64,000 nt of DNA from Lentimicrobium saccharophilum (GTDB lineage: Bacteria; Bacteroidota; Bacteroidia; Bacteroidales; Lentimicrobiaceae), in assembly GCF_001192835.1 (NCBI RefSeq), contig NZ_DF968182.1:2823113-2887112 (forward strand), given 5' to 3'. A program made the translations under genes and the position numbers. This document shows positions 1 to 64,000 of the stretch, piece by piece. The notes under the pieces are model-generated. The model did not search any database and was not told the origin of the DNA. It saw only the letters and a program-made list of their open reading frames with translations. Position 1 is the first letter of the stretch. Each line of letters starts with the position of its first letter.

Positions 1-453
1 TCCTTCAGGTATATAAAACTCCAAACCTTCTCCGTCCCCGGACACCTTCAGCCTTGCCGCGGCTTTGAGGTAGCGGTCAACTATATGTACATCCGGCATC
101 ACCCGGAGTTTAAGCCTTACCAGTAGCCATTTGCGCAGATTGAGTTTGTTAAACCGGCTGAAAGGCCTGCCCAGCGCGAGAATCACCTGCCAGGAACGCA
201 GGTTGTTGTGCAGGTCGATGATGAAATCGTAACGATGGCTCCGGAGCTCCGGGAGCGCTTCCCCTACTGTCTTCCGGATGGTGATAACTTTATCGATGCG
301 CGGATTGGCTTGCAGCACCGGGGCATAGGCTTCCTTGGTCAGGAAGTGGACTTCCGCACCTGGCAATTGCCGTTTTACCGCCCTTACCACCGGAGAGGTA
401 AGCACGATATCACCAATAGAACTGAACCGGACGATCAGGATTTTTCGGGCCAT
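1..453 (-). CDS. Glycosyltransferase family 9 (heptosyltransferase-like), C-terminus beyond window
   Basis: The first 151 residues read on the minus strand from an ATG at 453, and the frame is still open at base 1, so the C-terminal half is missing. The N-terminus (MARKILIVRFSSIGDIVLTS) is the classic opening of ADP-heptose:LPS heptosyltransferases: a beta strand, then the RFSSIGD loop, followed by PVVRAVK. A second recognisable stretch is DFIIDLHNNLRS near residues 76-87. Family members transfer heptose or a related sugar onto the lipid A core at the inner face of the cytoplasmic membrane. A TAnnTTTG promoter box sits 24 bases upstream of the start. The exact sugar and acceptor cannot be told from the part seen here. 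Confidence 0.88.
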   Translation of the reverse strand, partial: MARKILIVRFSSIGDIVLTSPVVRAVKRQLPGAEVHFLTKEAYAPVLQANPRIDKVITIRKTVGEALPELRSHRYDFIIDLHNNLRSWQVILALGRPFSRFNKLNLRKWLLVRLKLRVMPDVHIVDRYLKAAARLKVSGDGEGLEFYIPEG

Positions 454-477
454 CGGGCAATGCAATGTTCAGAAAAG

Positions 478-485
478 CAAAAGTA
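478..485 (-). promoter_or_regulatory. Bacteroidota-type -7 box for the glycosyltransferase gene
   Basis: The minus strand reads TACTTTTG, a perfect match to TAnnTTTG, 24 bases before the start codon at 453. No convincing -33 TTTG was seen. Confidence 0.5.
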
Positions 486-594
486 ATACAAATGCACAGA
501 TTAGCCCGTACCAGTTTCACCGGGTGTTGCATCCTGTTCACATCACAAGCAACTTGCCTCCGGGGAGACTGACTTCTTTACTGCTATAAACATT

Positions 595-602
595 TATCTT
601 TG
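595..602 (+). promoter_or_regulatory. -7 box immediately upstream of tatD-family gene
   Basis: TATCTTTG matches TAnnTTTG and ends only four bases before the ATG at 607. Transcription from it would start at or within a few bases of the start codon, implying a leaderless or nearly leaderless message. No -33 element is evident at normal spacing. Confidence 0.5.
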
Positions 603-606
603 CAGC

Positions 607-1377
607 ATGATTTTTACAGACACCCACACCCATCTTTACCTGGAGGAGTTTGACCAGGACCGCCGCGAAGTTATCGAAAAGGCGTCCGGCGCAGGCGTCA
701 AATACATGATGCTGCCCAATATCGACAGCACCTCCATATCCACTATGCTTGCGCTGGCTGATGAGTTCCCCGGCAACTGCTTTCCCATGATGGGCCTGCA
801 TCCCACATCTGTGAAGGAAAATTTCAGGGAAGAACTGGCTATTGTTGAAAAGCAGTTACAGGGCCGGAAATTCTACGGAATAGGTGAGTGTGGTATAGAC
901 CTTTACTGGGACAAGACCTTCGCAAAAGAACAGGAGTTTGTATTCAGGCATCACATTGAACTGGCGCTTTCATTCAACCTGCCGTTGATTGTGCATATCC
1001 GGGAATCGTTCAATGAGGTGATCCGGATACTCAAGGATGTTAACCAACCTGAACTCCGCGGTATTTTCCATTGCTTCTCCGGAAGTCCCGAGCAGGCAAA
1101 ACAGGCCACCGGGCTGGGTTTCAGCCTGGGGCTCGGCGGGGTGATCACATTTAAGAACAACAGGATGCAGGAAACACTGAAACATGTTGATATGAAACAT
1201 CTTGTGCTTGAGACCGACGCCCCCTTCCTGGCGCCCATGCCTTATCGCGGCAAGCGGAATGATCCGTCCTACATTCCAATTATAGCTGAAAAAGTGGCAG
1301 AGATAAAGGGTATCAGTCCAGAAGAGGTGGCCCGTAATACAACAGAAAACGCCAGGAAGCTTTTCCGTTTCGATTAA
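607..1377 (+). CDS. tatD: TatD family metal-dependent deoxyribonuclease
   Basis: This 256-residue protein has the full metal-binding set of TatD-type amidohydrolase-fold nucleases: H7 and H9 in DTHTHL, E94 in GIGECGID, H130 in LPLIVHIRES, H155 in FHCFSG and D204 in LETDAP. The length is typical. Family enzymes are cytosolic 3'-5' exonucleases acting on single-stranded DNA or RNA during repair and turnover, and some have D-aminoacyl-tRNA deacylase activity. The ATG at 607 is the only start that keeps the N-terminal metal motif. The gene stands alone, divergent from the glycosyltransferase; the asparaginase gene 62 bases downstream has its own promoter box. Confidence 0.92.
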   Translation: MIFTDTHTHLYLEEFDQDRREVIEKASGAGVKYMMLPNIDSTSISTMLALADEFPGNCFPMMGLHPTSVKENFREELAIVEKQLQGRKFYGIGECGIDLYWDKTFAKEQEFVFRHHIELALSFNLPLIVHIRESFNEVIRILKDVNQPELRGIFHCFSGSPEQAKQATGLGFSLGLGGVITFKNNRMQETLKHVDMKHLVLETDAPFLAPMPYRGKRNDPSYIPIIAEKVAEIKGISPEEVARNTTENARKLFRFD

Positions 1378-1415
1378 GAACCGGTTTCATGTGGTAACAT
1401 ACCGGCAGTTCGCGT

Positions 1416-1423
1416 TAATTTTG
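1416..1423 (+). promoter_or_regulatory. -7 box for the asparaginase gene
   Basis: TAATTTTG is a perfect TAnnTTTG box ending 34 bases before the ATG at 1458 and 16 before an alternative ATG at 1440. The spacing favours 1458 as the start codon. Confidence 0.5.
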
Positions 1424-1457
1424 ACTGATCGTAGTTTTAATGTTTACAGATAAATAT

Positions 1458-2483
1458 ATGGAATCCAACATCCTTGTAATATACACCGGCGGCACCATCG
1501 GCATGATACAGGACCCTGCCACGGGAGCCCTCACACCGTTTAATTTTGATGCCCTGTACAAGCACATCCCCATACTTCAGAATTTTAACTGTCGCATCGA
1601 CTCCTACTGTTTTGATCCGCTTATTGATTCATCAAACATGAATCCCTCCTTCTGGATCAAACTGGCAAAGGTTATAGAGGAGAATTACGAGAAATACGAC
1701 GGTTTCGTGGTGCTTCATGGCACCGATACCATGGCTTATACGGCATCCGTGCTGAGTTTTATGCTTGAGAATCTTAATAAGCCCGTGGTATTTACCGGCT
1801 CACAGCTGCCCATGGGAGTTTTGCGGACCGACGGCAGGGAGAATTTTATCAATGCCATTGAAATCGCGGCAGCCCGGGCCGAAGATACACCCATCGTCCC
1901 GGAAGTATCCATCTGTTTTGAAAACAGGCTGATGCGCGGGAATCGGACCAATAAATTCAACGCTGAAAATTTCAATGCCTTCCTGAGCGGAAACTATCCC
2001 CTGCTTGCCCAGGTGGGAGTGCACATCCGGTATAACCATCAGCATATTCTCAAACCAAACTTCAGGAAACTGAAAGTACATCTCAATCTTGACCCCAATG
2101 TGGCGATTTTGAAACTATTTCCGGGAATAACCGAAAACGTGGTCAGAAGTATCCTCAATATCCCGGGCCTGAAGGCACTTATTCTGGAGACATACGGAGC
2201 CGGAAACGCGCCCACGGATGCCTGGTTTTTAAAAGCACTCAGCGATGGTATTGCAGGCGGGATAACCATTTTTAACGTAACGCAGTGTAAAGGGGGCTCG
2301 GTTGAGATGGGCAAATATGAAACCAGTGTACAACTTGGAAGCATTGGTGTAGTGGGTGGATATGATATTACCACCGAATCGGCAGTTGCCAAAACCATGT
2401 ATCTGCTCGGAGAGGGCTTTTCGGGGGGGCAACTTTCACAAATGCTGCAAACGCCGCTCAGGGGAGAATTAACCATCGATTAG
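1458..2483 (+). CDS. ansA: Type I L-asparaginase
   Basis: The protein hydrolyses L-asparagine to aspartate and ammonia. Both catalytic threonine motifs are present: TGGTIGM close to the N-terminus and HGTDTMAYTAS about 85 residues in. The usual GSQLPM segment follows, then FENRLMRGNRTNK with the family lysine. There is no signal peptide, so it should be the cytosolic, type I form, and the length of about 341 residues fits. An ATG at 1440 would add six residues, but it lies only 16 bases behind the -7 box; the start at 1458, directly ahead of the first beta strand, is preferred. The gene appears monocistronic. Confidence 0.93.
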   Translation: MESNILVIYTGGTIGMIQDPATGALTPFNFDALYKHIPILQNFNCRIDSYCFDPLIDSSNMNPSFWIKLAKVIEENYEKYDGFVVLHGTDTMAYTASVLSFMLENLNKPVVFTGSQLPMGVLRTDGRENFINAIEIAAARAEDTPIVPEVSICFENRLMRGNRTNKFNAENFNAFLSGNYPLLAQVGVHIRYNHQHILKPNFRKLKVHLNLDPNVAILKLFPGITENVVRSILNIPGLKALILETYGAGNAPTDAWFLKALSDGIAGGITIFNVTQCKGGSVEMGKYETSVQLGSIGVVGGYDITTESAVAKTMYLLGEGFSGGQLSQMLQTPLRGELTID

Positions 2484-2689
2484 AGAGACCCTTATCAATT
2501 AATTACAAACACTGAAAAAGTTCACCTGAAACATCATTTAGAATCTGTCTAAATTGCTAAAGTGTTGATTAACGGATAAATGATTAAAAGTGAAGGATTA
2601 AAAAATATGGTTGAAAACTTATTGTTCACATTTTTTTGTATTTTAGCGCCCTGAAATTCGAATAAGAGGCGTTAAGTTGAGCCTGTTAC

Positions 2690-2780
2690 GGAGAGATGGC
2701 CGAGTGGTCGAAGGCGCACGCCTGGAAAGTGTGTATACGCCAAAAGCGTATCATGGGTTCGAATCCCATTCTCTCCGCCA
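2690..2780 (+). tRNA. tRNA-Ser (anticodon GGA)
   Basis: The seven-base acceptor stem GGAGAGA pairs with TCTCTCC, followed by discriminator G and an encoded CCA. The anticodon stem CACGC/GTGTG encloses the loop CTGGAAA, giving anticodon GGA for UCC/UCU serine codons. The long variable arm (TATACGC/GCGTATC hairpin) is the class II form expected for serine. The T arm has GGTTCGAATCC. The flanks 2484-2689 and 2781-2863 are AT-rich and show no other gene; a weak TATTTTAG at 2639-2646 may be part of the tRNA promoter. Confidence 0.97.
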
Positions 2781-2863
2781 ATAATTTGAAAAACTGATAA
2801 TTCACACAATAAACTGAAACAAAAACAAGTTCCTTTTAAAACAAAAATCAATAACCATTAACT

Positions 2864-3685
2864 ATGAAAAAATTAATTGCGTTTTTGACGGTAGCAGGAA
2901 TGCTCACTTTTGGAGTAACCAGCTTTGTTATGGCACAGGATGAGGCTGCTGCGCAGACTGAACAGACTGCTGACACTACAGTACAGGAAGAAGCTGCAGC
3001 TCCGCAGGAAACCCAGGAAACCCTGGTAGCTGAAGAAGAAGCGCCTAAATCATTCCATCAGGTGCTGAAACAAAAATTTATTGAAGGTTCACCCGGATGG
3101 ATGTTCCCTGTGCTGCTCGTGCTTATCCTTGGTCTTGGTCTGGCCATTGAGCGCATCATTTATCTTAACCTTTCAACTACCAACACACAGAAACTGCTGA
3201 ACAAAGTTGAAACAGCGCTTGAAATGGAAGGTGTAGGTGCTGCCAAAGAAATCTGCAAAAATACCCGCGGCCCCGTTGCCAGCATATTCTTCCAGGGTCT
3301 CGACCGTCACGACGAAGGTCTTGAAATGGTTGAAAAATCAATTGTTTCCTATGGCGGTGTATTGATGGGACGTCTTGAAAACAACCTTTCGTGGATTGGT
3401 TTGTTTATCGCCCTTGCCCCCATGCTCGGATTCCTTGGAACAGTTGTTGGTATGGTTCAGGCTTTTGACGCCATCGAAGCTGCCGGCGATATTTCTCCGA
3501 CCGTTGTTGCCGGTGGTATGAAAGTGGCCCTCTTGACAACCGTATTTGGTCTTATCGTGGCCATTATCCTCCAGATCTTCTACAACTACCTGATCTCCAA
3601 GATCGACGGTATTGTAAACTCCATGGAAGATGCTACCATCTCGTTCATGGATATCCTGGTAAAACACAAAAACGCTAAAAAGTAA
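2864..3685 (+). CDS. exbB: MotA/TolQ/ExbB proton channel family protein
   Basis: This 273-residue inner-membrane protein should form the proton-conducting pentamer that, with ExbD, converts proton motive force into mechanical work on TonB-dependent outer-membrane receptors. It starts with a cleavable-looking signal segment, followed by an unusually Ala/Glu/Gln-rich stretch at about residues 25-62. Three membrane spans follow: WMFPVLLVLILGLGLAIE, LSWIGLFIALAPMLGFLG and VALLTTVFGLIVAIIL. The GFLGTVVGMVQAF segment in the second is the family hallmark. The low-complexity N-terminal extension is common in Bacteroidota ExbB. It leads a four-gene operon with a five-base gap to the next gene. Confidence 0.9.
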   Translation: MKKLIAFLTVAGMLTFGVTSFVMAQDEAAAQTEQTADTTVQEEAAAPQETQETLVAEEEAPKSFHQVLKQKFIEGSPGWMFPVLLVLILGLGLAIERIIYLNLSTTNTQKLLNKVETALEMEGVGAAKEICKNTRGPVASIFFQGLDRHDEGLEMVEKSIVSYGGVLMGRLENNLSWIGLFIALAPMLGFLGTVVGMVQAFDAIEAAGDISPTVVAGGMKVALLTTVFGLIVAIILQIFYNYLISKIDGIVNSMEDATISFMDILVKHKNAKK

Positions 3686-3690
3686 AACCC

Positions 3691-4023
3691 ATGCAAGACA
3701 GTCCTTTAATCAACATAGGCCTCTACCTCGCTTATATCCTGATTGCTGTTGCTGCAATATCAGCGATAGTGTTCCCCCTGATCCAGACTTTCGGTAACTT
3801 CAAGAAAGCCAAGGGCGGATTGATCGGGTTTCTGGTGCTGGTTGGCTTGTTGTTGCTGGCTTTTGCTTTATCACCGGCCGAAACCGGCGCATTTTACGAT
3901 AAGCATGAGATCTCGGCAACTACATCCAAAGTAATCGGAGGCGGCTTACTGGCTACCTATATCGTTTTTGGCGGTGTGGTCATAAGTATCCTCTATGCCG
4001 AAGTGGCAAAGTGGTTTAAGTAA
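3691..4023 (+). CDS. Small membrane protein of the ExbB/ExbD operon
   Basis: A 110-residue protein with three predicted membrane spans: residues about 6-28 (INIGLYLAYILIAVAAISAI), 44-62 (GLIGFLVLVGLLLLAFAL) and 82-105 (IGGGLLATYIVFGGVVISIL). No enzymatic motif is visible. It lies five bases after exbB and 26 bases before the first exbD gene, so it is almost certainly co-transcribed. Proteins of this size recur between ExbB and ExbD genes in Bacteroidota, which suggests an accessory subunit of the motor, but its role is not known. Confidence 0.8.
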   Translation: MQDSPLINIGLYLAYILIAVAAISAIVFPLIQTFGNFKKAKGGLIGFLVLVGLLLLAFALSPAETGAFYDKHEISATTSKVIGGGLLATYIVFGGVVISILYAEVAKWFK

Positions 4024-4049
4024 TTATCTCCTTTAAGAAAGGATGAACT

Positions 4050-4622
4050 ATGGCAAGAAAAGTTCCCGAAATTAATGCCGGGTCAATGGCGGATATCTCC
4101 TTCCTCCTGCTGATCTTCTTCCTGGTTACCACAACCATGGATGTGGACTCAGGTATCGTCAGGAGATTACCTCCTCCCCCGGATCCCACGGCCGAAACTC
4201 CGGATGTTAAAGAGCGCAATGTTTTTAATGTGCTGGTCAATAAAAGCGACCGTCTGTTTGTAGAAAGCAGATGGGGCGACATCAGCACCCTGCGCGCAGA
4301 AGCAAAAGAGTTCCTGGCAAATCCCGGTAACCGTGAAGACCTTCCTGAGAAAAAACTTGAGACCATTCCCTTCCTGGGTGAATACCCGGTTTCGAAAGGC
4401 ATCATCTCGCTTAAAAATGACAGGGGCACCTCGTATGATATGTACATTCAGGTACAAAACGAGTTGACCGCGGCAGTGAATGAACTCAGGGACGAACTCT
4501 CAAGACAAAAATTCGGGGTTAAATTTTCTGAATTAAGTCAGGAATATACTGACGCCATTCAGAAAGCCATCCCGATGTCAATTTCTGAAGCTGAACCTGA
4601 AGATATAGGAGGGACAAAGTAA
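4050..4622 (+). CDS. exbD: ExbD/TolR family biopolymer transport protein (first copy)
   Basis: This 190-residue protein has one N-terminal membrane span (ISFLLLIFFLVTTTM) preceded by D15 in GSMADISF, the conserved membrane aspartate that carries protons through the ExbB/ExbD motor. The remainder, about 155 residues, is periplasmic and longer than a typical ExbD (about 140 residues in all); it includes a proline-rich segment just after the membrane (RRLPPPPDPTAETPD). It is followed after a single base by a second exbD paralogue, so the motor may use a heterodimeric ExbD pair, as is common in this phylum. Confidence 0.9.
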   Translation: MARKVPEINAGSMADISFLLLIFFLVTTTMDVDSGIVRRLPPPPDPTAETPDVKERNVFNVLVNKSDRLFVESRWGDISTLRAEAKEFLANPGNREDLPEKKLETIPFLGEYPVSKGIISLKNDRGTSYDMYIQVQNELTAAVNELRDELSRQKFGVKFSELSQEYTDAIQKAIPMSISEAEPEDIGGTK

Positions 4623-4623
4623 T

Positions 4624-5097
4624 ATGGCACGGTTTAAGAAAGAAAAGTCAGGTGATTTACCTGCAATCAGCACTGCTTCGATGCCAGACATCATTTTTAT
4701 GCTGCTATTCTTCTTCATGGTAACCACAACCATGCGTGAAGTTACCCTGAAGGTACGCAACACAATGCCTGAGGCCACCGAAGTTCAGAAACTGGAGAAA
4801 AAAGCACTGGTAAGTTTTATTTACATTGGTCCTCCTTATCAATCGAATCTCTACGGAACGGAATCGCGTATTCAGCTGAACGACAGTTTCCGCACCGTGG
4901 CCGACATCGCTGAATTCATATATACTGAAAGGGAAGCCCGTGTTGAAGCCGACCGTCCGCTGCTGACAACTTCACTTAAAGTTGACAGAGAGGTGAAAAT
5001 GGGCGTTGTTACTGATGTTAAACAGGAACTTCGTAAAGTCGGCGCCTTTAAAATCAACTACTCTACCCGTAAAAAAGCGGCTAAATCACAAGATTAA
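4624..5097 (+). CDS. exbD: ExbD/TolR family biopolymer transport protein (second copy)
   Basis: A 157-residue paralogue of the preceding gene. The N-terminal span IIFMLLFFFMVTTTM follows D22 in TASMPD, the proton-carrying aspartate. A compact periplasmic domain follows, containing DREVKMGVVTDVKQELRKVG, typical of the ExbD C-terminal fold. It is the last gene of the exbB operon; a strong intrinsic terminator lies 24 bases after the stop. No TonB gene is present in the window, so the partner must be encoded elsewhere. Confidence 0.9.
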   Translation: MARFKKEKSGDLPAISTASMPDIIFMLLFFFMVTTTMREVTLKVRNTMPEATEVQKLEKKALVSFIYIGPPYQSNLYGTESRIQLNDSFRTVADIAEFIYTEREARVEADRPLLTTSLKVDREVKMGVVTDVKQELRKVGAFKINYSTRKKAAKSQD

Positions 5098-5121
5098 TTT
5101 TCATAGTTAATGATTCAAAAA

Positions 5122-5153
5122 GGGCGGTTCTTTGCAGAGCCGCCTTTTTTTTT
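5122..5153 (+). terminator. Intrinsic terminator of the exbB-exbD operon
   Basis: A nine-pair stem (GGCGGTTCT with AGAGCCGCC, one G-U pair) closes a four-base loop and is followed by nine T residues. Confidence 0.9.
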
Positions 5154-5177
5154 GCAGAAAACCTTGCAGCCGGAAAC

Positions 5178-6578
5178 CTATAAATTATAAACCTGCTTTA
5201 ACACAGGGATTTCCACTTTGTCGAACCCTGCATCGTGAAGGTGTGACCGGTAGGCAGTTGTTGCATCCGCATCTCCATGAACCAGAAATGTCTTTTTAAT
5301 CTTTTCCTTCGACTGACATCCCAGATAACTGATCATCTCCTGGTAATCACCATGGCCGCTGAATGCTTCGATCCGCTCAATCTTTGCCCTGACCTGGTGA
5401 ATCACCCCGAAAATAGATACTTCAGGATCTCCCCTCAGAATCCGCGCCCCAAGGGTTGACGGGCTGCAGTAACCGACAGCCAGCACGGTGTTCTTCGGAT
5501 TGCTCAGGTTATTGGCAAGGTGGTGCTTGATCCGTCCGGCTTCCATCATACCCGATGCAGAAATGATCACGCAGGGTTCATTCAGTGTATTCAGCTTTTT
5601 GGAGTCATCCGCACTCTTAATGTATTGCAGCGAACTGAAGCCGAAAGGATCCGGATCATTTTCCATTACTTCCTGTACGTCGCGGTTGAGGGTGTCTGTG
5701 TGCAGACGGAAGATATCGGTAGCATTGACCGCCAGCGGACTATCTACATAGATTTTCACTCTTGGCAGCTTTCCCTCATTGAAATAGTTATTCAGGGTAT
5801 AAACTAACTCCTGGGTACGGCCAATGGCAAATGAAGGGATAATCAGCTTCCCCTTTTTGTCAGCACAGGTTTCGGTAACCACGCGCAGAAGTTCAGCTTC
5901 AGCATCCTGCCTCGCCGGATGCAGGCGGTCGCCATAGGTAGCTTCAGTAATAAGGTAATCACACTGCGGAAAAGCATCGGGTGGACGCAGGATGCGGTTT
6001 TCAGGCCTGCCGATGTCGCCGGTGTAGGCTATCCGGACAAAATCGCCCTTGTCACGTATTTCAATGCTGATAACCCCGCTGCCCAGCATATGGCCGGTAT
6101 TGGTGAATTTCACCCTGATATCGTTGTCGATGTTGAACTTACGGTTGTAAGGAACCCCGATAAACAACTCCATACATTTGCGGGCATCGTCGAGGGTATA
6201 CAGCGGTTCAACAGGCTTCAGTCCCTGACGGGCCCTCTTCTTGTTGAAATAGTAGTTATCGTTCTCCTGAATGTGCCCGCTGTCGGGAAGCATGATTGAG
6301 CATAAATCGCGGGTGGCATTGGTACACACTACCGACCCCCTGAAACCGTGACGGTACATATACGGGATCAATCCCGAATGGTCGATGTGGGCGTGCGACA
6401 GAATGATGTGGTCGACTTCCGCCGGATCCACACCCAGATCGCGGTTCATGGCATCGGTTTCAAGCCCCTTTCCCTGATATACCCCGCAGTCGAGCAGGAT
6501 TTTTTTTCCTGCTTCTGTGGTAATAAGGTGCCGGCTTCCGGTTACCTCCCTGGCAGCGCCTAAAAATTGAAGTTTCAT
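5178..6578 (-). CDS. Metallo-beta-lactamase/beta-CASP hydrolase, RNA-processing type
   Basis: A 466-residue cytosolic protein of the YSH1/CPSF73-like group. The N-terminal lactamase fold carries the HxHxDH zinc motif as SHAHIDHSG (H62, H64, D66, H67); further zinc-ligand segments are NTGHMLGSG and YTGDIG. The beta-CASP insert contains TEATYGD and ISASGMMEAGRIKHHL. The C-terminal zinc histidines appear in EAFSGHGDY and FLVHGD. Such proteins are endo- or exoribonucleases of RNA maturation, but the bacterial versions are poorly studied and the substrate here is unknown. It converges with the exbB operon and is transcribed divergently from the SpmA/SpmB-like gene. Confidence 0.88.
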   Translation of the reverse strand: MKLQFLGAAREVTGSRHLITTEAGKKILLDCGVYQGKGLETDAMNRDLGVDPAEVDHIILSHAHIDHSGLIPYMYRHGFRGSVVCTNATRDLCSIMLPDSGHIQENDNYYFNKKRARQGLKPVEPLYTLDDARKCMELFIGVPYNRKFNIDNDIRVKFTNTGHMLGSGVISIEIRDKGDFVRIAYTGDIGRPENRILRPPDAFPQCDYLITEATYGDRLHPARQDAEAELLRVVTETCADKKGKLIIPSFAIGRTQELVYTLNNYFNEGKLPRVKIYVDSPLAVNATDIFRLHTDTLNRDVQEVMENDPDPFGFSSLQYIKSADDSKKLNTLNEPCVIISASGMMEAGRIKHHLANNLSNPKNTVLAVGYCSPSTLGARILRGDPEVSIFGVIHQVRAKIERIEAFSGHGDYQEMISYLGCQSKEKIKKTFLVHGDADATTAYRSHLHDAGFDKVEIPVLKQVYNL

Positions 6579-6724
6579 AATTGAGTGCTATGAGATGAAT
6601 AAATCAGTGTTGGCTATTATGAATTTCAAATGTAGCCAAAATATGACACTTCAAACCCAATCCCGGAGAGAACAATTACAATAGGACCGAAAAAAATGAC
6701 AGCCTGAATTCGACATTAAATTAA

Positions 6725-6732
6725 TACATTTG
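6725..6732 (+). promoter_or_regulatory. -7 box overlapping the apparent start of the SpmA/B-like gene
   Basis: TACATTTG matches TAnnTTTG and abuts an ATG at 6733. A message from it would begin inside that reading frame, so the ATG at 6760, 28 bases on, is the better start. Confidence 0.5.
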
Positions 6733-6759
6733 ATGTCCGAACTTCTTACCAGACTAACT

Positions 6760-7992
6760 ATGGTTCTGAATTACATCTGGGTAGCTTTTTTTATCATCGC
6801 TTTTATAGTAGGGCTGTTCCGGCTGATTTTCATGGGAGATGTGTCTATTTTCCCGGAAATGATGAACAGCACTTTTGAGATGGCCAAAACCGGATTTGAG
6901 ATTTCGCTGGGGCTTACCGGGGTGATGACCCTGTGGATGGGACTGATGAAGGTGGGTGAATCGGGCGGTATTGTCAACCTGATGTCAAAAGCCGTCGGGC
7001 CGCTCTTCAGCCGGCTGTTCCCCGAAATCCCCAAAGGCCACCCGGCCAGCGGATCCATTATGATGAATATCGCCGCCAATCTGCTGGGGCTCGACAATGC
7101 CGCAACACCGCTGGGATTAAAAGCCATGACCCAGTTGCAGGAGCTGAACAAGGACAAGGATACGGCAAGCAATGCCATGATCATGTTCCTGGTGCTGAAT
7201 GCATCGGGACTAACACTTATCCCCGTGAGCATTATGGTTTACCGGGCACAGCTGGGGGCCGCCGACCCCTCCGATGTGTTTATTCCCATCCTGCTGGCGA
7301 CCTTCTGCTCCACACTTACCGGAATTGTCGCGGTATCGGCATTTCAGAAAATAAACCTGTTCAACAGGGTGATCCTCGCTTACCTGGGAGGATTTACGCT
7401 GCTGATCGCGTCCATTATCTGGTACTTCAGCACCATCTCTCAGGAACAGGTAACGGTGATTTCCTCCGTAGCCGGAAATCTTATCCTTTTCGGGATCATT
7501 TTCTCATTCATTACCCTGGGGCTGGTCAAACGGATCAACGTTTATGAGTCGTTTATCGAAGGGGCAAAAGAAGGTTTCAGCATCAGCATCCGGATCATTC
7601 CCTACCTGGTTGCCATACTGGTAGCCGTAGGCGTTTTCAGGACCTGCGGTGCCATGGACTTTCTGGTACAGGGGATAGGAAGTGGTTTTGCCGCCCTGGG
7701 CATGAACACTGACTTTGTGGATGCCCTGCCCACCGCCTTTATGAAACCGCTCAGTGGCTCAGGTGCAAGAGGCATGATGGTGGATACCATGAAACAATAT
7801 GGCGCGGATTCATTTGCAGGAAGGTTATCCTGTGTCTTTCAGGGCGCCGCCGATACCACCTTTTATATTGTTGCCGTCTATTTCGGATCCGTTGGCATTA
7901 AAAAGACCCGCTACGCCATCACCGCCGGACTGCTGGCCGACCTGGCAGGAGTAATAGCCGCCATTTTTGTAGCGTACTTGTTTTTTCACTGA
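6760..7992 (+). CDS. Nucleoside-recognition (Gate) domain membrane protein, SpmA-SpmB fusion type
   Basis: About 410 residues with many hydrophobic spans and two Gate/nucleoside-recognition halves. The first half resembles spore maturation protein A (NIAANLLGLDNAATPLGLKA, LNASGLTLIP); the second resembles SpmB (FMKPLSGSGARGMM, FQGAADTTFYIVAVYFG). Bacteroidota do not sporulate, and fused SpmAB proteins there probably transport an unknown small molecule. The reading frame is also open from an ATG at 6733, but the -7 box touches that codon; starting at 6760 gives MVLNYIWVAFF, directly ahead of the first membrane span. The gene appears to be alone. Confidence 0.85.
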   Translation: MVLNYIWVAFFIIAFIVGLFRLIFMGDVSIFPEMMNSTFEMAKTGFEISLGLTGVMTLWMGLMKVGESGGIVNLMSKAVGPLFSRLFPEIPKGHPASGSIMMNIAANLLGLDNAATPLGLKAMTQLQELNKDKDTASNAMIMFLVLNASGLTLIPVSIMVYRAQLGAADPSDVFIPILLATFCSTLTGIVAVSAFQKINLFNRVILAYLGGFTLLIASIIWYFSTISQEQVTVISSVAGNLILFGIIFSFITLGLVKRINVYESFIEGAKEGFSISIRIIPYLVAILVAVGVFRTCGAMDFLVQGIGSGFAALGMNTDFVDALPTAFMKPLSGSGARGMMVDTMKQYGADSFAGRLSCVFQGAADTTFYIVAVYFGSVGIKKTRYAITAGLLADLAGVIAAIFVAYLFFH

Positions 7993-8227
7993 TCTGCAGC
8001 CCAAGATCTGAAGTGATTATATCCTTACAAGTATACTTTTTCAGAATTTCAGGCCCATTTTTCTGATTATATTCAGAATATCCGGCCTGTTTTTCTGAAT
8101 AACAGTCAGTAAACCGCTACCGGACCTAAAAACAGTATTCAGCTTTTACATCTCATATTCTCTCCGGTATGATCACTGAGAATATCGGTAAACCACACAA
8201 ATAGGAGGAATTAATCCACATTCCAAA

Positions 8228-8289
8228 CCGGAGCGAAGCGGAGTTCACCGAAGGTAAATCCAAAATCCGAAATCCAAAATCCGAAATCC
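8228..8289 (+). repeat. Dispersed intergenic repeat (AGCGAAGCGG block plus CCGAAATC units)
   Basis: The block has CCGGAGCGAAGCGGAGTTC, then ACCGAAGGTAAATCC, then alternating CCAAAATC and CCGAAATC units that end directly at the ATG of the recQ remnant. Near-identical copies occur at about 35458-35521 and 37914-38032. The rest of 7993-8227 holds no gene; it contains imperfect repeats of TTTCTGAWTA (about 8040-8105). Confidence 0.85.
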
Positions 8290-8514
8290 ATGAACCCTCA
8301 GGCATTACTTAAGAAATACTTCGGTTACGATCATTTCCGCCTCAACCAGGAGGAAGTGATTATATCGGCATCAGCCCGCAAAGACACTCTGATAATTATG
8401 CCAACCGGAGGCGGGAAATCAGTTTGCTATCAGATTACGGCACTGATGAAAGAGGGGGTATATATCTTAGTCTATCCCCTGATCGCGCTGATGAAAGATC
8501 AGCTTGACGGAAGC
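8290..8514 (+). pseudogene. recQ: Truncated RecQ helicase remnant (N-terminal about 75 residues)
   Basis: The first 75 codons match the start of RecQ-type ATP-dependent DNA helicases: LLKKYFGYDHFRLNQEEVI (motif 0 region), then MPTGGGKSVCYQ (Walker A, motif I) and YPLIALMKDQ (motif Ia). After KDQLDG the similarity stops and the frame runs through the kbl terminator into antisense kbl sequence. Full-length RecQ needs more than 500 residues with motifs II-VI, all missing here. It is therefore a fragment, not a working helicase. The start codon abuts a dispersed repeat, which suggests the fragment arose by recombination between repeat copies. Confidence 0.85.
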
Positions 8515-8526
8515 CCCAACAACAAA

Positions 8527-8551
8527 ACGCCCGGCAATAAATACCGGGCGT
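8527..8551 (-). terminator. Intrinsic terminator of kbl
   Basis: A perfect eight-pair stem (ACGCCCGG with CCGGGCGT) around a nine-base loop lies 26 bases beyond the kbl stop. On the minus strand it is followed by TTTGTTGTTG. It sits inside the open frame of the recQ remnant. Confidence 0.75.
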
Positions 8552-8576
8552 CCTTAAAATCGTACGCGGGAGGATT

Positions 8577-9770
8577 TTATCCCTTCAGTACTCCAAGTTC
8601 CTTACCAACTTTGGTAAAGGCTGCAATACATTTATCCAGATGCTCGCGCTTGTGGGCGGCTGAGATCTGAACGCGGATACGGGCCTGTCCTTTGGGCACA
8701 ACCGGGTAGTAGAATCCGATCACGTAAATTCCTTCGTCCAATAATTTAGCGGCCATATCCTGGCTCAGTTTGGCATCGTAAAGCATCACGGCGCAAATGG
8801 CGCTGCGGGTTGGTTTGATGTCAAATCCCGCATCCACCATCCTCTTCACGAAATAAGCGGTATTCTCGTGCAAACGATCCTGCAGTTCATTGGTTTCGGC
8901 CATCATATCAAACATTTTGATACCGGCGGAAGCAACGGTGGGCGGGATGGAATTTGAAAAGAGGTAAGGACGTGAACGCTGACGCAGCATTTCGATGATT
9001 TCCTTTTTACCGGTGGTAAATCCGCCGATGGCGCCGCCAAAGGCCTTGCCCAGCGTACCGGTGATGATTTCAATCTTTCCGCGGATGTTGAAAAGCTCGG
9101 TTACCCCGCGACCGGTTTCGCCAACCACGCCGGCAGAGTGACATTCGTCAACCATCACCATGGCATCGTATTTCTGTGCCAGTTCGTGAATTTTGTCCAT
9201 AGGGGCGACGTTTCCGTCCATAGAGAATACGCCGTCGGTAACGATCAGCCTGAAGCGCTGGGCCTGAGCAAGTTTCAGCTGCTCTTCCAGATCGGCCATA
9301 TCGGCGTTGGCATAACGGTAGCGCTGTGCCTTGCAGAGCCGAACGCCGTCGATGATGGATGCGTGGTTCAGGGAATCAGAAATAATGGCATCCTCTTCAC
9401 CGAGAAGGGGTTCAAACACACCACCGTTGGCATCGAAGCAGGCTGCATACAGAATGGTATCTTCCGTGCCGAAAAATTCGGCAATCTTGGCTTCCAGCCT
9501 TTTGTGAAGGTCCTGGGTGCCGCAGATAAAACGAACCGACGATAGTCCGTAACCGTGGGAATCGAGGGCTTCCTTGGCGGCGGCGATCAGCTTGGGATTG
9601 TTGGATAATCCGAGGTAGTTGTTTGCACAGAAGTTCAGCACTTCGGCGCCGCTGTTCACCTTGATTTCAGCTCCCTGGGGAGTGGTGATAACCCGTTCAT
9701 TCTTGTAGAGTCCGGCTTCCCGGATGTCGGCCAGTTCTTTCTGCAGATGGGCCTGAAGACGATCGTACAT
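8577..9770 (-). CDS. kbl: Glycine C-acetyltransferase (2-amino-3-ketobutyrate CoA ligase)
   Basis: The 397-residue enzyme belongs to the alpha-oxoamine synthase family of PLP enzymes and cleaves 2-amino-3-ketobutyrate with CoA into glycine and acetyl-CoA. K242 in TGTLGKAFGG should form the PLP Schiff base, D208 in MVMVDECHSAG contacts the pyridine nitrogen, and H136 in SDSLNHASIIDG stacks on the cofactor. The length and the NYLGLS N-terminal motif are typical. Its divergent neighbour is a threonine dehydrogenase, so the pair converts threonine into glycine and acetyl-CoA. The alternatives in the family (BioF, HemA) are less likely given that pairing. Confidence 0.95.
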   Translation of the reverse strand: MYDRLQAHLQKELADIREAGLYKNERVITTPQGAEIKVNSGAEVLNFCANNYLGLSNNPKLIAAAKEALDSHGYGLSSVRFICGTQDLHKRLEAKIAEFFGTEDTILYAACFDANGGVFEPLLGEEDAIISDSLNHASIIDGVRLCKAQRYRYANADMADLEEQLKLAQAQRFRLIVTDGVFSMDGNVAPMDKIHELAQKYDAMVMVDECHSAGVVGETGRGVTELFNIRGKIEIITGTLGKAFGGAIGGFTTGKKEIIEMLRQRSRPYLFSNSIPPTVASAGIKMFDMMAETNELQDRLHENTAYFVKRMVDAGFDIKPTRSAICAVMLYDAKLSQDMAAKLLDEGIYVIGFYYPVVPKGQARIRVQISAAHKREHLDKCIAAFTKVGKELGVLKG

Positions 9771-9820
9771 AGTGTATTTTTTTAAAGTTACAGTTGATTG
9801 TTTTTGGAATAACAGTGGCG

Positions 9821-9828
9821 CAAAGATA
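9821..9828 (-). promoter_or_regulatory. -7 box of kbl
   Basis: The minus strand reads TATCTTTG, a perfect TAnnTTTG box 50 bases upstream of the kbl start. No -33 element is clear. Confidence 0.5.
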
Positions 9829-9941
9829 TCACTTTTGATTTTCAGGAAAAGGGATTTTGCAAATATTTAGCAGTGATTTTCAGCCTGTTTAAAAACAATG
9901 TGAATACCCTGAAATGCAACGATATGAAAACTGATCAAAGT

Positions 9942-9971
9942 TTTGTGATTCTGCAAATTATTGTACATTTG
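9942..9971 (+). promoter_or_regulatory. Promoter of the threonine dehydrogenase gene
   Basis: TTTG at 9942-9945 and TACATTTG at 9964-9971 are separated by 18 bases, matching the Bacteroidota -33/-7 arrangement. The leader to the ATG at 10021 would be about 45 bases. Confidence 0.65.
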
Positions 9972-10020
9972 CCGCACTTATTGTTAACCGGTTAACAAAC
10001 AAATAAACCTACTTAAACCC

Positions 10021-10983
10021 ATGAAAAACATTTTAGTTATTGGCTCGGTGGGCCAGATCGGATCAGAACTCACCCTTGAACTTCGCAAAAGATATGGCAA
10101 CGGCAATGTAGTTGCCGGATACCGCTCAACCTTACCCACCGGCGAACTGCTGGAATCGGGCCCCGCTGAGGTGGTTGACGCCACCAATGCCCAACAGATT
10201 GCTGATGTTGTTAAAAAGTATAAAATAGACACCATCTATAACCTGGCAGCCATTCTCTCGGCAGTGGGTGAAAGCAAACCCCAGGTTGCCTGGAATATCG
10301 GCATCGGCGGACTGATGAACTGCCTTGAGGTAGCCCGCGAATATGGCTGCGCCGTTTCAACCCCCAGCTCCATCGGCGCTTTCGGCGGTGGCACTCCCCT
10401 TGACAACACCCCACAGGATACCATCATGCGTCCGCAGACCATGTACGGCGTTTCAAAGGTTGCCGGTGAGCTGCTGAGCGATTACTATTTCAAACGTTTT
10501 GGCGTGGACACCCGTTCGGTCCGTTACCCGGGCATTATTTCAAACGTTACCCTGCCAGGCGGCGGCACCACCGATTACGCCGTTGAAATTTATTATGAGG
10601 CCATCAAACATAAAAAGTTCACCTGTCCGCTGGGCGCCGGCACCTTCCTCGATATGATGTACATGCCCGATGCCATCGAAGCCGCCATCGACCTGATGGA
10701 AGCCGATCCTTCAAAACTGAAGCACAGGAACTCCTTCAACGTGACCGCCATGAGCTTCGATCCGGAGATTATTGCCGCAGAAATTAAAAAGCATATTCCC
10801 GGTTTCGAAATGACCTACAATGTTGATCCCATGAAACAGGCCATCGCCAATTCGTGGCCCAACAGCATGGACGACAGTGCCGCCCGCCATGAGTGGGGCT
10901 GGAACCCGAAATGGAACCTCCGCGCCATGACCGAAGATATGCTGAAGGTGATCGGCGAGAAACATGCCAAAGGACTTATCTAA
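10021..10983 (+). CDS. tdh: L-threonine 3-dehydrogenase, short-chain (extended SDR) type
   Basis: This 320-residue NAD-dependent enzyme oxidises L-threonine to 2-amino-3-ketobutyrate, the substrate of the divergently encoded Kbl. It is the epimerase-like type rather than the zinc-dependent medium-chain type. The Rossmann motif is GSVGQIG (G8, G11, G14) and the catalytic pair is Y142 and K146 in MYGVSKVAGE, with a serine in TPSSIGAF. The segment TTDYAVEIYYEA and the C-terminal EWGWNPKW are characteristic of this dehydrogenase group. A promoter box lies about 50 bases upstream. The stop codon is followed at once by a CCGAAATC-type repeat. Confidence 0.93.
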   Translation: MKNILVIGSVGQIGSELTLELRKRYGNGNVVAGYRSTLPTGELLESGPAEVVDATNAQQIADVVKKYKIDTIYNLAAILSAVGESKPQVAWNIGIGGLMNCLEVAREYGCAVSTPSSIGAFGGGTPLDNTPQDTIMRPQTMYGVSKVAGELLSDYYFKRFGVDTRSVRYPGIISNVTLPGGGTTDYAVEIYYEAIKHKKFTCPLGAGTFLDMMYMPDAIEAAIDLMEADPSKLKHRNSFNVTAMSFDPEIIAAEIKKHIPGFEMTYNVDPMKQAIANSWPNSMDDSAARHEWGWNPKWNLRAMTEDMLKVIGEKHAKGLI

Positions 10984-11085
10984 AATTTCTGATTTCGGAT
11001 TTTTGATTTCGGATTGATAATTTCAACTTCTGATCTTTTACTTCTGACTTCCGATCCCAATTGCTTTCAGACCTAATTTCTATTG

Positions 11086-11126
11086 AGGTGACCTAACAAG
11101 TTTTCTTTTAACTTGTTAGGTCACCT
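11086..11126 (+). terminator. Perfect 17-bp hairpin, probable tdh terminator and repeat-family member
   Basis: AGGTGACCTAACAAGTT pairs with its exact complement across a seven-base loop (TTCTTTT), and four T residues follow. The stem sequence (AGGT, CTAACAAG) resembles the shorter AACAGGTT hairpins at 26935, 35364 and 37820, so this may be both a terminator and a copy of a dispersed family. Confidence 0.7.
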
Positions 11127-11303
11127 TTTTTACTTTGATTTTTCGGATTTTCTATTTCTTCCCGTCAGCTATCGTGACCAATATCCATCGAGGTGAACTG
11201 ACAAGTTTTCTATTTTAGTTGATCAGGTCTTTTTTTATCGACTCCGGGTTTTCAGATCCGCAGATAGCATCTGCAAACAGCGGAGGCTGTCATTTTTTTA
11301 ATG

Positions 11304-11311
11304 TAATTTTG
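11304..11311 (+). promoter_or_regulatory. -7 box of mnmA
   Basis: TAATTTTG is a perfect TAnnTTTG box 43 bases ahead of the mnmA ATG. The two CCGAAATC units therefore lie within the predicted 5' leader. Confidence 0.5.
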
Positions 11312-11354
11312 CAAACGCTGAGAAATCAGGCAATCCGAAATCCGAAATCACTTC

Positions 11355-12425
11355 ATGCAAATCGCCGCCCTCGTATCCGGCGGAGTCGACAGCTCCGTAA
11401 TGCTCCACCTGCTGAAAGAGCAGGGTTATGAGCCTGTGATCTTTTATATCCTTATCGGGATGAAGGACAAGGAAGGCTTTCTGGACTGCCCTTCGGAAGA
11501 GGATATTGAAATCACCACCTGGCTTTCGAAAAAATACGGGCTGCGCATGGAAGTGGTGACCCTGCAGGAAGAGTACTGGAACAGCGTGGTAGCCTATACG
11601 ATTGATTCCGTAAAGAAAGGACTGACGCCCAACCCGGATGTGATGTGCAACCGCATGATCAAATTCGGCAGTTTCAACGATAAATACGGCAAAGACTTCG
11701 ATGCGATTGCCACGGGGCATTACGCTTCAACCCAGTTCAGGGATGGCATCAAGTACCTGGCAACTGCAAAAGATAAGTTCAAGGACCAGACCGATTTCCT
11801 GGCCCAGATTACCTATGCGCAGCTGCAGAAACTGATGTTTCCGATTGGCGGGCTGCCTAAATCCGAGGTTCGCAGGATTGCCGCTGAAGCCCGGCTGCCC
11901 AGCGCCGGCCGCAAGGACAGTCAGGGCATTTGTTTCCTGGGAAAGGTGAACTACAACGATTTTATCCGGAAGTATGTGGGTGAAAAGGAAGGAAATATCG
12001 TGGAGCTGGAGACCGGGAAAATCCTGGGCAAACACAAAGGGTACTGGTTTCATACCATCGGACAGCGCAAGGGGCTGGGGCTAAGCCAAGGCCCCTGGTT
12101 TGTGGTGAAAAAGGATACGGAAGAAAACGTGGTTTACGTCTCGAACGGTTACGACCCCCTGACCCAGTACCGCAACAGCATTCAGCTTAAGGGATTCCAT
12201 TTTATCTCGGGCAACCCCTGGCATGATTTGAGCCGGCCCGCGGATATTACCTTCAAGATCCGCCACACGCCCGAATTTAACAAGGGTAGACTGGTATTTA
12301 CCGGAAGCGGGGCCGTTATAGAATCGGAAGTACCCGTTTCGGGGGTGGCCGCCGGACAGTTTGGCGTGGTTTACGATGCTGCGGGCGAACTCTGTTACGG
12401 CAGCGGGGAAATTGACTGGCAATAA
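11355..12425 (+). CDS. mnmA: tRNA-specific 2-thiouridylase
   Basis: The 356-residue enzyme puts sulfur on uridine 34 of tRNA-Lys, -Glu and -Gln, using ATP to adenylate the base and a relayed persulfide. The PP-loop SGGVDSS starts at residue 8. The two catalytic cysteines are C98 in NPDVMCNR and C193 in [15 protein letters not shown] and the IGQRKGLG segment are also standard. Compared with the E. coli enzyme it has a distinct [19 protein letters not shown] segment after the second strand, as other Bacteroidota copies do. The start at 11355 is fixed by the conserved N-terminal strand. Confidence 0.94.
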
Positions 12426-12489
12426 ACACAGCTGATTTTACATTTTTTTAACCCTGCGATAATTCAAGATTAATATCAATGTATTATTC

Positions 12490-13287
12490 TTGCAATCAAG
12501 TAAAAAAATATTGCAGGAAAAACATTACAAAACCATTGTTGTATCTGATGTGCACCTGGGAACAAAGAACTCCGGGGCAAGGCAACTGGTAAGATTTCTG
12601 AAAAAAAACAGCTGCGATACGCTCATCCTTAACGGAGACATTATTGATGGCTGGCGGCTGAAACGTTCAGGAAAATGGCAGAAAAAGCACAGCCGATTTT
12701 TCAGGCTGATTATCAACATTCTGGATCAAAAAAAAACAAGGATTATATATATCCGGGGGAATCATGATGATTTCCTGGATCAATTCATCCCTTTCACCTC
12801 CGGAAAATTCTCAATTGTGAAGGATTATATCCTCGAATCCGGCAACATGCGTTATTACGTTTGTCATGGTGACATTTTTGACCTGTTTACAAGCCGGCTG
12901 CGTTTTGTGGCAAAGCTTGGAGACACAGGCTATACTTTCCTCCTCTGGTTGAACCGCCGGATCAACAGATACCGGATCCACAAAGGCAAACCTTACTATT
13001 CCTTTTCTCAGGCTGTGAAACACAAAGTTAAAAGCGCAGTTTCATTTATCAGCAATTTCGAAAATGAAATGTGCAGGATAGCCCGCTATAATATGTGCCA
13101 TGGAATCATCTGCGGGCACATCCACCAGCCTGCCAACAAAATGATTGACCATATCCATTATATGAACTCCGGGGACTGGGTTGAGAGTATGACTGCCCTG
13201 ACAGAGGATTATCAAGGCAAGTGGGAAGTATATTATTATATTGAAAGTACGCCTGATTTAAGCAATGTAGTATTCCCTGAAAATTGA
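12490..13287 (+). CDS. UDP-2,3-diacylglucosamine diphosphatase-like metallophosphoesterase
   Basis: About 265 residues of the calcineurin-like phosphoesterase fold, nearest in motifs to the LpxH/LpxH2-type enzymes of lipid A synthesis. The metal-binding blocks are in order: SDVHLG (D20, H22), LNGDIIDGW, RGNHDDF, CHGDIFD and CGHIHQPA. No ATG opens the frame: it starts with TTG at 12490 or TTG at 12511, both ahead of the first strand (TIVVSDVH). A one-mismatch -7 box (TATTCTTG, 12485-12492) overlaps the first TTG and would favour the second. Many Bacteroidota carry several such paralogues, so the true substrate is not certain. Confidence 0.85.
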   Translation: MQSSKKILQEKHYKTIVVSDVHLGTKNSGARQLVRFLKKNSCDTLILNGDIIDGWRLKRSGKWQKKHSRFFRLIINILDQKKTRIIYIRGNHDDFLDQFIPFTSGKFSIVKDYILESGNMRYYVCHGDIFDLFTSRLRFVAKLGDTGYTFLLWLNRRINRYRIHKGKPYYSFSQAVKHKVKSAVSFISNFENEMCRIARYNMCHGIICGHIHQPANKMIDHIHYMNSGDWVESMTALTEDYQGKWEVYYYIESTPDLSNVVFPEN

Positions 13288-13778
13288 AACCCATTATATA
13301 CTTTTTAAATCGAATATTTCTACATGGCCGAGAATCTCTCAAAAGAACATGATTATTCGCCCGGGGGTTTTCAACAACAACGGGCCTTCAAATCCATTCA
13401 AATACAAACATAATTAGCTGGCTATACAGCATTACAAAATAAAAAAATGCTGTGACTGGTAATTAATCCTTATATCAATGGATTAATTACAGGATATATC
13501 CCGAAATTTCTCTCCTAAGACTTCCAACCAACAGCAAAGTTATTTCAAAAAAATTGGATTTAAACAACAATGCTGAACCTCTCTGTTATTGGAATTTCAT
13601 TCATAAATACAGGCCGCTTCTTTAGATCAAGTTTAAATAACAATCTGCTCTTGCCACAGGGCGATTGATTCGGTATTTTTGTTTTGCTGAAAGCGATACT
13701 CAACTGATTCACTACTATTCCGGGCTGCCAGGCATTACTTATATCACGCAAATCCATTAACCTAACAAAAATAACATT
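13288..13778. other. Spacer with no recognisable gene
   Basis: This 490-base AT-rich stretch separates the phosphoesterase from the zinc-ribbon operon. I see no convincing gene: a 65-codon minus-strand frame at 13560-13757 lacks family features. The promoter of the zinc-ribbon operon is expected near its end, but no clean TAnnTTTG box was found. Confidence 0.6.
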
Positions 13779-14567
13779 ATGAAATTCTGTACAAGTTGTG
13801 GTAGTGAACTTCGCGAGGGCGTGAAATTCTGTCCCTCATGCGGCAAACCGATCCAGGCTGAGAGCCAGCCTCAATCCCCGGTCAACCAGCCCGTAACCCC
13901 GCCTCCCCCTCCGGTTTATCAGGCGCCTCAGCCGGCTTATGAAGAACCTGTTTACGGAACAACGAAACATACAAACCTTATTCAAAGGGTGATCAACATC
14001 ATTATCAAGCCCAAAGAAGAATGGAGGGTAATTGCTTCGGAAAAGCCTGACACCACAAAGTTGCTGGTTGGTTACGCCCTGATCCTGGCTGCCATCCCGG
14101 CAATTGCTTCCTTTATCAAATTCGGGGTAATCGGGGTAACTTACTGGGGATATACCTCGCGCAGCATTGCCGGCGGCATTCAGTACGGACTTGTTCAGTT
14201 GCTCTCGGCCCTGATCGGCGTGTACATTCTTGCCTGGATCATTGATCTGCTTGCACCGTCCTTTGACTCAAAAAAAGATTTCGGAAGATCATTGCAACTG
14301 GCTGTATATTCCACAACGCCTCAATGGCTGGCCGGTATCCTTTTAATCCTGGGTACAAGTATGAGCATATTGGTACTGCTTATCGGACTATATGCCATTT
14401 ACCTGCTGGCGGTTGGAATGCCGGTTCTTAAGGAGACCCCGAAAGAAAAAGTTGTGGGATATGTTGTTGTAACCATCATCGCCATGATTGTGCTGACATT
14501 TGTTGTCGCGCTGATTATCGGAGCTATTGTCGGCCTGTTCTTTGGCGCCAAAATGATGGGTATGTAA
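13779..14567 (+). CDS. Zinc-ribbon plus Yip1-domain membrane protein
   Basis: This 262-residue protein begins with a four-cysteine zinc ribbon (CTSCGSELREGVKFCPSCG, residues about 4-22). A Pro/Gln-rich linker of about 40 residues follows, then a Yip1-type membrane domain with roughly five spans (LLVGYALILAAIPAIASFI, YGLVQLLSALIGVYILAWII, LAGILLILGTSMSILVLLIG and two more). The segment IIIKPKEEWRVIASE before the first span is typical of bacterial Yip1 proteins. The ribbon should be cytoplasmic. It is the first of four co-directional genes, three of which carry a similar N-terminal ribbon. The function is unknown. Confidence 0.82.
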   Translation: MKFCTSCGSELREGVKFCPSCGKPIQAESQPQSPVNQPVTPPPPPVYQAPQPAYEEPVYGTTKHTNLIQRVINIIIKPKEEWRVIASEKPDTTKLLVGYALILAAIPAIASFIKFGVIGVTYWGYTSRSIAGGIQYGLVQLLSALIGVYILAWIIDLLAPSFDSKKDFGRSLQLAVYSTTPQWLAGILLILGTSMSILVLLIGLYAIYLLAVGMPVLKETPKEKVVGYVVVTIIAMIVLTFVVALIIGAIVGLFFGAKMMGM

Positions 14568-14601
14568 CCCAGCTTAAAAAAGTTCATTAAACTGCCACAC
14601 C

Positions 14602-16248
14602 ATGAAATACTGCCCTCAGTGCGGAACCGGTTTTGAACCGGGCGCACGCTTCTGCAACGAATGCGGATTTGACAAACAGAGTCTTGAAACTGAAATAGCC
14701 GGAGCAGCATCCGCAGATCAATCTGATAAGCCCCGGCCGCAGCATCAGCAACTTTGTCCGAAATGCGCCGCTCCTTTGCCGGCTGAAGACCGGTTTTGCG
14801 CTGAGTGTGGCTTCGATAAACAGGCTGCGGCAGCAGCCGGAATAACGGCAACTGATTTCCCGGAAGAAACGCCACAGGAACCTGAAAAGCCGGCAAAAAC
14901 ATGCCCTGAATGTGCCGCCCTGCTTACCGATGAAGAACGGTTTTGTCCGCAATGCGGATTCGATACAGCAATGGCGGCGGCAGGTGGAGAAACGCCGGCG
15001 GATGCCGGATCTGCAGAGGTAATTGCTGACGCGGTTTCAAATGAACAGCCGGTGGAAGAGCCTGTTGCTGAATCTGTTACACCAGAACCTGTTTGCCCGC
15101 AATGCGGAGGTCCGTTGGCTTATGAAGAGCGCTTTTGCCCCGGATGCGGCTTCGACACCTCAGCAACCCCAAAAGAGCCGGCAATAATTACACCTCCGGC
15201 AGCACCGGAAGCGCCTCCTGAACCGCCTGCTCCCGTTGAACAGCAGGCCGACGGACAGTATTGCCCCAACTGCGGCGCATTTGTGGTATCAGGCGACCTT
15301 TTCTGCCAGGATTGCGGATACAGAATGACCGATATGGTTGCAGCCGCCACGGGCGAAGAAGTGAAACACGAAACCCAACTGCCTCCCCCGGTGGTTCCGG
15401 TTGTTGAAAAAACGGTTCACACCCCTCCGGTCGCTGCCCAGGCTCCGCCTCCGGCTGCCTTACCACCACAGCCTGTGGTATCAGAAGCCCGAAAACCTCA
15501 AAAAAGCAGGAAAGGAATCCTGATTGCCTTACTGGCGCTATTGGGCTTAGCGGTGTTGGGCGCAGGCGGGTGGTACGCTTATCAGCATTTCTTCAGCGGG
15601 ACAAAAACAGAAGTAGCGGAAGTAATCCCTGCAGAAACAGTGCCGGAGCTTCCTGTAACTGAGCCGGAAATAATCCTGCCGGCAGAAGATTCGGCAAGCA
15701 CTGAAATTGCTGAAGAGGTGCCGGTGGTAAAAGAACCTGAAAAAAAAGCCCCCAAACCGAAAAAGACGACGCCCAAAAAGCCGGCGGAAGCTCCGAAGCA
15801 ACAACCCGCTCAGGAAGAGCCGGTGAAAAAAAACGAACCCCTGACCGTGGTAATGAAAAACACCACCACGTCCAAATCGCCGAGAACGCTTTACAACACC
15901 TTCAATACCGAACCGGTAAAGGGCAACCCTCCTTTTGCCAATAAGGTTAAGTTTGACAAGGCCATGGTTGTGACAAGGATTATCACTTTTCACTATAATG
16001 AAGGAAACGGGGCGCCCGCAGGCACCATCACCCTCGAAGGCCGTAAAAAAGAGACCGGCGGTCCATGGCAGGCACGGAATGCGCCCGGCAGCGACGGGAC
16101 ACCCAACGAAAAATGGATCTGCGAACCCAATGCACGAATGGAAGCAGGCACTTACAAGGTGGTAGTTTCGGATGATAAATCCTGGTCTTTCAACACAAAA
16201 TCAGGCCGTAAGGGAATGGTGATTATTGAAGGTTACGAAGCAGACTGA
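14602..16248 (+). CDS. Protein with five tandem zinc ribbons and one membrane span
   Basis: The 548-residue protein carries five CxxC...FCxxCG ribbons, beginning at about residues 3, 53, 101, 157 and 220 (for example CPQCGTGFEPGARFCNECG). They are separated by Ala/Glu/Pro-rich spacers. A single membrane span (GILIALLALLGLAVLGAGGWYA) lies near residues 302-323. Beyond it come a Glu/Pro/Lys-rich linker (KKAPKPKKTTPKKPAEAPK) and a globular C-terminal domain of about 120 residues. Topology by the positive-inside rule puts the ribbons in the cytoplasm and the C-terminal domain outside. I do not recognise the last domain. It sits 34 bases after the Yip1 gene and seven before the next gene. Confidence 0.8.
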   Translation: MKYCPQCGTGFEPGARFCNECGFDKQSLETEIAGAASADQSDKPRPQHQQLCPKCAAPLPAEDRFCAECGFDKQAAAAAGITATDFPEETPQEPEKPAKTCPECAALLTDEERFCPQCGFDTAMAAAGGETPADAGSAEVIADAVSNEQPVEEPVAESVTPEPVCPQCGGPLAYEERFCPGCGFDTSATPKEPAIITPPAAPEAPPEPPAPVEQQADGQYCPNCGAFVVSGDLFCQDCGYRMTDMVAAATGEEVKHETQLPPPVVPVVEKTVHTPPVAAQAPPPAALPPQPVVSEARKPQKSRKGILIALLALLGLAVLGAGGWYAYQHFFSGTKTEVAEVIPAETVPELPVTEPEIILPAEDSASTEIAEEVPVVKEPEKKAPKPKKTTPKKPAEAPKQQPAQEEPVKKNEPLTVVMKNTTTSKSPRTLYNTFNTEPVKGNPPFANKVKFDKAMVVTRIITFHYNEGNGAPAGTITLEGRKKETGGPWQARNAPGSDGTPNEKWICEPNARMEAGTYKVVVSDDKSWSFNTKSGRKGMVIIEGYEAD

Positions 16249-16255
16249 CCCGGTG

Positions 16256-16972
16256 ATGGAAAAACCGCAGAACAAACAATGGAATGTAGTAAAAACGTGG
16301 ATCATCCTCACGGTATTGTTCCTTTTCGGGTGCTTTACCCCGGCATTGTCCGGCATCGACGGGATGAACGGCGGATTTGCCATCATCACCATTTGTGGTT
16401 TTCTGGTGATTTGCGGAATCATCGTGATAGCAGTTTATCTGAAACGCGCCCGGCAACTTGACAGGATGATCAGCGACGATCAGAATCTGGCCAGATGGGA
16501 GATCGATAAACCGCTCTGGGATAGATACATTGAACTTGATTTTTCCGAAGATAAGTCAATCAGCAAAGGAACTTTTATACTGATTTCCGTGATATCAGTC
16601 GTAATCGGAATAGCTCTGAGTCTTCTTGCCGGAGATATCCTTATGCTCTATATATGTCTGGGAATCATTGCTATATTGATAATTCCGGCCTTTACTTTTC
16701 CCTGGTTCAGAAAAAGAAATAAACTTAAGAGCCCTGCATTGGTCATTATTTCCGAATACTCGGTTTATGTAGGCGGGGCTTATAACAACTGGAATATGCT
16801 CGGTTCAAAACTCGACGGTATTTCGCTGGACAAAACGGATAAACTGCTTCTCATGCGCTTCAATATGAGTTATCCTGCGCGGACCGGAATTGAGCATTAT
16901 GAAATAAGGGTGCCTGTCCCTGAAGACCGGGAGGAAGAAGCCAGCCGCATCCGGGAACATTTCGGTTATTAA
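16256..16972 (+). CDS. Four-span membrane protein of the zinc-ribbon operon
   Basis: About 238 residues without a zinc ribbon. Two spans lie near the N-terminus (TWIILTVLFLFGCFTPALSG and FAIITICGFLVICGIIVIAV) and two in the middle (ILISVISVVIGIALSLLAG and ILMLYICLGIIAILIIPAFTF). A soluble C-terminal region of about 75 residues (SPALVIISEYSVYVGGAYNNW) may be a small beta-rich domain. The frame is open from 16226, inside the previous gene; the ATG at 16256, eight bases past that gene's stop, is preferred. I do not recognise a family. The tight spacing argues that it works with its ribbon-bearing neighbours. Confidence 0.75.
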   Translation: MEKPQNKQWNVVKTWIILTVLFLFGCFTPALSGIDGMNGGFAIITICGFLVICGIIVIAVYLKRARQLDRMISDDQNLARWEIDKPLWDRYIELDFSEDKSISKGTFILISVISVVIGIALSLLAGDILMLYICLGIIAILIIPAFTFPWFRKRNKLKSPALVIISEYSVYVGGAYNNWNMLGSKLDGISLDKTDKLLLMRFNMSYPARTGIEHYEIRVPVPEDREEEASRIREHFGY

Positions 16973-17006
16973 ACAGATTGATCATTAATCATAAAATCAC
17001 AGAATT

Positions 17007-17873
17007 ATGGCTTTTTGTGGAAATTGCGGAACCCGTCTGAAAGACGGCGCCGTTTTTTGTCATGAATGCGGAGCACGGCAGGATGCCGGAGCAGCACCAC
17101 CCGTCAGGCAAACCATGCAACCCCCTTCAGCTCCGCCCCCGCCCGTGTATCAGGCCCCACCACCTCCGCCACCCGCCACGGCAGTAACAGGCGCGATAAA
17201 ATTCAGCGTTGAAGAGAAACAGATGCTGAAAATGGTGAAGGTTGAGATGCAGAACACGATGTTCCGCTGCGAATCGGGCGCCATGTACTACATGCAGGGC
17301 AACCTTCAGATAGAATCAAAAATGCCCTCGGCCGGTGGGTTGCTCAAATCAATGGTGACAAAAGAAACAGCTTTTAAGCCCACCATCAGCGGAACCGGAA
17401 CAGTTTATCTGGAACCAAGTTTCGGAGAGTTTACCATTATGGATCTTAAGAATGAAACCTGGATCCTGGACAAAGGCGCTTATTATGCTTCGGAAATGGG
17501 CATAGAAGTCGGCCTCTGGACCAACAAGGCCATCAGCGGGCTGTTTTCGGGTGAGGGATTTTTCCAGACGCAGGTTTCAGGGACGGGCAAAGTGATTGTG
17601 GTCTCCAACGGCCCGCTTGAAGAAATTAACCTGGTAAATGACCGGCTGGTGGTTGACGGTTCCTTCGCCATTGCACGCACGGCAGGTATTGATTTTACCG
17701 TGAATAAAGCGACCAAGGGCCTCTTTTCATCCTGGACATCGGGCGAGGGCATCGTGAATACCTTTACCGGCACCGGCAAGGTGCTGATTGCCCCTGCCGC
17801 AAACCGTCATGTTACCATGATGAACTACCTGGGATCGATTTACCGCAGGGTGATTGCGATAAAGAATTCATAA
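17007..17873 (+). CDS. Zinc-ribbon plus AIM24-family protein
   Basis: This 288-residue protein has an N-terminal ribbon (CGNCGTRLKDGAVFCHECG, residues 4-22), a proline-rich linker to about residue 58, and a C-terminal AIM24/TIGR00266-type domain. That domain is built of beta repeats such as FKPTISGTGTVYLEPSFGEF and FQTQVSGTGKVIVVSNGPLEE. The AIM24 fold is a trimeric beta-prism; its biochemical role in bacteria is not established. There is no signal peptide or membrane span, so it should be cytoplasmic and could attach to the membrane through partners. It ends the four-gene run, 34 bases after the previous gene. Confidence 0.85.
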   Translation: MAFCGNCGTRLKDGAVFCHECGARQDAGAAPPVRQTMQPPSAPPPPVYQAPPPPPPATAVTGAIKFSVEEKQMLKMVKVEMQNTMFRCESGAMYYMQGNLQIESKMPSAGGLLKSMVTKETAFKPTISGTGTVYLEPSFGEFTIMDLKNETWILDKGAYYASEMGIEVGLWTNKAISGLFSGEGFFQTQVSGTGKVIVVSNGPLEEINLVNDRLVVDGSFAIARTAGIDFTVNKATKGLFSSWTSGEGIVNTFTGTGKVLIAPAANRHVTMMNYLGSIYRRVIAIKNS

Positions 17874-17916
17874 AACGCAGATCCGGCCCGGTAATATTTC
17901 ACCGGTAAAAACCGGA

Positions 17917-18501
17917 TTATTCTTTCGTGAAGGTGATTTTCCATAATCCGCGGAAATCACCTTCTTTATAACCTGTTGCCAGGTCACCGGGATATTGCTG
18001 CCTGATAACTTCAAGTGTTCCGGGCAGGATGTCTTTCCCCGCTGCTCCATGGCAACTGAGACAGGCCGGCATCGCCACCCTGATGGGTTTGTAATAAATC
18101 AGGGCACTGTCTTCGTTAAAGATCAAGGGCGATGCAGCGTTTAAAGAACCCAATTTTTTCAGCAGGGCCGCTTCTTTTTCGCCGGGCTTATTGGCGGGAT
18201 TGCGGTATTTATCAGATATCCTCTGAATCCTGCAGTTATATTTCAGCGCAAGTGAATCGGTAAGCGCCATGGCACGTTCGTTACAGAAAGCGACCGCGTG
18301 GCCTGCCCCTCCGGCTTTAGTGGCAAGCATCACGTTTGACAGTAAGACCTGTTGAACAGCCACCGTAATTGAATCGCCAAGCTGTATAAAAGCAGTGGTA
18401 TCAAATCCCCTGCTGTCTGAATTGCCAGGCTGATTTGATTGATTGCAGGAAATAAGAACAAACAGAAGCAGGAAAGAGATGCCGGAAAGTAGTTTTCTCA
18501 T
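17917..18501 (-). CDS. DUF3365 (Tll0287-like) c-type heme lipoprotein
   Basis: A 194-residue exported lipoprotein: the signal ends in a lipobox (LLFVLISC, lipid-carrying C19). The mature part matches the Tll0287-like heme domain (DUF3365), with the core segments AFCNERAMALT, RISDKYRNPAN and a c-type heme site CLSCH (C147, C150, H151). Such domains bind heme in the periplasm and may serve redox sensing or electron transfer; in other proteins they sit in front of histidine kinases. Here the domain stands alone, in the opposite orientation to the zinc-ribbon operon and with no obvious redox partner nearby. Confidence 0.87.
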   Translation of the reverse strand: MRKLLSGISFLLLFVLISCNQSNQPGNSDSRGFDTTAFIQLGDSITVAVQQVLLSNVMLATKAGGAGHAVAFCNERAMALTDSLALKYNCRIQRISDKYRNPANKPGEKEAALLKKLGSLNAASPLIFNEDSALIYYKPIRVAMPACLSCHGAAGKDILPGTLEVIRQQYPGDLATGYKEGDFRGLWKITFTKE

Positions 18502-18525
18502 AGGATTTTTAATGTTTAATCAATG

Positions 18526-18767
18526 TTGTCCGGTTAAGTTATGAGATTCTTCTCCCGCAAAATGCGGGATCAGAATGACTTTGACTTACATGGGTTTGAT
18601 GGGGAGGGGGCTTGGTGGCGGCTATACCGCCACCAAGCCCCCTTTGATTATCTTTAATGTATTGTCATTCTGAACGCAACGTAGTGAAGTGAAGAACCGA
18701 TCCCGATACCATCGGGAGAGCTCACCGAAGGTAATCTCATAACTCATTCTAAAAATTTACCGGACAA
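18526..18767. repeat. MITE-like element with TTGTCCGG ends and a nested palindrome
   Basis: TTGTCCGG (18526-18533) and CCGGACAA (18760-18767) form eight-base inverted ends. Inside, the left arm (18538-18579) and right arm (18664-18743) are inverted relatives, each running GTTATGAGATT to TCAGAATGAC when read inwards. The centre is a perfect 16-pair GC-rich hairpin (18606-18621 with 18627-18642, five-base loop). No open frame is present. A second element with the same ends lies at 44870-45089. The structure resembles a non-coding miniature mobile element. Confidence 0.65.
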
Positions 18768-18776
18768 AAATGATAT

Positions 18777-19226
18777 TTAATGATCAGCATGATTTGCCCT
18801 AAGTTTTCCGGAATAGAAAAAAAGCAGATAGAGCACAAAAAAAGTGAACAGATTCGCGACCAGCACTGCCATAAACCCGCTTCCGTAAATAAACAGTACA
18901 GACAGGATAAGAAATGCAGTATTTACCAGCACAGCCCTGAACATAGCCTTCAAACGGATCAGATCAAAGCCTTGCTGTTCATTTTTTTCCTTAGAGAATG
19001 CAACCAGGGCCAGGCCGGTCAATAAAGTCAGCAGGGTCAGCTCATCGGAGAAATTTGTCCGGAAAGTCACGAACATTTTAGTTTCCAGGAAGGCCGAGTA
19101 AACGGCAAAAACCGGGATTTTCAACCTGAAATCAAACCAGGTGAACAGCACCGCCAGCAATACGCCGGCGGAAGACAGTATCATACCGGGCAACTTCCAC
19201 CGGTAAGGCAATAAAAGCTTGTTCAT
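18777..19226 (-). CDS. Four-span membrane protein of unknown function
   Basis: About 149 residues when started at the ATG at 19226 (MNKLLLPYRWKLPG); the frame is open to 19292, which would overlap the lipoprotein gene upstream. Four membrane spans are visible: GMILSSAGVLLAVLFTWF, LTLLTLLTGLALVAFS, AVLVNTAFLILSVLFIYG and VANLFTFFVLYLLFFY. The charged KEKNEQQGFDLIRLKAM loop between the second and third spans is probably cytoplasmic. Similar short proteins opening with KLLLPYR occur in Bacteroidota, but no function is known. It probably shares a transcript with the lipoprotein gene. Confidence 0.7.
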   Translation of the reverse strand: MNKLLLPYRWKLPGMILSSAGVLLAVLFTWFDFRLKIPVFAVYSAFLETKMFVTFRTNFSDELTLLTLLTGLALVAFSKEKNEQQGFDLIRLKAMFRAVLVNTAFLILSVLFIYGSGFMAVLVANLFTFFVLYLLFFYSGKLRANHADH

Positions 19227-19278
19227 TGACAATGAATCAAATACAAATGTGAAAATATTATACCATCCCGCGCTGAAA

Positions 19279-19932
19279 TCAGTTTTCAGCACTGGAATAA
19301 ACCGGAAAAGTCACGCTGGTTTCATCGTCAAAGTCGACCCTGACTCCAACCATCCCAAACTTATGGTTAGCAATGTAGGTGATTTTCTGAATCCCGCCGC
19401 TCTTAATGTCAATCGGGGTGGTTTCAACCTGAATGGTTTTGATCAGGAAAAATCCGTACGGATAGTCATCAACCCCGGTTTTACTGACTACCTTCCTTTC
19501 TTTACCGGTATTGCCAACCGGGTAGGTGTCGCCAACCTTCGAATCGTACTTCACCAGTACACCGGCACCCGGGCCCGTAAGGCATTTAATGCCTTCGGTG
19601 GTCTGCTGCATCTTCAGGTTGGTGATGGTGACATCATCGCCGTTGATGGTAACGCCGGGGAAACCCGAAACCATGTTTTTGATAAAAGTGTTGGTAACTT
19701 TGGCCGAGGCGGTATAGGTCGAAACACCATCCTTCAGCTCGGTAACTACCGCTGAAAAGTCGCTTACTCCCGCTATTTCAGCAGAACTGGATGAAACGAT
19801 AACACCAACCTCGCCCATGGGTGACTGGTCGCCCTTGAGTTCATTCGCATCTTCCTTGTCAAGGATTTTCTCGCAGGATAAGCAGAAAACGCTGACTGAG
19901 ATGCCAAGCAGAATTACAAACAGCTTTTTCAT
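19279..19932 (-). CDS. Lipoprotein of unknown function
   Basis: A 217-residue protein with a signal peptide ending in the lipobox FCLSC (lipid-carrying cysteine at residue 20). The mature part is rich in beta-strand-type sequence (SAEIAGVSDFSAVVTELK, KVTNTFIKNMVSGFPG) with no cysteine-based or catalytic motif that I recognise. It is probably anchored to the outer or inner membrane facing the periplasm. The membrane-protein gene follows directly downstream. Confidence 0.75.
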   Translation of the reverse strand: MKKLFVILLGISVSVFCLSCEKILDKEDANELKGDQSPMGEVGVIVSSSSAEIAGVSDFSAVVTELKDGVSTYTASAKVTNTFIKNMVSGFPGVTINGDDVTITNLKMQQTTEGIKCLTGPGAGVLVKYDSKVGDTYPVGNTGKERKVVSKTGVDDYPYGFFLIKTIQVETTPIDIKSGGIQKITYIANHKFGMVGVRVDFDDETSVTFPVYSSAEN

Positions 19933-20030
19933 GTGAGGATAATTGATTAAATGTGAAGTAAATTAAGAGGTCTCATATTATTGATATTAAAAGCATTACG
20001 CTTTCAAAATCAACCGATCGTCCATAAAGA

Positions 20031-23000
20031 TTAATAAAACCGATTCCCGCACTTTCCGCAGAATTTTACGCCCGGTTTCAGTGGATTTCCGCACTTAGGA
20101 CAGAATTTGGGCGTAGAAGCAGGTTTCATAACCGTACCACCCGCCTGCATTGGAGTAGCGGGTGGAGTTGCTGCCGGCATGACCGGGGCAGCAGGGATAG
20201 TTACATTCACCGGACCGGAAGCCGGCTGTCTCTTTCTCCGGCGCCTGCGGATCAACAGCAGCAACAGTAACAACAGCAATAAAAATCCTGCTGCAATCAA
20301 AACATAAACCATCCTTTTGTCGGTTCCGGTCTTCAGGATAATAGCTGAAGACTTTTCCTCAAAAGTGTTGACCCTGGGATTCGCCTCCATCGATTTCAGC
20401 GCAGCAACAGCCTCTCCGGAGGAAGCAATCATTTCGGCCGATGTCGCCACCACCTTTCCTGAAACCTCATCCCAGCGGCTTTTCAGGAGCGGATCCTCCG
20501 GAGTTTGAAGAACACCCGGTGCAAGGATGATAAGTGACTCCATTCCCGACCGGTATGCACCGGCTGAACTGAATAAGCGTGCTGCCTTTTCGGGAGACTC
20601 CACCGTAAGCCAGTGAATCTTCAGTTCATGCTGCTCAAACCAGCGGTTGAATTCAGGATAACCTTGTAACATCTGGTTCAACGCCTGAACGGGCAAGGAG
20701 CCATTGCTGAGCTTGAGTTGTTTGTCATTTAATGCCGGAACGCCTTTCATTAGCAGGGCCTCCTGCCCGTTACCGGCCATCGCGGCGGGAAACAGCGACC
20801 AGTGAGCACCGGTGTTTTGGGTCACCGGATTTATCAAACCCTGTTCAATGCATTTATTGGCATAGATCAGCACGGCGTCACTTTCAGCCCACAAATTGCG
20901 GAAGCTGCAGAATTCAAGGGCAACGCTTGAAGCATGATAGGCGGCATTGAGGGCATTTTTGGTTTTGTCAATGTACTCCAGATGCTTCTGGATTTTCGCA
21001 AAATTGAGTGTTTTTACATCCCAGATAATTACAGCCCCTTTGACTATAAGATCTGCAAAAAGATCCGTATAAGCCTTAAAATCATCCAGATTAAGCCTCC
21101 AGGCAGCCACATCCGTGTATTGCTGCCGGATATCGGTGGAACGGTCGCGCAAGGCCGGTTGTAACTGTCCGTATACCGCGTGTACTTTCGCCGGATCCTG
21201 GTTTAAAAGCTTCAGTACTTCCGATGTCTGTCCGGCGTAAAACTTTGCCACCAGCTTATCGGCAATCATGTCGGGGAACGGAAGGTAATAAACAACAGCA
21301 TCCACCACAGCATCCATCATCTGCTTCTGCTTTTCGGTGAGCGCATAATTGGCAGCATGGCCCAGCAACCGGTAATATTCATCCGTCGGCAGTTTCTTTA
21401 CCTGTGCAATAACCTCCAATAAAAAATTCTGGGCAATATTGCGTTTGGCAGCATCCTCACTTATACCAAGCAGATGCTGGTTAACATAGCCTGTGGCCTG
21501 CACGCCCGCATCCGACAACTGTTTGCCGGTTTCGGTATTGCCCAGCCAGTTCCCGACCTTCTCATTGAATTTAAACTTTTCGGCGGCGTAAAACATCAGG
21601 AACTTCAGCGCTTCATAACTTTGCTGACCGAACACCTTGGCGCAGTCACGCACATACCTCGCGGATCCTTTGATATTGGTCATCAGCATACCGATCACAT
21701 GCAGTTTTTCCTCAATGTACATGGCATCCTGGTGACCTCCGGAACAGAGGCTGTTTTCCATTTCAAGCAACTTCGTCAGGACATTTGCTTTAAAATCCAT
21801 CGCCTTGAGGGTGGTTACCACCGGGGGCTCCCCCGCATTCTGCGCATCAACAACAGCGGCATCCCCGCCGGCCAGCAGGTCCAGGGCTTCGGTAAGCGCG
21901 CCCTTCCTGCGGCCGGTAAGGTCAGCGATTTTCGCTTCCAATGGTTCAATCTGCATTGTCCGGTCATAATCTCCTGAAAACAGCCTTCTTTTCCCTTCAA
22001 AATCCCTGACCACCAGTTTAAACTTTCCCGATGGCTCCGTAATGGCCGAAAATCCTCCCTTTTCATTTTCGAGCATCTGAATAAACATTGCCCGGTCTTC
22101 TTTAAAATAAAGGTTATAGACCTTCTGAAATTCTGCTTTGTCAAACTTCCGGCTGGCAAGAAATACCACCGCATCGTTGACCGGTGTCTTTTTGTTCGGG
22201 ACAGTCATGTAGCTTTCAGGAAGCAATGCATAAATACTGCTCTCCAGGTTGTAATACTCAAGCTGTGGCAACAGCACTTTATAGGGCAGAATTTCCATCC
22301 CGGGTTTGAGGATATAAATATCCTGCTCAAGGGTTTTATAAACCGAGAGATAGGCCTGGGTGGTCTCGGTTTTTTCGCTCAGCGAAGGATAGCTGGCCTT
22401 CAGCAGAAACAGATCGTAATTATCAATCAGTCCTCCGGTGTTTTCGCCCCTTTTTTCATCAGTCGCTTTTATGATGGGCGCTTCAAGCACAAGCACTGCA
22501 TTCCCCTGGGCGTTTGTTACCGTTTCCTTCGAGATAACCTTCAATCCAGCAGGAACCGACCAGGAGATGGTTTTCCCCTCAACAGGCCTTCCGTTTTCAT
22601 CTTCGAAATGAAATACGGCCTTTGTCCTGCTGCGCCCGTCGCCGACAATTTTATTCTGGCTGAATACAATGCCTGTCTTTTCTGTTTTTACTTCTTCTTC
22701 TTTGGTTCCGGCGGCCTCGCTGCTTTTTTTCTGACCGGCATATTCAAATAAAATGGGGGGTATGTAAACAAAAACACCATGGTTGGGCATAGGCATATAT
22801 GCCGAAGGCATGCCCATATCGCGAATGCTGTAGTTCTCCACATACTTTTGCTCCGAAGCGGGCAGGCCGATGAAGGCTTTTTTGAAGCCGGTCATCCCGG
22901 CCATCTTACCCATAGCATCATTGAATTCGGTAAACTCTTCATTGCTGAACAATATCCCGTTAGCTTCTCCCGGTGCAGATGCCTCCCCGAATGTACCCTC

Positions 23001-23630
23001 TCCGCCGCGGGTTATATCCAGATACCAGCTGGATTGCCCCGTAATATCCTTCCCATAATATACCCCGGGAATTATGTTCCCGTTCCGGCCGTCGGTGGCT
23101 TTTGTAATTTCAATTTTTGCTTTGCCCTTAACACCGTTCAGTTCACACACAATATATACAAAATTGTCGCCCTCTTTTTTAGGGATCAGGGTGATAGGGT
23201 TCAGTCCTTCGCGGAAAGTTTCAAGGGCAATATTTGTGGCCAGCTTCTGATTGGCAGCATAATCCGTTGAACCGGTGGCCCTGGCCATAAATTTCTGCAT
23301 GAAACGGAACATAAAATACACCATGCGCTGCGATGATTTCACCGGCGTCCCGAACATGGGGCTGGTAAATTTGACCAATGCCACGCCCGATTGCATGTTA
23401 ACCTCGGTTTCATCGGGAAAACCGGAACTGACACCTATTTTTACCTTGCCGCTCATAGTGGTAATTACTTCCCCTTCGCCGTTCCGGGCCGAAATCACCA
23501 GGGTGGTAAAATCCTCCCCGTCGCCGGCAAGTTGCGGTTTCCCGGGCTCCACCAGCAACCTGAACGATTCCTGCGGAAATCCTGTAAGGGCCATCAGTAA
23601 TATTAATCCTGCGATTATTGTCCGTTTCAT
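20031..23630 (-). CDS. Large membrane-anchored protein: Ig-like domains outside, zinc ribbon inside
   Basis: The 1,199-residue protein starts with a signal peptide (IIAGLILLMALTGFPQ). Near the N-terminus there is an invasin/Big_1-like beta domain (KPQLAGDGEDFTTLVISARN, about residues 30-95), and a second one around residue 325 (NKIVGDGRSRTKAVFHFEDE). A long, mostly helical region follows to about 1,090. A single span (VYVLIAAGFLLLLLLLLLLI, about 1106-1126) is followed by RRRRRKR, a proline-rich linker and a C-terminal zinc ribbon (CPKCGNPLKPGVKFCGKCG). The arginines place the ribbon in the cytoplasm and over 1,000 residues in the periplasm. It starts three bases after a small membrane-protein gene. 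Confidence 0.85.
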   Translation of the reverse strand: MKRTIIAGLILLMALTGFPQESFRLLVEPGKPQLAGDGEDFTTLVISARNGEGEVITTMSGKVKIGVSSGFPDETEVNMQSGVALVKFTSPMFGTPVKSSQRMVYFMFRFMQKFMARATGSTDYAANQKLATNIALETFREGLNPITLIPKKEGDNFVYIVCELNGVKGKAKIEITKATDGRNGNIIPGVYYGKDITGQSSWYLDITRGGEGTFGEASAPGEANGILFSNEEFTEFNDAMGKMAGMTGFKKAFIGLPASEQKYVENYSIRDMGMPSAYMPMPNHGVFVYIPPILFEYAGQKKSSEAAGTKEEEVKTEKTGIVFSQNKIVGDGRSRTKAVFHFEDENGRPVEGKTISWSVPAGLKVISKETVTNAQGNAVLVLEAPIIKATDEKRGENTGGLIDNYDLFLLKASYPSLSEKTETTQAYLSVYKTLEQDIYILKPGMEILPYKVLLPQLEYYNLESSIYALLPESYMTVPNKKTPVNDAVVFLASRKFDKAEFQKVYNLYFKEDRAMFIQMLENEKGGFSAITEPSGKFKLVVRDFEGKRRLFSGDYDRTMQIEPLEAKIADLTGRRKGALTEALDLLAGGDAAVVDAQNAGEPPVVTTLKAMDFKANVLTKLLEMENSLCSGGHQDAMYIEEKLHVIGMLMTNIKGSARYVRDCAKVFGQQSYEALKFLMFYAAEKFKFNEKVGNWLGNTETGKQLSDAGVQATGYVNQHLLGISEDAAKRNIAQNFLLEVIAQVKKLPTDEYYRLLGHAANYALTEKQKQMMDAVVDAVVYYLPFPDMIADKLVAKFYAGQTSEVLKLLNQDPAKVHAVYGQLQPALRDRSTDIRQQYTDVAAWRLNLDDFKAYTDLFADLIVKGAVIIWDVKTLNFAKIQKHLEYIDKTKNALNAAYHASSVALEFCSFRNLWAESDAVLIYANKCIEQGLINPVTQNTGAHWSLFPAAMAGNGQEALLMKGVPALNDKQLKLSNGSLPVQALNQMLQGYPEFNRWFEQHELKIHWLTVESPEKAARLFSSAGAYRSGMESLIILAPGVLQTPEDPLLKSRWDEVSGKVVATSAEMIASSGEAVAALKSMEANPRVNTFEEKSSAIILKTGTDKRMVYVLIAAGFLLLLLLLLLLIRRRRRKRQPASGPVNVTIPAAPVMPAATPPATPMQAGGTVMKPASTPKFCPKCGNPLKPGVKFCGKCGNRFY

Positions 23631-23633
23631 AGT

Positions 23634-23840
23634 TTATTCATTTTCAAAATAACCGGGGATGGAATTGTACTCTTTTTCAACCGGAGATTTCTTCGGAATA
23701 CTCTTGTACCAGTAATATCCGAACAAGCCGGCAATGGCAACGACAATAACAAGTATTACAATCAGGCAACCGGAACAACATCCCCTTTTTTTCTTTTTTT
23801 GCTGCTGCGGATAAGTTGAATCATCAGGAGTTTCAGTCAT
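23634..23840 (-). CDS. Small cysteine-rich single-span membrane protein
   Basis: This 68-residue protein has a Gln/Lys-rich head (TYPQQQKKKKRGCCSGC), one span (LIVILVIVVAIAGLFGYYW) and a short outer tail. Lysines before the span put the N-terminus and the CCSGC cluster in the cytoplasm or at the membrane face. Its stop is three bases from the start of the 1,199-residue zinc-ribbon protein, so the two should be translated from one mRNA. The three clustered cysteines could bind metal or be lipidated, but no family is recognised. Confidence 0.7.
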   Translation of the reverse strand: MTETPDDSTYPQQQKKKKRGCCSGCLIVILVIVVAIAGLFGYYWYKSIPKKSPVEKEYNSIPGYFENE

Positions 23841-24262
23841 AAAAATACGTTTAGAGTCCGGTACTATATATTATAATCGGTGTAATTATCAGATATTAAA
23901 GGTTTTCTGGTCAAAACAGAACAGGTAGCTTCAAACCATCGGTAAGTCAGGTGAAAGGTAACGCAAAAACCCTTTCTTGTCAATATATTTTAGCCTTCTG
24001 CAAGAGAAATTATGTATAAACGGGCTGGCCAAACCGGTAAAATTTAAGCCAATTTTAATGCTATCCGGGGCCGCAATGCTATAACGCTGATTATCTGTTC
24101 ATTATCTTATTTATAATGCATTTAACGCTCATACATACATACATCTATATTGCTATTTTTCTGCTATTTACGGAATTCTGACTGCCTGCTGATAAACAAA
24201 ACTTTTGTTTGGTATTTGAATAATTTGTTTCTTTGCAGGCTCAAACCAAAAAAGGAGAAAAA
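23841..24262. other. Divergent spacer with promoter of the acpP operon
   Basis: No gene is seen in this AT-rich stretch. Near its right end TTTCTTTG (24228-24235) is one mismatch from TAnnTTTG, with a TTTG 16 bases before it, and probably drives acpP. A short CATACATACATAC run lies at about 24130-24142. Confidence 0.5.
24253..24257 (+). promoter_or_regulatory. Shine-Dalgarno site of acpP
   Basis: AGGAG lies five bases before the ATG at 24263. Strong SD sites are uncommon in this phylum; this one rules out an earlier TTG start at 24233. Confidence 0.7.
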
Positions 24263-24499
24263 ATGTCAGACATTGCAACAAAAGTAAAAGCTATCATCGT
24301 TGATAAGCTTGGCGTTGATGAGAACGAAGTGACTCCCGAAGCAAGTTTCACCAACGATTTAGGTGCAGATTCTCTTGATACCGTTGAACTGATCATGGAA
24401 TTCGAAAAGGAATTCAACATTGCCATCCCCGATGATCAGGCTGAAAAAATCGGTACTGTAGGCGACGCCATTGCTTACATCGAAAACAACACCAAATAA
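24263..24499 (+). CDS. acpP: Acyl carrier protein
   Basis: A 78-residue acidic protein with the ACP signature [16 protein letters not shown]37 takes the 4'-phosphopantetheine arm that carries growing fatty acids. Length and composition are standard. The ATG at 24263 follows a strong ribosome-binding site. It heads a three-gene set with fabF (12 bases on) and rnc (three bases after fabF), an order common in Bacteroidota that links fatty-acid elongation with RNase III. Confidence 0.97.
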
Positions 24500-24511
24500 G
24501 GATTTTCCTGA

Positions 24512-25765
24512 ATGAAGTTAAGACGAGTTGTAGTAACCGGACTAGGTGCACTTACTCCATTAGGCAATACTGTTCCAGCATACTGGGATGGCTTGGTTAA
24601 TGGAGTAAGCGGCGCTGACCGTATCACGCGGTTCGATGCAGGCAGGTTCAAGACGCAGTTTGCATGCGAAGTCAAGAACTTCGATCCCCTGAATTATTTC
24701 GACAGGAAAGAAGTTCGCAAGTACGATCCCTATGCCCAGTACGGTATGGTCAGCTCTGACGAGGCAGTTGCCGATGCAGGACTGATACCCGAAAAACTCG
24801 ACCTCAACCGTATTGGTGTAATCTGGGCCTCCGGAATCGGCGGGCTGGTTACCTTCCTTGAGGAAGTCAGCGCTTACGCCACCGGCGATGGAACACCCAG
24901 GTTCAACCCGTTCTTTATCCCGAAAATGATTGCCGATATCACGGCAGGACATATCTCCATCAAACATGGCTTCAAAGGCCCCAACTTCGCTACGGTTTCG
25001 GCCTGTGCATCGTCGGCCAACGCCATTGTGGACGCATTCAGTTACATCAAGTGGGGAAAGGCCGATATGTTTGTCTGCGGCGGATCGGAAGCCGCGGTAA
25101 ATGCGCCCGGTGTCGGCGGTTTCAATGCCATGCACGCCATCTCCACAAGAAATGATGATCCCAAAACCGGTTCCCGTCCGTTTGACAAGGACCGCGACGG
25201 CTTTGTGATCGGAGAAGGCGCCGGAGCCCTGATCCTCGAAGAACTGGATCATGCCCTGGCCAGGGGAGCTAAAATCTACGCCGAAGTGGCCGGTAGCGGT
25301 CTTACCGCCGATGCCTATCACATGACAGGCCCCCATCCCGAAGGCGACGGCGCCATGCGCGCCATGAAAGCCGCGCTGGAAGAAGCCGGACTCAGCCCCG
25401 CCGATGTTGACCATATCAATACGCACGGCACCTCCACCCCCCTGGGTGATATTGCCGAAGCTAAAGCCATTGTTACGCTCTTCGGCGAACATGCGCCCAA
25501 AATCAACATCAACAGTACCAAATCAATGACAGGCCACCTGCTGGGAGCCGCCGGAGCCATTGAAGCCATCGCCACCATACTGGCCGTTCAGAACAACATC
25601 ATTCCCCCGACCATCAACCACTTTACCGATGATCCGGAAATCGATCCCACACTGAACTTTACCTTTGGAAAGGCTGTAAACAGAACCGTCAATGTCGCCA
25701 TCAGCAACACTTTCGGTTTTGGCGGACACAATGCCTCCATCCTGATCAAGAAATTTGTAAAATAA
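24512..25765 (+). CDS. fabF: Beta-ketoacyl-ACP synthase II
   Basis: The 417-residue condensing enzyme extends acyl-ACP with malonyl-ACP in type II fatty acid synthesis. The catalytic triad is C165 in TVSACASSANAI, H305 in NTHGTSTPLGD and H342 in KSMTGHLLGAAGA. The C-terminal NTFGFGGHN motif is present, and the length is normal. The immediate upstream gene encodes its acyl carrier substrate. FabB-type specificity is unlikely, given the sequence and gene order. Confidence 0.96.
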   Translation: MKLRRVVVTGLGALTPLGNTVPAYWDGLVNGVSGADRITRFDAGRFKTQFACEVKNFDPLNYFDRKEVRKYDPYAQYGMVSSDEAVADAGLIPEKLDLNRIGVIWASGIGGLVTFLEEVSAYATGDGTPRFNPFFIPKMIADITAGHISIKHGFKGPNFATVSACASSANAIVDAFSYIKWGKADMFVCGGSEAAVNAPGVGGFNAMHAISTRNDDPKTGSRPFDKDRDGFVIGEGAGALILEELDHALARGAKIYAEVAGSGLTADAYHMTGPHPEGDGAMRAMKAALEEAGLSPADVDHINTHGTSTPLGDIAEAKAIVTLFGEHAPKININSTKSMTGHLLGAAGAIEAIATILAVQNNIIPPTINHFTDDPEIDPTLNFTFGKAVNRTVNVAISNTFGFGGHNASILIKKFVK

Positions 25766-25768
25766 GCT

Positions 25769-26512
25769 GTGTTCCTCCTGAAATTAAAACCACCGCGGTT
25801 TTACTTTTCCGCTGAAAAACACTTTTTTGAAGCAATAAAAAATATTTTCGGGTATTATCCCGGAAATATTTTTTTATACAAACTTGCTTTCCGCCATAAA
25901 TCCCAGGCCGAAGAACTTCACAACGGGATCAGGGTCAGCAACGAAAGACTCGAATTCCTGGGCGATACCGTGCTCAGCACAGTGGTGGCCGATTACCTCT
26001 TCAGGATGTTTCCTTACAAAGATGAAGGTTTTCTTACTGAGATGCGCTCCAAGATCGTGAGCCGCGCCCAGCTCAACAAACTTTCGCTCCGCCTCGGACT
26101 TGATCAGCTGATCATCCATACCCAGGAAAAAAACAATGTGTACCGCTCCATCAGGGGCGATGCCTTCGAAGCCATTGTGGGTGCCATGTACCTGGACAAA
26201 GGCTACGGGTTTACCCGGAAAGTTCTGATAAACAGGGTAATTAAAACCCATTTTGACCTGAACGAGCTGATCAATACCGACCTGAACTTTAAAAGCCGGC
26301 TGATAGAGTGGGCGCAAAAAGACAAGAAACAGGTCGAATTCAATGTGATACAGGAGGTAGGATCAGGCTACAACAAGCAATACATTGTCGAGGTTACGGT
26401 CGATCAGGAGGTTGCCGGCTCGGGCCGCGACTTTTCCATTAAAGGCGCCGAACAAAATGCCGCCATGAAGGCCATCGAATATTTCGGAATCAACGGCAAC
26501 GGGAAGCATTAA
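25769..26512 (+). CDS. rnc: Ribonuclease III
   Basis: This 247-residue endonuclease cleaves double-stranded RNA in rRNA and mRNA maturation. The RNase III signature NERLEFLGDTVLS carries the metal ligands E62 and D66; D131 and E134 follow in GDAFEAIVGAMYLDKG. The double-stranded-RNA-binding domain fills about residues 175-245, ending GAEQNAAMKAIEYF. Translation appears to begin at a GTG at 25769, three bases after the fabF stop, which gives the N-terminal extension usual in this phylum. Confidence 0.94.
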   Translation: MFLLKLKPPRFYFSAEKHFFEAIKNIFGYYPGNIFLYKLAFRHKSQAEELHNGIRVSNERLEFLGDTVLSTVVADYLFRMFPYKDEGFLTEMRSKIVSRAQLNKLSLRLGLDQLIIHTQEKNNVYRSIRGDAFEAIVGAMYLDKGYGFTRKVLINRVIKTHFDLNELINTDLNFKSRLIEWAQKDKKQVEFNVIQEVGSGYNKQYIVEVTVDQEVAGSGRDFSIKGAEQNAAMKAIEYFGINGNGKH

Positions 26513-26719
26513 ACTTCCAATACAAATCAACCTTCACTTTTTACCGGTCACGCCTTCGTCCGGGAATGAATAATTAAACAATTTAATGATTTGAAAATAT
26601 GAGAATTTTATATCCCGATAACGATCTGGGCCAAAATCCAAAATCTTCCCGGTAACAGAATCCATTTAATCCTGTCAATCCTATCTTTCCGTGCTGAAAT
26701 TTAGCTTATCAGGGAGTCT

Positions 26720-26758
26720 GAGGTTAAGGTTAAGGTTGAGGTTGAGGTTGAGGTTGAG
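26720..26758 (+). repeat. Hexanucleotide tandem array (RAGGTT)6
   Basis: Six contiguous copies of GAGGTT or AAGGTT, then a partial copy. It is followed by the palindromic segment GGTCTCGGCTTCGCTCGACC (about 26767-26786). Confidence 0.9.
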
Positions 26759-26934
26759 CTTCGGCTGGTCTCGGCTTCGCTCGACCACCGTCGCTCAGCA
26801 ACCAAGGTTGGGGCGGGAATTTTAAGATAGCAGTTATTCCTGAAATTACGTCCGGTATCAGAATCCTGTTAATCCTGTTAATCCTGTCTTTCTGTGCTGA
26901 AGTTTAGCTTATTAAGGTTTAAACGTCTTTTATA

Positions 26935-26967
26935 CACCTAACAGGTTAGAAGAAAACCTGTCAGGTG
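26935..26967 (+). repeat. 33-base dispersed hairpin, copy A
   Basis: CACCTAACAGGTT and AACCTGTCAGGTG pair over 13 positions with one mismatch around the loop AGAAGAA. It is preceded by GGTTTAAACGTC (26916-26927), as are copies at 35364 and 37820. Confidence 0.85.
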
Positions 26968-27010
26968 AATCCTTGTCCCTTTCTTCCTCACTCTTCCTCT
27001 CTCTTCCTCT

Positions 27011-27127
27011 CCTCCTTCAGCGTCCCTCGTCCCTCCTTCAGCGCCCCTCGTCCCTCCTTCAAGCGTCCCTCGTCCCTCCTTCAAGCGTCCCTCGTCCCTC
27101 CTTCAGCGTCCCTCGCCCCTCCTTCAG
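27011..27127 (+). repeat. 21/22-base tandem array
   Basis: Five full copies and one partial copy of CCTCCTTCARCGYCCCTCGYC, 21 bases each with two 22-base copies carrying an extra A. The array has a strong pyrimidine bias on the plus strand. Confidence 0.9.
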
Positions 27128-27171
27128 GCATAGTCTGTAACCACGTCGAAACCATTTGATATAACAAGCAT

Positions 27172-28215
27172 TTAGCTGATTACCTCATACACCATTACGG
27201 GCTTCTGCTTGTTTTTAAGTGTGATTTCGCCGATTTGCAGGCATTTGAAAGAATGCTTTATTCTTTGATACGCTTCATCGCAAATTACGATCTGCCCTTG
27301 TCTGGCTGCCGATTGCAGTCTTTGCGCGGTATTTACCACATCACCGATTACCGTATAATCGAGCCGGCGTAAACTGGCAGAGCCGATATTGCCCGATATT
27401 ACTTCTCCACTATTAATACCAATTGAAACATTTGGTTTGTAGCTGACATTTTCTGAAAAAACAGGCAGCTTTTCAATTTCACTGCGGACTGCCAGGCAGG
27501 CATCAATCGCCCGGTCCAGGTGATAATCGCCGCGAAAAACAGCCATAATCGCATCGCCGATAAACTTATCAATATAACCTTCCTGGTTGATGATTTCCTT
27601 TACCATCACATCAAAATAGCTGTTGAGCAACTTCACGACATTACCGGGAATTTCGTTTTCGCTGATCGAAGTAAACCCGCAGATATCAATAAAAGCAATG
27701 CTCGCCTCGAGCGTTTCACTGACCATTACCGATGTTTCATACTCCCTGCTGTTCATAAAATGCAATACCGTTTCGTCAACGTACATTTTGAGGATATTGT
27801 TTTCCTTAACTGCTTTCAATGTTTGGCGCAGCTGCCTTACATGAGAGAGGGTCTTTTCGATGGTAAGTTCAAGGTCATAAAAATCAACCGGCTTGGTAAC
27901 AAAGTCGAAGGCACCGCGGTTCATGGCCATGCGGATGTTTTCCATATCGCCGTAAGCTGAAACAATCACAGCCTTAAGCAACACGTGCTGATCGTTGAGC
28001 TTCGACAGCAAGGTAAGACCATCCATTTCGGGCATGTTGATGTCGCTGAGCACAATTTCCACATCGGGGTGCTGCTCCAGCTGCTCAAGGGCATGACGGC
28101 CATTGCCGGCAAACACGAAATCGTACTCCCCTTCCCTTATTTTCTTACGGAATTTCTGCCTGATCAGCATCTCAAGATCCGGCTCATCGTCAACCACCAA
28201 TATCTTAGCCATCAC
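27172..28215 (-). CDS. Response regulator with class III adenylate cyclase output
   Basis: This 347-residue protein joins an N-terminal receiver domain (phosphoacceptor D58 in [12 protein letters not shown]108 in VTKPVDF) to a C-terminal class III nucleotide cyclase domain (about 165-345). The metal-binding aspartates are D177 in AFIDICGF and D221 in [11 protein letters not shown]. The residues that set ATP preference, K217 and D292, and the transition-state N295 and R299 in [10 protein letters not shown] are all present. It should therefore make cAMP when its receiver is phosphorylated. It overlaps the preceding receiver gene by 11 bases and is last in the operon, so the cognate kinases are most likely the two upstream. 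Confidence 0.9.
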
Positions 28216-28597
28216 AACATTTTTTTATTTTCTCTTTAAGCGCTACAAAATCCACCGGTTTCGAAATAAAGTCATCGGCCCCCAGCTCCATGGCTTTTGT
28301 GTAATTTTCCTGATCCCCGTAAGCTGAAATCATCATCACCATTGGCGGGGGATCATGATGTTTGGCTTTGATGCGGCTGAGCAACTCCAGCCCGCTCATG
28401 CCCGGCATGTTGATATCGGATAGGATAAGCACCGCTTCATGCACGTATTTTTCGAGGCAAATCAGTGCTTCCTCACCCGAAAAGGCAAACTCAAGCAGTA
28501 TTTCACCTGATCTGATTTCCTTGCGGAACCGCTGTTCAAACAACGGCTGTATGTCTTTTTCGTCATCAACGACCAATATCTTAATCATTTTGTTCAT
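28205..28597 (-). CDS. Single-domain response regulator
   Basis: A 130-residue receiver domain with no output domain. Phosphoacceptor D61 is in [13 protein letters not shown], the acidic pair is in VVDDEKD, and the conserved lysine is in FISKPVDF. It resembles the receiver of the downstream cyclase protein (both have [18 protein letters not shown] and SDINMP), so one probably arose from the other. CheY-like stand-alone receivers usually act through protein contacts or relay phosphate. It overlaps the kinase gene by four bases and the cyclase gene by 11. Confidence 0.9.
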
Positions 28598-31500
28598 GTT
28601 GGAATAAAAATGGTAAATGTGGTTCCCCTTCCCTCCGCTGTCGCTACTTTAAGCTCTCCGCCATGGCCTTTGGTAACGATGTCGAAACTCATGCTAAGCC
28701 CCAGACCGGTACCCTGCCCTGTTGGCTTTGTTGTAAAAAACGGCTGGAAAATTTTATCTTTAATGCTGTCAGGAATACCATCGCCGTTATCGGTTACGTT
28801 CACCTCTACACCGTTTAAAATCTTTCTGGTTTGTAGTTTTACAACAGGTTTGTAACCGGGTTGATCCAGTTTTCGCTTTTCATTTACAGCATAAAAGGCA
28901 TTGGTAATCAGATTTAAAATTACCCTGCCGATATCCTGCGGAATAAAACTGATCAGACCAATTTCAGGATCATAATCCGTTTCCATGGCAGCATTGAATG
29001 ATTTGTCTTTGGCCCTTAAGCCATGATAAGCCAGACGGAAATATTCATCGGCAAGTGCATTGAGATTTGCGGGCTCCTTTGTTCCGGCACTGCTGCGGCT
29101 GTGCTGAAGCATTCCCTTTATAATAGAATCAGCCCGTTTACCGTGATGATTAATTTTATCGAGGTTTGCCTGTACATCTTTCAGCATGCCGGATGCCTGC
29201 TCCTGATTGCCATTCGTAAGCTCAGCCTGAATTTCTCCGATCAGTTCTTTGCTGACCTCAGAAAAATTATTGACAAAATTGAGCGGATTTTGTATTTCAT
29301 GGGCTATGCCGGCTGCCAGTTCGCCCAATGATGCCATTTTTTCACTGTGAATAAGTTGTGCCTGCGTGGATTTAAGTTCGTCATAAGCCTTTTCAATTTC
29401 CCTGGCCTGCATAAGTTCCAGATTCACAGCCCTCTGCCGCTCCCGGGCAATCAGGCGTTTGCGCTGAAACCGGTCAACGGCAAAAATTCCCGCCGCCAGT
29501 AACAAAAAGTAAAACAGGTATGCCCACCATGAACGGTAAAACGGCGGAAGAATTTCGAACTTATAAAGTGCCGGTCCGCTCCATTCACCTTCAGGACTCA
29601 AGGCCTTCACTTTAAAGGTATATGAACCCGGCGGAATATTTCCAAAGCTTGCCGTGGATTTGCCGGTTACCGGATTCCATGTTTCATCGTATCCTTCAAG
29701 CATATACTGATACTTAACCATAAAAGGCCGGGCAGTTTCGAGGCTGTTGAAGTCAAAACTGATGTTGTTGAATTTGAAGGGTAACACCAGATTTTCAGGT
29801 ATTCCACTGAAGGGTCTTATACCATCAAAACCAATGTCACTATATTTTTTTACCAGCGTATCACGTTCTTCATCGGTAAGCAACCGGCCAAAAACGCGGA
29901 GCTCATCAGCCAGAAAAGCGTGTACGGCATACTTTTCCCGGTTTCTGACGGAGTCATCCATGCCGGCATAAAGCAATGTATTCCAGCTAAAATGCTCATG
30001 ATTCACTTTAACACTCTGAATCCGGGTTTTCGGCGGTCCGGTACTCTTGATCACGCTGGAATAGTCAAACCGCACAAGCTTATCACCCGTACCTGCCCAT
30101 ATAATTCCTTTACTGTCGAGGAACATAGAGAAATTATTGCTGATGTCGCGGATGGGATAGCCGGTTTTCTGGTTGAAATACTCAATCCCGTTTCCGGCAA
30201 TATTTATTCCCTGGGGGCCAATGCCTCCTTTCAACACGGTAAAACCATTGCTGGTACCTATAAAAATATTGCCATCTTTATCTTCTATAATTCCATAAAC
30301 CACATCGTTGGCCAAGCCTTCACTGGTTGTAAATTGCTCGAAAACAGTTCCTTCAACCTGAGCCGGACTACCTGAAGTAAGTTGTTCGGCCGTGTTTTTC
30401 CGGATAATTGAAACACCGCCGCCCCAACTGCCTATCAGGATATTACCATTCTTATCCTCAGTAACATACGAAAGCTTATTATCCCTGAGCCCCTGTGCTT
30501 TTGTAAAATTGATAAAAGTTTTTCCATTGAACACGCTCAGGCCACCGCGGGTAGCCATCCACATATTTCCCTTTTTATCTTCATAAAAGTACCACACGGT
30601 ATTGTGCAACAATCCCTGTTCTGTGGTAAAGTTCCGGAAAGTTGAGCCGTCAAATACACTGAATCCTTTTTCATAGGTTCCGATCCATAACCTTCCTTTG
30701 CTGTCTTCCTGCAGACTAACCACATTATCGTCAATCAAACCCTGATCCACAGTATAATTAACGATTGTTTCACCATCGAAACTACTCAGGCCGCGATCGG
30801 CACTGAACCACAACCTTCCGGTTTTATCCCTGATGATCGCAAACGGATAATTCTCAGGGAAACCCTGGGAGGAGTTATACCGTAAAAAATACTTCTTCTT
30901 TTCCCTTTGGTTATTGACATTAAAACTGAAGACACCATTACCGGCGCACAACCACAGATTTCCATCATCATCCTCGCTCACCGCGAGGATGGCTTCCAGC
31001 AGGAAGTCATCCTCACCGCCTATACCGGTTACACTGGAGCCATCATACCTGCTGAGCCCGCCGCCTAAAGTGCCGAACCACAGGCGGCCTGCATGATCCT
31101 GGGTGATGCTGTAGACCTTGTTATGAGCCAGCCCTTGTTTTACAGTATAATTCACAAAAACGGAATCTTCCTCCCTGTACTCTGAGAGGCCGGTTTTGGT
31201 GCCGAACCAAACATTACCCTGACGATCAACCAGGCTGCTTTTTATTTCATTGTTTATCAATCCGTCGCTGGTTGTATAACGAATAAAATCTTCGTTTCCC
31301 TTTACAAGCCCGGACGGCTCAACCTTCACCACCCCTTTATCAGTGCCTATCCAGAGGAATCCGCTTTTATCTTCAACAATGGTAAAGACTTTAACACCTC
31401 CTTTCAATAAGGGGTAATTAACAAAGGCTTTTTCTCCTGCGGCCGCTGACTCCGGATTGTAAAGCGCTATACCATAATCCGTTGCAAGCCAGAGTTTGCC

Positions 31501-32214
31501 CTTGCTGTCTATAAATAAATCTCCGACGAAGCTACCCGGCAAACCATCCTTTTCATTGTAATTGATAAACCTGCTTCCTGCATGATCAATATCCTGTTTA
31601 AGCAACTTTGTAACGCCCTTTGTAGAAGAAAACCAGAGATTGCCATCACTGTCGGCAAGAATCCCGTTGATATCATTGTCGATGAGCCCGTGCTCCATGG
31701 TAAAATTCTGAAATCCCATCCCGTCGTATTTGCTCAGGCCGCCATAAGTTCCGAACCAGATATTTCCGGACTCATCTTCATGAATACAATTGACAAGGTT
31801 ATGGATCAAACCATGGTTAGAGGTGTAGTTGGTAAAGGCCTGACCGTCATATTTGCTCAGGCCGTTGCCTGAGGTGCCAAACCAGAGGTTCCCGGCGGAG
31901 TCCTCAAACCCGCACAAAATACTGCTCATCGCCAAACCATGCTCGGTATTGAATTCGGGCATATTTATGAAAAAATCAAAGGGCCGGGCTTCCGGGGCCT
32001 GCCTGGATGAAAGGCGGATCTTAACTGGCGCAGGTTGCGAATCCAGACTGTAAACCAATGGCTTACCGGCTTCAACCACAACAGGAACCTCAGCAGAATT
32101 CCCCTGGCGGAAGGGACCCGGTACGGCTTTCTTCACCTCACGTTTACAGGAAAGAAGTATCGTGATCAGAAAAATGATCAGAAACAGATTGCCGGTGATT
32201 CGAAAGTTATACAA
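28594..32214 (-). CDS. Beta-propeller sensor histidine kinase
   Basis: The 1,206-residue kinase has a lipobox-like N-terminus (LITILLSC) and then about a dozen two-component-propeller repeats of the form EDxxGNxWFGTxGGLSxYDG (about residues 85-720). A Y_Y_Y domain (YQYMLEGYDETWNPV) follows, then a span (WWAYLFYFLLLAAGIFAVD), a coiled coil and the kinase core. The phosphorylatable histidine is H972 in AGIAHEIQNPLNF; ATP-binding boxes include NLITNAFYAV, DNGDGIP and GQGTGLGLSMSFDIV. Unlike the hybrid polysaccharide sensors of Bacteroides it has neither a fused receiver nor an AraC domain. It lies 11 bases after the TPR kinase gene. Confidence 0.92.
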   Translation of the reverse strand: MYNFRITGNLFLIIFLITILLSCKREVKKAVPGPFRQGNSAEVPVVVEAGKPLVYSLDSQPAPVKIRLSSRQAPEARPFDFFINMPEFNTEHGLAMSSILCGFEDSAGNLWFGTSGNGLSKYDGQAFTNYTSNHGLIHNLVNCIHEDESGNIWFGTYGGLSKYDGMGFQNFTMEHGLIDNDINGILADSDGNLWFSSTKGVTKLLKQDIDHAGSRFINYNEKDGLPGSFVGDLFIDSKGKLWLATDYGIALYNPESAAAGEKAFVNYPLLKGGVKVFTIVEDKSGFLWIGTDKGVVKVEPSGLVKGNEDFIRYTTSDGLINNEIKSSLVDRQGNVWFGTKTGLSEYREEDSVFVNYTVKQGLAHNKVYSITQDHAGRLWFGTLGGGLSRYDGSSVTGIGGEDDFLLEAILAVSEDDDGNLWLCAGNGVFSFNVNNQREKKKYFLRYNSSQGFPENYPFAIIRDKTGRLWFSADRGLSSFDGETIVNYTVDQGLIDDNVVSLQEDSKGRLWIGTYEKGFSVFDGSTFRNFTTEQGLLHNTVWYFYEDKKGNMWMATRGGLSVFNGKTFINFTKAQGLRDNKLSYVTEDKNGNILIGSWGGGVSIIRKNTAEQLTSGSPAQVEGTVFEQFTTSEGLANDVVYGIIEDKDGNIFIGTSNGFTVLKGGIGPQGINIAGNGIEYFNQKTGYPIRDISNNFSMFLDSKGIIWAGTGDKLVRFDYSSVIKSTGPPKTRIQSVKVNHEHFSWNTLLYAGMDDSVRNREKYAVHAFLADELRVFGRLLTDEERDTLVKKYSDIGFDGIRPFSGIPENLVLPFKFNNISFDFNSLETARPFMVKYQYMLEGYDETWNPVTGKSTASFGNIPPGSYTFKVKALSPEGEWSGPALYKFEILPPFYRSWWAYLFYFLLLAAGIFAVDRFQRKRLIARERQRAVNLELMQAREIEKAYDELKSTQAQLIHSEKMASLGELAAGIAHEIQNPLNFVNNFSEVSKELIGEIQAELTNGNQEQASGMLKDVQANLDKINHHGKRADSIIKGMLQHSRSSAGTKEPANLNALADEYFRLAYHGLRAKDKSFNAAMETDYDPEIGLISFIPQDIGRVILNLITNAFYAVNEKRKLDQPGYKPVVKLQTRKILNGVEVNVTDNGDGIPDSIKDKIFQPFFTTKPTGQGTGLGLSMSFDIVTKGHGGELKVATAEGRGTTFTIFIPT

Positions 32215-32225
32215 CTTCTGATTTA

Positions 32226-34478
32226 TCAGGTTTGGTTTACAGCCATCGGAAGCCGCACAATAAATTCAGCACCTCCATCATTCAGTCCGTGTATCAGCAA
32301 TTCGCCTCCATGCACTTTGGTCACAATATCATAACTTAAGCTCAAACCCAGTCCGGTGCCCTGCCCGGTTGGCTTTGTTGTAAAAAAAGGCTGGAAGACC
32401 TTGTCTTTAATTGCATCCGGAATCCCGTCGCCATTGTCTGATACCCTGATTTCAACGGCGTTCTCCTTCCTTTTTGTAACAAGGGAAACCTTAGGTTCGT
32501 ATTCTTCACCGTTATCCCTTGATTTTTTAGTTTTCTCAGCAACGGCATACAGGGCGTTATTGATCAGGTTGAGCATTACCCTTCCCATATCCTGGGGGAC
32601 AACATCCACTTCCCCGACAGCAGGGTCGTATTCGGTTATAATATTAACATTGAAGCTGTTATCCCTTGCCCGCATCCCATGATAGGCCAGCCGCAGGTAT
32701 TCATCCGAAAGGTTGTTGATGTCGGTGGGCAGCTTATCTCCGGTGCTGGTCCGGCTGTGTTGAAGCATCCCCTTTACAATGCCATCAGCTCTTTTACCAT
32801 GATGGGTAATCTTTTTCAGGTTTTCATGAACATCATTCAAGAGTTCGTTTGCACCTTCATAATTACCCAGGGCTAATTCATCCCTGATCTCTGCAATCAA
32901 TTCATTACTTAACTCGGAGAAATTGTTGACAAAATTCAGCGGGTTTTGAATTTCGTGGGCAATGCCTGCAGTCAGTTCACCCAAAGAAGCCATTTTCTCT
33001 GATTGAATCAATTGCGACTGGGTATCCTTCAGCCTTTTCAACGCATCCTCAATCCTGGTTTTTTGTTGCCTGAGCTGGGCATTGGCCCTTTGTTTCCCGC
33101 GGTAACCAATTAAAGCGCCAATGATAATGATAAAGGATAGAAACAGACCACTTCCAAGGCCGATCATCCGGGTGCGGTAAATCTCATCTTTGGCTCTCTG
33201 AAGCACCCTGGCAGCCTGTTCCTTTTTCTCAAATTCATAATTCATGGTAAGCTCGGTAGCCCTGCGGATGTTTTCCCTGCTGTTTATGGAGTCGGAGATT
33301 ACCGTATATTTTTTGTACAACTCAAGCGCCCTGGCCGTGTAACCAATCTGTTCGTAGCACGCTGACAACTCCCTGTAAAGACTTCCGTTTTCCTCTATAA
33401 AAAGATCGGCATCCGCCAGCGAAGCCATCGCCTTTTCATAGTAAGGAATGGCCTCATTCCATTTTTGCTGCGATTTCAAAACAAACCCTATGCTTGAATA
33501 TGCCTGCTGGGTAATCATGGGCTGATTAACTGAATCGGCGAGCGCAATGGCGCTTTTTGATAACTGCAGGGCTTCACCGGATACGCTCTGATTTGCTTTT
33601 GCCAAAGCCGCTTTTGACAAACTTGCCGCCTGAATGCCCTTGTCGCCCATTCTTCTTCCAAGTTTTACAGCTTCTATAGCATTATCGTACGCCTTTTGCC
33701 ATTGCTCAATTTCGAGGAACATGCTCGAAAGATTGGTATAAGCATACAATTCAACATTGGTCAGTTGCTGCCGTTTCGCCAGATCAATAGATTTAAGAAA
33801 ATAACTTTCAGCACGCGGATTGTCACCCATATTCTGATAGGTATTGGCCATGTTCACCAAAGTGTACGCCTGACTCGAAATATTCCCGTCCTCCTCCTGA
33901 ATTCTGAGCGCTTTCTGCTGATATAACAAAGCCATAGAATAGTTTGACTGCTGCTGAAAAGCAATGGCAAGGTTAGAAGCGCTTTGTGCTGTGCGTTCCC
34001 GGTTTCCGATTTTCTCATAAAGCGGAATGGCCTTTTCGTAAAAGTATATGGAGGAGTCATACCTGCTTTGCATACCATAATACAAACCAGCCGTAGAATA
34101 GTAGTTGGCGAAACTTCCCGAATCCCCGGTTTGTTCAACATATTGCCTTAAACCAGAAAGCTGTTGGAGCGCGGCCGCCGAATTTCCCGAATAGGTATAG
34201 GTGTGGACCAGCTTAAGCATCGCCTCTTCCTGACCAAGTCCGTAGTTTATCTGCCTCGACGCATCTAAAATTTTTAAATTAAAGCTAATCGCGGAGTCAA
34301 GGTTGATAATGGCCAGCAGGTCAGACTTTTCAAGCATATGCCTGATGCGCAGTTTTTTATCAGCTTCATTACGGATAAGCCGGTCAAGACTGTCAAGCTT
34401 CGCATTTTGCGACTGTGTCAGATAACTGCTGAAAATCATCAGCACAATTATTGTAATGGATTTCAGCACAGTTTTCAT
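32226..34478 (-). CDS. TPR-domain sensor histidine kinase
   Basis: This 750-residue kinase starts with a signal segment, followed by about seven tetratricopeptide repeats (residues about 55-390, for example SSQAYTLVNMANTYQNMGDN). A membrane span (MIGLGSGLFLSFIIIIGALIG) and a coiled coil lead into the kinase core. The phosphoacceptor is H508 in AGIAHEIQNPLNF. ATP-binding boxes are NLINNALYAV, DNGDGIPD and GQGTGLGLSLSYDIV. The kinase core closely resembles that of the propeller kinase downstream, so the two look like paralogues with different periplasmic sensors feeding the same receivers. It is the first gene of the operon. Confidence 0.92.
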   Translation of the reverse strand: MKTVLKSITIIVLMIFSSYLTQSQNAKLDSLDRLIRNEADKKLRIRHMLEKSDLLAIINLDSAISFNLKILDASRQINYGLGQEEAMLKLVHTYTYSGNSAAALQQLSGLRQYVEQTGDSGSFANYYSTAGLYYGMQSRYDSSIYFYEKAIPLYEKIGNRERTAQSASNLAIAFQQQSNYSMALLYQQKALRIQEEDGNISSQAYTLVNMANTYQNMGDNPRAESYFLKSIDLAKRQQLTNVELYAYTNLSSMFLEIEQWQKAYDNAIEAVKLGRRMGDKGIQAASLSKAALAKANQSVSGEALQLSKSAIALADSVNQPMITQQAYSSIGFVLKSQQKWNEAIPYYEKAMASLADADLFIEENGSLYRELSACYEQIGYTARALELYKKYTVISDSINSRENIRRATELTMNYEFEKKEQAARVLQRAKDEIYRTRMIGLGSGLFLSFIIIIGALIGYRGKQRANAQLRQQKTRIEDALKRLKDTQSQLIQSEKMASLGELTAGIAHEIQNPLNFVNNFSELSNELIAEIRDELALGNYEGANELLNDVHENLKKITHHGKRADGIVKGMLQHSRTSTGDKLPTDINNLSDEYLRLAYHGMRARDNSFNVNIITEYDPAVGEVDVVPQDMGRVMLNLINNALYAVAEKTKKSRDNGEEYEPKVSLVTKRKENAVEIRVSDNGDGIPDAIKDKVFQPFFTTKPTGQGTGLGLSLSYDIVTKVHGGELLIHGLNDGGAEFIVRLPMAVNQT

Positions 34479-34853
34479 TTTGTTGGAATGAATAATTATT
34501 GATGAACCCGGGATTTCATCACCCGGACCTGTATTTCAATCATTCAGGTCTATATTGCTTTGTCAGTGCTTGAAACCATAATCTTCAGGGCAATGACTCA
34601 TTTCACAGAATCAAACAAAGAAGTCCCTTTAAATAACGGAAGGCTGACGCAAATACACTTATGCAGATAGTTAAATATAAACCTGTGTCATGGGCTATTG
34701 TTCATATTTGCATGGCTTTAAAGAAATTGTCCTGTTTATAGATGAGCCGAAGTTCACCGGCTTAAACCGCCTGTCATTTCTTTCATTCCTGAAAACTTTA
34801 GTTGTCCGGCAAATTTCCTCTGCGAATAATTATCTTTGCATGAAACCACTGCC
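34479..34853. other. Divergent spacer with no recognisable gene
   Basis: The spacer between the kinase operon and the IPExxxVDY gene contains a solo TTGTCCGGCAAATTT (34802-34816) resembling the ends of the MITE-like elements, and the -7 box at 34831-34838. A 60-codon frame at 34690 has no support. Confidence 0.6.
34831..34838 (+). promoter_or_regulatory. -7 box of the IPExxxVDY-family gene
   Basis: TATCTTTG, a perfect TAnnTTTG box, ends 15 bases before the ATG at 34854, giving a leader of roughly ten bases. A TTG codon inside the box (34836) therefore cannot be the start. Confidence 0.5.
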
Positions 34854-35312
34854 ATGGCCAGAAAGAAACTGATCAGCGAACCCCTGTCCTACCCTGATCT
34901 GGGGATAATAGGTATCAGCAGCCAGCTGAAGGATTACCGGCTGGCCTACCACATTAACCTCACCGCTGCCCTTTCCCTTACAAGGCTCGACGATCTTCCC
35001 GTTTACCAGGAAAAAGAAGGGACCCTGCCCGAATTTCCGCTCTTCGCGTATTATGAATGCAACCGCCGGCTCCATTTTTACCTGATCGGTAACAGCAACC
35101 ACACCGCCAAACTGGTCCCCGCTTACCGTCAGGCGGATTACTTCCTGTTGACCAAAGGGCCTTTCGACCCGGAACACCTGGACTCCCTGCTCCGGACCAT
35201 CCGTAAAATAGAAGGCGTGCAACTGGCCTTTAACGTGGAGGGTGCAAAAGTGAAAAACCTCGAAGGCATAATGACCGACCTGGAGCTGCACCTGGTTGGG
35301 AAGGGAGTCTGA
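34854..35312 (+). CDS. IPExxxVDY family protein
   Basis: About 152 residues, matching the small Bacteroidota-specific family named for an IPExxxVDY motif. The recognisable segments are LGIIGISSQLKDYRLAYHIN near residue 20 and the C-terminal IEGVQLAFNVEGAKVKN. In this copy the family motif is degenerate: the corresponding stretch reads LVPAYRQADYFLL. There is no signal peptide or membrane span. In other Bacteroidota the gene often sits near pyruvate kinase or rnc; the fatty-acid/rnc operon is about 8 kb away here. The function is unknown. Confidence 0.8.
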   Translation: MARKKLISEPLSYPDLGIIGISSQLKDYRLAYHINLTAALSLTRLDDLPVYQEKEGTLPEFPLFAYYECNRRLHFYLIGNSNHTAKLVPAYRQADYFLLTKGPFDPEHLDSLLRTIRKIEGVQLAFNVEGAKVKNLEGIMTDLELHLVGKGV

Positions 35313-35344
35313 TTAATTAGTTGATGTGAGAATTTGAAAATCAG

Positions 35345-35521
35345 GGTTTAAACGTCATTTAAACACCTGACAGGTTGGAAGAAAACCTGTTAGGTGGATT
35401 CTGGTGCCGGTTCGGCACAGTCTGTAACTACCCAGGAATAGCACTTTACCAAAATCAGAACCGGAGCGAAGCGGAATTCACCGAAGGTAAATCCGAAATC
35501 CGAAATCCGAAATCGAAAATC
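35345..35521 (+). repeat. Composite intergenic repeat, copy B
   Basis: In order: GGTTTAAACGTC (35345-35356), the 33-base hairpin (35364-35396), a TCTGTAACTACCCAGGAA segment, CACTTTACCAAAATC, CCGGAGCGAAGCGGA, ACCGAAGGTAAATCC and several CCGAAATC units. The same modules in the same order and orientation form copy C at 37801-38032. A further GTCTGTGACTACGTCGAA lies at about 35535. No gene is present in 35313-35646. Confidence 0.88.
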
Positions 35522-35590
35522 CCCGTTAGGCCTAGTCTGTGACTACGTCGAAGCAGCCTCTTCCAGGTAAAAAAATTTTTTGCCAAAAAC

Positions 35591-35622
35591 TTGACTTTCT
35601 ATGTTATATTTTTCTAACTTTG
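35591..35622 (+). promoter_or_regulatory. Promoter of the membrane protein/XRE pair
   Basis: TTG at 35591-35593 and a perfect -7 box TAACTTTG at 35615-35622 are 21 bases apart, a normal Bacteroidota spacing. The ATG at 35647 gives a leader of about 20 bases. Confidence 0.65.
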
Positions 35623-35629
35623 TGTTAGA
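35613..35629. promoter_or_regulatory. Candidate operator palindrome over the -7 box
   Basis: TCTAAC-TTTGT-GTTAGA is a perfect six-base inverted repeat with a five-base centre, overlapping the -7 box. It could be the binding site of the XRE repressor encoded downstream. This is inference from position and symmetry. Confidence 0.45.
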
Positions 35630-35646
35630 TTTAAATAACACATATC

Positions 35647-36045
35647 ATGAAAAGATCTTACCTTCTGTTCCTGGTTGCCGGTCTGGTAACCGTATCGGTC
35701 GCATACTGGCTCTTCAGCCTTTCGGAACCTATGGGAACAACTGACTCCATTCATTTCTTCGTGATCGGGCTGCTCGTGGTCTTCGCGCTTTTTATCGGGT
35801 TTAAACGTCTTGTCAGCGAAAAGCGGGGTGAACCGACAGAGGATGAACTCAGCAAACAGATCCTCAGGAAAGCTGCTGCATTGTCATATTTTATCTCACT
35901 TTACGTCTGGGTAATCCTTCTTTTTCTGAAGGACAGGCTGACAATGGATACAGAACAGCTGATCGGAACCGGGATACTTGGAATGGGCGTGGTTTTTGCC
36001 TTATCGTGGCTGATTATCAATTTCAGGGGAATCAGGCATGAATAA
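35647..36045 (+). CDS. Four-span membrane protein paired with an XRE regulator
   Basis: This 132-residue protein has four hydrophobic spans: [52 protein letters not shown] and [21 protein letters not shown] charged cytoplasmic loop ([18 protein letters not shown]) separates the second and third. The pattern is like the DUF2178-type small membrane proteins that often accompany a YgzD-like regulator. Its last eight bases overlap the regulator gene, so the two are translationally coupled. The function is not known. Confidence 0.8.
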
Positions 36046-36244
36046 CCGTATAAAAGAGCTCAGGGCACGTTTTGACCTGACACAGGATGAATTGGCTAAA
36101 AAAGTGAATGTACGAAGAGAAACCATTGTATTCCTGGAAAAGAACAAATACAACCCGTCACTGAAACTGGCTTATGATATTGCCAGGGTATTTGAAGTTA
36201 CCATTGAGGAGGTATTTCTGTTTAATGAAGACCATTCAGATTAG
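36038..36244 (+). CDS. XRE-family helix-turn-helix regulator (YgzD-like)
   Basis: A 68-residue protein that is essentially one HTH_3 domain: [20 protein letters not shown] is followed by the recognition region [20 protein letters not shown]. Proteins of this size and sequence are DNA-binding regulators that usually control their own operon together with a small membrane protein. Its start lies within the end of the upstream membrane-protein gene. The palindrome at the promoter is a plausible target. Confidence 0.92.
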
Positions 36245-36664
36245 CCGCATTAAAAGAAATGTCGTAAAATTTGGTACTGAGAATTTGCCTTTCTGGTTAA
36301 AAATCAGTAACTTTATGTTTTAGTTTCGGTGGAAAACTATTCCCGCTTCCTCCCGTTTTACTTCCATTCATTTCATCCTTTCCACTGAAGCGGTAAAATC
36401 TGTTTCTGGTATTTACAGTGTCTGTCCTGATTCTTAATATGAGACATCCACACTGATTTATTGAATGGTAAAGTATTACTCTTTCCCGTTTTTTGAAAGA
36501 AACCTGTCCGCAAACAACCTGAAAACCGGAAAATGTCTGATATCAGGATCAGTCTCAATTCTGGCATAAGGATATGCTTACCCGCTGATTGCAGAAATTT
36601 TCGTTTCAAACCAACCAGCGGAGGTTTGAAAATAAAGTTTTGTTTCTGATAAGAATACGGCGCC
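36245..36664. other. AT-rich spacer with no recognisable gene
   Basis: No coding, RNA or repeat feature is supported over these 420 bases. A minus-strand frame at 36373-36717 overlaps the next gene's start and looks like a chance reading. Confidence 0.55.
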
Positions 36665-37525
36665 ATGAAAAAGAAAACTTTAACAATGATGACTTTGGCG
36701 ATTGGTTTGAATTGCAATATTTCTGCACAACCCTTCCTTCAACTTCTGCCACGAACCTTCTATGATGAAAAGGTTATCCTTACCGATGAGGATTGGGCAG
36801 GCTTTTACCGGACATCACAATACGATAAAATAGGCCCGAGTCTTATGCTGCTGATTCCCTTGGGAGACAGTATGATCGGGTTTTGCGCCAGTGAGGATTC
36901 CCGATACATAAGATTGCTTGAAGGAAAGAAACAGGCAAACAGCATTTCTTACAAATATTGGCAGATTGACCTTCAGGGTAAAAAAGATCCTGAAGTTGGT
37001 CATGGTATTATGGTAATGAAGGATGATGATGTCCGGAAAGACGTATATTGTAAACACGGTGATGCAAAAGGTCTGAGTGAGCAGAAAGGCTGCTTTTCTG
37101 CAGGTAAAAAACTGCCCATCAGTTTTAGCGACAATTATCATTTCAATATTGATGATTGGCTGAATATTTTCAGGCTGAACGAAAAACCATCTACAGACAA
37201 AAAAAGTAAGAAGGCAGTTTTTGCCAATATGCATTATAACGACAAAGGCATATATGGAGATTACACCTTCGAATACACTTACTCTTACTCGAGTGCAACA
37301 ACATATTCAGGTCTTGGACTATCCCGGATAAAAACCACCAGAGTTACCATACCTAAAAGTATGGTTCAAATAATGGGATTACCCTATGGTGATCATTTTG
37401 GTTACATCCTTATTCATGGTGATGGCTCAGAGATCGGTGCCGGAATTCTATCCTTAAACAGCGATAAACAAACTTTTGAGCAAGAGGAGGTTTGGGGTAA
37501 AATTAAAAAACTCGGAAAAAATTAA
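36665..37525 (+). CDS. Secreted hypothetical protein
   Basis: This 286-residue protein has an N-terminal signal peptide (TLTMMTLAIGLNCNISAQ). The mature part has no cysteine-based, catalytic or sorting-domain motif that I recognise. Notable segments are YTFEYTYSYSSATTYSGLGL and GLPYGDHFGYILIHGDG, both of beta-strand character. Codon use is more AT-rich than in the neighbouring genes (for example icmF), and the gene lies between direct repeat copies B and C, so it may be a recent acquisition. The function is unknown. Confidence 0.65.
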   Translation: MKKKTLTMMTLAIGLNCNISAQPFLQLLPRTFYDEKVILTDEDWAGFYRTSQYDKIGPSLMLLIPLGDSMIGFCASEDSRYIRLLEGKKQANSISYKYWQIDLQGKKDPEVGHGIMVMKDDDVRKDVYCKHGDAKGLSEQKGCFSAGKKLPISFSDNYHFNIDDWLNIFRLNEKPSTDKKSKKAVFANMHYNDKGIYGDYTFEYTYSYSSATTYSGLGLSRIKTTRVTIPKSMVQIMGLPYGDHFGYILIHGDGSEIGAGILSLNSDKQTFEQEEVWGKIKKLGKN

Positions 37526-37624
37526 TTCAGACTCTGATTCAGGATTATCAATGCATTTTTTCATGCGAAAATGCCTGGCATATCTTTTAGTTATAGTTAA
37601 AAGGCTTGTCTTGTTTTGAACTGT

Positions 37625-38032
37625 TCGGTGCAGTCTGTGACTACGTCGAAATAACACTTTACCTAAATCCGAAATCTTCCCGGAATCAGAATCCTTTTTA
37701 AACCTGCAAATCCTGTTAATCCTGTTAATCCTGTCTTTCAGAAAAACAACGACCCGGCTGGCGTGGACGTCCCGTCTTTGTGTGAAGTTTAACTTATCAA
37801 GGTTTAAACGTCTTTATAACACCTAACAGGTTGGAAGAAAACCTGTTAGGTGTATTTTGGTGCCGGTTTGGCGTTGTCTGTAACTACCCAGGAACAGCAC
37901 TTTACCAAAATCCGAACCGGAGCGAAGCGGAGTTCACCGAAGGTAAATCCGAAATCTGAAATCTCTCGTTATCCGGCTATCGCCGTCTCCCGAGACAAGC
38001 GAAATCCGAAATCGAAAATCCAAAATCCGCAA
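37625..38032 (+). repeat. Composite intergenic repeat, copy C
   Basis: From the left: GTCTGTGACTACGTCGAAA (about 37630-37648), an AATCCTGT block (about 37688-37735), TTTAACTTATC, GGTTTAAACGTC (37801-37812), a perfect 13-pair hairpin (37820-37852), TCTGTAACTACCCAGGAA, CCGGAGCGAAGCGGA, ACCGAAGGTAAATCC and CCGAAATC-type units. The last unit runs right into the icmF stop codon. The section from 37801 matches copy B. No gene is present. Confidence 0.88.
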
Positions 38033-41000
38033 TCACATATTCCTCCTGTACTGCCCTCCAACCCTGAACAACTCCTGCGTGATCTGTCCGAGCGAGCAAT
38101 ATTTTGTAGCTTCCATCAGGGCTTCAAACACGTTGCCGTTTTTAGCTGCCGTGTGATGCAGGTACTTCAGGGCCTGTGCCGCTTCAGGCTGCCAGGTCTT
38201 GTGCAGCTGTTTGAGCATCGACACCTGATAATCCTTTTCTTCCGGAGTTGAACGGATTACCTCTGCCGGAATAGTGGTGGGCGAGCCTTCCGACGAAAGA
38301 AAGGTATTCACCCCCATAATCGGCAGCTTGCCGTCGTGCTTCAGTTTCTCGTAATAGAGCGATTCTTCCTGAATGCGGCTGCGCTGGTACATGGTTTCCA
38401 TCGCGCCAAGCACCCCGCCACGTTCCGTAAGCCGGTCGAATTCCATCAGTACCGCTTCCTCCACCAGATCGGTTAACTCCTCGATGATGAAGGAGCCCTG
38501 CAGCGGATTCTGGTTCTTCGCCAGTCCCAGTTCATGATTGATAATCAGCTGAATGGCCATGGCCCTGCGCACCGATTCTTCGGTGGGCGTGGTGATGGCC
38601 TCGTCGTAAGCGTTGGTATGCAGCGAATTACAGTTGTCGTAGATGGCATAAAGGGCCTGAAGCGTGGTCCGGATATCGTTGAAGGCGATCTCCTGCGCGT
38701 GCAGCGAGCGACCCGAAGTCTGAATATGATACTTCAGCATCTGGGAGCGTTCGTTGGCGCCGTATTTCAGCTTCATGGCCTTGGCCCAGATCAGCCGGGC
38801 CACCCTTCCCATCACCGCATATTCGGGATCTATGCCGTTGGAAAAGAAAAACGAGAAGTTAGGTGCAAAGTCATCGATCTTCATCCCGCGCGAAAGGTAA
38901 TACTCCACATAGGTAAACCCGTTAGCCAGGGTAAGCGCCAGCTGGGTTACCGGATTGGCGCCCGCTTCGGCAATATGGTATCCCGAAATTGACACGGAAT
39001 AGAAATTCCTTACGTTATTCCGGATAAAGTAATCCTGCACATCTCCCATCACCTTGAGTGAAAAATCGGTAGAGAAAATACAGGTATTCTGGGCCTGGTC
39101 CTCTTTCAGGATATCGGCCTGCACGGTACCCCTGACTTTTGAGATGGTACCGGTTTTTATTTTCTGGTAAACCTCCGCCGGTAATACCTGATCGCCGGTC
39201 ACCCCCAGCAGCATCAGGCCGAGCCCGTCGTTACCCGCCGGCAACGCTCCCTGATAAACAGGGCGTTCCGTGCCCCTTGCCTTATAAATTGCCGCAATCT
39301 TCTTTTCAACCTCTGCTTCGAGTCCGTGCTGCCTGATATACAACTCGCACTGCTGATCGATGGCCGCATTCATAAAAAATCCCACCAGGGCCGGAGCCGG
39401 TCCGTTGATGGTCATGCTTACCGAAGTGGCGGCATCCAGCAGGTTAAAACCCGAATAGAGCTTTTTGGCGTCGTCGAGACATGCCACCGAAACACCGGCG
39501 TTCCCGATTTTCCCGTAAATATCGGGCCTCACGTCGGGATCGGCACCGTAAAGTGTAACCGAATCGAAAGCCGTGGACAGCCTGCGCGCCGGCATTCCTG
39601 CCGATACGTAATGAAACCGCTTATTGGTGCGCTCCGGTCCGCCTTCACCGGCAAACATGCGGGTAGGATCTTCGTTTTCGCGTTTGAAGGGATAAACCCC
39701 GGAGGCATACGGAAATTCCCCCGGAACATTCTCGCGCAGGTTCCATTTCAGGATATCGCCCCAACTGTGATAGCGCGGCATGGAAATTTTCGGCACCCTG
39801 GTATGCGAAAGAGATTCCGTAAAGGTCTGTACCTTAATTTCTTTCCCCCTCACACTATAGCTGTATTCCGGATCGCTGAACCTCTTTCTCTTCTCTTCCC
39901 ACGATCCGATAACCGCCAGATGGTCTTCACCCAGCGATTTCCGGAGTGCCTCCATCCGCCGAAGGATGGTTTCCGGAACGTCCTGCGATTCCTTTTTCAG
40001 CAGACTACCGGCTTGTTCCAGCGATTGCAGCTCGACAGCTTCTTTTGCCAGCCTTTCCGTAAACGCGTTGTAATTCCTGACGGTATCGCTGATCTCCGAA
40101 AGGTAACGCACCCTGGAAGGCGGAATGATGGCAACAGTGCCCTGTTCCTCTCCGGCACCAATTTCAAACGTTTTAAAATCCTTGCCGGCTTTGGCATTCA
40201 TCAGCGAAATCAGATGATTGAACAGTCTGTTTACGCCCGCATCGTTAAACTGTGAAGCCCGGGTGGCAAATACCGGCAGCGAATCAGGCTCATCGTCCCA
40301 GCGCTTGTGGTTGCGGATGAACTGCTTTTTAACATCCCGCAAGGCATCAGCGGCTCCGCGCTTGTCCGATTTGTTGATGGCGATGACATCGGCAAAATCG
40401 AGCATGTCGATCTTCTCGAGCTGGGAGGCGGCTCCGTATTCCGGCGTCATCACATACAGGGAGAGATCGGCATAATCCACGATCTCTGTATCGCTCTGGC
40501 CGATGCCAGAACTTTCGAGTATCACCAGATCAAAACCTGCGTTCTTTACAATGCAGACGGCATCGCTGATGTATTTCGACAAGGCCAGGTTGGCCTGACG
40601 TGTGGCCATGCTGCGCATGAAAACCTGGGGCGAATTGATCGCATTCATGCGGATGCGGTCGCCCAGCAGCGCTCCTCCGCTCTTGCGACGGGTAGGATCA
40701 ACGGAGAGGATTGCCAGCTTCTTTCCGGGATTGGCCAGCAGAAACCGTCGTACCAGCTCATCCACCAGCGACGATTTCCCGGCGCCGCCCGTACCGGTAA
40801 CGCCAAGCACGGGGCTCGACAGGGTACTGCATGTATTCCGCAGTTCCCGGGTAATCTCTTTTGCCTTGTCGGGATGGTTTTCCGCGGCGCTGATAAGGGA
40901 CGCGATGGCACGCACATTCCCGGAGCGTATAACATCCGCACTGATGCCGTTAAAATTTCCGGCTTCAAAATCAGCCTTACGGAGCAGGTCGTTGATCATC

Positions 41001-41401
41001 CCCTGCAAACCCATTTTGCGACCATCGTCGGGCGAATAGATCCTGGCGATACCGTATTTGTGAAGTTCTTCAGCTTCCTGGGGAAGTATAACACCGCCGC
41101 CACCGCCGAAAATCCGGATGTGACCGCAACCCGCCTCCTGCAGCAAGTCATACATGTATTTGAAATACTCCATATGCCCGCCCTGGTAGGATGTAATGGC
41201 AATGGCCTGCACATCCTCCTGAATGGAACACTGCACCACTTCCTGAACGCTACGGTCGTGGCCCAGGTGGATGACTTCCGCCCCCGACGACTGAAGGATT
41301 CTGCGCATCACGTTGATGGCCGCATCGTGTCCGTCGAACAATGAAGCAGCCGTTACTATCCGGATATGGTTCTTGGGTTTGTACGCTTTGTTTTCCTGCA
41401 T
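38033..41401 (-). CDS. icmF: Fused isobutyryl-CoA mutase with built-in G-protein chaperone
   Basis: This 1,122-residue adenosylcobalamin enzyme interconverts isobutyryl-CoA and n-butyryl-CoA. The N-terminal B12 domain has [10 protein letters not shown] (D23, H25). A MeaB-like GTPase follows, with Walker [10 protein letters not shown] (203-211) and the base-recognition motif INKSDKRG. The mutase TIM-barrel domain fills about 510-1122. Two substrate-pocket residues separate this family from methylmalonyl-CoA mutase: F583 (MFAGEG) stands where methylmalonyl-CoA mutase has tyrosine, and Q771 (AQNT) where it has arginine. Both fit isobutyryl-type substrates. No acyl-CoA dehydrogenase or meaB/mutase pair lies nearby; the gene is monocistronic. 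Confidence 0.93.
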
Positions 41402-41669
41402 GGGTAGTTGTTAAGGCAGGGAGTATCACCCCCTGAATAAGAGTATGTTATAAAATTTCTCGCCTGTTGATGACCATAATCCCCGGCTTTCATTCACAAA
41501 AAGCGAAAAACCCGGCATGCCGTGCAGTAACGAAAATGCATGAACGTCTGTATCGCAATCGTTTGCACTAACAATCGGAAAGGCTTTTTGGTTCGAAAAA
41601 AATCAGACACCTTCATGGGCTTTTTCAATCAAATTTTACGATACCTCTGCATTTTTCGTAAAAAACCCT

Positions 41670-41677
41670 TACGTTTG
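41670..41677 (+). promoter_or_regulatory. -7 box of the M14 peptidase gene
   Basis: TACGTTTG is a perfect TAnnTTTG box 35 bases ahead of the ATG at 41713. It argues against the in-frame start at 41677. Confidence 0.5.
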
Positions 41678-41712
41678 TGATAATATTCATAATCAAGCCC
41701 AATTTTACATCC

Positions 41713-44082
41713 ATGAGAAAAACCATTACGCTTTCGGTTATTTTACTGTTAATATGTGCCTTTGGCTTCGCCCAGCAGGAAAAATACCTGCAGGTCAGCA
41801 TTGATGTTAATCCTGACGACATTCCCGCCATTGCCCGCCTGGGCATCGCCATGGATGCCGGTTTTTACAGCAAAAAGAAAAACACCTTCACCACCGCCCT
41901 GACAGAAAGCGAATTCCGCAAAGTTCAGGAGCTGGGCCTTGCCTGTACGGTTGAAATTGATGATCTGGAAACCTTTTACATCAACCGGAATGCAGGAATT
42001 GACCCCCGGGAAGTCAGAAACCAGGCCCTCCGTGCGCCTTCAGATTACCCTGTACCTTTCAATTTTGAGTTGGGAAGCTGCGGCGGATTCAGCACTATGG
42101 ACGAATGCTATGAGCACCTCGATAATATGTTTTATCTTTTCCCGGATCTGATTACGGAAAAGCAAGCTGTTTCAACACTTACAACCATTGAGGGCCGGCC
42201 TGTTTACTACGTTAAAATTTCCGATAATCCCAACGAGGCAGAGAATGAACCTCAGGTACTTTATACCGGAATGCACCATGCCCGCGAACCGATAGGCATG
42301 CAGCACCTGCTGTACTATATGTATTACCTCCTCGAAAATTATGAAACCAACAACGAGGTTAAAACCCTGGTTGACAATACCGAGATGTTTTTCATCCCCA
42401 TTGTAAATCCTGACGGATACCAGCGCAACATCACCACCAATCCGAACGGGGGCGGTATGTGGCGTAAAAACAGAAGAGTGACCGGAGGCGGGTATGTCGG
42501 GGTTGACCTCAACCGCAACTATGGATGGGGCTGGGGATATGATGATGAAGGCTCTTCCCCTTATCCCTCGCAGGAAACCTACCGGGGTTCCGCCCCCTTC
42601 TCTGAGCCGGAAACTCAGATCATCAAAGAGTTCTGCGAATCACATGACTTTAAGATCGCCCTGAATTACCACTCTTACAGCAACCTGCTGCTTTATGCAT
42701 GGGGCTACATCCCTGAATTAACGCCCGATGAAAGCGCATTTGCCGAGTACTCAAGAAGAATGACCGTGGACAACAACTATACTTATGGTCCCGGCAATAC
42801 AACCATCTATCCCTCAAACGGAGGTTCCGATGACTGGATGTACGGCGAACAAACCACAAAAAATAAAATACTCGCCTACACCCCTGAAGTGGGAAGCCAG
42901 GGTGACGGATTCTGGCCGGCAGTGAACCGGATTATTCCCCTCTGCCAGGAAAATATGATACAAAGCCTGCTGGCAGCGAAATTCTCGGGTCCTTACGGCG
43001 AAATTGACGACATCACCCCCATGATCATTGCGGATAAGGTGTCCTGGATCGTTTTCGACGTTAAACGACTCGGGCAAACCAGTGCAGATTACACGGTTTC
43101 CATTGAGCCCCTCGGAGATGAGTTCCTGACTGTCGGTGAACCGGTAACCATCAGCAATCTGGCCGTTCTTCAGTCCAAAACCGATTCCATATCCTTCGAG
43201 CTCAGCGATAAAGTTGTCAATGGCGACACGCTAAGGTATGTGCTTACCCTCGATAATGGTCTTTATATTACCCGCGATACCATTGAAAAATACTACGGCA
43301 TTCCCGTAGTCGTGTTTTACGATGAGTTTCCCGATTTGGATAAATGGAACGGGCAGTGGGGGCTATACAGCAGTTTCCCCTATTCCGCCCCCTATTCAAT
43401 TGCCGATTCTCCTGCGGGATTATATGCTAACAATGCGAATACAACTTTTACAACCGTCAATGATATTGACCTGACCAATGCATCGGTAGCCATCCTTAAC
43501 TTTTATGCACGCTGGAGAATTGAGGCCGGATACGATTATGTTCAGTTGAAAATCTCAACGGATGAAGGAGCCACCTGGGAACCGCTCTCAGGGAAATATA
43601 CCCGCACGGGTTCAAGCTATCAGGCAACCGGACAGCCGGTTTACGACGGCATTCAGAATCCCTGGGTACGCGAAGAAATCAACCTGAGTGAATACGCCGG
43701 TGAATCGGTACGCTTCAGGTTTAACCTGCGCAGTGATGCCAATACCATTGCCGATGGCTTCTTCTTTGACAACTTCGGGATTACCATCATTGATATTACT
43801 ACCAACACAGGACAGATACCGGCCCCGGCCACAAACTGCCTTTCAGGCCCCTGGCCCAATCCTGCAGATGAGGAGGCCACTTTTAAGGTAAATATTCCTG
43901 ACCATTCAGGCAACGCCTCCCTGATTGTAGTGGATGCCCGTGGCAGTATCATCCGGCAACAGGCTTTGGCCGGATCAGATAAGGAGATAAAACTTAATAC
44001 TTCGGGACTTGCTTCCGGTATCTATTTCTGTAAACTGGTTCAGGATAATCAGGTGCTTGGGGTGCAAAAACTGATCAGGTAA
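41713..44082 (+). CDS. M14 zinc carboxypeptidase with T9SS sorting domain
   Basis: About 789 residues. A signal peptide (TLSVILLLICAFGFAQ) precedes a propeptide-like region and an M14 carboxypeptidase domain (about 115-410). Zinc ligands are H189 and E192 in HHAREP and H320 in LNYHSYS; the catalytic glutamate is E392 in YTPEVGSQ. NPDGYQRN and LNRNYGW are the substrate-binding segments. Beta-sandwich regions (LSDKVVNGDTLRYVLTLDN; FEIRWRIEAGYDYVQL-like) lead to a C-terminal type IX sorting domain (WPNPADEEATF, ASGIYFCKLV, KLIR). It should be exported and surface-attached or released, digesting extracellular peptides. Confidence 0.92.
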   Translation: MRKTITLSVILLLICAFGFAQQEKYLQVSIDVNPDDIPAIARLGIAMDAGFYSKKKNTFTTALTESEFRKVQELGLACTVEIDDLETFYINRNAGIDPREVRNQALRAPSDYPVPFNFELGSCGGFSTMDECYEHLDNMFYLFPDLITEKQAVSTLTTIEGRPVYYVKISDNPNEAENEPQVLYTGMHHAREPIGMQHLLYYMYYLLENYETNNEVKTLVDNTEMFFIPIVNPDGYQRNITTNPNGGGMWRKNRRVTGGGYVGVDLNRNYGWGWGYDDEGSSPYPSQETYRGSAPFSEPETQIIKEFCESHDFKIALNYHSYSNLLLYAWGYIPELTPDESAFAEYSRRMTVDNNYTYGPGNTTIYPSNGGSDDWMYGEQTTKNKILAYTPEVGSQGDGFWPAVNRIIPLCQENMIQSLLAAKFSGPYGEIDDITPMIIADKVSWIVFDVKRLGQTSADYTVSIEPLGDEFLTVGEPVTISNLAVLQSKTDSISFELSDKVVNGDTLRYVLTLDNGLYITRDTIEKYYGIPVVVFYDEFPDLDKWNGQWGLYSSFPYSAPYSIADSPAGLYANNANTTFTTVNDIDLTNASVAILNFYARWRIEAGYDYVQLKISTDEGATWEPLSGKYTRTGSSYQATGQPVYDGIQNPWVREEINLSEYAGESVRFRFNLRSDANTIADGFFFDNFGITIIDITTNTGQIPAPATNCLSGPWPNPADEEATFKVNIPDHSGNASLIVVDARGSIIRQQALAGSDKEIKLNTSGLASGIYFCKLVQDNQVLGVQKLIR

Positions 44083-44104
44083 TTCCTTTTTTAAGCTATT
44101 TCAA

Positions 44105-44821
44105 TTACTTAGCCCGGCGAAACCGGGCTTTGTTTGTTTTGTCCATCTTCTCACAGGCATATTGGAAAATCAGCCGTGGCGCGGTGTTTTTCCACTTCAG
44201 CAGGAAGGCTTCCGTTACCCCGGCATTTACTTTCCATGCTTCGCGCAGGAACCAGCCCATGCCCTGATGTACTTCCCGTTCAGGATCAAGCATCAGCGGC
44301 TCAAGAAAAGTGAAAAGTTCCTCATAAGTAACCCCGGTCTTTAATAGTTTTATGAATGTCACCGGCACGCAGCGTCGCTGAAATTTAAAGGGCGATGTAA
44401 CCCATCCCCTGAAATCCTCTTTGCCCATCAAATCCTGCTTCATCAGTTCGGGCAGGAAAAACATCCCCAAGTAATCGGCATGAGCCCAGTTGCGGATACC
44501 GGTTTCAAACAGTTTTTCAATCCGCTTTATATCTGCTTTCTGCAGTTTATCCTTTACCAGGGATAAAAGAATCAGTACAAAGGAAGTTTCTTCGTATTTG
44601 CCGCTTTTCATCAGCAAAGGGGCTGTGTCAAAAACCAGATCAACCGTAAGATTTCCGGCTTTCTTCAGCTCGGCCTTCTTCGCGTCCATCTGCGCCTGGC
44701 TGAGGCCCCACGCATCATACACCCCCTCTTTGAAGTAGCGGGAATATTTTATAACAAGTTCAGGATTTGCATGTTCAATGCAATAACTTTTCAGTTCCTG
44801 GAAAAGGGCTTCTGCTTTCAT
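44105..44821 (-). CDS. AlkD-like DNA alkylation repair protein
   Basis: This 238-residue all-helical protein matches the DNA alkylation repair (AlkD/HEAT-like) family. The recognisable segments are YFKEGVYDAWGLSQAQ, VDLVFDTAPLLMKSGKYEE, WAHADYLGMFFLPELM and EVHQGMGWFLREAW, where W and D residues line the alkylated-base pocket of characterised members. Such enzymes excise N3- and N7-alkylpurines. The C-terminal codons contain a hairpin that also serves as the terminator of the convergent peptidase gene. Confidence 0.87.
   Translation of the reverse strand: MKAEALFQELKSYCIEHANPELVIKYSRYFKEGVYDAWGLSQAQMDAKKAELKKAGNLTVDLVFDTAPLLMKSGKYEETSFVLILLSLVKDKLQKADIKRIEKLFETGIRNWAHADYLGMFFLPELMKQDLMGKEDFRGWVTSPFKFQRRCVPVTFIKLLKTGVTYEELFTFLEPLMLDPEREVHQGMGWFLREAWKVNAGVTEAFLLKWKNTAPRLIFQYACEKMDKTNKARFRRAK
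44111..44136 (+). terminator. Terminator of the M14 peptidase gene, inside the alkD-like 3' end
   Basis: AGCCCGG and CCGGGCT form a perfect seven-pair stem around CGAAA, followed by TTGTTTG. On the other strand these bases encode the last residues (RFRRA) of the AlkD-like protein. Confidence 0.65.
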
Positions 44822-44869
44822 AAAATCAGTTTTGATCAGATAAACCGGACACCTGTTCAGAAATCATTG

Positions 44870-45089
44870 TTGTCCGGGGAAATTATTATAATTTGACCGG
44901 AATGCTTTATAGGTGTTGGTTTCAGAAGATTGCAACAGCATACAATTTACCTTTAATTATTTCGCCACTAAGCGATGCACTGAGCTTGCCGAAGTGGCAC
45001 GAAGGTACCAAGTTTCACAAATTTATTTTTCTCATTTAGTGATACTTAGTGTCTTTGTGGCAAATTCTTTCTTCATTTTATCCGGACAA
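44870..45089. repeat. Second MITE-like element with TTGTCCGG ends
   Basis: TTGTCCGG (44870-44877) and CCGGACAA (45082-45089) are the same eight-base inverted ends as in the element at 18526-18767, here 220 bp apart. Inside, GCCACTAAGCGATGCACT (about 44964) and AGTGATACTTAGTG (about 45038) are imperfect inverted arms. No reading frame is present. An extra ACCGGACA lies just outside at 44844-44851. Confidence 0.55.
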
Positions 45090-45155
45090 GGCTGTTCAAA
45101 AATACCATTATCCCGATAAATATGTACACAGAAAGCAAACAATTCGCGAATTATT

Positions 45156-45163
45156 TAACTTTG
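45156..45163 (+). promoter_or_regulatory. -7 box of the TPR regulator gene
   Basis: TAACTTTG is a perfect TAnnTTTG box 28 bases upstream of the TTG start at 45192. Confidence 0.5.
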
Positions 45164-45191
45164 CTAATCACAACGTTTTAAACCTATCTTT

Positions 45192-46949
45192 TTGAATTTC
45201 CGGTTTTTGAAAAAGTCAGGCGGCATTTTTAGGTTCGCTGTATTCACCATATTGTGGATCATGCCTGTATGCGACAAACTGACTGCCGGTCCTGCCGACA
45301 GCCTGAAGATGCTTGCCGCTGCCGCCTCTGCAGATACTACAGCAATCAGGTTACTGGCCGAAACCGGAGATTATTATGCCAGGCTTGACCAGCACGACTC
45401 GGCGCTATACTACTACAACAGAGCGCTATCACGTGTTGGCCCTGAGAATGAAAGCCGTTTTGCCCCCGTTATTTATTATAAGCTGAACCGGTTGTTTTAT
45501 AAAAGCGGGAACTATGATATTTCGCTTGAATATCTGTTCAAAGTTCTGCTACACTATGATATAATCCGCTCTTCAGCGCATGATACGGCTAAAATTGAAA
45601 TTCAGACAGCCCTGGCATATGGTGATATTGGATTGTCATATTTCTCTATGGAGAATTATATAAAATCAAAGGAATACTTTGAAAAGGGATATACAATCAT
45701 TAAAAAACTCAGTCAAAGCGCACAAAAAAATGATGCTTCTGAGAATATGTTTGTTTTTGTGCTGAATCTGGGATCGGTTCACGTTGCACTCGAGGAGTTT
45801 GGAAAGGCAAGGGAATATTTTGAAGTGGCGCTCGGGCTGAACAAACAGTTAGGGAAAATTGCATACGATGCCGTGCTATATAATAACCTGGGGATCATTT
45901 TCAAGGAAGAGAAAAATTATCAAAAGGCTTACGAATATTATCTTAAATCTGCTGATATCCGGGAAACAATCAATGATACAGCCGGGCTGGCCCAGGTGAA
46001 CAACAATCTGGGAAACCTTGAATTTATGCGTGGCAATTACAAAATTGCCATTGACTTTTTGCAGAAAGCGTTGAATTTCAGCAGGAAATCAAAGAACCTG
46101 AAATCCGAAATGCTCTCTGCTGATTTTCTGTCGCGAACCTATGAGAAAACCAGAGAATTTGACAAGGCTCTGGAAATGCATAAACTTTTCAAGCAGCTGC
46201 ACGACAGTATCCTTGATAGCGAAAAACTGCATCAGACTGCACGCCTTGAGTTACAGTACCAGTATGAGAAACTGCGTAAGGAGACTGAGTTGCAACAGGA
46301 AATAGAGCTGACAAAAAAAGAACGGAAATCACTGATCTATCTGATCATAGCCGGCATATTCCTTTTCACCGTTGTGATTCTTTACCTGATAAACCGTAAC
46401 CAGCGGATAAAAATGAAACAGGTAAAACTGGTCAAAGAAAGCCTGGAGCTGGAGCAGAAAAACCTGACACTGGAAAAACAAAACCTGTTGCTGGAAAAAC
46501 AAAACCTGGAACTGGAACTGGAATACCGCAATAAAGAACTGGCTACACACGTAATGTACCTGGTGAATAAAAATGAATTTCTTGCATCCATTACTGAAAA
46601 GCTGCTGGCAATCAGGCATATGTTGCTCCCGGAAAACAAAACGGTAGTGCAGGAAATCATCCGTGAAATGAAATCAAACATAGACAATACCGTATGGAAT
46701 GAATTCGAAATCAGGTTCCAGAATGTGCATCAGGATTTTTATCAGAAGCTGGGTGAAAAGTATCCCGACCTCACTCCGAATGAAATAAAACTATGCGCCT
46801 TCCTCAGGCTAAATATGACCACCAAGGATATTTCCTCCATTACATTCCAGTCACTGAAAAGCATTCAGGTAGCCCGCGCCAGACTCAGAAAAAAACTGGG
46901 CATCACCAGGGATGAGAATCTTGTAAGCATACTGCAGCAACTCGGATAA
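45192..46949 (+). CDS. TPR transmembrane regulator with C-terminal HTH
   Basis: This 585-residue protein has an N-terminal signal segment (FRFAVFTILWIMPV), about six TPR repeats (residues about 55-340, such as VLYNNLGIIFKEEKNYQKAY), one span (SLIYLIIAGIFLFTVVILYLI), a leucine/glutamate-rich coiled coil, and a C-terminal LuxR-like helix-turn-helix (LTPNEIKLCAFLRLNMTTKD). It looks like a one-component membrane regulator: periplasmic TPRs sense, and the cytoplasmic HTH binds DNA. The start is a TTG at 45192; the first in-frame ATG (45261) would lose the signal segment. The T9SS cargo gene downstream is a candidate target. Confidence 0.87.
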   Translation: MNFRFLKKSGGIFRFAVFTILWIMPVCDKLTAGPADSLKMLAAAASADTTAIRLLAETGDYYARLDQHDSALYYYNRALSRVGPENESRFAPVIYYKLNRLFYKSGNYDISLEYLFKVLLHYDIIRSSAHDTAKIEIQTALAYGDIGLSYFSMENYIKSKEYFEKGYTIIKKLSQSAQKNDASENMFVFVLNLGSVHVALEEFGKAREYFEVALGLNKQLGKIAYDAVLYNNLGIIFKEEKNYQKAYEYYLKSADIRETINDTAGLAQVNNNLGNLEFMRGNYKIAIDFLQKALNFSRKSKNLKSEMLSADFLSRTYEKTREFDKALEMHKLFKQLHDSILDSEKLHQTARLELQYQYEKLRKETELQQEIELTKKERKSLIYLIIAGIFLFTVVILYLINRNQRIKMKQVKLVKESLELEQKNLTLEKQNLLLEKQNLELELEYRNKELATHVMYLVNKNEFLASITEKLLAIRHMLLPENKTVVQEIIREMKSNIDNTVWNEFEIRFQNVHQDFYQKLGEKYPDLTPNEIKLCAFLRLNMTTKDISSITFQSLKSIQVARARLRKKLGITRDENLVSILQQLG

Positions 46950-47212
46950 CTTTCAGAATGATTTTACACGTTATAGTTTAAATCCCTGTCACCTGACCCT
47001 TAATTTTTCAGTAATCCCCACCCTTTCATTGTACAATGAAATGCCAGGACTCTGGCAATATGCCCATTCTATATAATTGCTTTTCAGTGGTTTTCGCAAT
47101 TTGTAGCATTATTGTTCCCATGCTTTTTCCCCATGTAGTTTTTTTGTTGGCTATTATAATTAGGTGCATCGGAAATTGTCACCGAGTTTTGCCGGTGAAG
47201 ATTTTACCCGTC

Positions 47213-47416
47213 ATGAAAGAAGATAAAAAGCCAGCAGCCGACCAGATTGAAAAGGAGATGAAACAATTGATTAAAAAGCTGAATAACGAAAATGCAGCTT
47301 TAGGAAAAATCCTTTTAAAAATGGGAGAGAAGAGGGAGGACAGGGAGAAACCTCCCGGAAGTAAGCGGAAGAAAAAAACGGATAACCAACTTGGAAATCA
47401 ACATTCAACCGAATAA
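47213..47416 (+). CDS. Small charged coiled-coil protein (tentative)
   Basis: A 67-residue frame from the ATG at 47213. It is lysine/glutamate-rich with a probable coiled coil (DQIEKEMKQLIKKLNNENAA) and a basic tail (KPPGSKRKKKTDN). The frame extends upstream to 47036, but that part reads like chance sequence. It ends 29 bases before the giant secreted protein gene, so it could be part of that transcript. Amino acid composition is the only support. Confidence 0.4.
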   Translation: MKEDKKPAADQIEKEMKQLIKKLNNENAALGKILLKMGEKREDREKPPGSKRKKKTDNQLGNQHSTE

Positions 47417-47445
47417 AAAATCACTAAAAACCAAATATCCAGAAC

Positions 47446-50400
47446 ATGAGAAAGTTTACTTTATCCTTAACACTGGCAGCATTCATGTTGTCAATGCTGT
47501 CGTTGTCAGGATATGGCCAGCAGGCCATTTTTGGCAAAAGCAGCCATCCCGTGCGCAACGCCTCAACCCGGAACGGCGGAGTAATTTACGACCAGTTATT
47601 CCCTCTGGGTTGGAATTACCTGGTAAGTCAGCAATTCACAGACCCGGGAAATGTCAACAATACCTCTATTGCGGCTGATGATTTTACCGTTCCGGAAGGT
47701 GAATCCTGGGATATCCGATACATTGATGTAGCCGGTCAGTATTTTCAATGGACCGGGGTCCCGGTTACTGCATTCAATATTTATTTTTATGCAGACAACA
47801 ACGGCGTTCCGGGAACTGCCATACACTCCTTTGAGAATTTCACCGATTACAATGAGATTCTTCTTGATGAAGAAAATTACAGCTACAAATACGAATTTAT
47901 GCTTCCTGCAGTGATTCCATTCACTTCAGGAGTTTACTGGGTAGGCGTCCAGGCTGTGGCTGACTACAACGTTTCCAATCAATGGGGATGGTACAATCAT
48001 GGGGGTACAACCATTGGAAATGAGTACCACTGGAAAAATCCCGGCGATGGATTCGGGACCGGTAACACTGACTGGACCGCAGCATCAATGATGTCATGGT
48101 CTGATTTTAACCTGGCCTTTTCACTTTACGGCGACGGACTTGACAACGACTTATCCCTGACCGCCATCATTCAGCCAAATACGTCGGCAACTTTAACAGC
48201 CACTGAGCAGATTGTTGTTTCGCTCAAAAATGAAGGAAATGCTGTTGAAACAGGTTTTGATGTCAGCTATAGCATCAACGGAGGTACACCGGTTGTCGAA
48301 AGTGCCGCTGCAATGACGCTGGCCCCCAACGAAATTGGTCAGTACACATTTACCACCACTGCTGACCTGTCTGCCGCAGGGTTATATGAGATCACTGCCT
48401 CGGTTACACAGGCCGGCGATCCGGTTGCAGGCAACAATACAGCTTCAAAAACAGTCTACAATCTTGGTACCGTCTATCCGATGCCATCCACCGGAACCCA
48501 AACCATTACCTCCTGCGGTGCAACATTTACCGATGCCGGGGGACTCGACGGGGATATCGGAATGAATGACGATGCGGTTACCACGATTTATCCGGCCAAT
48601 GCCGGCGACAGGGTAAGACTCACCTTCCTGGAATTTAACGCCAGTTATGGTGGTTTTACCATCTACGACGGAGCTACAACAGATGCTCCGGTGATCGGAA
48701 GCTGGATGGGAACCGATGGTCCCGGGATCATCACCGCACTTAACAGTGATGGCGCCCTTACCATTCATTTTATGGGACCCGGATGGGAAACCACTTCCGG
48801 ATGGGTAGCCTTTATTTCATGTGTTACCCCGGTTGAGGATGATTTTGCAATCCAGGATCTCCACAGCAGTCTCTCTACGGTTTTCCAGAACAGTACCACG
48901 GAGCTGTCAGCCAAAATCCAGAATTACGGATCAATGGCCCAGGAGAAAACGGTAACTTTCAAAGCCAACGGAGTTGTCATCGGTACACAACCCACAGGTA
49001 TGCTTAATCCCGCTGATACGGTGAGAGTAAGTATTCCATGGACACCCGCTGAAGTTGGTGATTATACCATCGAAGCTTCGGTCCCCGAAGATGATGGAGC
49101 CGAACCGGACAACGCGCTCTCTTTCGACACGTATGTTTACGCTTTTGATGCCTTTTTCGAAGATTTTGAAACAGGAAATTTCCCTCCCGAAAACTGGATA
49201 AACGGCGTTTACTGGGGCTCAGGTTACTATGGATACAGCGGCAACAGCAGCGCCATGTCCATGGTTCCGGCCGGATATGCCGACACACTGGTAACCACCC
49301 GTCTGGATATCTCCGAAAATGCATCATTTTCATTTTATGCCGTTTCAAGTATGTGGTGGCCCGGAAATCTGAGTATTCTCTGGAAGGAAGAAGGTACTTC
49401 CGAATGGATTTATATTCAGAACCCTGCTTTGAATATCATGCAGTTCACGCGATATGAAGTTGATATGTCTGCCTTTGCAGGACAAACGGGGAGAATCGGA
49501 TTCATGGTCAATGTTTCAGATCCTTACGCATTCTCAGGACAGGTAACTCTTGATTATATACTTGGACAGAATATTTCGGTTCATTTTGATGAATTTGATC
49601 TGAAAGTAACCGCATTCAGCGGAAATAACCTCTACAGGCTGGGCGAAGCATCTGACTTTACGCTTACTATCCGTAACAGCGGCCTTGAGACTGTGCCGGC
49701 CAATGATTACAGGGTGAAATTGCTCAGAGGTACTGAAAATCCGACAGAGGTATTCTCGGTTTCCGGACTTGAAATTGCCTACGGACAAGAACTTACTTAC
49801 GATCTTTCTTATACTTTCGCCGAAATCGGTGAATATGAAATCTATGCTGAGATTGAATATCTGCAGGATCAGTATATGGACAATAACCTCAGCGCCGTTC
49901 TGATGCTTTCAGGTATCCCTGCCGCATCTGAAGTGGTCAGAGTTGGCGAGTCAATCGGATATACAACGTATGCCGGCCCGATAGATCTTTCATTCAATCA
50001 TTCATTGTATGAAACACTTTATCTCAACGACGAAATTGAAAATGAGGGTGTAATCTTCGGAATTGCTTACGATTATTCATTCCTCCTTCCCGAGACCGAT
50101 GTACCGGTTCGTATATGGATAGGATCCACAACCATGGAAGAGTTGCCTGAGTGGATTCCTGCAGGCGAACTTGAGCTTGTTTTTGACGGTCATCTGAATT
50201 TTATTCCCGGGGAGCAAACAATCTATATCCCTTTCCAGACACCATTCAATTACAATGACACCTCCATGAATCTGGTAGTCATGGTTGAAAAAATTGATGA
50301 TCATACCAATATTAACCAGGGGTTCAGCACTTACAGCGGAATGGTATCATCCTCCAAATATACAGCCGGCTATACCAATCCTCCCGATCCGTATTCACCT

Positions 50401-51990
50401 CCCGGGGCAGGAACTTCAAATATCAATCCGGTAATCAGTTTTGTATTTAACGGTAATCTCGGCGCAGCCGCAGGTACTGTAACCGACCCCGACGGCGCTC
50501 CCATCGAAGGCGCTTCAGTAACGGTAGAACAGCTGAATATTGTCACGCATACCGATGCTGACGGAATGTACGAACTGCCTTATATCCCGGCCGGAACTTA
50601 TCCTGCAACCGCTGATAAATTCGGCTTTACCGCTGTTACCCACCCGCTTCAGGTAACCCTGAGCAATACCACTACCCTCGATTTTGTGATGGGAGAACTG
50701 GCCCTCGTAAATATCTCAGGCACAGTTTCAGGCATTGATAATCCGGGAACTGGAATTGAAAATGCAGCAATCACACTTTCCGGTTACAATACATATTCCG
50801 CAATGACAGGCACTAACGGGGAATTTCTGCTCGAAAATGTTTACAGCCAGAATACCTATCAGATCAGCATTTCGGCAGATGGTTATGCAACCTATACGGC
50901 ACCTGTCGTGGTAACAGATTCAGATATTGATCTTGGCGAAATCGTGCTTAGTGAAGCCATGCTGATCCCATACCTCGTATCGGCTGAACCCGTGACCGGC
51001 AGCATGGAAGTAACCTGGAATACCCCCACTTCCGCAGCGCAGCATACCTTGGTTTTTGAAGATGGCATCCATGAACAGGGCTGGGCAGGTGAAACCGGAG
51101 AAGAAGTATGGCTCGGGAACTACATCCCGTTTGAAGAGCCTGCAACAATTACCGGTTTTGATATTTACTGGGCTAAATACTCACCCCTGACCACCGCTCA
51201 ACCGATGAGGCTGGATATATTTGATGAAGATTACAACCTGATTGTAAGCAGCGGGGAATTTATGTCAGGACTGGATGCATGGATTCACGTGCCGGTGCCA
51301 AACATCACCCTTGAAGGTGATCATTACGCTATGGTTTACTGGAATGGCACCCCGGCCCAGTCAAGTTACCTCGGATGGGATTCATCCAATGTGGTTACAG
51401 AGTATGCCCGCTATAAATACCCGGGCGGAGATATTGCTCCATTATCAGGAATTGTCGGTGGAATGGGAACCTTCCTGATCCGGCCGCAGGTGATGACAGA
51501 TGCCACATCTCAAATGCAGGGAAGGGCATTAACGGGCTATAACATCAGTTTTGGCAGACTTACGGATATTGCCAATGCTGCAACCTGGCCCCTGCTCAAT
51601 GCTGAAACCCTTGATGTAACTACCTTTAACGACACCACCTGGCCGCCCGATGAAAATGATATGTATGTTTATGCTGTAACAGCATTCTATACAACCGGCG
51701 AATCCGCGTTCTCATTCTCCAACGTGATCAATTACGTCGGCGTCGGCACCGGAATTGTTGAAACAGGCAGCGTGGTAATTTATCCCAACCCGGCATCGGA
51801 AAGTGTAACCATCAGCAACTGCAACGGAGCAAATGTGTTGCTCTTCACCATGGATGGCTCCCTGAAACTGCAGGCACGCATTACCGGTGACAGCCACCGT
51901 CTCAACCTGAATAACGTCGCCAGCGGAACATATCTGCTTGTGATTCAGACCGGGGATGGAATCAAACAACAAAAACTGATAGTAAAATAA
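47446..51990 (+). CDS. Giant multidomain T9SS-exported surface protein
   Basis: The 1,514-residue protein has a signal peptide (LAAFMLSMLSLSGYGQQ). Domains in order: a beta-sandwich (about 40-230); a CARDB-like domain (about 235-340); a CUB-like domain with ITSCGATFTDAGG (about 350-460); another CARDB-like domain; a jelly-roll 'choice-of-anchor' type region (FFEDFETGNFPPENW, about 565-700); and two carboxypeptidase-regulatory-like folds (GTVTDPDGAPIEGASVTV and the following repeat, about 1010-1165). It closes with a type IX sorting domain (IYPNPASESVTIS, ASGTYLLVIQT). No catalytic domain is evident, so adhesion or substrate binding is more likely than hydrolysis. Confidence 0.9.
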   Translation: MRKFTLSLTLAAFMLSMLSLSGYGQQAIFGKSSHPVRNASTRNGGVIYDQLFPLGWNYLVSQQFTDPGNVNNTSIAADDFTVPEGESWDIRYIDVAGQYFQWTGVPVTAFNIYFYADNNGVPGTAIHSFENFTDYNEILLDEENYSYKYEFMLPAVIPFTSGVYWVGVQAVADYNVSNQWGWYNHGGTTIGNEYHWKNPGDGFGTGNTDWTAASMMSWSDFNLAFSLYGDGLDNDLSLTAIIQPNTSATLTATEQIVVSLKNEGNAVETGFDVSYSINGGTPVVESAAAMTLAPNEIGQYTFTTTADLSAAGLYEITASVTQAGDPVAGNNTASKTVYNLGTVYPMPSTGTQTITSCGATFTDAGGLDGDIGMNDDAVTTIYPANAGDRVRLTFLEFNASYGGFTIYDGATTDAPVIGSWMGTDGPGIITALNSDGALTIHFMGPGWETTSGWVAFISCVTPVEDDFAIQDLHSSLSTVFQNSTTELSAKIQNYGSMAQEKTVTFKANGVVIGTQPTGMLNPADTVRVSIPWTPAEVGDYTIEASVPEDDGAEPDNALSFDTYVYAFDAFFEDFETGNFPPENWINGVYWGSGYYGYSGNSSAMSMVPAGYADTLVTTRLDISENASFSFYAVSSMWWPGNLSILWKEEGTSEWIYIQNPALNIMQFTRYEVDMSAFAGQTGRIGFMVNVSDPYAFSGQVTLDYILGQNISVHFDEFDLKVTAFSGNNLYRLGEASDFTLTIRNSGLETVPANDYRVKLLRGTENPTEVFSVSGLEIAYGQELTYDLSYTFAEIGEYEIYAEIEYLQDQYMDNNLSAVLMLSGIPAASEVVRVGESIGYTTYAGPIDLSFNHSLYETLYLNDEIENEGVIFGIAYDYSFLLPETDVPVRIWIGSTTMEELPEWIPAGELELVFDGHLNFIPGEQTIYIPFQTPFNYNDTSMNLVVMVEKIDDHTNINQGFSTYSGMVSSSKYTAGYTNPPDPYSPPGAGTSNINPVISFVFNGNLGAAAGTVTDPDGAPIEGASVTVEQLNIVTHTDADGMYELPYIPAGTYPATADKFGFTAVTHPLQVTLSNTTTLDFVMGELALVNISGTVSGIDNPGTGIENAAITLSGYNTYSAMTGTNGEFLLENVYSQNTYQISISADGYATYTAPVVVTDSDIDLGEIVLSEAMLIPYLVSAEPVTGSMEVTWNTPTSAAQHTLVFEDGIHEQGWAGETGEEVWLGNYIPFEEPATITGFDIYWAKYSPLTTAQPMRLDIFDEDYNLIVSSGEFMSGLDAWIHVPVPNITLEGDHYAMVYWNGTPAQSSYLGWDSSNVVTEYARYKYPGGDIAPLSGIVGGMGTFLIRPQVMTDATSQMQGRALTGYNISFGRLTDIANAATWPLLNAETLDVTTFNDTTWPPDENDMYVYAVTAFYTTGESAFSFSNVINYVGVGTGIVETGSVVIYPNPASESVTISNCNGANVLLFTMDGSLKLQARITGDSHRLNLNNVASGTYLLVIQTGDGIKQQKLIVK

Positions 51991-52041
51991 GCAGGAATAA
52001 ACCTTCGGGAGAAGGAGGGTGATTTTCTTCTTCATTTTCAG

Positions 52042-52080
52042 ATCAGGGCTGTACTTTATGGTACGGTCCTGATTTTTTTT
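52042..52080 (+). terminator. Terminator of the giant T9SS protein gene
   Basis: A 13-pair stem (ATCAGGGCTGTAC with GTACGGTCCTGAT, including G-U pairs) around TTTATG is followed by eight T residues. The remainder of 52081-52362 shows no supported gene; a 61-codon frame starting at 52079 begins inside the T tract. Confidence 0.85.
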
Positions 52081-52362
52081 GAAGACCAGCCATATCAGGA
52101 ATGAATTGTACCGTTACCGCATCATTTTCCTCAGCCTGGGGAAAAATACGGACAGGAATATACACAGTCCGATTCTTTCCGGAATCACCCCCTTTCTCCC
52201 TTTCAACCGGATGATTTCGCTTTTCAACTGCCGGATCATGCCGTTTACCGACCTTTATTTGTAAAACGTGGCCTCTGTGTGGAAATTTGTAACCTGATAA
52301 CTAAATCTGGCATGAATTTTTCTTTTCGATAATTCGGCCTTCCACAACTTAACATTACAGAT

Positions 52363-53094
52363 ATGAAAACGTTAAATTACCTCCGCTTACTGCCCTTAAT
52401 TACGCTGGCCCTATTTCTGACTTCCTGTGAAGGAGATGGATGGAACAATATCCGCGGAACAGGTCCTGTATATAGCGAAACCCGCGTTGTACCAGTGCAC
52501 CGGGATATTTCGGTAGCCATCCCCGCCGATGTTTACATTGTGCAAAGCCCTGTGCGTGACCTTACCATCGAAGCCCAGGCAAACGTGCTTGATGCCATTG
52601 AAACTTACGTCAGCGGCAATGAACTGAAAATAAAGCTGGAAAATGGCGCCGGTCTCGGTCGCCACGAAACCATTAAGATTTACATCTCCTCTGCCTTCTA
52701 TAACAACATCCGTTTATCGGGCTCAGTAAACCTTTATGCTGAAACCCCAATTGTAACAGACGCTTTTGATGTCAACATCTCAGGATCAGGGAGTGTTGAT
52801 GCTGAAGTATTTGCCAATACGGTAAGGGCTTCCATATCGGGAAGCGGTAAAATTTCACTGGCAGGGACCACCATCACTGAAAACTTCACCGTTTCGGGTT
52901 CTGGAGATATATACGCTTTCGGTCTGCTCAGCGAAACCGCCGATATCAGCATCAGCGGTACCGGTAATACGGAAGTTAGTGTGGCTGAGTATCTGAAAGC
53001 AAGCATCAGCGGAAGTGCCAGTATTTACTACAGGGGATTCCCGGATGTCGACAGCCGGATTTCAGGATCGGGCAAGGTTGTGCGTGTAAACTGA
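52363..53094 (+). CDS. DUF2807 (auto-transporter adhesin head GIN) lipoprotein
   Basis: This 243-residue protein has a lipoprotein signal (ITLALFLTSC, lipid-carrying C22) followed by a DUF2807 beta-helix domain. The repeating ISGSGSV-type turns (ISGSGKISLAG, VSGSGDIYAFG, ISGTGNTEVSV, ISGSGKVVRV) are distinctive of the family. Such proteins are cell-surface or periplasmic in Bacteroidota, and their role is unsettled despite the 'adhesin head' name. It stands alone, between two terminators. Confidence 0.9.
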   Translation: MKTLNYLRLLPLITLALFLTSCEGDGWNNIRGTGPVYSETRVVPVHRDISVAIPADVYIVQSPVRDLTIEAQANVLDAIETYVSGNELKIKLENGAGLGRHETIKIYISSAFYNNIRLSGSVNLYAETPIVTDAFDVNISGSGSVDAEVFANTVRASISGSGKISLAGTTITENFTVSGSGDIYAFGLLSETADISISGTGNTEVSVAEYLKASISGSASIYYRGFPDVDSRISGSGKVVRVN

Positions 53095-53181
53095 AATTCT
53101 TGTTAATCTCAGGGCCGGATGGGAGAAGGTCAACTCATTAAGCCGGCAATACTTTCTGCTTTTTTGGTTAATAACGTTAAA

Positions 53182-53207
53182 TCCCGGCCACTCCACCGGG
53201 GTTTTTC
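53182..53207 (+). terminator. Terminator of the DUF2807 gene
   Basis: CCCGG and CCGGG pair around an eight-base loop and are followed by GTTTTTCTTT. The rest of 53095-53404 holds only a possible -7 box (TAATTTTG, 53283-53290) for the next gene. Confidence 0.7.
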
Positions 53208-53404
53208 TTTATTTGTCCCCTTGTTATTTACAGCTGTTAAAGAATTCAATAAAAGTATTTTACAGAATTACCAAACTTAGGATAATTTTGCAAAACGCAA
53301 TCGGAGGAAATGCGGGAACCGTCAGGTAAAGAGGGAGGATCTGAATTAAATACATCAGGGAAATGCTAAACCAGGCTCCACTCCGGTTTTCATAATCATA
53401 AAAA

Positions 53405-54694
53405 ATGGAAATTCTGATACTTTCGTTACTGATACTGCTCAACGGCTTTTTTGCCCTTTCTGAAATTGCGCTGGTATCAAGCAAGCCTGAGCGGCTGCAG
53501 CAGGCTGCTAAGGATGGCAGCAAAGGAGCCGGAGCAGCCATGAAACTGCTGAAAAACCCTGACAGTTTTCTGTCTGCCATACAGGTTGGAATCACCCTGA
53601 TCGGCATAGTCACCGGCGTATACGGAGGGATGAACCTGGCAGATGATTTCACACCCTTTTTCAGAAGGGTCAGCTGGATGGAACCCTATGCTTATGAAAT
53701 CGCACTTACCCTCACCGTGGTAATAATAACCTATGTTTCCATCGTCTTCGGTGAACTGGTTCCCAAAACCATGGCCCTCAGCAAACCTGAAAAAACCGCC
53801 GTCAAAGTAGCGCAGGTGATTCTGATATTCAGCCAGCTGTTCTATCCTTTCGTAAAGTTGCTCTCCGGATCCACCGGCTTCATCAACCGCTTGCTCGGCA
53901 TCAGGCAAAAAGAAGACGCAATCACAGAAGCCGAACTCAGAAATATGCTGAAGACTGCCTCCCTGGTTGGAGTGATTGAAAAAGAACAGAAAATTATCCA
54001 TGACAAACTCTTTTACTTTTCGGACAAAAGGGCCAGACACTTTATGACCCACAGGACCGAAGTGGAATGGATTGACCTGAACAGTTCAAAGGAAGATATA
54101 AAAAAGTTGGTTACAGGCTTCAGGCACAGCAAGGTGGTTTGCTGCAGGGGCAATATTGATAATTTCGCCGGATTTTTCTATCAGCGGGAGTTTTACAGGA
54201 GGTTAAATGACTCCCCTGATTTTAACCTTTCGGAAATCATCGTTGAACCTGCTATTTTACCGGAATCAGCCCACTCATCAAAAGTCCTGACAACACTCAG
54301 GCAGGATGGAGACCGGATTTGTTTCATTGTCAATGAATACGGCGGATTTGAGGGCATTATTACCCTCCACGACATGATTGAAAGCCTCTTGGGGCAGTTT
54401 CCCGATTTTGAAGAAAAAGATGACAGGGATGTCTTTCAGCGGGAAGACGGATCCTGGCTGGTTGGCGGTGATGTGCCGGCCGATATATTAACAGAGTTGA
54501 TTGAGAATTTTGACGTTGATTTTGAAGAAACAGACTATTCAACTGTCGCCGGATTTGTGATTGATCACCTTGGCAAAATTCCGGAAACGGGGGATAAATT
54601 TTCTTTTATGGGGTATACCATTGAAATAATGGATATGGATGGTAACCGCATCGACAAGGTGCTGATCTCTGCAGATCAGCAAAAATCAGATTAA
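53405..54694 (+). CDS. CNNM/CorC-HlyC family transporter (hemolysin-like)
   Basis: A 429-residue membrane protein. The N-terminal DUF21/CNNM domain (residues about 1-190) has spans such as ILILSLLILLNGFFALSEIAL and YEIALTLTVVIITYVSIVFG, plus the conserved GELVPKTMAL. A CBS pair follows (about 205-330, with FIVNEYGGFEGIITLHDMIE), then a CorC/HlyC domain (about 345-425, with DYSTVAGFVIDHLGKIP). The family exports or regulates magnesium or cobalt; the hemolysin name is historical. Residue order and length are complete. The gene is convergent with the dedA-like gene. Confidence 0.92.
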   Translation: MEILILSLLILLNGFFALSEIALVSSKPERLQQAAKDGSKGAGAAMKLLKNPDSFLSAIQVGITLIGIVTGVYGGMNLADDFTPFFRRVSWMEPYAYEIALTLTVVIITYVSIVFGELVPKTMALSKPEKTAVKVAQVILIFSQLFYPFVKLLSGSTGFINRLLGIRQKEDAITEAELRNMLKTASLVGVIEKEQKIIHDKLFYFSDKRARHFMTHRTEVEWIDLNSSKEDIKKLVTGFRHSKVVCCRGNIDNFAGFFYQREFYRRLNDSPDFNLSEIIVEPAILPESAHSSKVLTTLRQDGDRICFIVNEYGGFEGIITLHDMIESLLGQFPDFEEKDDRDVFQREDGSWLVGGDVPADILTELIENFDVDFEETDYSTVAGFVIDHLGKIPETGDKFSFMGYTIEIMDMDGNRIDKVLISADQQKSD

Positions 54695-54761
54695 CCCGTC
54701 CGGCTAATATCAGAAAAGTGCAATCTTTAACCTGACAGCTAAGCGGCTTATATCCGGAATC

Positions 54762-55394
54762 CTATTCCGGTATAACGTTCTTAACCGTTTTCCCAAAAAC
54801 GCCCTGATAAACCAGATATGCCACGAACAATATTCCGGCTGTTATCATGGCAATATTTATTTCATGATAATAGCGCTCCATCAGTTCTTCAGGAAAATAA
54901 TAGCCCAGGGTGGCAAGAATAATGTTCCAGAGTAACGCGCCGGCTGTGGTATAAATAATGAAGCTTTTCAGCGGCATACGGGCAAGGCCGGCAGGAATCG
55001 AAATCAACTGCCGTATGGCTGGGATAAGTCTTCCGATAAAGGTTGAGGATTTCCCGTGCCGGATAAAGTAGTCTTCTGCCTTGCGGATGGAAGACGGCTG
55101 AATTATAAACATGCGCGCCAACCTGGTGTTGGCAAGGGAATAGATTACCGAACGGCCCAGCCATAAAGCAAAATAATAATTAAACAGGGCCCCCAGCAAT
55201 GCGCCCAGGGTGGCAAAAAATACCACCAGAAAAATATTCAGCTCACCTGCAGCAGCCTTATAAGCCGCAGGCGGTATAATTACCTCTGAAGGAAACGGGA
55301 TAAATGAACTTTCAATGATCATCAGCAGGGTGATGGTCAGATAGTTGATATGCTCAAAATACCAGGCAGTGATATCGGCAAATGCTTCTGTCAT
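54762..55394 (-). CDS. DedA family membrane protein
   Basis: About 210 residues with four to six spans. The DedA signatures are SSFIPFPSEVIIPPAAY near residue 30 and FIGRLIPAIRQLISIPAGLARM near residue 115, the re-entrant regions proposed to bind lipid. Family members act as phospholipid flippases or help maintain proton motive force. The frame is open to 55433, but the ATG at 55394 gives the usual N-terminus and leaves a 39-base gap to the phosphate permease gene upstream, with which it probably shares a transcript. Confidence 0.88.
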   Translation of the reverse strand: MTEAFADITAWYFEHINYLTITLLMIIESSFIPFPSEVIIPPAAYKAAAGELNIFLVVFFATLGALLGALFNYYFALWLGRSVIYSLANTRLARMFIIQPSSIRKAEDYFIRHGKSSTFIGRLIPAIRQLISIPAGLARMPLKSFIIYTTAGALLWNIILATLGYYFPEELMERYYHEINIAMITAGILFVAYLVYQGVFGKTVKNVIPE

Positions 55395-55433
55395 TATTAC
55401 AACTTTTCGATTAAACACTTCAGCACTGTACAA

Positions 55434-57665
55434 CTATTTTTCTTTCAGATTATTGCCGCCAATGCTCTGCAATACCTGAAATGAAAAATAAACAAGGTTT
55501 CTGGTTTCCTGCAGCAGATTCATAAACAAGATACTGCTTCTGTTTCCAGTCATTTCTTCACGGATCCTGTTTACCTCATTCCGGCTGATGTCTTCAATGA
55601 AATTTTGTATTTCAGCCTTGTCCTGCATGATGGAATCCGGATAAATCAAAGGATGCTGAGCAATCAAATTTTCAATGCCGGTTAATATCAGGGCAAACCG
55701 CTGACCGAGCAGATGAAGGTCGGAAATCTGTTCTGCATTCAGGGGCTTGTGATGATTGACCAGATGATTGTATGCGGCGCCCGAAATCAGGTTCAGGCAA
55801 TTGATGATTTCAAGCAGGTTATCCTGAATCTTGATGGCCTGATAAGCCGTCTCAGCCTCCTCCTCCCCAGTTCCCCTGAGTACCTGAGAAACAATCTTTC
55901 TCTGTGACCTTACCTCTTTCTGCAAAGCCCCGGTTTGCCTTCTCAATGATTTCAACTGATGCACATCTCCTGAGCCAAGGCCTGTAACCACCTGATTATA
56001 ATATTCTTTTGTTTTCGAAAATATAACAGCCGTATTATTCAGGCAAAATTCTTTCAGGTTTCCAGCATCCACAGTTTCTTCCGCATGATGAATTGCTTTT
56101 CCGGTTTCCTCTTTTCTGAGGTGGAACCTGTGTGTGCGATATGCCATGTAAACCGCAATCCCAATCATTACTATAATGGCAATAGATCCTCCGAAATAAA
56201 ACGCCGTAGCCAGCAGAAATGCAATCGTAAAAGCGGAAATGGCTGTAAAAAACCATCCCCCTATTACCGAAAACACCCCGGTAATCCGGAATACAGCACT
56301 TTCCCTGTCCCAGGCTCCATCCGAAAGACTGGTTCCCATTGCAACCATAAAAGTTACATAAGTGGTTGAAAGCGGGAGTTTTAATGATGTGCCGAGCGCG
56401 ATCAGGGCACTGGATGCAACCAGGTTCACCGAAGCCCTGAGCAGATCAAAAGCCGGTTGATTTTTATCCTTTTTCTTCCGCGGAAGCGGTGTAAATCTTT
56501 TTGCCATCCAGGCTTGTGTACTTACAGGTAAAATAGCCGAAATCAGGTCATTCACCCTGAGCGAAGCCCTTACAATGCCCCTGGATAAAGCTGTAGATCC
56601 GAAACGCTCCTCTCCTTCATCCTGCCGGCTGAGATTGACCTCGGTCATGATCACGGTACGGGCCTTCCTGGATGTATAGAGTGTAATTACCATGATGACC
56701 CCGGATAACAACAGGAACATCATCGGTGTCTTCACAGCCCCGTTCAGCGCTCCCATACCGAATGTACCAGGATCAGCTCCCGGTGTGTTGATAAAGGTGA
56801 GATACGATTCATACCCGGCCAGTGGCACTCCGATGAAATTTACCAGGTCGTTCCCCGCGAAAGCCATAGCCAGCGCAAATGTTCCCACCAATACAACAAT
56901 CCTTAAGATATTAACATGGAATAATATGTTTAACAAATACAATATTGCAGTAATCCCTGAAAAGCAATACAAAAGGATCTGAAAACTGTTCGTTTTGATC
57001 CACGTATAAGTGCTTTCGGTCATAAAAGCGGCATCTTTCGCTCCCTTTATTAAAATGAAATAAACAATGGTTGTAATCGCAACGCCTCCGAAAAGCCCGC
57101 CCAGATACTTTAGCTTTTTTTCATAATCAAAGGAAAAAATCAGTCTGGTGATAAACTGAATAATAGTACCTGAAGTAAAGGCAATGATCACGGATACCAG
57201 AATGCCGGAAATAATGGCAAAGGCTTTACCCGAATTTATGTAATCCCCGAGCATACCGGCCTGATCCCCCTGGGAAATCTGAATCACTGCAATGGCCACG
57301 GCGGCGCCCAGCAGCTCAAACACCAGAGAAACCGTGGTGGATGTGGGAAAGCCTATTGTATTGAATGTGTCGAGCAGGATTACGTCCGTAATCATTACAG
57401 CGAGAAAAATAAGCATAATGTGCGCAAAGGAAAACTTCTCAGGATAGAAAACGCCACTCCGGGCAATTTCCATCATCCCGCCCGAAAAAACCGTTCCCAT
57501 CAGCACCCCGGTGGCCGCGATCAGCATGATAATCCTGAACGTTGCCGCACGGGAACCGACTGCCGAATTCAGAAAATTCACCGCGTCGTTGCTTACACCG
57601 ACGATCAGGTCGGAAATCGCCAGCAGGAACAGAATAATGATAAAAATGAAATAAATGCTCTCCAT
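55434..57665 (-). CDS. PiT-type inorganic phosphate transporter with PhoU-like tail
   Basis: The 743-residue protein combines a PiT permease (residues about 1-520) with a C-terminal helical region (about 545-743) that resembles PhoU/DUF47 regulators. The two inverted PiT repeats are seen as GVSNDAVNFLNSAVGSRAA near the N-terminus and AFAGNDLVNFIGVPLAGYE near residue 270; STTVSLVFELLGAA and STTYVTFMVAMGTSL are the matching transport-core motifs. It should import phosphate with sodium or protons. The tail probably regulates flux. A Ca2+/cation exchanger gene lies divergently upstream. Confidence 0.9.
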   Translation of the reverse strand: MESIYFIFIIILFLLAISDLIVGVSNDAVNFLNSAVGSRAATFRIIMLIAATGVLMGTVFSGGMMEIARSGVFYPEKFSFAHIMLIFLAVMITDVILLDTFNTIGFPTSTTVSLVFELLGAAVAIAVIQISQGDQAGMLGDYINSGKAFAIISGILVSVIIAFTSGTIIQFITRLIFSFDYEKKLKYLGGLFGGVAITTIVYFILIKGAKDAAFMTESTYTWIKTNSFQILLYCFSGITAILYLLNILFHVNILRIVVLVGTFALAMAFAGNDLVNFIGVPLAGYESYLTFINTPGADPGTFGMGALNGAVKTPMMFLLLSGVIMVITLYTSRKARTVIMTEVNLSRQDEGEERFGSTALSRGIVRASLRVNDLISAILPVSTQAWMAKRFTPLPRKKKDKNQPAFDLLRASVNLVASSALIALGTSLKLPLSTTYVTFMVAMGTSLSDGAWDRESAVFRITGVFSVIGGWFFTAISAFTIAFLLATAFYFGGSIAIIVMIGIAVYMAYRTHRFHLRKEETGKAIHHAEETVDAGNLKEFCLNNTAVIFSKTKEYYNQVVTGLGSGDVHQLKSLRRQTGALQKEVRSQRKIVSQVLRGTGEEEAETAYQAIKIQDNLLEIINCLNLISGAAYNHLVNHHKPLNAEQISDLHLLGQRFALILTGIENLIAQHPLIYPDSIMQDKAEIQNFIEDISRNEVNRIREEMTGNRSSILFMNLLQETRNLVYFSFQVLQSIGGNNLKEK

Positions 57666-57813
57666 ATCAGCTGCATAAAATGAGGGCGCAATATTACATA
57701 AAGTAAGAGGCTGAAAACCGGTCCGGATATTAATTTTATGTTAAGTTATACCGGCTGACAGTGTGGTGTTTACGGCAACTCAGCCTTATCAGAAATGACG
57801 TTGCAGAACAGGC

Positions 57814-57845
57814 TTGTAAACGGAATGACTTTATCCCTAATTTTG
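57814..57845 (+). promoter_or_regulatory. Promoter of the cation exchanger gene
   Basis: TTG (57814-57816) and a perfect -7 box TAATTTTG (57838-57845) are 21 bases apart. The ATG at 57872 is 26 bases downstream, which supports that start over the open frame's beginning at 57761. Confidence 0.65.
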
Positions 57846-57871
57846 TGCCCGTTTTCAAACAAACGGATTAT

Positions 57872-58828
57872 ATGACCCTTCAGATATTATTCCTGCTCGC
57901 CGGTTTTGTCATACTGATTAAAGGTGCTGACTGGCTGGTTTCAGGCGCTTCATCCCTTGCAAGAAAGTATGGGATTCCGGACCTGGTTATTGGCCTGACC
58001 ATTGTCGCATTCGGCACTTCAGCGCCCGAACTGGTGGTGAGCGTTTTTGCTGCTGTGCAAAACCATCAGGACATCGTGTTTGCCAATGTAATTGGCAGCA
58101 ACTTTTTCAATCTTTTTGCCATACTGGGCATTGCCGGACTCATCACCCCGCTTGCGGTGCAATCCAGCACAGTGTGGAAAGAAATTCCCTTCTCCCTGCT
58201 GGCACTCATCGTCATTTTTCTTTTGGGAAATGAATTTCTCGCCGGGGGTTTTAAACTAATCTCACGGGTTGATGCCTTAATCCTGCTGTTATTTTTCTGT
58301 CTTTTCCTTTTGTATATCTACAGACAAATGAAAGCGGATGTTTCCGATGCCGTGGTACCCGACAGGCACCTGTCCGGAACGAAAATAGGCCTGTTTATCA
58401 TCCTCGGGCTTGGCGGATTGATCCTTGGCGGCCGGATTGTGGTGAACAATGCCATAGAACTGGCTGATGCATTCGGGGTCAGCGAAAAAATCATCGGCCT
58501 TACCATAGTGGCTGCAGGTACTTCACTGCCCGAACTGGCTACTTCGGTAGTTGCGGCATACCGCAAGAACAATGATATTGCAGTAGGAAACATTATCGGA
58601 TCAAACATCTTCAATATCTTCCTCATCCTTGGGGTCAGCGCGCTGATCAGGCCAATCAAATACAATATAAGTTTCAACACCGACATCTGCCTGGTTGCTG
58701 CAGGCACTATATTCCTTTTCATGGCCATGTTTCTGGGCGGCAAAAGAAAACTTGACCGCTGGGAAGCGGGGCTGTTGCTGATCGCTTATATTGCTTACAC
58801 AGTATTTCTGATAAACAGGGAGATATAA
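57872..58828 (+). CDS. Calcium/sodium antiporter (CaCA family)
   Basis: About 318 residues with ten spans. The two alpha repeats are clear: GLTIVAFGTSAPELVVS near residue 45 with IGSNFFNLFAILG, and GLTIVAAGTSLPELATS near residue 210 with IGSNIFNIFLILG. Glutamates in the APE and LPE turns are the expected ion-binding residues. The length and layout match YrbG-type bacterial exchangers, which export calcium in exchange for sodium or protons. The start at 57872 follows the promoter and begins with the first span. Confidence 0.93.
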   Translation: MTLQILFLLAGFVILIKGADWLVSGASSLARKYGIPDLVIGLTIVAFGTSAPELVVSVFAAVQNHQDIVFANVIGSNFFNLFAILGIAGLITPLAVQSSTVWKEIPFSLLALIVIFLLGNEFLAGGFKLISRVDALILLLFFCLFLLYIYRQMKADVSDAVVPDRHLSGTKIGLFIILGLGGLILGGRIVVNNAIELADAFGVSEKIIGLTIVAAGTSLPELATSVVAAYRKNNDIAVGNIIGSNIFNIFLILGVSALIRPIKYNISFNTDICLVAAGTIFLFMAMFLGGKRKLDRWEAGLLLIAYIAYTVFLINREI

Positions 58829-58901
58829 GGGCCTGATTGGGATTCCGGCATTTTATCTGAATATAATCTCGCGCGAATAGAGATAAAAGTAAACTCCGGC
58901 C

Positions 58902-60317
58902 TCAGTTCTTCATCCCGAATGAGCTGAAGTGTACGTTGATTTTGCCATCCGCGCTCAGGTAAGGGCGGACGCCATCGGGGGTAAGCAGGATATCATCAAC
59001 TGAAAGCCTTTCGAGTTGTCCCCGCAGAAATACCCCGTCGGCCAGACGGTAGTTTTTAAGTTGTCGGTTGGCTTCGCCGAAAATCATCCGGATTTCGGAG
59101 GCCATCGGCCAGACCATCTGCCGGGCGATCATGTTGCGGAATCCACCCTGATACAGCCAGGCCGCGGATTTCACCAGAACATTTCTGGTGGCCAGGTCAA
59201 AATCGAAATCGCGGAGCATAAGCGTGGAATCCGTGGCATCGAATGCCGGAATCCCTTTAAAATAAACGGTACCCCTGAAACTGCCCGAAAGTTTTGCTTC
59301 GGCCACCATTTTACCATTGCTTCCATAAATACTGACCGCTTCCACCTTCACGCTCCTCTTGCCCTGGGTAAATGTTTGTCCGCTAAGGTATTGAGAAGCC
59401 TGGCGGTTGATTTCGGCAAACGGGATGTCAACTGAAGCATTGATGACCACCCTTTCGCCGGCTTCATCCCCGATTTTCAGGCGGGGAAGCGGCCCCGGAG
59501 GCCCGGCGGCGGGTTTTTCTCCCACCTGTGTTTCAATAACAGCCTGTAATCCGGTACGGATCCTGATAACTCCGTCCTTTGCCATGATGGGAGTGGCAAA
59601 GAATCCGGAGGTCTGCATGCTGAGCCATACCCTGTATTCCTCATTCAGGATAAGGGGCTGGTTCAGCGATTTCCATGCTTCAAGCGCGTAGGGCTTAAGG
59701 TCAAGGTATTCCTTTACGCTTTCATCGATGGCGCTGCTGAGCGTGCGCAGGTTCTTCTGAAGGATCAGGTCGGCCACAAACTTCACCGGTACATTGATCC
59801 CGGCAACCTTCACCACTGGCTCCGTAAGCCATTCATAACCGGTGGTTTCCGTTTGGGTGGAGAGGGTCCAGTCGGAATTCAGGCTTACCGCCGTTCTGAA
59901 CATCAGGGCGAGGGCCCCGCTGGCTTCCCGGTAATCCGAAAGGGTAATGCCCAGCCTGGTTGTTTTGAAACCGGCTTTTATCCACAGGCGCAGGGGAACC
60001 CGGTAAATGATCGTATTATCGCGCATGGTGAGCTGAATGTCGCCCTGCTTCCAGGCTTTCACCATCAGGTTATCGCCCCCGTTATCGTCGAGGCTGTTGT
60101 CTTCATAAACCAGTCCTGAAAAACTCCGGTTAAGCTCAGCCTGAATATCGGCCAGCCTGGCTTCTGCCGTGAAACCTATGATTGATGGCTGAGGTCTTAC
60201 CGCATCGCGCAGATATGACTCGGCGGGCTTTTCGATTTTTACCGTGGCACAGGATGCCGTTAACAGCAAAAGAACGGCATAAACGGCCTTGAACAGGTTA
60301 AAAACTGGAGTTTTCAT
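58902..60317 (-). CDS. DUF4403 family lipoprotein
   Basis: About 471 residues. The signal ends in a lipobox (LLLLTASC). The mature protein matches the DUF4403 family, with duplicated beta-rich domains: one around residues 50-260 (FTAEARLADIQAELNRSF) and one around 280-460 (VDIPFAEINRQASQYLSG). Folds of this type are thought to be lipid-binding tubes like those of TULIP proteins, but no role is established. The frame is open from a TTG at 60329, which would overlap the exonuclease gene by four bases; the ATG at 60317 is preferred. Confidence 0.85.
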   Translation of the reverse strand: MKTPVFNLFKAVYAVLLLLTASCATVKIEKPAESYLRDAVRPQPSIIGFTAEARLADIQAELNRSFSGLVYEDNSLDDNGGDNLMVKAWKQGDIQLTMRDNTIIYRVPLRLWIKAGFKTTRLGITLSDYREASGALALMFRTAVSLNSDWTLSTQTETTGYEWLTEPVVKVAGINVPVKFVADLILQKNLRTLSSAIDESVKEYLDLKPYALEAWKSLNQPLILNEEYRVWLSMQTSGFFATPIMAKDGVIRIRTGLQAVIETQVGEKPAAGPPGPLPRLKIGDEAGERVVINASVDIPFAEINRQASQYLSGQTFTQGKRSVKVEAVSIYGSNGKMVAEAKLSGSFRGTVYFKGIPAFDATDSTLMLRDFDFDLATRNVLVKSAAWLYQGGFRNMIARQMVWPMASEIRMIFGEANRQLKNYRLADGVFLRGQLERLSVDDILLTPDGVRPYLSADGKINVHFSSFGMKN

Positions 60318-60325
60318 GTTTGTTA

Positions 60326-61669
60326 TCAATCGCCTGACTGAACGCGGATGATCTTTGTCCGTGGGTTTTTCTTTAAAAAGGTTTGTATGATCTGGCGCGT
60401 ATCGCGGTTATCGTTGTATTGTCTTATGCAATTATCAAGTGATGTCAGGTCATGCGCTTCCGACGGGCTGATGTATCCGAAGCCACAGTACCTGCCACCG
60501 GCTATTTTCACCACCGCGGCTTCATCCCGGTGCCTTCCCCGGTCGATGATATAAAAATCAGGGTGCATAAACCCGGATAACCGGATGGCAGCATCTACCC
60601 TGCGGTTGTATGCTTCCGGAGCTTCGGCCCCGATGCAGGCCCCGCGGCATTGCTTAATGCCATAATGAAAACAGGCCCCCCTGGTTTCATATAAACCACA
60701 TAATTTCTGGCACAATTCAAAACGTTCAACAATGCCATACAGATATTTACGGGCATGTTCAAGCGTGGTGAAAGAGGTAACAGGCTGCTGCCCGTTGAGC
60801 TGATGCCCTACCTGAAGATGCCGGTATCCGTTTTCGTCAGTAAAATCAAACAGTCCATAACTGAAAACCGACCTTCGCTGCGCCCGGTTGAAAAGAGGCT
60901 TATGCGCCTTGATTTCATCCGATTCAAGCAGGAGGGCAATCAGCTCGCTTCCGGTATGTTCATAGCTCACTGAGGCAGCGCGGTTTCGCATCTCAACGGC
61001 TTTTGAGGTCTCACTGTTCCTGAAGTGCTGCAACAGGCGTTCAAACATATTATTGCTTTTCCCTATATAGATGATCCGGCCCTGCTCATCATGCAGGTAA
61101 TAAACACCAGTTTCCTCAGGTACCTCTTTTATCATTTGAGGAATGGTATAACCCGATTGCTTTTCAATGGCCTGCCGGTCGGTTTCGAGCAATAATTCAA
61201 GCAGGCGGGTGGTTGCCAGGGCATCCCCTGCCGCCCGGTGCCTGTTTTCGATAACAATGCCCAGCTCGCGGCAAAGCTTGCCAAGGCTGTATGATTGCAG
61301 GCCGGGGAGCAGTTTCCTGCTCATTTTCACGGTACAAATTGTGGGTCTCCGGAAATTATAACCCAAACGGCGGAATTCATGCCTGATGAAATTGTAGTCA
61401 AAAGAAGCATTGTGACCCACGAAAGTAGCTCCTTCCGTGATCTCAACAATCTTCCGGGCCACCTCACAAAAGCGGGGCGCACCGGCAACCATCTCATTAC
61501 TGATGCCGGTGAGCCTTGTAATCATGTAAGGAATGGGTTGTTCCGGATTCAGCAGGGTACTGAATTCATCCACAATCTTTTCCCCGTCATGAAGGTATAT
61601 GGCAATCTCAGTCAGCCGTTCACTGGCAAAATTGCCTCCTGTTGTTTCTACATCAATTACCGCATACAT
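60326..61669 (-). CDS. DEDDh exonuclease fused to a GIY-YIG (UvrC-like) nuclease domain
   Basis: About 447 residues. An N-terminal DnaQ-like 3'-5' exonuclease domain (about 1-165) opens with DVETTGG and carries HNASFDYNF and HRAAGDALAT. A GIY-YIG nuclease domain (about 190-275) follows, reading GVYYLHDEQGRIIYIGKS with a UvrC-like ALLLESDEIKAHKPLFN. The C-terminal third has a cysteine-containing region (LCGLYETRGACFHYGIKQC) as in Cho/UvrC relatives. The fusion suggests incision followed by trimming in DNA repair. The ATG at 61669 is just seven bases from the -7 box; the earlier start at 61687 lies upstream of the box and is rejected. Confidence 0.88.
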   Translation of the reverse strand: MYAVIDVETTGGNFASERLTEIAIYLHDGEKIVDEFSTLLNPEQPIPYMITRLTGISNEMVAGAPRFCEVARKIVEITEGATFVGHNASFDYNFIRHEFRRLGYNFRRPTICTVKMSRKLLPGLQSYSLGKLCRELGIVIENRHRAAGDALATTRLLELLLETDRQAIEKQSGYTIPQMIKEVPEETGVYYLHDEQGRIIYIGKSNNMFERLLQHFRNSETSKAVEMRNRAASVSYEHTGSELIALLLESDEIKAHKPLFNRAQRRSVFSYGLFDFTDENGYRHLQVGHQLNGQQPVTSFTTLEHARKYLYGIVERFELCQKLCGLYETRGACFHYGIKQCRGACIGAEAPEAYNRRVDAAIRLSGFMHPDFYIIDRGRHRDEAAVVKIAGGRYCGFGYISPSEAHDLTSLDNCIRQYNDNRDTRQIIQTFLKKNPRTKIIRVQSGD

Positions 61670-61675
61670 AGGATA

Positions 61676-61683
61676 CAAATGTA
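61676..61683 (-). promoter_or_regulatory. -7 box of the exonuclease-GIY-YIG gene
   Basis: The minus strand reads TACATTTG, a perfect TAnnTTTG box, six bases before the ATG at 61669. The predicted leader is nearly zero. Confidence 0.5.
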
Positions 61684-61801
61684 GCAAGGTTCCCGGATTT
61701 CAGAATCAGGGAATGAAGAAATCCATTCAGAAAGATTGGTTGTCCTGTTCAACTGCAAAAAAGAATGACATCCGGTTCTGAAATGTCCCGCCACAAAGTA
61801 A

Positions 61802-61829
61802 GCCCGGTTTCCGTTACGGGAAACCGGGC
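61802..61829 (-). terminator. Hairpin beyond the hsp20 gene
   Basis: GCCCGGTTTCC and GGAAACCGGGC form a perfect 11-pair stem around GTTACG, 29 bases after the hsp20 stop. The T tract on the minus strand is weak, so it may rely on other factors. Confidence 0.55.
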
Positions 61830-61858
61830 CTATGTTCATGCTCCATCGGGCACGATCG

Positions 61859-62305
61859 TTACATAATTTCAATCTGTTTTGCCGGTTTTACCTTAGCCTC
61901 TTCCCTCTTGGGAATGGTAATGGTCAGCACGCCGTTGTTATGGTTGGCTGCAATTTTTTCAGCTTCAACAGTTTGTGGCAGGCTGAATGAACGGCGGAAG
62001 GAAGTATAACTGAACTCACGACGCATATAGCGCTCTTCCTTTTCTTCGTTTTTCTCTTCCTTCTCCGAAGAAATGGTCAGCACATTGTTTTCAAGATTGA
62101 TCCTGAAATCACCTTTTTCAAGGCCGGGAGCAGCCACTTCTATACGGAAATCTTCTTTGCCTTCAATAATATTGACAGAAGGCATGTTGATGCCCGTCTG
62201 AAACTCAAACAGGTTGGGAAGAAAATCCCTTCCAAAGAACTCATCCACAATACCCGGGAAAAAGGCTCTGTTTTTTAAGATCGGTAGCATGGTATTACCC
62301 TCCAT
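61859..62305 (-). CDS. Small heat shock protein, Hsp20/alpha-crystallin family
   Basis: A 148-residue ATP-independent chaperone that binds unfolding proteins. The alpha-crystallin domain spans about residues 45-140, with APGLEKGDFRINLENNVLTI at its start and the family hallmark NNGVLTITIPK near the end, followed by a short IEIM tail. The highly acidic/lysine loop EEKNEEKEERYM is typical of bacterial members. A GGAGG sits eight bases before an internal ATG at 62290, so that codon (MLPILKN) may be the real start. Confidence 0.92.
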   Translation of the reverse strand: MEGNTMLPILKNRAFFPGIVDEFFGRDFLPNLFEFQTGINMPSVNIIEGKEDFRIEVAAPGLEKGDFRINLENNVLTISSEKEEKNEEKEERYMRREFSYTSFRRSFSLPQTVEAEKIAANHNNGVLTITIPKREEAKVKPAKQIEIM

Positions 62306-62380
62306 TGTTTAGTTAAACATCTGTTTTAACCGGTAGTTTTCAAATAGTGTGCCGGAGGGATTTTTCGCCGGATTAACATT

Positions 62381-62407
62381 AAAAATGCGCCATAATGGCG
62401 CATTTTT
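62381..62407 (-). terminator. Terminator of udk
   Basis: AAAAATGCGCC and GGCGCATTTTT form a perfect 11-pair stem around ATAAT, ending in T residues on both strands. It lies 40 bases after the udk stop. Confidence 0.85.
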
Positions 62408-62446
62408 ATAAATTCATCATTGGTTTATGTGTCATTATGTCATGCT

Positions 62447-63064
62447 TTATGCTTTATCCTTAAGATTCATTTTGATCCTTGAGGTCAGGATATCAATGGC
62501 AACATGGTTGGCGCCGCCCTGGGGTACAATGATATCTGCATAACGCTTGGTGGGTTCAATAAACTGCAGGTGCATCGGTTTTACAAAACGTTCGTAGTGG
62601 TCGAGCACCTGCGAAAACGAACGTCCGCGCTCTTCAATATCACGCCGGATAATGCGCATCAGCCGGTCATCGGCATCGGCGTCCACAAACACCTTGATGT
62701 CCATGCGATCGCGCAGCCGGGGATTCGACATAATGAGAATGCCTTCCACAATCACCACTTCGCGCGGTTCCACGGGGATAGTCTCCTTGGCACGGGCACA
62801 GGTGAGGTAGCTGTAAATGGGCATCCCTATGGTCTGACCTTCCTTCAGCATATCCACATGTTTTATCAGCAGGTTAAATTCAATGGAAGAAGGGTGGTCA
62901 AAGTTGATCTTTGCCCGCTCTTCAGGGCTCAGGTGTCCGTTGTCCTTATAATAGGAATCCTGGGGCAGAATAGAAACCGAATCTTTGGGTAACTTTTTAA
63001 TAATCTGTTTGACTACGGTTGACTTACCGCAGCCCGATCCGCCGGCGATACCAATAATCAGCAT
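62447..63064 (-). CDS. udk: Uridine kinase
   Basis: This 205-residue enzyme phosphorylates uridine or cytidine with GTP or ATP in pyrimidine salvage. The P-loop is GIAGGSGCGKST at residues 5-16; the nucleoside-binding segments are SYYKDNGHLSPEERAKINFDHPS and YSYLTCARAKET. EPREVVIVEGILI and RRDIEERGRS complete the phosphoribulokinase/uridine kinase signature. The length is typical. It lies downstream of the decarboxylase subunit gene, separated by a terminator, so it is probably expressed on its own. Confidence 0.95.
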   Translation of the reverse strand: MLIIGIAGGSGCGKSTVVKQIIKKLPKDSVSILPQDSYYKDNGHLSPEERAKINFDHPSSIEFNLLIKHVDMLKEGQTIGMPIYSYLTCARAKETIPVEPREVVIVEGILIMSNPRLRDRMDIKVFVDADADDRLMRIIRRDIEERGRSFSQVLDHYERFVKPMHLQFIEPTKRYADIIVPQGGANHVAIDILTSRIKMNLKDKA

Positions 63065-63104
63065 AAACGATAATTGTGTGAGAAATCCCGGTTGAAAAGC
63101 CGGT

Positions 63105-63135
63105 AAAAAAGCCGGAACATGTATGGTGTTCCGGC
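63105..63135 (-). terminator. Terminator of the decarboxylase beta-subunit gene
   Basis: GCCGGAACA and TGTTCCGGC form a perfect nine-pair stem around a seven-base loop, followed on the minus strand by six T residues. It lies 25 bases after the stop codon at 63161. Confidence 0.9.
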
Positions 63136-63160
63136 TTCAAATGTAACAAAACTTTTATTA

Positions 63161-64000
63161 TTATGACAGGAAGCCCAGCAGAATACCTGCTGCTACGGCA
63201 CTGCCGATTACCCCGGCCACATTGGGGCCCATGGCGTGCATCAGCAGGTGGTTGGTTTTGTCATACTCAAGTCCGATAACCTGCGATACACGGGCACTGT
63301 CGGGCACCGCCGACACCCCTGAGTTACCGATCAGCGGATTGATCTTATTGCCCTCTTTAAGGAAAAGATTAAAGAACTTTACAAACAACACCCCGGCGGT
63401 AGTGGCAATAACGAACGATGCAGCACCCAGGGCAAAAATCCCGACCGATTTTGCGGTAAGGAAGGTGGTTGCCTGGGTTGAAGCGCCAACGGTTAGTCCG
63501 ATAAGAATGGTCACTATGTCGATCAGGGGGCCTTTTGCCGTATCAGCCAGACGCTTGGTTACACCACTCTCTTTCAGCAGGTTGCCAAAGAAAAGCATAC
63601 CCAATAGCGGAAGTCCCGAAGGCACAATAAAAGTGGTCAACAACATACCGATGATGGGAAAGAGCACTTTCTCGGTTTTTGAAACGCTGCGCGGCGGTTT
63701 CATACGGATCAGCCGCTCCCTTTTATTGGTAAGCAGTCGCATAATGGGAGGCTGGATTACCGGAACCAGCGCCATGTAAGAGTAAGCCGAAATGGCGATG
63801 GCGCCCATCAGCTCGGGTGCCAGTTTCGACGAAAGGAAGATAGCTGTAGGACCGTCGGCCCCACCGATAATGGCGATGGCACCGGCTTCGCTCGGGCTGA
63901 ATCCCAGCAACAGCGCAATGGCATAAGCACCAAAAATACCAAACTGGGCAGCGGCACCGATCAGCATCAGTTTAGGATTCGAGATCAGGGCAGAAAAGTC
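63161..64000 (-). CDS. oadB: Sodium-pumping decarboxylase beta subunit, N-terminus beyond window
   Basis: The frame is open past the right edge, so the 280 residues seen are the C-terminal part of a roughly 380-430-residue membrane protein. It matches the beta subunit of oxaloacetate, methylmalonyl-CoA or glutaconyl-CoA decarboxylases, which couples biotin decarboxylation to sodium export. The key motif is [20 protein letters not shown], holding the aspartate used for sodium transport. Other family segments are [20 protein letters not shown] and [19 protein letters not shown]. Which acyl substrate applies depends on the alpha subunit, outside the window. Confidence 0.94.

Follow-up and report, generated by a model that had tools for sequence, protein, structure and literature searches.

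A co-inherited gene cluster of Lentimicrobium saccharophilum in which unrelated proteins carry the same type of predicted cytoplasmic zinc ribbon

In the window (i.e., the whole stretch of 64,000 nucleotides of the Lentimicrobium saccharophilum genome that was analyzed), four tightly spaced genes, A to D, occupy positions 13779-17873. Their products have Yip1, five-ribbon single-span, multi-span and AIM24 bodies, as a preliminary description of this DNA had stated and as the open reading frames and Pfam matches confirmed. That description closed the cluster at 17873 and thereby missed gene H, which lies ∼2 kb downstream of D on the opposite strand. The features of the locus are as follows.

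Gene A, 13779..14567 (+): 262 aa; N-terminal CxxC-x10-CxxC zinc ribbon, proline-rich linker and Yip1 membrane domain (Pfam).
Gene B, 14602..16248 (+): 548 aa; five predicted cytoplasmic zinc ribbons, one span and a periplasmic C-terminal beta domain (Pfam, topology signals).
C-terminal periplasmic domain of gene B, 15865..16245 (+): predicted beta sandwich, without a Pfam family (AF2, Foldseek).
Gene C, 16256..16972 (+): four spans, ribbonless in the genus; the listed open reading frame starts at 16226.
Gene D, 17007..17873 (+): 288 aa; N-terminal zinc ribbon, proline-rich linker and AIM24 domain, no span (Pfam; PDB relatives 1pg6 and 1yox).
Genes E (Tll0287-like), F (three spans) and G (lipoprotein), 17917..19932 (-): located between D and H, outside the co-inherited set.
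Gene H, 20031..23630 (-): 1199 aa; signal peptide, Big_1-like ectodomain and long helical part, one span, arginine-rich stretch and C-terminal cytoplasmic zinc ribbon.

The A-B, B-C and C-D gaps measure 34, 7 and 34 bp, the second being counted to an ATG start of C at 16256, which is more likely than the TTG at 16226. The A protein matched Yip1 (PF04893) with 79.5 bits (cut-off 28.6), over positions 2-172 of the 173 in the model, and Zn_Ribbon_1 with 34.6 bits (cut-off 25). Likewise, D belongs to the AIM24 family (PF01987; 157.6 bits, cut-off 25.7) and carries a Zn_Ribbon_1 match of 30.5 bits, above the cut-off of 25; its score against TIGR00266 (85.3) fell under the cut-off of 96.6. The C-terminus of H bears the same type of ribbon (28.1 bits), such that A, B, D and H are all members of PF13240 (Zn_Ribbon_1), scoring above the curated cut-off with four cysteines in two CxxC pairs. 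For C, no Pfam family scored above cut-off, and its assignment as a PH-like or holin-like protein was rejected, the matches being under cut-off and inconsistent among members. Proline-rich linkers had been described for all three ribbon proteins of the operon; this holds for A and D, whereas the linkers of B are rich in Glu, Pro and Ala. A, B, D and H each had a dN far lower than dS in a comparison with the related genome G151, and D is, by this measure, under strong purifying selection. The 3' part of C is mosaic.

The CxxC-x10-CxxC spacing was found in 180 of 182 ribbons, the sequences of which vary outside a Cys/Phe/Gly core. When charge was compared across the span in 33 distinct single-span ribbon proteins, the ribbon side was the more positive in 32, with one tie and no reversal, and N-terminal and C-terminal ribbons behaved alike. 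In two loci (L143 and L148), two ribbons are located between two spans, following a FecR domain. The constant feature is thus the placement of the ribbon on the positively charged, predicted cytoplasmic side, while its position along the chain (N-terminal, C-terminal or between spans) varies. The number of ribbons in B also differs: one in L140-L142, three in L145, L147 and L149, four in G159 and G164, five in the window and seven, as near-identical repeats, in G157.

The C-terminal domain of B was modeled as a beta sandwich (AF2 pLDDT 81.6) and recurs in two other Bacteroidota, where it forms a lipoprotein by itself. Foldseek returned weak CBM32/discoidin-like matches, none at E<=0.001, and a sequence search of the PDB gave no match for this domain; as the fold matches are weak and of a beta-sandwich kind only, a carbohydrate-binding role is not claimed. 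The model of the helical region of H (residues 380-1095; AF2 pLDDT 60.7) is unreliable.

In the 4.51-Mb, two-contig host genome, only five proteins scored above the PF13240 cut-off, and four of these (A, B, D and H) are encoded within 10 kb. Under uniform placement, the chance of such a grouping is, by hand estimate, ∼5×4×(10.2/4514)^3, or roughly 2e-7. Tandem duplication does not explain the clustering, since the bodies of A, B, D and H are unrelated. The fifth protein, a single-span protein with two ribbons, is encoded at 158 kb of contig C1, adjoining the gene for a 704-aa protein. A match of the latter to zinc-dependent phospholipase C (E=0.049) was below cut-off and was not accepted. The Zn_Ribbon_1 family itself is widespread, being above cut-off in 8 of 14 control genomes.

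Within the genus, Zn_Ribbon_1 proteins were all-or-none: among 19 genomes, 9 had 6-12 matches at E<=1e-4 and 10 had none. In the carriers, A-B-C-D and H are arranged alike, as far as the contigs allow. Four of the ribbonless genomes (G155, G124, G153 and G005) showed a bare junction, in which mnmA is followed by acpP-fabF-rnc or fabF-rnc; the mnmA of G155 is 97% identical to that of the window. Two others, G160 and G156, lack both A-D and H and retain E, F and G or F and G, respectively, and E-F-G were therefore classified as bystanders and excluded as members of the system. In a three-gene tree, carriers and non-carriers were interleaved (G160 with G157 at 100% support, G150 with G152 at 99%), and G155 and G149 fell beside the clade of the window, which implies that loss of the whole set, or its transfer or gain, happened several times independently. 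The genus clade consists of MAGs, such that some absences may reflect missing contigs, though six of the sites were spanned.

A single deletion can remove linked genes together, and only the pair involving the 704-aa protein and the G160 and G156 genomes argue beyond that. The unlinked gene for the 704-aa partner was present in 7 of the 9 ribbon genomes versus none of the 10 ribbonless ones (one-sided hypergeometric probability about 0.0007, calculated by hand). A second two-ribbon/704-aa pair is located within the main cluster in G159, with a counterpart in G164, and in G162 a two-ribbon gene follows H at the contig end.

When GTDB species were scanned with D, 17 full-length ribbon-bearing AIM24 relatives and one truncated copy (L132-L149) were recovered. 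One of these, from a Lentimicrobium sp. MAG (L132), encodes a D that is 99% identical, while 11 of the loci are from MAGs of Bacteroidales or Bacteroidia outside the genus, with D at 57-67% identity. The conserved co-occurrence in related genomes that the preliminary description had anticipated was indeed found: the A-B-D order is kept at about 60% identity in six other Bacteroidales (L140, L141, L142, L145, L147 and L149), and in L139 and L146 the contig begins inside B, with D next. Orthologues of A were detected in L103-L105, L107, L108, L113, L116, L117, L140-L142, L145, L147 and L149, and a conserved H accompanies the cluster in L103-L105, L109, L115, L119, L121, L141 and L149; outside the genus, H occurs in L141, L149 and, in cut form, L147. 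Ribbon-bearing AIM24 proteins are rare, being found in 1 of 395 genomes of the class, the one being the host genome itself. Taken together, these genome comparisons identify A, B, D and H as a system that is conserved and inherited jointly, has an unusual composition and exceeds the four genes originally described; its ribbons are not scattered at random in unrelated contexts, and A-D and H are lost as a set.

The relationship between the ribbon and its surroundings was analyzed for homologous bodies inside and outside such clusters. Among 75 AIM24 loci, a ribbon-bearing neighbor within 3 kb was present for 15 of the 18 proteins with a ribbon of their own versus 2 of the 57 without (Fisher P 4e-11, indicative only, since the loci were picked by similarity and are partly related). 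The exceptions include L139 and L146, at contig ends, and L148, in which D itself is cut at the contig start. In a further exception, L173, a Bacillota MAG encodes a ribbon-bearing AIM24 protein without a ribbon neighbor in reach, and TerD/TerB-like genes adjoin it (as judged by eye). The AIM24 proteins of Cyanobacteria, Chloroflexi, Lentisphaeria and others (L150-L158), at 48-65% identity to D, have neither ribbon nor ribbon neighbors. Relatives of Yip1 followed the same trend, with a ribbon neighbor for two of three that carry their own ribbon versus none of 26 that do not; the remaining ribbon-Yip1 gene (L043) has no ribbon neighbor in reach. Homologues of C are ribbonless and stand-alone in G010, G128 and G129. 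As judged from these sequences, the ribbon is almost always missing from homologues of AIM24, Yip1 and C that are encoded outside clusters of this kind, which strengthens the earlier observation of one ribbon type on unrelated bodies.

The preliminary description had counted C as the fourth gene of the operon. A ribbonless C located between B and D was seen in the genus only; elsewhere, a C homologue with a ribbon lies beside another ribbon gene (G072), and ribbon-bearing paralogues occur near H or its cluster in L107, L108 and L149, in the last of which the paralogue adjoins H. C is thus an accessory and no fixed subunit. Regions of the PGAP1/lipase-like, FecR or PAAR plus FecR type are found in further accessory proteins with ribbons. 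As a member of the operon without a ribbon, C is itself a point against reading the locus as one system.

Several described systems share parts of this arrangement. In Bacillus subtilis, the membrane proteins YdjG and YdjH are required for PspA and a soluble SPFH protein to localize to the membrane (PMC8581546), and two proteins of the ydj operon have been noted to carry ribbons (PMC11237479). As in the pspA-ydjGHI (ydjFGHI/L) envelope-stress operon, a compact operon here encodes a soluble and a membrane ribbon protein (PMC8581546, PMC11237479). In B. subtilis, the soluble protein is an SPFH/band-7 protein with a C-terminal ribbon, the membrane protein has N-terminal ribbons and their membrane localization is interdependent. 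The bodies here are AIM24, Yip1, Big_1 and multi-ribbon ones, and only the ribbon family is common to both. Pfam detected no PspA, SPFH or TPM domain in the nine genes between 12490 and 23630, and the cluster would thus resemble the ydj operon in outline without being a member of that system.

In Lactococcus lactis, two membrane proteins encoded in one operon were shown to bind zinc through the CX2CX10CX2C motif, and one of the two is linked to cell-wall integrity (PMC4628341). This operon, llmg_0524-0526, likewise combines ribbon-bearing membrane proteins with the same motif (PMC4628341), but it comprises three genes, has no AIM24 or Yip1 and shows no sign that unrelated bodies have been recruited. 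Staphylococcus aureus TcaA has an N-terminal cysteine motif, one span and an extracellular domain, as do B and the two-ribbon protein (PMC4628341); against the TcaA model (NCBIfam NF053815), scores were 11.9 and 17.9 bits versus a cut-off of 550. In yeast, Aim24 is a membrane-bound part of a large complex and stabilizes MICOS (PMC3975624). The body of D is shared with this AIM24/DUF124 family (yeast Aim24; bacterial 1yox and 1pg6), to which D adds the ribbon and the proline-rich linker; no MICOS component was found among the Pfam matches of the cluster. The stand-alone proteins of L150-L158 are the closest AIM24 bodies outside the Bacteroidales and, unlike D, lack both ribbon and ribbon neighbor. 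No TerD, TerB or TerC neighbor was detected by Pfam among the nine window genes, which sets the locus apart from a Ter set with AIM24. Our literature search found no publication on AIM24, zinc ribbon and Yip1 combined in one bacterial system. The earlier statement that no such bacterial system has been described thus stands for this composition only, as there are precedents for operons that encode several membrane proteins with ribbons (PMC4628341, PMC11237479).

A reading that we consider evenly poised is that A, B, D and H, with their accessories, form a single envelope system associated with the inner membrane, in which the ribbon serves as a portable cytoplasmic tag. The soluble D protein, whose AIM24 family forms oligomers, and the multi-ribbon B would together constitute a polyvalent hub at the cytoplasmic face. 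The ribbons, presumably occupied by zinc, would gather the Yip1-type A and the single-span proteins, either by mutual contact or through a common partner; in this sense, we infer, as had been suggested earlier, that they are a common docking module. The accessory members would include C and the two-ribbon protein with its 704-aa partner and, elsewhere, lipase-like and FecR-domain proteins. The ectodomains of the gathered proteins (the beta sandwich of B, the Ig-like part of H and the lipase-like regions) would bind or act on envelope material, and the assembly, by clustering tagged proteins within the membrane, may serve to maintain the envelope or lipids during stress. We extend this, more tentatively and with some doubt, to a bacterial "address tag" that, whether on the N-terminus, the C-terminus or an inner loop, would enrol unrelated proteins in one cytoplasmic-face scaffold, in which an oligomer of AIM24 is combined with a multi-ribbon hub whose valency varies.

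Cytoplasmic zinc ribbons are a common feature of bacterial membrane proteins, yet an unexplained one. If they are assembly tags, many genes annotated as "zinc-ribbon domain-containing protein" could be sorted into systems, and AIM24, the bacterial role of which is unclear, would gain defined candidate partners. The purpose of the ribbon is directly testable, as the genus provides natural pairs of presence and absence, unrelated bodies that either bear or lack the ribbon, and copy numbers from 1 to 7.

Alternatively, each ribbon may link the protein that bears it to a separate partner in the cytoplasm, or act as a local zinc or redox sensor, within a shared regulon (e.g., envelope stress) and no single complex. 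This is rather unlikely in our estimation. It is favored by the variable ribbon sequence beyond its core, by the L. lactis pair, in which coordination differs and no mutual binding was shown (PMC4628341), and by the B. subtilis two-hybrid data, in which the central binder is YdjH, a protein not described as bearing a ribbon (PMC8581546, PMC11237479). A shared regulon alone, however, leaves unexplained why clustered AIM24, Yip1 and C bodies bear the same ribbon, and why a ribbon that may be N-terminal, C-terminal or in the middle is always on the cytoplasmic side. An ordinary neighborhood, in which common zinc-ribbon membrane proteins were grouped by accident without shared function, would accord with the spread of the family in the control genomes and with single ribbon-Yip1 genes such as L043; the all-or-none distribution in one genus, the repeated loss of the whole set and the order conserved across genera make it very improbable.

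The one-system reading also places the locus in housekeeping envelope maintenance, whereas a horizontally exchanged cassette, i.e., a defense or competition island, would account for the patchy occurrence, among closely related species, at a single mnmA-acpP site, for the mosaic gene C, for accessories that include a PAAR plus FecR protein and a lipase-like protein and for the rarity in the class. We regard such a cassette as improbable, given a chromosomal site that is constant throughout the genus and the strong purifying selection on D. Moreover, in the nine proteins scanned, which comprise the cluster and its flanks, Pfam detected neither an integrase nor a transposase, and the PADLOC defense models gave no match to A, B, C, D or H at E<=0.01. 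Matches to PHROGs consisted of generic ribbons and low-complexity parts, together with one marginal match around the Big_1-like region of H.

Both gene C, encoding the four-span protein without a zinc ribbon, and the 704-aa protein adjoining the two-ribbon single-span protein were compared with their counterparts in related genomes, and other arrangements of ribbon and AIM24 proteins were recorded.

Window 16420-17005: divergent segment of the gene C region, by DNA identity to G151
L089:6481-8595 (window genome) and L123:6780-8894 (G154): copies of the 704-aa partner
L083:8946-15321 (G072): separate three-ribbon-protein cluster
L114:4413-6290 (G152): PAAR and FecR ribbon protein
L087:8426-11657 and L088:7761-11048 (two other genomes of the order): tandem AIM24 paralogues
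L173:1244-3534 (Bacillota MAG): ribbon-AIM24 fusion with Ter-like genes

Gene C is a mosaic when set against the sister species G151: DNA identity is 97% on both sides, ending at 16419 and resuming at 17006, and about 58% in the intervening segment, a pattern likely derived from recombination or a C1/C2 fusion-deletion. For the 704-aa partner, the copies in the window genome and G154 match at 100% identity, despite 90% identity for its ribbon neighbour and 93% for the G151 copy, which suggests recent exchange.

In G072, the C-like body occurs on one of the three clustered ribbon proteins, and the adjoining 1321-aa single-span protein has no Pfam match. The G152 protein combines a PAAR motif (E 5.5e-9) with a FecR domain, and has a signal peptide, a single span and a C-terminal cytoplasmic ribbon.

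The three tandem AIM24 paralogues of L087 and L088, adjoined by a two-span protein and lacking ribbons, constitute a conserved AIM24 cluster of a different kind. In the Bacillota MAG, genes judged by eye to be TerB-like and TerD-like follow the ribbon-AIM24 fusion, a hint that this fusion arose separately in a Ter-linked setting.
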